Below are positions 1-20,040 of a stretch of 20,040 nt of DNA, in pieces. The DNA is taken from NCBI GenBank assembly GCA_023130215.1, contig JAGMAN010000019.1, forward strand, positions 1 through 20,040, in the 5' to 3' direction. Positions within the stretch are counted from its first letter, which is position 1, and every line of letters begins with the position of its first letter. The position numbers and the translations under genes are program-made. A model generated the notes under the pieces. The model had not been told where the DNA came from. It worked only from the letters and a program-made list of their open reading frames with translations, and did no database searches. The DNA is from a bacterium (lineage in GTDB: Bacteria > NPL-UPA2 > JAGMAN01).

Positions 1-161
1 GCCCTAAAGGACGTCCTGCGGACAGGGGTCATAGGGTATTAGCCCATATCTGTGGAAAGATGAGAATGCACTATATTAAGATTCTACCTGGAGATAAGGT
101 GAAAGTGGAACTTTCTCCCTATGACCTCACTCGGGGAAGAATTACTTATAGGTACAGATGA
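1..161 (+). CDS. infA: Translation initiation factor IF-1, C-terminal part (cut by window edge)
   Basis: IF-1 is the small OB-fold factor that occupies the ribosomal A site during initiation. The frame ending at TGA 159-161 reads [19 protein letters not shown] and continues with [20 protein letters not shown], which is the diagnostic IF-1 C-terminal half. Upstream of about position 27 this frame no longer matches the family: it gives PKGRPADR. Frame 1 at positions 1-18 gives ALKDVL, resembling the family's EALPNAMF segment. The stretch linking the two is too short and out of frame, which points to a small indel, a sequencing or assembly problem, or a divergent variant at the very edge. The stop codon overlaps the rpmJ start (ATGA), as usual for infA-rpmJ. 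The identification is firm; the state of the 5' end is not. Confidence 0.88.
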
Positions 162-271
162 AAGTCCGAACTTCTGTGAAGAAGATATGTGAGAAGTGCA
201 AGATAGTCAAACGGCGGGGAATAATCCGGGTAATCTGCTCCAATCCTCGCCACAAGCAAAGACAGGGATGA
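158..271 (+). CDS. rpmJ: 50S ribosomal protein L36
   Basis: A 37-residue protein starting [20 protein letters not shown] and ending PRHKQRQG, the standard L36 sequence and length. It carries the zinc-binding set Cys11, Cys14, Cys27 and His32, so this is the zinc-containing (C+) form. L36 is a late-assembling protein of the 50S subunit near the peptidyl-transferase region. The ATG at 158 overlaps the infA stop by ATGA, so the two are translationally coupled. It sits in the canonical infA-rpmJ-rpsM-rpsK-rpsD-rpoA-rplQ order. No oddity is seen. Confidence 0.96.
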
Positions 272-303
272 AATGATATTTGATTTTTTAGGGAGTTGTT
301 GAA

Positions 304-726
304 GTGGCTCGAATTGCTGGAGTAGATTTACCCCCTGAGAAGAGGGTGGAGATCGGCCTGACTTATATCTACGGCATTGGTCGGACCTCAGCCGATAAGA
401 TCCTTAAGCTGGCGTCAGTCCATCCGGATACCCGGGTTAAGAACCTCAGCGAAGAGGAGATTAGCAGGATTACGGCTGTCATTCAAAAAGACTACAAGGT
501 GGAAGGGGACCTGCGCCGGGAGGTCTCATCAAATTTGTCAAGGCTTATGGACATCGGCTGTTACCGGGGTTTGCGTCACCGTAAGGGACTCCCTGTCAGG
601 GGACAGAGGACAAGCACCAATGCCCGCACCCGGAAGGGTCCGCGCAAGACGGTGGGAGTGAAGAGGAAAGAGGCTGTAAGAAAGATGGGGAGAGAAAGTG
701 GCGGAAAGAAAGAAAAAAGCGGTTAA
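304..726 (+). CDS. rpsM: 30S ribosomal protein S13
   Basis: S13 sits in the head of the 30S subunit and contacts 16S rRNA, the P-site tRNA and the 50S bridges. The protein begins [20 protein letters not shown], carries the helix-two-turn-helix region [14 protein letters not shown], and has the basic tail segment [20 protein letters not shown] followed by [11 protein letters not shown]. The start is GTG at 304, preceded by GGGAG at 291-295. At 140 residues it is longer than the usual 120-126: about 20 extra lysine/arginine-rich residues follow the normal end, and the last 29 nt overlap the start of rpsK. The extra tail may simply be permissive read-on within the overlap. Confidence 0.97.
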
Positions 727-1075
727 GAATATACGTAGCGGGATAGCCCATATCCAGGCTACCTTCAATAATACCATCATTACCATAACTGATGAGGGGG
801 GCAATGTAATTGCCTGGTCCAGTGCTGGCCTGCGGGGGTTTAAAGGGTCCAGAAAGAGCACTCCTTTTGCTGCCCAGATGGCCGCTAACTCCTGTGCCCA
901 GAAAGCTCTTGACCAGGGGATGAGAGAGGTGAAAGTATATATCAAAGGCCCTGGTTCAGGCAGGGAGGCAGCCATTAGGTCTTTGCAGTCAGCCGGGTTG
1001 GGAATAAGCCTTATCAAAGATGTCACTCCAATTCCTCACAACGGCTGCCGAGCACCCAAGAGAAGGAGAGTTTAA
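698..1075 (+). CDS. rpsK: 30S ribosomal protein S11
   Basis: S11 is part of the 30S platform near the 690 loop and the Shine-Dalgarno helix. The 125-residue sequence has the family landmarks [54 protein letters not shown] and the C-terminus [18 protein letters not shown]. The start is GTG at 698, inside the 3' end of rpsM, with GGGGAG just upstream at 686-691, so it is translationally coupled to S13. Its TAA overlaps the rpsD ATG by one base. Length and motifs are normal. Confidence 0.98.
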
Positions 1076-1695
1076 TGGCTCGCTACATTGGTCCAATCTG
1101 TAAACTTTGCCGGAGAGAAGGAGAGAAGTTATTTCTCAAGGGCAGTAAGTGCCTGGGCCCAAAGTGCATCATGGAGAGGCGTAAGCCTTCCCCCGGAGGA
1201 GGAAGAGGACGGAGGACGAGGAAACTTTCTGATTACGGACTTAGATTGCGGGAGAAACAGAAACTGCGCCGGATGTATGGTATCCTGGATAGACAGTTTC
1301 GCAGGTATTTCCGGATGGCTGAAAGGAAGAGAGGGATTACAGGGGAAGTGCTCCTTCAGTTGCTGGAGAGGCGCCTGGATAACATCGTCTTCCGGCTTGG
1401 CTTTGCCATCTCAAGAAATGAGGCCAGACAACTGGTCAGACATGGCCATTTTGAGGTAAATGAGAAGAGGGTAAATATCCCTTCCTATTTAGTTAAGGCT
1501 GGTGATACCATCAAGGCCAGGGACAAGAGCAAGAAGATCAAGGATGTCATGGAGTTCACCAAGGAAAGGGAAATGCCAGGTTGGCTGGAGCTGGATAGAA
1601 AGAGTTTGGCTGGGACGGTGGCAAAGATTCCTTCCCGAAAGGAAATAGCCGTTCCCGTTCAGGAAAAATTGATTGTTGAACTTTTATCAAGATAG
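1075..1695 (+). CDS. rpsD: 30S ribosomal protein S4, zinc-binding form
   Basis: S4 nucleates assembly of the 30S body, binds 16S rRNA, and in many bacteria represses its own operon. The 206-residue protein starts [20 protein letters not shown]. Cys9, Cys12, Cys26 and Cys31 form the CxxC...CxxxxC zinc site of C+ S4 proteins. The S4 RNA-binding domain follows around residues 95-155, with [20 protein letters not shown] and [11 protein letters not shown]. The ATG at 1075 overlaps the rpsK TAA, with AGAAGGAGAG at 1061-1070 as ribosome binding site. The operon position between rpsK and rpoA is canonical. Confidence 0.98.
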
Positions 1696-1715
1696 AAATT
1701 TTATGGAGGTAGAGA

Positions 1716-2675
1716 ATGGGTTCAAAGTGGAGAGGATTGGAACTTCCTAAGAAATTGAGCTGGGATGAGGAGACTCAAAGCCCTATCTACGGGAAATTGA
1801 TTGCCGAGCCCCTTGAGCGGGGTTATGGAATAACGCTTGGGAATAGTCTGCGCCGGGTTCTCCTCTCCTCCCTGGAAGGAGCTGCCGTCGCCTGGGTGAG
1901 GATGGAAAGGGTTCTGCATGAGTTCTCCACTATCCCCGGGGTGAGAGAGGATGTTACCGAGATAATCCTCAATCTGAAGCAGCTTCTTATCAGGCTTCAT
2001 GGGCAGGAGTCAAAAACTGCGTGGATTAAAGCCAGTGGTGAGGGGGAGGTGAGAGCCGCCGATATCATCAAGGACAGCCAGGTGGAAATTCTAAATCCCA
2101 ATCTCCATATTGTTACCTTGAGTAAAGAAGCAAAGCTGGAGATGGAGATGGAAGTTAGTCCAGGGAAAGGATATGTCTCGGCTGAGAAGAACAAGAAGGA
2201 GGACCAACCCATTGGGGTCATTCCGATGGATTCTATGTTCAGTCCAGTGAGAAAGGTGAATTACAGTGTGGAGAATGCCCGGGTGGGTCAGGAGACTGAT
2301 TATGATAAACTGATTTTAGAGGTCTGGACTAATGGGAGCATCTCTCCTCAGGAAGCAGTTGAGAAAGCGGCTGAAGTTCTGAAGAAACATTTCACTATAT
2401 TCATTTCTCCCGAGGAGGAAATTGAGAAGGAGCTTAAGGGGCTGAGCGAAGAAGAGAAAAAACGACAAGAGTATCTGAAAATGAATGTATCCGAATTGGA
2501 GCCCTCAGTGCGAGCCACCAATTGCTTTAAGGCAGCCAACATTGAGATCATTAAACAGTTAGTTCAGAAGACGGAAGCTGAGATGCTAAAGTACGCTAAT
2601 TTTGGGAAGAAGTCCCTATCTGAGATAAAAGTAGAGCTGGCCAAGATGGGTCTCTCTTTTGGAATGAAGCTATAA
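1716..2675 (+). CDS. rpoA: DNA-directed RNA polymerase subunit alpha
   Basis: The alpha dimer scaffolds RNA polymerase assembly through its N-terminal domain and contacts UP elements and activators through its C-terminal domain. Residues about 20-230 form the alpha-NTD, with landmarks LERGYGITLGNSLRRVLLSS and EFSTIPGVREDVTEIILN. Residues about 260-315 form the alpha-CTD, with SVRATNCFKAANIEIIKQL and NFGKKSLSEIKVEL, where the SVRATN arginine corresponds to the DNA-contacting Arg265 of E. coli. The 319-residue length is normal. The ATG at 1716 has GGAGG at 1705-1709. The stop overlaps the rplQ start (TAATG). Confidence 0.98.
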   Translation: MGSKWRGLELPKKLSWDEETQSPIYGKLIAEPLERGYGITLGNSLRRVLLSSLEGAAVAWVRMERVLHEFSTIPGVREDVTEIILNLKQLLIRLHGQESKTAWIKASGEGEVRAADIIKDSQVEILNPNLHIVTLSKEAKLEMEMEVSPGKGYVSAEKNKKEDQPIGVIPMDSMFSPVRKVNYSVENARVGQETDYDKLILEVWTNGSISPQEAVEKAAEVLKKHFTIFISPEEEIEKELKGLSEEEKKRQEYLKMNVSELEPSVRATNCFKAANIEIIKQLVQKTEAEMLKYANFGKKSLSEIKVELAKMGLSFGMKL

Positions 2676-3079
2676 TGCGGCACCGAAAAGCGGGCCGGAA
2701 ATTAGGGCGAACCAAGAGTCACCGAAAAGCTTTATTGGGTAATTTGCTTAAAGGTCTCTTTGAGCATGAGCGGATAAAGACGACAGTGGCCAAGGGGAAG
2801 GAGATTGCCTCTTTGGCCGACAAGCTGATGGGCTTAGCCAAAAGGGGTGACCTCAGAGCCCGGCGTCAGGTGGGTGAGTTCGTCCGAGATAAGAAGCTCA
2901 TCTCCAAACTCTTCAATGACATTGCCCCCCGTCTGACGGAAAGGAAGAGTGGCTATACCCGCCTGAGGAGGCTTTCTCCCCGTCTGGGAGATGCGGCCTC
3001 TTTAGTCCTGGTTGAGTTAGTGGAAAGGCGAGAGGAGAAAGAAAAGAGCAAAAGGAAGAAGAAAGAGAAAAAGAGCTAA
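2675..3079 (+). CDS. rplQ: 50S ribosomal protein L17
   Basis: L17 lies near the peptide exit tunnel of the 50S subunit. The protein begins MRHRKAGRKLGRTKSHRKAL and continues LGNLLKGLFEHERIKTTVAK, the family signature. GYTRLRRLSPRLGDAASLVL marks the C-terminal core. A lysine/glutamate-rich tail of about 20 residues, ending KEKSKRKKKEKKS, follows the core; such basic tails are common but not conserved. The start overlaps the rpoA stop by one base. This is the last gene of the ribosomal operon. Confidence 0.97.
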   Translation: MRHRKAGRKLGRTKSHRKALLGNLLKGLFEHERIKTTVAKGKEIASLADKLMGLAKRGDLRARRQVGEFVRDKKLISKLFNDIAPRLTERKSGYTRLRRLSPRLGDAASLVLVELVERREEKEKSKRKKKEKKS

Positions 3080-3115
3080 TAATTTAATTCTGTAGAACTT
3101 GCCAGGGGTTCGATT

Positions 3116-3149
3116 TCTGCCAAAGGCGGATGATATCGGGCCCTTTTAT
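3116..3149 (+). terminator. Possible weak terminator after rplQ
   Basis: TCTGCC (3116-3121), a three-base AAA loop and GGCGGA (3125-3130) can form a 6-bp hairpin with one G-T pair. AAAGG at 3122-3126 can alternatively pair with CCTTT at 3142-3146, directly followed by a T-rich stretch. Neither is a textbook intrinsic terminator. The position, in the only gap between the ribosomal operon and the antiporter gene, is what makes it plausible. Confidence 0.3.
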
Positions 3150-3154
3150 TTTGC

Positions 3155-3184
3155 TTGCTAAAGTTTCGGTGATTGATGTATACT
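3155..3184 (+). promoter_or_regulatory. Candidate sigma70-type promoter of the antiporter operon
   Basis: TTGCTA at 3155-3160 (4/6 to TTGACA) lies 18 bases from TATACT at 3179-3184 (5/6 to TATAAT). Transcription would begin around 3191, only a few bases before the ATG at 3195. Together with the lack of a Shine-Dalgarno site, this suggests a very short leader or a downstream start codon. It is a motif-based inference. Confidence 0.4.
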
Positions 3185-3194
3185 ATTGTCTGAC

Positions 3195-4487
3195 ATGTTT
3201 GAGTTTTTTCTATCTATTAAACACTTCTTGGACCAGATGAACATCCTATTCGCTGTCGGCCTGATACTACTCATTGGCTTCTTGGGCAGCAGAATAGCCC
3301 ACCGTTTTAGATTGCCGACAGTAAGCGGCTACATCTTAGTCGGACTGATAATAGGACCCTCTGTCCTCAAGCTTATTCCGGGGGAGATGGTTAGTGCTCT
3401 CACTCCGGTCACCAATGTAGCTCTCAGTTTGATTGCCTTAAGTATTGGAAGTCGATTGGGCATCGCAGGTCTGAAAAGATTGGGGAAAAGCATAGGTTAT
3501 ATTGCCTCCTCAGCAGCTATGGGAGCTTTTTTAGCCGTATTTATCTTAGTAGGAGTTCTCAGCTTCCTGTGGCCGGAGCTGGCTGGACTGCCATCCCGTT
3601 CAGAAGCTAACTTTTTTATAAACTTGATTACTATGGCTCTCCTCTTAGGAGCTATCTCCTCAGCTACCGCCCCGGCGGCTACAGTATCTGTTCTCAACCA
3701 ATATCGGTGTAGAGGACCATTGACCAGCACTCTGCTGGCGGTGGTGGCCATTGACGATGCTATTGCGGTGATTATCTTCGGAGTTGTCTGGACAGTCTGT
3801 AATGTCCTGATGAAAAGCATGGGGGAAATATCCTGGTTTTTGATGATAATTAGACCTTTCTGGGAGATTATAGCCTCAGTGAGCCTGGGTTTAGTGATGG
3901 GAGTCGGACTGCATTTTTTAGCCCGCAGAATGAGGGAGCGAAATGAATTTCTCATCGTTACCTTAGGTGCAGCTATGATTACTACCGGGTTGGCAATGAT
4001 GCTTCATCTCTCCTTTCTCTTAGCCAATATGGCTGCTGGTTTCATCCTTATCAATATGGCCAGGCGCAACTACCGGCTCTTCACCAGCATCAATATGGTT
4101 GAGGTGCCCATCTATGTAACTTTCTTCGTCATTGCGGGAGCAAATCTTCATCTTGGCACTCTTCTCAAGGTGGGAATATTAGGAATAGTCTATATACTGG
4201 CCCGGATAGGAGGTAAGATTTACGGTGCTAAATGGGGAGCCCTTAAGGCAGGAGCAGATGAGACGGTGCGGAAGTATTTAGGCTTGGGCCTGATTCCTCA
4301 GGCGGGAGTGGCTATCGGGTTGGTGCTATTGGTCCAGCAAAGTCCTGCCTTTGCATCTTTCAAGGCAGCCGTCACCAGCATCGTTCTGGCTGGAGTTGCC
4401 GTGAGTGAACTGATTGGTCCTCTTCTAACCAAAGTGGCCATTACCAGGGCAGGGGAAACCCATCCGAGACAGGGGGGTGCAACATGA
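3195..4487 (+). CDS. Cation:proton antiporter, CPA2 family (NapA/KefB-like membrane domain)
   Basis: A polytopic inner-membrane protein of about 430 residues with 12 or more hydrophobic segments, expected to exchange Na+ or K+ for H+. The N-terminal segment GFLGSRIAHRFRLPTVSGYI followed by LVGLIIGPSVL is the CPA2 first helix pair. The ion-binding core is visible as SSATAPAATVSVL and AVVAIDDAIAVIIFG. The Asp-Asp pair is typical of electrogenic exchangers. There is no C-terminal TrkA/RCK domain, unlike full KefB/KefC. The start is uncertain: TTG 3186, ATG 3195 and ATG 3237 are all in frame and none has a good ribosome binding site; I chose 3195. The stop overlaps the next gene's ATG (ATGA), so the two are coupled. 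Transported ion unknown. Confidence 0.85.
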   Translation: MFEFFLSIKHFLDQMNILFAVGLILLIGFLGSRIAHRFRLPTVSGYILVGLIIGPSVLKLIPGEMVSALTPVTNVALSLIALSIGSRLGIAGLKRLGKSIGYIASSAAMGAFLAVFILVGVLSFLWPELAGLPSRSEANFFINLITMALLLGAISSATAPAATVSVLNQYRCRGPLTSTLLAVVAIDDAIAVIIFGVVWTVCNVLMKSMGEISWFLMIIRPFWEIIASVSLGLVMGVGLHFLARRMRERNEFLIVTLGAAMITTGLAMMLHLSFLLANMAAGFILINMARRNYRLFTSINMVEVPIYVTFFVIAGANLHLGTLLKVGILGIVYILARIGGKIYGAKWGALKAGADETVRKYLGLGLIPQAGVAIGLVLLVQQSPAFASFKAAVTSIVLAGVAVSELIGPLLTKVAITRAGETHPRQGGAT

Positions 4488-5485
4488 TCTGTCCGAAGTG
4501 TGGAACTGAAAATTTAAAGGGAAAACTTCTCTGCTATAAGTGCGGAGCCAAATTACTTCAAGCCCCCGGGGAAGCTCCCCAGGTTGGCAAGAAGCCGGCC
4601 AGGAAGAGAAGATTTAAAGCTCTTTACTATCTCTTCGCCCTCATCTTCTCAGGAGTGATTTTCTGTATCATGCTCCAGAGGCCAGAGATGGAACCCCTGG
4701 AGGTCTCCCCTGAGGCTGCCAGGAGCTTAGAGCAGAAGCTCTATATGGTAGAGAGGGCAGCTTTGGCTAAAAAGCCCCTCAGGGTAGAAGTTAGCGAGGA
4801 TGAACTCAACTCTTTCGTTTCCCGGCAGTTCAGAGAACTAAAAGTGGATGAGGAATATGCCAGGAAGAACATAAAAGTGGATGATATCCAGCTCAGGATG
4901 GAGGAAGAGAAGCTAAAAAGCGTTGTTACCATGAAAGTAAAAGGAAAGCTGGTCTATGTCTCCCTGGCCGGGAAAGTGGCTTTAGTGAATAACAGTCTCA
5001 CCCTAAAGCCAGATGAGGTGAAGATTGGCAAATTGCCAGTGCCAGCCAAGACGGTCCAGCGGGCAATGAAACGGGTGGAGAAGAAGAGGGGCAGTCTCTC
5101 TTTCCTTGACTTTCCGGATGGGGTAAGGAGTATTAGAATAGAAGAAGGAAAACTTATTGTGGAGACGGAGATAGTCGCTCCGGTTAAAGAGAAGGCAGGG
5201 AGGGTTAAAGTGCCAGCGGTTGAAATACCAAAGAAAGAAGTTCCTGCCCCTAAGGAGGAACCAGAGAAGAGGGTCTTAACCGAGGAGGAGTTAGAAGAGC
5301 GAAGGAGGAGAATGGAAGAGAACGAAGCTAACTCCTGGCTTCAGGTAGGAGACAATTTCACTAACGTCGGGATGTACGATTCAGCCATTGAGTATTACCA
5401 AAAGGTGACGAACAAGTATCCGGAGTCAGAGCAGGCCAAAGAGGCAAGGCAAAGAATTGAGGAGATAAAGTCCAGGCTGGAATGA
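4484..5485 (+). CDS. Zinc-ribbon, single-pass membrane protein with C-terminal TPR-like module
   Basis: No named family is recognised over the full length of 333 residues. Residues 3-20 form a zinc ribbon (Cys3, Cys6, Cys17, Cys20). A basic stretch KKPARKRRFK precedes one transmembrane helix at about 46-64, so the ribbon should be cytoplasmic and the rest outside. Residues about 100-235 form a beta-rich domain beginning RVEVSEDELNSFVSRQF. It loosely resembles the LmeA/DUF2140-type lipid- or lipoprotein-binding folds; this is a guess from pattern. A Pro/Lys/Glu linker leads to residues 283-328, a TPR-like helix pair (NSWLQVGDNF...DSAIEYYQKV...KYPES) nearly identical to the end of the protease at 15863-17344. 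It starts within the antiporter stop and its own stop overlaps a downstream ATG. Confidence 0.8.
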   Translation: MICPKCGTENLKGKLLCYKCGAKLLQAPGEAPQVGKKPARKRRFKALYYLFALIFSGVIFCIMLQRPEMEPLEVSPEAARSLEQKLYMVERAALAKKPLRVEVSEDELNSFVSRQFRELKVDEEYARKNIKVDDIQLRMEEEKLKSVVTMKVKGKLVYVSLAGKVALVNNSLTLKPDEVKIGKLPVPAKTVQRAMKRVEKKRGSLSFLDFPDGVRSIRIEEGKLIVETEIVAPVKEKAGRVKVPAVEIPKKEVPAPKEEPEKRVLTEEELEERRRRMEENEANSWLQVGDNFTNVGMYDSAIEYYQKVTNKYPESEQAKEARQRIEEIKSRLE

Positions 5486-5535
5486 TTAAGTGGAAATGTT
5501 CCGGTAAAGGTGGTTGGAAGGAGGTGAGGAAAAAA

Positions 5536-5925
5536 GTGGCTAAAAAAAAGGAAGAGCGCCCTGAGGTTTACTTCATGACTGAGGATGTTAAGAGATTCTG
5601 GGACGGTGCAGTGAGGAGATTGAAGAGGTTAGGTGACGAAGCAGGCGAATTAACTAAGCGATGGGAGACGCGTGCCAAAGAAGAGGTAGTTAAGGTCTCC
5701 AGGATGGGAAAGCTTAAATTGGACATTGTGGGGCTGAAGAGGAACAGGGAAGAGAAGTTCAGGGAATTGGGAGCCAAGTCTTATAAGTTAGGCGTTTGGA
5801 GGAAGATAGACCAACCATCAGTGAAAAAACTCTGTCAGGAGATAAAGAAAATAGAAGGAGATCTCAAGGATAAGAAAAGCCAGGTCAAAGCCCTGCGCAA
5901 GGAAGAGAGAAAACCTTCCAAGTAA
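5536..5925 (+). CDS. Small highly charged helical protein, unknown function
   Basis: Unrecognised protein of about 130 residues, almost entirely Lys/Glu/Arg-rich helix, with probable coiled coil in EEKFRELGAKSYKLGVWRKI and KKLCQEIKKIEGDLKDKKSQ. No signal peptide or membrane segment is present. The frame is open from an ATG at 5482 that overlaps the previous stop (ATGA), giving 147 residues. However, AAGGAGGTGA at 5518-5527 sits correctly for the in-frame GTG at 5536 (MAKKKEERPEVYF), which I prefer. It ends 1 nt from the end of the convergent gene at 5927. Co-transcription with the antiporter and the zinc-ribbon membrane protein suggests, but does not show, a common role. Confidence 0.72.
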   Translation: MAKKKEERPEVYFMTEDVKRFWDGAVRRLKRLGDEAGELTKRWETRAKEEVVKVSRMGKLKLDIVGLKRNREEKFRELGAKSYKLGVWRKIDQPSVKKLCQEIKKIEGDLKDKKSQVKALRKEERKPSK

Positions 5926-5926
5926 A

Positions 5927-6358
5927 CTACAATGGTCGCCTGGCTCGGGGAGGACCGAGAATCTCAGCTAAGATTATTCCCTGGCGAAGTGTCTCTAAGT
6001 CAGCCGATTCCGGTATTGGTCTCCTGATTTCTTCCCTCTTTTCCTTTTCCAAAGGAAAAGGAACTGGAGGAGTTTTTACTCTAAGAGGAGGTTCCTCCAC
6101 TTTGGGAGGAGGTGGCACTTTCACCGTCTCAGCTACGGGCTTAATTTCAGGCAGAAGCACCGCTTTTGGCTTCTCTTCTTCCCCTGCCAACCTTCTTAAG
6201 AAGCCTTCCAATGTCTCCTCAGGACGAGGAGGAAGAGATGGAGAGGTTCCGTCTTCCTCCTCATATTTTTGCCCCTCTACGCCTGCCTGTTTTTTAGCTA
6301 AAGCGGAAATGATCCAGAGGACTATAAATATCAGCGGTATAAGGGGGCCAATATCCAT
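5927..6358 (-). CDS. Small proline-rich single-pass membrane protein downstream of floA
   Basis: A 143-residue protein with one N-terminal transmembrane helix (IGPLIPLIFIVLWIISALAK, residues 3-22). A soluble region follows, dominated by Glu, Pro and Lys, with the Pro-rich stretch VPPPPKVEEPPLRVKTPPVP at about residues 80-100. The C-terminus SADLETLRQGIILAEILGPP followed by RARRPL resembles a short helix-plus-motif tail found on small membrane adaptors in related operons; I do not recognise a named family. The ATG overlaps the floA stop by one base (TAATG), so it is translationally coupled to floA. A membrane-microdomain accessory or scaffold role is an inference from position only. Confidence 0.75.
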   Translation of the reverse strand: MDIGPLIPLIFIVLWIISALAKKQAGVEGQKYEEEDGTSPSLPPRPEETLEGFLRRLAGEEEKPKAVLLPEIKPVAETVKVPPPPKVEEPPLRVKTPPVPFPLEKEKREEIRRPIPESADLETLRQGIILAEILGPPRARRPL

Positions 6359-7350
6359 TACTCTTTCTTCTCCTCCTTCGGTCCCAGTCCGGCGATAGAA
6401 TCTCTCATTCCGGTATCAGACTGGATATTCTTCATCCGATAATAATCCATTATCCCCATGTTGCCTTTGCGGAAAGCATCTGCCATAGCTTTTGGAACTT
6501 CTGCTTCAGCCTCCACCACCTTGGCCCTCATCTCCTGGACCCGCGCTTTCATCTCCTGTTCCTGGGCTACAGCCATGGCCCTTCTTTCCTCCGCCTTTGC
6601 CTTGGCAATTTGCAGGTCAGCCTCAGCTTGTTTAGTCTGCAGGCGCGCTCCGATATTCTCTCCCACATCCACATCGGCAATGTCAATGGAAAGGATCTCA
6701 AAAGCAGTCCCGGAATCCAGCCCCTTCTCCAGCACCTTTTTGGAGATGCTATCTGGATTTTCCAGGACCTTCTTATGAGTCTCAGCCGAGCCGATAGTGG
6801 TGACAATTCCTTCACCGACCCTGGCAATGATGGTCTCTTCCACTGCTCCACCAACCAATCTATCTAAGTTGGCCCGCACCGTGACCCTGGCCTTCGCCTT
6901 CAACTGTATCCCATCCATAGCTACGGCATCAACCGCTTGTTTTCCCTTGGTTGGGTCAGGGGCATCTATTACCTTGGGCATAACGCTCATCTGAACTGCC
7001 TGCAATATGTCCCTTCCGGCTAAATCAATAGCACAGGCTCGTTCAAAGGTTAAACCAATATTGGCCTTATCGGCCGCGATGAGAGCCTTGACTACCTGCA
7101 CTACATTTCCTCCAGCTAAGTAATGTGCCTCTATACGGTCGCTGGACATCTCTAAGCCAGCCTTGTGAGCCATAATCATGGAGTTGACGATTACCGGAGG
7201 CGGCACTCTACGAAGCCGCATGGCAATCAGGTTAAAGATTCCCACCTTTACCCCGGCTGCCAGAGCAGCGATCCAGAGCTGCACCGGTATCAGCCAGGTG
7301 AAAAGGATGAAGAAGGCAACTATCCCTACAACTATTACAATAAAAGGCAT
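6358..7350 (-). CDS. floA: Flotillin-like membrane-microdomain protein FloA (YqfA family)
   Basis: FloA forms oligomeric foci in the inner membrane and organises functional membrane microdomains, affecting membrane fluidity and partner protein oligomerisation. At 330 residues it matches the family length. Residues 1-25 are a membrane segment and residues 26-46 a second hydrophobic, possibly re-entrant stretch. The conserved core follows: [60 protein letters not shown] and [20 protein letters not shown]. An Ala/Glu-rich coiled coil lies at about 235-290. The ATG at 7350 has a near-perfect AAAGGAGGT site. It lies in an operon after two nfeD genes, the arrangement known from yqeZ-yqfA in Bacillus. 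Confidence 0.93.
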
Positions 7351-7370
7351 TTCAACCTCCTTTCAATGAA

Positions 7371-7387
7371 GTCCGCCTCAGGCGGAC
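7371..7387 (-). promoter_or_regulatory. Perfect 7-bp hairpin at the short nfeD / floA junction
   Basis: GTCCGCC (7371-7377), a three-base loop (7378-7380) and GGCGGAC (7381-7387) form a perfect stem. On the coding (minus) strand the loop is the TGA stop codon of the short nfeD gene, and the 5' arm encodes its last residues. The hairpin ends about 20 bases before the floA start, just upstream of the floA ribosome binding site. It has no T-tract, so a processing, stability or attenuation signal, or a small dispersed palindrome, is more likely than a terminator. Confidence 0.55.
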
Positions 7388-7869
7388 GAATTGACCTTTC
7401 TCACTACCACCCTGTTTCCCTTGACCATCACCACCTTTACCTTAGTATTCTTAGGAAGGAAGATCCCTTCCGTAATCACATCTACTCTCTTTCCATCTAT
7501 TTTAGCTGTCCCGGCTGGACGGAGCATAGTCAGAGTATCACCAGTCTTCCCTTCCAGTTCCTCTAACCCCGGGGAGGGAGACTGGAATCCCTCACTGCTT
7601 TCTTCTTTAGCATCCAGGCGCAGTCTTTTCCATGCCTTTGTCTTAGGGAAAAGGACAATAAAGACGATGAGAATAAAGATCGTCCCTAAGAGAGCTCCCC
7701 ATCCTGGCCAGGGGCTCTCAAATTTTTCAAAAGCTAAGTAGCAGGCGTAGCCCAGGGCAGTCAATCCGGAGATTCCACATAGACCAAATCCAGGGATGAC
7801 GAAAAGTTCAATTAAGAGCAGGACAAAGCCCAGAAGCATTAGAAGCAGGACTGCTAACCAGGATTCCAT
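7378..7869 (-). CDS. Short NfeD protein (NfeD1a-like: TM helices plus OB-fold)
   Basis: A 163-residue membrane protein. Residues 1-75 contain three to four hydrophobic helices, including LLLIELFVIPGFGLCGISGL, the classic NfeD membrane motif (IELFVIPGFG). The C-terminal part, from about residue 105, is the NfeDC OB-fold domain: GKTGDTLTMLRPAGTAKIDG, DVITEGIFLPKNTKVKVVMV and GNRVVVRK. It lacks the ClpP-like protease domain present in the neighbour. Its C-terminal half closely parallels that of the upstream long NfeD, suggesting tandem duplication. The ATG directly abuts the preceding stop (TGA-ATG), with GGGGAG as ribosome binding site. NfeD proteins partner with flotillins at the membrane; here floA follows directly. 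Confidence 0.9.
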   Translation of the reverse strand: MESWLAVLLLMLLGFVLLLIELFVIPGFGLCGISGLTALGYACYLAFEKFESPWPGWGALLGTIFILIVFIVLFPKTKAWKRLRLDAKEESSEGFQSPSPGLEELEGKTGDTLTMLRPAGTAKIDGKRVDVITEGIFLPKNTKVKVVMVKGNRVVVRKVNSSA

Positions 7870-9405
7870 TCAGGACTCCCCCCTGTCCGCTTTCCCGACG
7901 ACAATTCGGTTGCCTTCCACCTTAACTACTCTTACCTGAGTATCTTGATTAATGAATTCTCCCTCAGTGACTACATCTAAAATGTCTTCTCCAAACACAG
8001 CCCTTCCAGCCGGGCGAAGGGTGCTCAGGGCCTTTCCCTCTCTTCCCATGAAATTTTCCCAGGTTGAGGGAGTACCCCGGAAACCTGATTTTGCTTCCTC
8101 CTTTGAAGTGAGGACGACCCTGTGCCTGATTTTCTTCCAGAGATTGCTTTGAGGGATGAGCAGAAAAGAAAGGATAGCAATAACAAAGAGACTAATGAAG
8201 GATATAGATACGGTGTAGAGAGCCTGCCACCATTCCTCCCCGGCTCCAGGGAAAGTGGGCAGGGGATGTTTAACTAAGGTGAGGAAGATGCTGGCCACAA
8301 TGAAGACTATTCCCCCGATACCGGCGATGCCAAATCCAGGTATGACTAAGATCTCCAGAAGAAGTAGGGTAACGCCAAGAAAGAAGAGAAGGGGTATAGT
8401 GACTTTTGCCCAACCAGCCATTCCCGAAAGATAATGCGCTCCAAAGAAAAGGGCCAGGCAGAGCAATCCAATCGTCCCACTCACTCCCCAGCCAGGAATC
8501 CTTAGTTCAAAGACCAATCCAAGCATTCCCAGGGAGAGGAGCAGACCACTGACGATGGGGTGGGTGAGAAAACGAACCACATTTTCTGACCAGGTGATGG
8601 AAACACTCACCAGAGATGCCCCATCAAGTCCATAAAGTGGCAGGATTTCTTCAATCTTTGAGACTTTATGCGAAGCCAATTTAAATCTGAGAGCCTCATC
8701 AGCCGTAAGAGTAATGAGCTTGCCTTTGGCAAAACCTTCGGGAATATCGGTCTTTTCTATCTTTATCTTCTCTTCTCCCAGTTCTTTCTTCTTTTCTTCC
8801 ACCTCTTCAGGAGTTAATATACGCAGCTTTCCATCAATGGTTACGGCAACAAGCTCTATATCCGGGTCAACCATCGCCTCAGCTAATTTAGCCGGGTGGT
8901 GGTTCCTCTCGGCCGTTGACTTAAATTCCGCCCGGACGAAGGAGACTTCCTTCTCACCGGTTGGCTGAGGCTTTCCCTCTGATGGGACAGGGGAGATGCT
9001 TACCGGAGTGGCCGCTCCAATGCTACTTCCAGGGCTCATAACGATTGATTGGCAACAAAGGGCAATTAGAGCACCGGCTGAGATTGCTCTTCCTTCAACA
9101 AAGGCAATCGTCTTTATATCCGTCTCAAAGAGGATGTCTTTTATCTCAACAGCGGCATCTACCCGACCTCCGAATGTCTTTATTTTTAGAATTATTGCTT
9201 CTGCCTTGTCGCGCTCCGCCTCCTCAACTGCCCGTCGGACAAAGCTGGACTGACCAATGTCAACCATGAATATCCTGCGGTCCTGAATGGGGATGACATA
9301 AACCTTCCTTCCATTCTCAGCTGAAGATGGAGTGAAAGCAGAAGGTAGAATAAATAGGACTAAAGCAAAGAATACGAGAAGCATGAAAGAAACAATTACT
9401 CTCAC
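7870..9405 (-). CDS. NfeD1b membrane-bound ClpP-class serine protease
   Basis: Membrane protease of the NfeD1b/1510-N class (511 residues from the chosen start), which in characterised homologues cleaves hydrophobic segments of stomatin/flotillin partners. Residues 1-29 are a signal peptide. The ClpP-like domain spans about 33-190: IKTFGGRVDAAVEIKDIL, then GRAISAGALIALCCQSIVMS with probable nucleophile Ser109, and FVRAEFKSTAERN with probable base Lys162 (Ser-Lys dyad). Four to five TM helices follow (about 265-400), including LLLEILVIPGFGIAGIGGIV, then a C-terminal OB-fold (about 440-508). The frame is open to GTG 9432, but a strong promoter covers 9424-9451. GTG 9405, preceded by AGGAGGG, is therefore the likely start (MRVIVSFMLLV). 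Confidence 0.93.
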   Translation of the reverse strand: MRVIVSFMLLVFFALVLFILPSAFTPSSAENGRKVYVIPIQDRRIFMVDIGQSSFVRRAVEEAERDKAEAIILKIKTFGGRVDAAVEIKDILFETDIKTIAFVEGRAISAGALIALCCQSIVMSPGSSIGAATPVSISPVPSEGKPQPTGEKEVSFVRAEFKSTAERNHHPAKLAEAMVDPDIELVAVTIDGKLRILTPEEVEEKKKELGEEKIKIEKTDIPEGFAKGKLITLTADEALRFKLASHKVSKIEEILPLYGLDGASLVSVSITWSENVVRFLTHPIVSGLLLSLGMLGLVFELRIPGWGVSGTIGLLCLALFFGAHYLSGMAGWAKVTIPLLFFLGVTLLLLEILVIPGFGIAGIGGIVFIVASIFLTLVKHPLPTFPGAGEEWWQALYTVSISFISLFVIAILSFLLIPQSNLWKKIRHRVVLTSKEEAKSGFRGTPSTWENFMGREGKALSTLRPAGRAVFGEDILDVVTEGEFINQDTQVRVVKVEGNRIVVGKADRGES

Positions 9406-9423
9406 TTTTTCCCTCCTGCCTGC

Positions 9424-9451
9424 ATTATACACCTCCCCAATATGCTGTCAA
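9424..9451 (-). promoter_or_regulatory. Strong sigma70-type promoter of the nfeD-floA operon
   Basis: Read on the minus strand, a perfect TTGACA (9451-9446) is followed 16 bases later by a perfect TATAAT (9429-9424). Transcription should start near 9417, about 12 nt before the GTG at 9405, with AGGAGGG in between. It is divergent from the tRNA-Gln promoter, whose -35 box lies 8 bp away. Confidence 0.8.
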
Positions 9452-9458
9452 GTATTTA

Positions 9459-9488
9459 TTGACAGAGGGGCTTAAGCTATGTTATTTT
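9459..9488 (+). promoter_or_regulatory. Candidate promoter of tRNA-Gln
   Basis: TTGACA at 9459-9464, an 18-base spacer and TATTTT at 9483-9488 (4/6). Initiation near 9495 would leave a short 5' leader before the tRNA at 9509. It lies back-to-back with the nfeD promoter. Confidence 0.5.
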
Positions 9489-9508
9489 AGTTAAGGTTAA
9501 GCTCTCTT

Positions 9509-9583
9509 TGCTCGGTGGTGTAACTGGTAACACACTAGACTTTGGATCTGGCATTCCAGGTTCGAGCCCTGGCCGAGCAGCCA
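9509..9583 (+). tRNA. tRNA-Gln (anticodon TTG)
   Basis: The acceptor stem TGCTCGG (9509-9515) pairs with CCGAGCA (9573-9579), followed by discriminator G9580 and an encoded CCA (9581-9583). The anticodon loop CTTTGGA gives TTG, reading CAA/CAG for glutamine. The T-arm CCAGG-TTCGAGC-CCTGG is perfect. It stands alone, flanked by its own promoter and terminator. Confidence 0.96.
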
Positions 9584-9593
9584 TCTTCAACGA

Positions 9594-9618
9594 AGTCCCA
9601 CTAACAGTGGGGCTTTTT
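9594..9618 (+). terminator. Intrinsic terminator after tRNA-Gln
   Basis: AGTCCCAC (9594-9601), loop TAACA, and GTGGGGCT (9607-9614) form an 8-bp stem with one G-T pair, ending in a run of five T. The position, 10 nt after the tRNA, fits a transcript terminator. Confidence 0.85.
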
Positions 9619-9736
9619 GTTTGGGGCAAATTTGAATTTCGGCCAGCGGCAAAGTGAGCCATAACACTCTCCGTCACCAGCCCCGCAAAAATTATACAAT
9701 CTGAGCAAGAAAACGGTTTTCGTTTCCACCCAGGCA

Positions 9737-9766
9737 TTGACAATTGGTTGAGCTCTATGATATTAT
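9737..9766 (+). promoter_or_regulatory. Candidate promoter upstream of the pncA-like/nitroreductase pair
   Basis: A perfect TTGACA at 9737-9742 and TATTAT at 9761-9766, with an 18-base spacer. It lies about 145 nt before the GTG at 9912, implying a leader of about 140 nt that would include the remnant ORF and the inverted repeat. Confidence 0.45.
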
Positions 9767-9839
9767 TATACCAGATGAGATTGAGGAAGATTTAACCTTT
9801 ATGAAGAAGGAGCTTAAGGTAATCAAAGCCAGAGCATGA
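9744..9839 (+). pseudogene. Possible gene remnant (C-terminal fragment)
   Basis: Between an in-frame TGA at 9738-9740 and TGA 9837-9839 the frame reads VELYDIIIPDEIEEDL and then TFMKKELKVIKARA. This has a natural protein-like composition (Ile/Glu/Lys helix) and no ribosome binding site. The only start would be the TTG at 9744. It could be the truncated tail of a lost gene, a small leader peptide, or chance. No family is recognised. Confidence 0.25.
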
Positions 9840-9843
9840 GCCT

Positions 9844-9895
9844 CGTTAATTCACACATATTAATCAGTCTACTGTACAGCCCCAATGAATTAACG
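9844..9895. repeat. Perfect 10-bp inverted repeat in the pncA-like gene's leader
   Basis: CGTTAATTCA (9844-9853) is the exact reverse complement of TGAATTAACG (9886-9895), separated by 32 bases that contain the 8-bp palindrome CTGTACAG (9872-9879). The right arm ends 5 bases before the AGGAGG of the following gene. It could act as an operator or an RNA hairpin covering the ribosome binding site. Confidence 0.5.
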
Positions 9896-9911
9896 GCATG
9901 AGGAGGATGCA

Positions 9912-10427
9912 GTGAAGGCACTATTGGTGATTGATATGCTTGAGGATTTCTTAGCTGAAGGGGGAGCCCTCTTCTGCGGGAAGGAATCCAGAAAGATTAT
10001 CCCCTTCGTAGGCAAGAAGGTAAAAGAAGCTCATCGGGCTGGTCAGTTAGTTATCTACCTCTGTGATTCACACCAGGAGGACGATTTAGAATTTAAACTC
10101 TTCCCCAAACACTGCCTTGAAGGGACAGATGGGGCGAGTATTATTAAAGAGCTGGAAGTGCTCGACCGAGATGTTCTCATAAAGAAACGCAGATACAGTG
10201 GATTCTTCGAAACGGATTTAGATAAGGTTCTAAAAGAGCATCAAATTGAAGAAGTAGAGGTGGTTGGAGTTTGCACCTCCATCTGCGTTATGGATACAGT
10301 GGGAGATTTGAGAGCGAGAAATTATAAAGTTACCGTTTATAGAGAGGGAGTAGCTGACTTCGATGCCAAAGCCCACCAGTTTGCCCTGGAGCGGATGGAG
10401 AAGATTTACGGAGCGGAGGTTCAATGA
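9912..10427 (+). CDS. Isochorismatase-family hydrolase, nicotinamidase-like
   Basis: Cysteine hydrolase of 171 residues, most likely nicotinamidase (nicotinamide to nicotinic acid, NAD salvage, cytoplasm). The catalytic triad is visible: Asp8 (LLVIDMLEDF), Lys92 (IKKRRYSGFF) and Cys125 (GVCTSICVMDTV). The metal-binding set Asp52-x-His54 and His67 in LFPKHCLEGTDGA is the PncA signature and separates it from plain isochorismatases. The start is GTG 9912 with AGGAGG at 9901-9906; an ATG at 9907 is out of frame. It is coupled to the nitroreductase by an ATGA overlap, a pairing that fits NAD(P)/flavin redox metabolism. Substrate is inferred from motifs only. Confidence 0.88.
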   Translation: MKALLVIDMLEDFLAEGGALFCGKESRKIIPFVGKKVKEAHRAGQLVIYLCDSHQEDDLEFKLFPKHCLEGTDGASIIKELEVLDRDVLIKKRRYSGFFETDLDKVLKEHQIEEVEVVGVCTSICVMDTVGDLRARNYKVTVYREGVADFDAKAHQFALERMEKIYGAEVQ

Positions 10428-10999
10428 AAGTATATGAGGCTATCTGTAAGCGGCGGACCATCAGGCGGTTTAGTCAGGAACCTGTTCCTAAAGAGATTTT
10501 GGAGAAGCTAATTAAAGCGGCCCGGTTAGCTCCTTCGGCGGCTAATCTCCAGCCCTGTGAATATGTTGTAGTGGATGAGCCCGGCTTAATTGAGCAGGTT
10601 TTCAAGACACTGCGTTGGGCGGGCTACATTGTTCCCCGGGGAGATCCTCCCGAAGGGGAAAGGCCAGTGGCCTATATCGTCGTTCTCTTAAATAAGGAAA
10701 AGGTAAAGGCAGGAGGAGAAAGGGATGCGGCCGCTTCCATCGGGAATATCGTCTTAGCCGCTTTGGAAGAGGGGATTGGCTCCTGCTGGCTGGGCTCAAT
10801 AGAAAGGGAGACGCTACGAGGAATATTGAATATTCCTAACCGCTGCGATATTGATTCCGTAGTTGCCCTTGGTTATCCTAAAGAATCGCCAGTGGTTGAG
10901 GAAATGAAAGACTCGATTAAATACTGGAAGGATGACAAGAATATCTTACACGTCCCCAAGCGAAGATTGCAAGATATCCTTCACTGGAATAAATATTAG
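10424..10999 (+). CDS. Nitroreductase-family FMN oxidoreductase
   Basis: A flavoprotein of 191 residues, expected to be a homodimeric, FMN-binding, NAD(P)H-dependent reductase. The N-terminal FMN phosphate-binding motif KRRTIRRF and the following PSAANLQPCEYVVV are classic for the family. DAAASIGNIVLAALEEGIGS and SVVALGYP are the second cofactor region. A C-terminal extension ends HVPKRRLQDILHWNKY, the PKR-xx-xxIxHxNxY pattern often seen in anaerobe members. The ATG at 10424 overlaps the previous stop and has GGAGG at 10415-10419. Substrate unknown. It ends 2 nt from the end of the convergent kdnA. Confidence 0.9.
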   Translation: MKVYEAICKRRTIRRFSQEPVPKEILEKLIKAARLAPSAANLQPCEYVVVDEPGLIEQVFKTLRWAGYIVPRGDPPEGERPVAYIVVLLNKEKVKAGGERDAAASIGNIVLAALEEGIGSCWLGSIERETLRGILNIPNRCDIDSVVALGYPKESPVVEEMKDSIKYWKDDKNILHVPKRRLQDILHWNKY

Positions 11000-11001
11000 C
11001 C

Positions 11002-12174
11002 TCAGAGTAAGACTGCTTCGGCGGCTTTCTTTAGGGCGGTAATTATCTTATCTGTCTCGGCATCTGTCATCTTCACCGAAATTGGGATGGCTATAGCCCG
11101 GCGCAGAAGGCTGTCTGATTGAGGCCACATGCCTACCTTATATTCCACCTTGTCCTTTAATTCTTCAATAATGTGCTCCCAGTTAGCGATGTAGTGCCAA
11201 CCTAAAGCAGATGGTAGGATCTTGGTGCCAACTCCCTCTTTGGTCAACTCCTCCTCAAAATCACTGGCCATGCCTTTATTGGGTAGGAAGAATATGAGGG
11301 TATCTCCTCCATCGCCAGCCTCGTCGGGAAGTTCCCTGAACTGCAGTCCCTGTATTTTACTTATAGCCTCTTTGATTTTGCTTTTATTCTTCCTCTGCTC
11401 TGAGATAACATAATCCAGCCGACTGAGCTGCACCAGTCCAATGGCTCCCTGGAGCTCGTTCATCCGATAGTTGAATCCGACTATCTCCTTAGTATCTTCG
11501 CCGCGGGGTCGGTCCCCTTTATGCTGATGCCCGTGGTCGTGGAACCAGGATGCCCGTAGGTATAGCTCTTCGTCATTGGTGACTACCATCCCTCCTTCAC
11601 CAGTGGTTATCGTCTTCACATAATCAAAGCTGTGAATTCCTATATCTCCTATTGTGCCTGTCTTCTTTCCCCGGAAACTTGACCCACAAGCCTGAGCTGA
11701 ATCCTCTAAGATTTTAATGTTATGCTTCCTGGCGATTTCCATTATCTTATCCATGCGAGCGGGAACACCAAGCATGTGCACGGGGATGACCAATTTAGTC
11801 TTCTCACTAACCTTAGCTTCGAAATCTTCCGGATCCAGGTTGAGCGATTTATCCACTTCAGCGATAATTGGCGTAGCACCTGATTCCATTATGGCTTCAA
11901 TGGTAGCTACAAAGGTGAAAGCCGGAGCTATTACCTCGTCACCGGGGCCAATACCCAGAGCAGCTAAGGCTACCCGATCGGCCGCTGTCCCGGAAGAAAC
12001 TGCCAGGGCATATTTTACTCCCACATATTGGGCAAATTTCTCCTCAAACTCCCTCACCTTAAAGATATTTTTCCTCTTCTCATCAAAGCCATATCGAAAA
12101 AGCACTGCACCCCTATCGATAACTTCCGCTATGGCTTCTTTCTCTTCTTTTCCGATTAACTCCGATCCTCCCAT
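11002..12174 (-). CDS. kdnA: DegT/DnrJ/EryC1 aminotransferase, likely 8-amino-3,8-dideoxy-Kdo transaminase
   Basis: PLP-dependent sugar aminotransferase of about 390 residues. In Shewanella, KdnA transaminates 8-oxo-Kdo to 8-amino-Kdo with glutamate. Visible motifs are AVSSGTAADRVALAALGIGP, GDEVIAPAFTFVATIEAI, ILEDSAQACGSSFRGKKTGT (Asp158 contacts the PLP ring) and HSFDYVKTITTGEGGMVVTN with Schiff-base Lys187. The SFDYVKTITTGEGG form resembles KdnA proteins more than the generic DegT SFxxxKNI pattern. The frame is open to 12222, but ATG 12174 has GGGAGG 7 bases upstream and starts at the family N-terminus (MGGSELIGKEEKEAI). It is last of four genes with kdnB, kdsB and waaA, which supports the specific function. 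The family is certain; the substrate is a strong inference. Confidence 0.86.
   Translation of the reverse strand: MGGSELIGKEEKEAIAEVIDRGAVLFRYGFDEKRKNIFKVREFEEKFAQYVGVKYALAVSSGTAADRVALAALGIGPGDEVIAPAFTFVATIEAIMESGATPIIAEVDKSLNLDPEDFEAKVSEKTKLVIPVHMLGVPARMDKIMEIARKHNIKILEDSAQACGSSFRGKKTGTIGDIGIHSFDYVKTITTGEGGMVVTNDEELYLRASWFHDHGHQHKGDRPRGEDTKEIVGFNYRMNELQGAIGLVQLSRLDYVISEQRKNKSKIKEAISKIQGLQFRELPDEAGDGGDTLIFFLPNKGMASDFEEELTKEGVGTKILPSALGWHYIANWEHIIEELKDKVEYKVGMWPQSDSLLRRAIAIPISVKMTDAETDKIITALKKAAEAVLL
11011..11036 (+). terminator. Weak UUCG-capped hairpin after the nitroreductase gene
   Basis: CTGC (11013-11016), the stable tetraloop TTCG and GCGG (11021-11024) are followed by CTTTCTTT. The stem is only 4 bp with one G-T pair and it lies inside the 3' coding end of the convergent kdnA. 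It is the only terminator-like element at this tail-to-tail junction. Confidence 0.25.
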
Positions 12175-12246
12175 CGTTTTTCCTCCCTCTATTTTTTTGA
12201 CTTCCGGGGACAGTCCCCTCATATCTTTCTTTCGAAGATTTTCTCA

Positions 12247-13413
12247 TTAAAAAGCCAGCTTGTATATAGCCATGGCATCCTCCTCAGCCAGTTTACGGGG
12301 ATTATTCTCCAAAGGGCGGGTGACCTTCATGGCTGAGGTGACCATTTCCGGGAAGTTTGACTCGGCTATTCCCGCTTTAAGTTCTCTGAGCCTTCGAGGA
12401 ACTTTAATCTCGCGAGATAACTTGTTAACGGCTATCACTGACCTTTTAGCGGCTTCCTTTAAAGGAAGGTCTCTCGTCTCTTCACCCATAGCCTCTGCAA
12501 TTTTAGCAAATTTCTTCAGGCTGGATTCTAAGTTAAATTCCATTATATAGGGAAGCATAAGGCCGTTGGCTACTCCGTGCCCGATGCGGTAGAGTCCACC
12601 TAAGGGATAGGCAAGAGCATGAGCGGCAGTTACTCCAGCATTAGCCAGTGCCATTCCAGCTAAAAGGCTTCCCATGAGCATATTCTCTCTCGCATCAGCG
12701 TTCTGCCCATCAGCTACTGCCTGGCTTAAATTGTGGGCAATGAGCTCGGTAGCTTTAAGAGCCAGAGCATCACTTATTGTACTTGCCTGAAGGGAGGTGT
12801 AAGCTTCAATGGCATGGGTTAAGGCATCCATTCCAATAGAGGCGGTCACTGGAGGTGGCATAGATAGAGTAAGCAGCGGGTCAAGAATAGCCAACTCAGG
12901 GAATAGATAGGGGCTATTGATTCCCCCCTTGCCTTTTGGTTCCTTATTGGATAGAACGGCTGTGAAGGTAACTTCGCTTCCCGTGCCAGCCGTGGTGGGA
13001 ATCATTATCTTTGGTAGTCCGGGCTCAGGAACTTTATCAAGTCCCTGGTAATCCGATGCCTTCCCCTCGTTAGTAGCTAAAACTGAAGCGGCCTTGGCTA
13101 CATCCATAGCGCTTCCTCCACCCAGACCGATTACTAAATTGCAATTCTCCTGGCGAGCCATCTTTCCTGCCTCATCGGCTGTCTCCACCCAGGGCTCAGG
13201 TTCTACTTTATCGAAGACAATTACTTCTAATTTCTCTTTGAATAGCGATTGACGCACTTTCTCTAACAAACCGGCCTTAGCCACTCCTTCATCGCTGATT
13301 AAGAGAATTTTGCTTCCTCCACGCTTCCTGGATTCCTGGCCAACTTTCTCTACTGCTCCTCTCCCAAAGATAATCTCCGGGATGATTTTGAAAGAAAAAC
13401 TCTTGTTCGCCAC
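12247..13413 (-). CDS. kdnB: Iron-type alcohol dehydrogenase family protein, likely Kdo 8-oxidase
   Basis: Group III metal-dependent alcohol dehydrogenase fold, about 388 residues. In Shewanella, KdnB oxidises the C8 alcohol of Kdo to the aldehyde used by KdnA. The N-terminal Rossmann-like domain carries GLGGGSAMDVAKAASVLATN. The helical metal domain has the predicted ligands Asp196 and His200 (GMDALTHAIEAYTS), His265 (AAHALAYPLGG) and His279 (IGHGVANGLMLP), a complete set. GTG 13437 would add eight residues, but GTG 13413 has AGGAGG at 13426-13421 and begins MANKSFSFKIIPEIIFGRGA, the normal family start. It lies between kdsB and kdnA. By fold alone it could be a general alcohol or lactaldehyde dehydrogenase; the neighbours make Kdo the likely substrate. 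Confidence 0.86.
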   Translation of the reverse strand: MANKSFSFKIIPEIIFGRGAVEKVGQESRKRGGSKILLISDEGVAKAGLLEKVRQSLFKEKLEVIVFDKVEPEPWVETADEAGKMARQENCNLVIGLGGGSAMDVAKAASVLATNEGKASDYQGLDKVPEPGLPKIMIPTTAGTGSEVTFTAVLSNKEPKGKGGINSPYLFPELAILDPLLTLSMPPPVTASIGMDALTHAIEAYTSLQASTISDALALKATELIAHNLSQAVADGQNADARENMLMGSLLAGMALANAGVTAAHALAYPLGGLYRIGHGVANGLMLPYIMEFNLESSLKKFAKIAEAMGEETRDLPLKEAAKRSVIAVNKLSREIKVPRRLRELKAGIAESNFPEMVTSAMKVTRPLENNPRKLAEEDAMAIYKLAF

Positions 13414-13431
13414 TTCACTTCCTCCTTTTTT

Positions 13432-13513
13432 AACCACATAGATCGCAGAGAAAAATTTAGATTTTAAAAATCTCAGTGCCAGAGGTCTGTCATCCTCTGT
13501 GAACTCTATGGTT
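13432..13513. repeat. Degenerate long inverted repeat spanning the kdsB 3' end and kdsB-kdnB gap
   Basis: The left arm AACCACATAGATCGCAGAG (13432-13450) and right arm CTCTGTGAACTCTATGGTT (13495-13513) are reverse complements at 15 of 19 positions and enclose 44 bases. Those bases contain two smaller inverted repeats: AGATTT/AAATCT near 13460-13472 and CAGAGG/CCTCTG (13480-13485 with 13494-13499). The AACCACAGAG...CTCTGTGGTT style of palindrome is, from memory, a widespread non-coding repeat in environmental Gram-negative genomes. The right arm overlaps the end of kdsB. Confidence 0.6.
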
Positions 13514-14251
13514 ACGAAGTTTTTTAGTAATCTCTCTTACTTTTTCTAAATCCCGGGGGGTGTCCACTTCTATGCAGTCATATTTGGTCTCCACCATCTT
13601 TATCCGATATCCATTCTCTAAAACGCGCAGTTGTTCCAGTTTCTCTGCCCTCTCTAATTTGCCCATGGACAGCCTGGAAAATTTGAGGAGGAAACTTTTT
13701 CGATAAGCATAGGGGCCAATGTGCTCATAGAAATAGTCAAAGGTTTCTTGGTCTCTAAGGTAGGGTAGGGGAAGGCGCGAGAAATAAAGAGCAAATCCTT
13801 CCTTATCTACCACCACCTTAACTATATTTGGATTGAATAGCTCACGGTGATTTTTTATCTGATGATAAAGAGTGCTCATATCTAAGTCTGGACGATCAAG
13901 GAGGGGCTTAACTAATTGATCAATCATCTGGGGAGGAAGCAAGGGAGCATCCCCCTGAATATTGACCACAATGCTCTTGCTGGGCATCTTCAACTTAGAG
14001 GCAACCTCAGCTACCCTGTCGGTGCCGGAGGGGTGGCGAGGAGAAGTCATCCTCACTTCCCCTCCAAATCCCTTGACCACCTTGTGGATCCTCTTACTAT
14101 CAGTAGCCACAATTACTTTATCCAGGACCCTGGCTTTTGTGGCCTGGCGGTAGACTCTCTCCACCATCGTCTTCCCACCGATATCGGCCAATGCTTTCCC
14201 GGGAAGGCGGGTTGAATGATACCTGACTGGGATAATACCGACCACTTTCAT
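13490..14251 (-). CDS. kdsB: CMP-Kdo synthetase family (3-deoxy-manno-octulosonate / 8-amino-Kdo cytidylyltransferase)
   Basis: Activates Kdo or 8-amino-Kdo with CTP to the CMP-sugar for lipopolysaccharide inner-core synthesis in the cytoplasm. Family motifs in 253 residues: IIPVRYHSTRLPGKAL (nucleotide-binding loop), MTSPRHPSGTDRVAEV, VVNIQGDAPLLPPQMI, HIGPYAYRKSFLLKF, EKLEQLRVLENGYRIKMVET and EVDTPRDLEKVREI. Two departures from the usual enzyme: the QGDEP motif is QGDAP (Ala102) and ATDD is ATDS. They may tune sugar specificity, since the neighbouring kdnB and kdnA point to 8-amino-Kdo. The last residues, NHRVHRG, are encoded inside an inverted repeat and look like an added tail. The ATG overlaps the waaA stop (ATGA). 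Confidence 0.92.
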   Translation of the reverse strand: MKVVGIIPVRYHSTRLPGKALADIGGKTMVERVYRQATKARVLDKVIVATDSKRIHKVVKGFGGEVRMTSPRHPSGTDRVAEVASKLKMPSKSIVVNIQGDAPLLPPQMIDQLVKPLLDRPDLDMSTLYHQIKNHRELFNPNIVKVVVDKEGFALYFSRLPLPYLRDQETFDYFYEHIGPYAYRKSFLLKFSRLSMGKLERAEKLEQLRVLENGYRIKMVETKYDCIEVDTPRDLEKVREITKKLRNHRVHRG

Positions 14252-15543
14252 TGTTTTAGTAAGGTGGTGGCAAGTTCGGCACTGCGCTTAGCTGCGCCCT
14301 GTTTGGCCATGATGGTCTGGCTTCCTGCCTCTCCTCGCCGCTTAAGTTCATCCGGGTTTGAGAGAAGCTCAAGTCCCTTCTCTATCAGCTCATTAACATT
14401 CCTTAACGGTATCCCTGCTCCTACTTCTTCTAAGAGCTCCTTAGCCTCTAAGAAGTCTCCCATGGAGGATCCGTAGAAGACCACCCTGCCCCAGGCGGCT
14501 GGCTCGAGGATATTCTGCCCACCTTTAGGGACAAAGCTTCCTCCACAAAAGACTATCGCCCTCAGACTATAGACCTTGAAAAGGTCCCCAATGGTATCTA
14601 AAATAATTATCGGTTGGTTAGTCCGTTTTTTGCCTTCTTTAATTTCACTGAGCTGGATGTAACTATTAAAGTGCTCCTTTTTTAGGAGCTCTTTTACCTC
14701 CCTGGCCCGTTCAATGTGCCGGGGAGCGATGATGAGGAGCATCCGGGGAAACTTTTCCCGGAATTTTCTGTAAGCCTGAAGCACGGTTTCCTCCTCTCCA
14801 CGATGAGTGCTGGCGGCAATGAAGACTTTGTCTTCCTTGCTTATATTAAGGAGCTCCCTCATCTCGGCTTCGAAGCGTGGTTCGGTCTGGCTAACCAATG
14901 CGTCATACTTTGAATTACCACTGACAAATACTCGCTCTGGTCTTGCTCCCATGGCCTTAATTCGTTCTGCATCCGTATCTGATATCATGCTTAGGAGGTC
15001 CAAATTCTCCAATACCTTCCTCCAGAAGAAGCGAGTCCTCAGATAGTGACCATATGATCGCCCTGAGATCCTTCCATTAGTTAGCATAGTCTTAGCTCCC
15101 CTGCCCTTAGCCATTCGAAGCAAGTTCGGCCAGAGTTCAGTCTCTGTGGTAATAAAGAGGTCAGGTTTAATTTTGTCGAGAACCTTTCGCGCTGCCCAGG
15201 GAAAATCCAGGGGGCAGTAAATGTAAGTGCTGGCTTCCTTGACCATCTTCTTAGCCATCTCCTGGCCGGTCTCGGTTCCGGTGGAGAGAATCAGGCAAGA
15301 CAGGGGATAAATTTCTCTAAGTGCTCTGGCCGTGGAGCTGACGGCAATGACTTCTCCCACGGAGACAGCATTTATCCAGATGCGAGGCCGCCCTTCCATC
15401 TTATCACTAATAGATGTAGGAATGAAGCCTAATTTACCCCTGAAACTCTTCCGGTATTTCCCGGCAAAGAGCATCTTTCCTAAAAAAAGGGGAAGCGCTA
15501 CCACAGCTCCGGTAAGCAATAGGATGTTATAAAGAAAGTACAC
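14248..15543 (-). CDS. waaA: 3-deoxy-D-manno-octulosonic acid (Kdo) transferase, GT30
   Basis: Inner-membrane GT-B glycosyltransferase that moves Kdo (here probably 8-amino-Kdo) from its CMP-sugar to lipid IVA. Features in 431 residues: N-terminal anchor YFLYNILLLTGAVVALPLFL; WINAVSVGEVIAVSSTARAL, with the conserved Glu of the SVGE motif as likely catalytic base; TETELWPNLLRMAKGRGAKT; NGRISGRSYGHYLRTRFFW; VFVSGNSKYDALV; and the donor-site region FCGGSFVPKGGQNILEPAAW. GTG 15543 is chosen because it places the hydrophobic anchor at the very N-terminus; its ribosome binding site is weak. It is the first gene of the cassette and diverges from tRNA-Leu 46 nt away. No clear promoter of its own was found. 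Confidence 0.95.
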   Translation of the reverse strand: MYFLYNILLLTGAVVALPLFLGKMLFAGKYRKSFRGKLGFIPTSISDKMEGRPRIWINAVSVGEVIAVSSTARALREIYPLSCLILSTGTETGQEMAKKMVKEASTYIYCPLDFPWAARKVLDKIKPDLFITTETELWPNLLRMAKGRGAKTMLTNGRISGRSYGHYLRTRFFWRKVLENLDLLSMISDTDAERIKAMGARPERVFVSGNSKYDALVSQTEPRFEAEMRELLNISKEDKVFIAASTHRGEEETVLQAYRKFREKFPRMLLIIAPRHIERAREVKELLKKEHFNSYIQLSEIKEGKKRTNQPIIILDTIGDLFKVYSLRAIVFCGGSFVPKGGQNILEPAAWGRVVFYGSSMGDFLEAKELLEEVGAGIPLRNVNELIEKGLELLSNPDELKRRGEAGSQTIMAKQGAAKRSAELATTLLKQ

Positions 15544-15548
15544 TTCTC

Positions 15549-15577
15549 TTGACTAAAACCCCTTCATGTGTTACTCT
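15549..15577 (+). promoter_or_regulatory. Candidate promoter of tRNA-Leu
   Basis: TTGACT (15549-15554, 5/6), 17-base spacer, and TACTCT (15572-15577) with an extended TG at 15569-15570. The tRNA begins 13 bases after the -10 box. Motif inference. Confidence 0.45.
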
Positions 15578-15578
15578 T

Positions 15579-15863
15579 TTACCAAAGTGGCCGGAGTGGC
15601 GGAACTGGAAGACGCGCCGGATTCAAAATCCGGTGGGGCTTAAACCCCGTGAGGGTTCGACCCCCTCCTCCGGCACTACCCGTAGACAAAAAAATCATAA
15701 CTGTGAGGAGCAGTTCGTCGAATTTGGCTATCTCATCTTTATCGCTAGGCTTGTCTGTCATTTGCTTACACTCCAGCCCCCATAGCTTTAGGAATTCCTG
15801 CCTATACTCCTTGGCAAGAATTGTGAGATTATGGGAAAAGGCTTTTTGCTTACATATACCCAT
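15579..15863 (-). CDS. Small ORF coupled to the protease gene and running into tRNA-Leu (probably truncated)
   Basis: The ATG at 15863 overlaps the protease TGA (TGATG). About 62 residues follow with protein-like composition (MGICKQKAFSHNLTILAKEY, then RQEFLKLWGLECKQMTDKPS, then DKDEIAKFDELLLTVMIF). After that the frame becomes Gly/Arg/Pro-rich (GSAGGGGRTLTGFKP...) exactly where it enters tRNA-Leu in antisense. The genuine part is thus probably a gene whose 3' end was replaced at the tRNA junction, as expected for recombination at a tRNA 3' end. No family is recognised. It may be non-functional. Confidence 0.4.
   Translation of the reverse strand: MGICKQKAFSHNLTILAKEYRQEFLKLWGLECKQMTDKPSDKDEIAKFDELLLTVMIFLSTGSAGGGGRTLTGFKPHRILNPARLPVPPLRPLW
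15590..15675 (+). tRNA. tRNA-Leu (anticodon CAA)
   Basis: An 86-nt class II tRNA. The acceptor GCCGGAG (15590-15596) pairs with CTCCGGC (15668-15674), discriminator A15675, CCA not encoded. The anticodon stem-loop CCGGA-TTCAAAA-TCCGG gives CAA. A long variable arm (TGGGGCTTAAACCCC) identifies Leu. The T-arm is GAGGG-TTCGACC-CCCTC. Its last 12 bases recur at 17466-17477. Confidence 0.95.
15664..15675 (+). repeat. Candidate attachment site copy 1 (tRNA-Leu 3' end)
   Basis: CCTCCTCCGGCA, the last 12 bases of tRNA-Leu including the discriminator, is repeated exactly and in the same orientation at 17466-17477. Direct duplication of a tRNA 3' end is the hallmark of site-specific integration into a tRNA gene. 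Confidence 0.5.
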
Positions 15864-17344
15864 CACTTAGACTCTTTAGCCTCAATTTCTTTAATCCGCT
15901 TCTGGGCTTCTTGAGCCTGTCCGCTCTCTGGATACTTATCTATTACCTTCTGATAATGCTCAATCGCTGAATCGTTCATTCCGGCATTGGCGAAATTATT
16001 GGCTGCTTGAAGCCAGGAGTTAATTTCATCCCCTTCCTTCTTAGTCAACTTAGAGAGATTAGACTTTTCCGTATTCTTCCCTTCCCTGACTTGTTCTTCC
16101 AGCTCTTTTTTCAATCGTTTCAATTCTTTCTTCAGCTTATCCTTCTCGTCCTTTAATTCTTTCAATTTCTCTGCTTTTCCTTTTTGAAGTTCTGTCAAGT
16201 CCATTTGATAGTCTTTAGCGTTGATAAGGCCAACTTCATAGGCTGCGGCAAGAGCTTCTTTGCTTCTGGCAACATCTTCTTTATACCCCTGAGTTGTGAG
16301 TTTTCGTATAGCAGATTCCCTCTCAGAAATGTGACGAATCCTCCACTCCAAGCGTTTAATCCTCGTTTGAACAGGCCACCGATATGATACGATTTCCCCA
16401 ACAACATTAACGTCGAAAAACCAGCCCCGCTCTCCAGAACCATCATCGTAGGTATAACTGACAAGGTATCTTTGCTCATCTATCTTATCCGCCTGCCAAC
16501 CGAAAATGTGAACGCTTGGTTTTTTTTGCCTCATCTGGTCCCTGATGTAGTGTTCTACGTCGTCAAAAAACAGCTCAGGAATCTGTGGAGCTTCAAGGAG
16601 CAGACCTCTCGACCTTTTTGCTAACTCTATCGCTCTTTTTTCGTCCTCCCGCTGTATAGTCGGTGCTTTTTCTCGTGGAATTTTTGAAAATTCCTCCAAA
16701 GTCATTTTAGGTTTTGCATCTAACATACCCCTTACATAGTTTATAGGCACAGAGAAATTGAGATTCTGACCTAATACATCGGATAAAGTTGCTATACCAA
16801 TAACCTCCCCTTTCAAGTTAAAGACAGGACTACCGCTACTTCCTGGTGAAATCGGGGCACTTATTTGGTGAAGCTTATAACCAAAGTCAGTATTTCTTGT
16901 TTGTGACAATAATCCATCCGATATTGTGTTTTCTAACCCGTGAGGGTTCCCTATAACTACTACCTTTTCTCCTACTCTAACTTCATTAGAATTCCCAAGC
17001 TTAACAACAGGTAAATCAAACCCCTTTATCTTGAGAGCAGCTATATCTTTCCTTCCATCGCAATCTATTACAGATATATCTTCATATACATCTCCATTTT
17101 TTAGTTTTACCAAGGCAGGATAAGCATTTTCTATAACATGATAATTAGTAACAATAACGCCATCTTTTTTTACTATGAACCCACTCCCGAGACCAATCGC
17201 TTCATTGTTTTTAACTGTGGCAATAAGAACCACAGCCTTACCATATTTTTCCATAATTTCTGGTGGATTTAACTCATCTGCCCCAGAAGATCCCGAACAA
17301 AACATCAAGTATATCAAAATGCAGATTATCGATATCTTCCTCAT
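15863..17344 (-). CDS. HtrA-like trypsin-fold protease with C-terminal coiled coil and TPR-like module
   Basis: Secreted or envelope serine protease of 493 residues. Residues 1-22 are a signal peptide with Cys16 (not a canonical lipobox). The S1C protease domain spans about 30-205 with an intact triad: His69 (VTNYHVIENA), Asp100 (GRKDIAALKI) and Ser170 (SPGSSGSPVFNLKGEVIGIA). No PDZ domain follows. Instead there is an unrecognised domain of about 130 residues (YIRDQMRQKKPSVHIFGW... GWFFDVNVVGEIVSYRWPV), then Lys/Glu coiled coil (about 380-430), and a TPR-like unit at 442-487. That unit is near-identical to the end of the membrane protein at 4484-5485. The ATG has AGGAGGAGG upstream. The gene is AT-richer than its neighbours and lies in the tRNA-bounded interval, suggesting acquisition. 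Target unknown. Confidence 0.87.
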   Translation of the reverse strand: MRKISIICILIYLMFCSGSSGADELNPPEIMEKYGKAVVLIATVKNNEAIGLGSGFIVKKDGVIVTNYHVIENAYPALVKLKNGDVYEDISVIDCDGRKDIAALKIKGFDLPVVKLGNSNEVRVGEKVVVIGNPHGLENTISDGLLSQTRNTDFGYKLHQISAPISPGSSGSPVFNLKGEVIGIATLSDVLGQNLNFSVPINYVRGMLDAKPKMTLEEFSKIPREKAPTIQREDEKRAIELAKRSRGLLLEAPQIPELFFDDVEHYIRDQMRQKKPSVHIFGWQADKIDEQRYLVSYTYDDGSGERGWFFDVNVVGEIVSYRWPVQTRIKRLEWRIRHISERESAIRKLTTQGYKEDVARSKEALAAAYEVGLINAKDYQMDLTELQKGKAEKLKELKDEKDKLKKELKRLKKELEEQVREGKNTEKSNLSKLTKKEGDEINSWLQAANNFANAGMNDSAIEHYQKVIDKYPESGQAQEAQKRIKEIEAKESK

Positions 17345-17465
17345 ATTAGCCTCCTCCTAAACCAAAAAAGGGCAACCCTCACCCGCCAGTGCGCAGTTGC
17401 ACAGACAGAATATGCAGAAATCCAAACAATACCTGCTAAGGCAGGCTTACCTGATTTATTCAAGA

Positions 17466-17477
17466 CCTCCTCCGGCA
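17466..17477 (+). repeat. Candidate attachment site copy 2
   Basis: An exact 12-bp copy of the tRNA-Leu 3' end (CCTCCTCCGGCA), same strand. Five to seven bases upstream stands TTCAA, resembling the tRNA's TTCGA T-loop, so the copy may be a longer but decayed tRNA tail. With 15664-15675 it brackets the protease and the small ORF (about 1.8 kb). Confidence 0.5.
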
Positions 17478-17505
17478 GAAATTGACTGTAATTTCTTAGG
17501 AAATG

Positions 17506-17760
17506 CTATGCAAATGTTGCAACGGGGACCTGTCGCTTCTTCGTGAAACTCTTCCTGTGAATTTTGATCCTCTCGAGTTCGTGGAGTGTCTCCGCTTCCA
17601 GGTAACTCTCTCCACAATGAGGGCAACTAACAATCGGCACAGCCTGTATCACGAAGAAGTCATCACCCTTACCGTAGGCTCTAGCAATACGCCGTGTACG
17701 AGCGCCCCTTTTCCCACAAATATCGCACTTCCTGCTATCGTGTCTTTCCCTTCGTATCAT
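17506..17760 (-). CDS. YgiT-type zinc-finger protein (MqsA-like N-terminal domain), antitoxin-like
   Basis: An 84-residue protein. The first zinc pair is CDICGKRGA (Cys12, Cys15) and the second is CPHCGESYLEAETLHELERI (Cys46, Cys49), the arrangement of YgiT/MqsA N-terminal domains. The C-terminal HTH domain of true MqsA is absent. It follows the DUF4258 gene by 12 nt with GAGGGG as ribosome binding site, the standard DUF4258-YgiT gene pair. Such pairs are predicted toxin-antitoxin systems; whether this protein neutralises or represses its partner is inference. Confidence 0.85.
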   Translation of the reverse strand: MIRRERHDSRKCDICGKRGARTRRIARAYGKGDDFFVIQAVPIVSCPHCGESYLEAETLHELERIKIHRKSFTKKRQVPVATFA

Positions 17761-17772
17761 CTGAGCACCCCT

Positions 17773-18054
17773 CTATAACAGATAAACTGTGATTATCACC
17801 AGCTTCCCTGTGACTCCAAATTTAGCTACAAGCTCAACCTCGTCATTTCCTGCAGCAGTACCACGGAGCCTGTATTTCCACTCTCCAGTGTCCTTATCCT
17901 TCTGACGTTCTACGATTCTCCCAGTCAAAACTGCACTTTCAACATCATAAATCGTCAATTCATCCGCATCCATCTCCTCTTCGGCATGAAGTGTCATTAC
18001 ATAGTATCGTTTCTGGATGCAAAGTCGCATTCTGTCGAGTATTTGCTTGAACAA
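17773..18054 (-). CDS. DUF4258 domain protein, toxin-like partner of the YgiT-type zinc finger
   Basis: A 93-residue protein with the DUF4258 pattern: HAEEEMDADELTIYDVESAV, LTGRIVERQKD, GEWKYRLRGTAAGNDEVELV and a hydrophobic end KLVIITVYLL. The family (related to the RelE/BrnT-like small toxin superfamily by general fold prediction) usually precedes a YgiT-type zinc finger, as here. The TTG at 18054 is chosen because GGGAGG lies 8 bases upstream; an ATG at 18061 is out of frame. It lies just behind tRNA-Lys, in the accessory interval. Toxicity is inferred from gene-pair organisation, not shown. Confidence 0.82.
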   Translation of the reverse strand: MFKQILDRMRLCIQKRYYVMTLHAEEEMDADELTIYDVESAVLTGRIVERQKDKDTGEWKYRLRGTAAGNDEVELVAKFGVTGKLVIITVYLL

Positions 18055-18098
18055 GTCTCATGCCTCCCGATCTCTCATTATTAACACCCATTCTACAT

Positions 18099-18151
18099 AA
18101 CCAGTGGATTGACGAAGTTGGTGAATCCACCCAATTTGGAACCACTGGGTT
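18099..18151. repeat. Overlapping inverted repeats upstream of the DUF4258/YgiT pair
   Basis: CCAGTGG (18101-18107) pairs with CCACTGG (18142-18148), and GTGGATT (18104-18110) pairs with AATCCAC (18124-18130). The two share GTGG at 18104-18107, so the pairings are mutually exclusive in RNA. They lie between the tRNA-Lys 3' end and the toxin-like gene start, where an autoregulatory operator or attenuator would be expected. Confidence 0.45.
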
Positions 18152-18171
18152 CAGTGACTTCTCTTGTCAAG

Positions 18172-18244
18172 TGAGCCGCCTGGGGCTCGAACCCAGCACA
18201 CCCGGCTTAAAAGGCCGGTACTCTACCAGATGAGTTAGCGGCCC
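18172..18244 (-). tRNA. tRNA-Lys (anticodon TTT)
   Basis: On the minus strand the 5' acceptor GGGCCGC (18244-18238) pairs with GCGGCTC (18179-18173) and the discriminator is A; CCA is not encoded. The anticodon loop CTTTTAA gives TTT. The T-arm is CTGGG-TTCGAGC-CCCAG. It follows purA by 18 nt in the same direction and may be co-transcribed with it. Confidence 0.95.
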
Positions 18245-18262
18245 GTTCAGAAATTGCCATTT

Positions 18263-19558
<1,296 letters not shown>

Positions 19559-20040
19559 TCAAGCATCAAGCGCTCTTATAATTGCCTCCCCCATCTCAGA
19601 TGTCCCCACTGCCGTTGGGTCATCCCGACGAGGCTTTAAATCATAGGTTACGCTCTTGCCTTCCTCAATGACTTTTGCCACTGCTTCTTCTAATCTCCGG
19701 GCGGCCTCCTCCTCGCCAATATGACGGAGCATCATCACCCCGGAGAGGATTATGGCGGTGGGATTAACTTTGTTCATCCCTTTATACTTGGGGGCGCTAC
19801 CGTGAGTTGGTTCAAAGACAGCTATTTCTTCGCCAATATTTGCTCCCGGGGATATTCCCAGTCCGCCCACTAAACCAGCGCAGAGGTCAGAGATTATGTC
19901 TCCATACAGGTTTGGCAAGACTAAGACATCATAAAGCTCAGGTTTCTGGACGAGCTGCATACACATATTATCCACTATTCTGTCTTCAAATTCAACCCCT
20001 GAATAATCCTTGGCCACCTTTCGGGCTACCTCCAGGAATA
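19559..20040 (-). CDS. Isocitrate/isopropylmalate dehydrogenase family protein, C-terminal part (cut by window edge)
   Basis: NAD(P)-dependent decarboxylating dehydrogenase of the beta-decarboxylating family. The visible C-terminal 160 residues include [60 protein letters not shown] and [33 protein letters not shown] and the KVNP loop are NAD-cofactor and core motifs. The pattern favours an NAD-type isocitrate dehydrogenase over isopropylmalate dehydrogenase, but the substrate-determining N-terminal helix is outside the window. The frame runs open to the window end. It is upstream of purA in the same operon. Confidence 0.9.

Follow-up and report, generated by a model that had tools for sequence, protein, structure and literature searches.

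Cis-mobilizable elements (CIMEs) are defined by att-like flanking repeats and by the lack of integration and transfer genes (PMC5704250). In Methylopumilus, fGI-2 shows a 20-bp repeat of tRNA-Lys that is found in many strains (PMC10872708). NBU1 and P4-type elements also integrate at tRNA 3' ends, but these encode their own integrase, whereas the tRNA-Leu segment described here has none. This segment lies in a window of 20,040 nucleotides (the whole stretch of DNA that was analysed), which belongs to a source genome of 1.01 Mb, in 136 contigs and 90% complete (G000). We give an about even chance to the reading that positions 15676-17477 are a CIME-like remnant, i.e., integrase-less and att-flanked, integrated at the 3' end of tRNA-Leu(CAA).

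A direct repeat of the tRNA-Leu 3' end

The final 12 bases of tRNA-Leu(CAA), CCTCCTCCGGCA, are found a second time on the same strand, at a spacing of 1.8 kb. The locus comprises the following features.

15590-15675, plus strand: tRNA-Leu(CAA), intact, putative integration target (Rfam; ARAGORN places the end at 15676)
15664-15675, plus strand: left copy of CCTCCTCCGGCA, tRNA 3' end, putative attL core (sequence match)
15676-15863, minus strand: small open reading frame, coupled to the protease stop (TGATG) and running antisense through the tRNA
15863-17344, minus strand: trypsin-like serine protease, 493 aa, putative cargo (domain searches, GC)
17466-17477, plus strand: right copy of CCTCCTCCGGCA, putative attR core, intergenic (sequence match)
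17506-17760, minus strand: YgiT-type zinc finger gene (domain search)
17773-18054, minus strand: DUF4258 gene (domain search)
18171-18244, minus strand: tRNA-Lys(TTT), then purA; conserved limit of the variable interval on the right (relatives)

The preliminary description had reported this direct repeat, with the discriminator included in the left copy. Both copies are indeed present at 15664-15675 and 17466-17477 in the same orientation, and the Rfam bounds of the tRNA (15590-15675) make the left one terminate on the discriminator base. Identity between the copies spans exactly 12 bp, with significant homology beyond it on neither side. A whole-genome search found CCTCCTCCGGCA twice in the source genome, both times at this locus. 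The presence of just two copies, in the same orientation and with the left one ending on the discriminator, favours integration. So does the position of the distal copy, which is intergenic and lies at a composition boundary, between the AT-rich protease gene and the host-like YgiT gene. The sequence directly to its right is GAAATTGACTGTAATTTC, and the junction of a hypothetical circle would read ...TTATTCAAGA-CCTCCTCCGGCA-CTACCCGTAG... The distal copy shows no tRNA-like structure and no Rfam match. The lack of homology beyond the 12 bp and of any Rfam match led us to reject a longer, decayed copy of the tRNA upstream of this repeat.

The YgiT and DUF4258 genes, on the right of this copy, form a toxin-antitoxin-like pair that lies outside the repeats and within the variable interval (17506-18054). 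A link between this pair and the same 12-mer was ruled out, as there is no third copy in 17478-18170.

Contents of the bracketed segment

Positions 15676-17465 hold one clear gene, the protease (minus strand, 15863-17344). It consists of an N-terminal signal or lipobox-like stretch, a Trypsin_2 domain (E 7e-29), a charged coiled-coil-like stretch and a TPR_6 tail. The catalytic H, D and S motifs are as in HtrA proteases, and the catalytic domain matches the structures of HtrA1 and DegP. The trypsin-like catalytic domain is thus what the protein has in common with HtrA/Deg proteases; these carry a C-terminal PDZ domain, whereas it has the coiled coil and the TPR_6 tail instead, and a domain search gave no PDZ match. 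Its score against TIGR02037 (140.7, for a cut-off of 416.2) does not reach that of a full-length HtrA/Deg family member. Of 22 window genes examined, this one is the lowest in GC content (40.1%) and in GC3 (37%), to be compared in GC with 48.7% in waaA and 49.8% in the YgiT gene.

The closest match to the protease outside the source genome has 45% identity over the catalytic part, and no orthologue was found among the relatives. Its tail resembles part of a resident gene encoding a zinc-ribbon protein (4484-5485), with 51% identity in protein and 76% in DNA over 117 bp, and related TPR-like C-terminal tails are also present in other genomes of the order. The protease gene is therefore home-grown, at least in part, and the likeness of its tail to a resident gene disfavours integration. 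Plasmid matches to the protease were set aside: those listed cover the catalytic domain alone, at 34-38% identity. A viral origin is unsupported by scans of viral contigs, which are sensitive to close relatives only: no contig was found to encode the protease or the YgiT protein, or to contain the tRNA-Leu sequence. Protease homologues were not found beside tRNAs in the seven short loci tested.

Family searches revealed no integrase or transfer gene within the segment, in agreement with the absence of an integrase that had been claimed from the start. This absence, and that of recognised arm sites, disfavours integration. On the other side, fragments of tyrosine integrases occur on other contigs of the genome (partial PF00589 matches at G000:C107:4657, C102:29010 and C105:1791). 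They favour integration and are possibly the remains of a past source of recombinase.

The segment had also been described as holding the protease and a small open reading frame whose end runs into the tRNA. The protease stands. The small frame, with its ATG at 15863, crosses the tRNA in antisense and cannot be taken as an established gene: it has a weak match to phrog_29959, a phage family of 35 aa (E 7e-4), no credible homologue was found, and it is probably not a full gene. In the hypothetical circle it would end three codons beyond the core, which is compatible with a circular form and too weak to count.

The locus in related genomes

We compared the locus with two genomes of the same genus (G001 and G002) and one of the same order (G003). 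The frame waaA, tRNA-Leu, variable part, tRNA-Lys, purA is conserved, and its contents differ between G000, G001 and G003. Between tRNA-Leu and tRNA-Lys-purA, G001 has a Gfo/Idh/MocA oxidoreductase and G003 a 446-residue protein without a Pfam match. In G002, a DUF3604/sulfatase-like region follows tRNA-Leu up to the end of the contig, and tRNA-Lys-purA are on another contig. The gene upstream of tRNA-Leu, waaA, is kept in G001 and G002. A conserved frame filled with different genes in G000, G001 and G003 favours integration. Presence of the protease at this locus in all relatives had been held to be at odds with an integrated element; it is absent from 3 of 3 genomes that keep all or part of the frame, and the YgiT gene is likewise in none of them at this locus.

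Other observations in these genomes point the opposite way. None of the three provides an empty site, all carrying other genes there, and a purA-based scan of genome contigs for a close relative found none (best identity ~59%). A second example of the 15676-17477 segment was not found in the relatives either, and these two results disfavour integration. A second tRNA-Leu end beside the cargo is also absent from G001, G002 and G003, at up to 2 mismatches. The interval therefore varies in these genomes in the absence of a tRNA-Leu repeat, so its turnover needs no recombination at the tRNA end, which again disfavours integration.

The genome of G001 offers a parallel at another tRNA. There, the 46 bp of tRNA-Arg(TCG) that run from the anticodon region up to the 3' end are repeated exactly and in the same orientation, at positions 1905-1950 and 3281-3326 of locus L184 (G001:C68). 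Between the repeats lie 1.33 kb, in which a VapB/VapC pair is seen and no integrase. Integrase-free, tRNA-bracketed segments thus occur in the genus, which raises the prior for the tRNA-Leu case and favours integration there. This unmistakable case is the strongest support for the CIME-like reading, although an indirect one. The distal tRNA-Arg copy adjoins a larE-like gene, whose frame now reads into it.

Two further kinds of repeats were seen near tRNA genes in these genomes. In G003, the intact tRNA-Ala(CGC) gene is followed, after ~133 bp, by a 20-bp stump of its 3' end (locus L210, G003:C80, 9760-9985). G001 has dispersed, palindrome-rich, MITE-like repeats (GCAGCACTTTAGTG, TTTCACCGC) near several tRNA genes (L040, ~1390-1560; L184, 3487-3601; L189, 29-120).

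Frequency of short repeats of tRNA ends

The main alternative is that the GGAGGAGG-containing 12-mer at 17466 arose by coincidence, that the genes of the spacer were replaced by some other recombination, and that there is no element. We regard this as a serious contender, at rather less than an even chance. With both strands counted, a first-order Markov model predicts 0.24 copies of the 12-mer per genome; for 2 kb of a single strand, it predicts 0.0002. The observed background is higher: outside detected tRNAs, eight genomes of the same phylum (~9.4 Mb) have 9 copies, i.e., ~0.96 per Mb, or ~0.001 per 2 kb of downstream sequence on a single strand, which speaks for coincidence. The six background copies that were read in context all fall within long open frames. 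The match studied here is intergenic, at the composition boundary, on the right strand and anchored exactly at the discriminator, which speaks against it.

We then measured the longest exact match ending at a tRNA 3' end, for 104 tRNAs of G000-G003 (up to 5 kb on either side) and for 92 tRNAs from unrelated loci, with 588 control comparisons (complement, other strand, reversed region). Among all these tRNAs, anchored matches of at least 12 bp were found only for 2 of the 104, namely tRNA-Leu here and tRNA-Arg in G001; they were found in 0/588 controls, where the maximum was 11 bp. This result favours integration over coincidence. Unanchored matches, however, reached 12-14 bp in the controls, as coincidence would have it. 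The segment itself contains such a case: a 13-bp exact repeat of tRNA-Leu (15646-15658 and 16937-16949), within the protease coding sequence on the codons of the GNPHG motif, is almost certainly coincidental. It indicates that such short matches also arise by chance and, together with the shortness of the 12-bp repeat, disfavours integration. The turnover of the interval in relatives devoid of repeats is also as expected from coincidence. The preliminary description had called a chance match very unlikely. Its probability is indeed small, roughly 0.001 per tRNA, but with 19 detected tRNAs this amounts to roughly a few percent per genome, which is not negligible and leaves room for coincidence.

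A last explanation, which we consider improbable, sees in the distal copy what is left of a tRNA gene, duplicated or more ancient, or of a larger island that came before, with the protease coming later by a separate history: stumps do occur in the order (as with tRNA-Ala in G003) and the tail of the protease has relatives among resident genes, but the distal copy has no tRNA-like homology past the 12 bp and no Rfam match.

Proposed integration at tRNA-Leu

If the segment is a CIME-like remnant, a tyrosine recombinase, presumably supplied in trans or lost since then, would have inserted a small circular form at the 3' end of tRNA-Leu, by recombination through a core no longer than 12 bp. Integration would have rebuilt tRNA-Leu, and the displaced original 3' end would have remained at 17466-17477. 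The cargo would be the protease, and the site would lie within a tRNA-Leu/tRNA-Lys interval whose contents turn over between species. We infer the integration by a recombinase, the direction of the events and the mobilisation in trans. The original view of a tRNA-integrated element finds partial support: an integrase is indeed lacking from the segment and the protease is absent from the locus in the relatives, while a 12-bp repeat is short and an empty site was not found. We judge that chance matches per tRNA and genuine elements with short repeats come at comparable rates, and the weights that we give to the three readings are a matter of judgement too. The anchoring, the intergenic position and the step in composition tilt the balance slightly towards integration. 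A broader proposal seems unlikely, namely that integrase-free cassettes of 1-2 kb, each with one or two cargo genes such as the protease or vapBC, form a population in the genus and that a trans-acting recombinase moves them into various tRNA genes.

Comparison with known elements

Were integration correct, the segment would be a very small hitch-hiking element in a ~1-Mb genome and a further example of an already known type of element. Along with vapBC in G001, it would hint that minimal cassettes use tRNA genes without encoding an integrase. Were the repeat due to chance, the locus would measure how much trust a 12-bp tRNA-end repeat alone deserves as an att site, and the 46-bp repeat of G001 gives the picture of a safe case. 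The latter segment resembles the one at tRNA-Leu in being from the same genus, 1.3 kb long, integrase-free and bracketed by the 3' part of a tRNA; it differs by a repeat that is almost four times longer, from the anticodon region, and by its tRNA and cargo.

The variable cargo behind one tRNA that characterises additive flexible genomic islands is seen in G000, G001 and G003 (and in G002 behind tRNA-Leu); the tRNA-end repeats that recur in the relatives of such islands were not seen in G001, G002 and G003. As with fGI-2 of Methylopumilus (PMC10872708), we find a streamlined genome in which variable cargo follows a tRNA and the tRNA end is directly repeated, whereas the repeat here consists of 12 bp of tRNA-Leu in one genome. 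Compared with CIMEs, the segment has just 1.8 kb, a 12-bp core and a putative mobilisation, with no related ICE or IME known here. It resembles them in a content free of integration and transfer genes, and the 12-bp repeats of a tRNA 3' end around 15676-17477 would be its att-like brackets.
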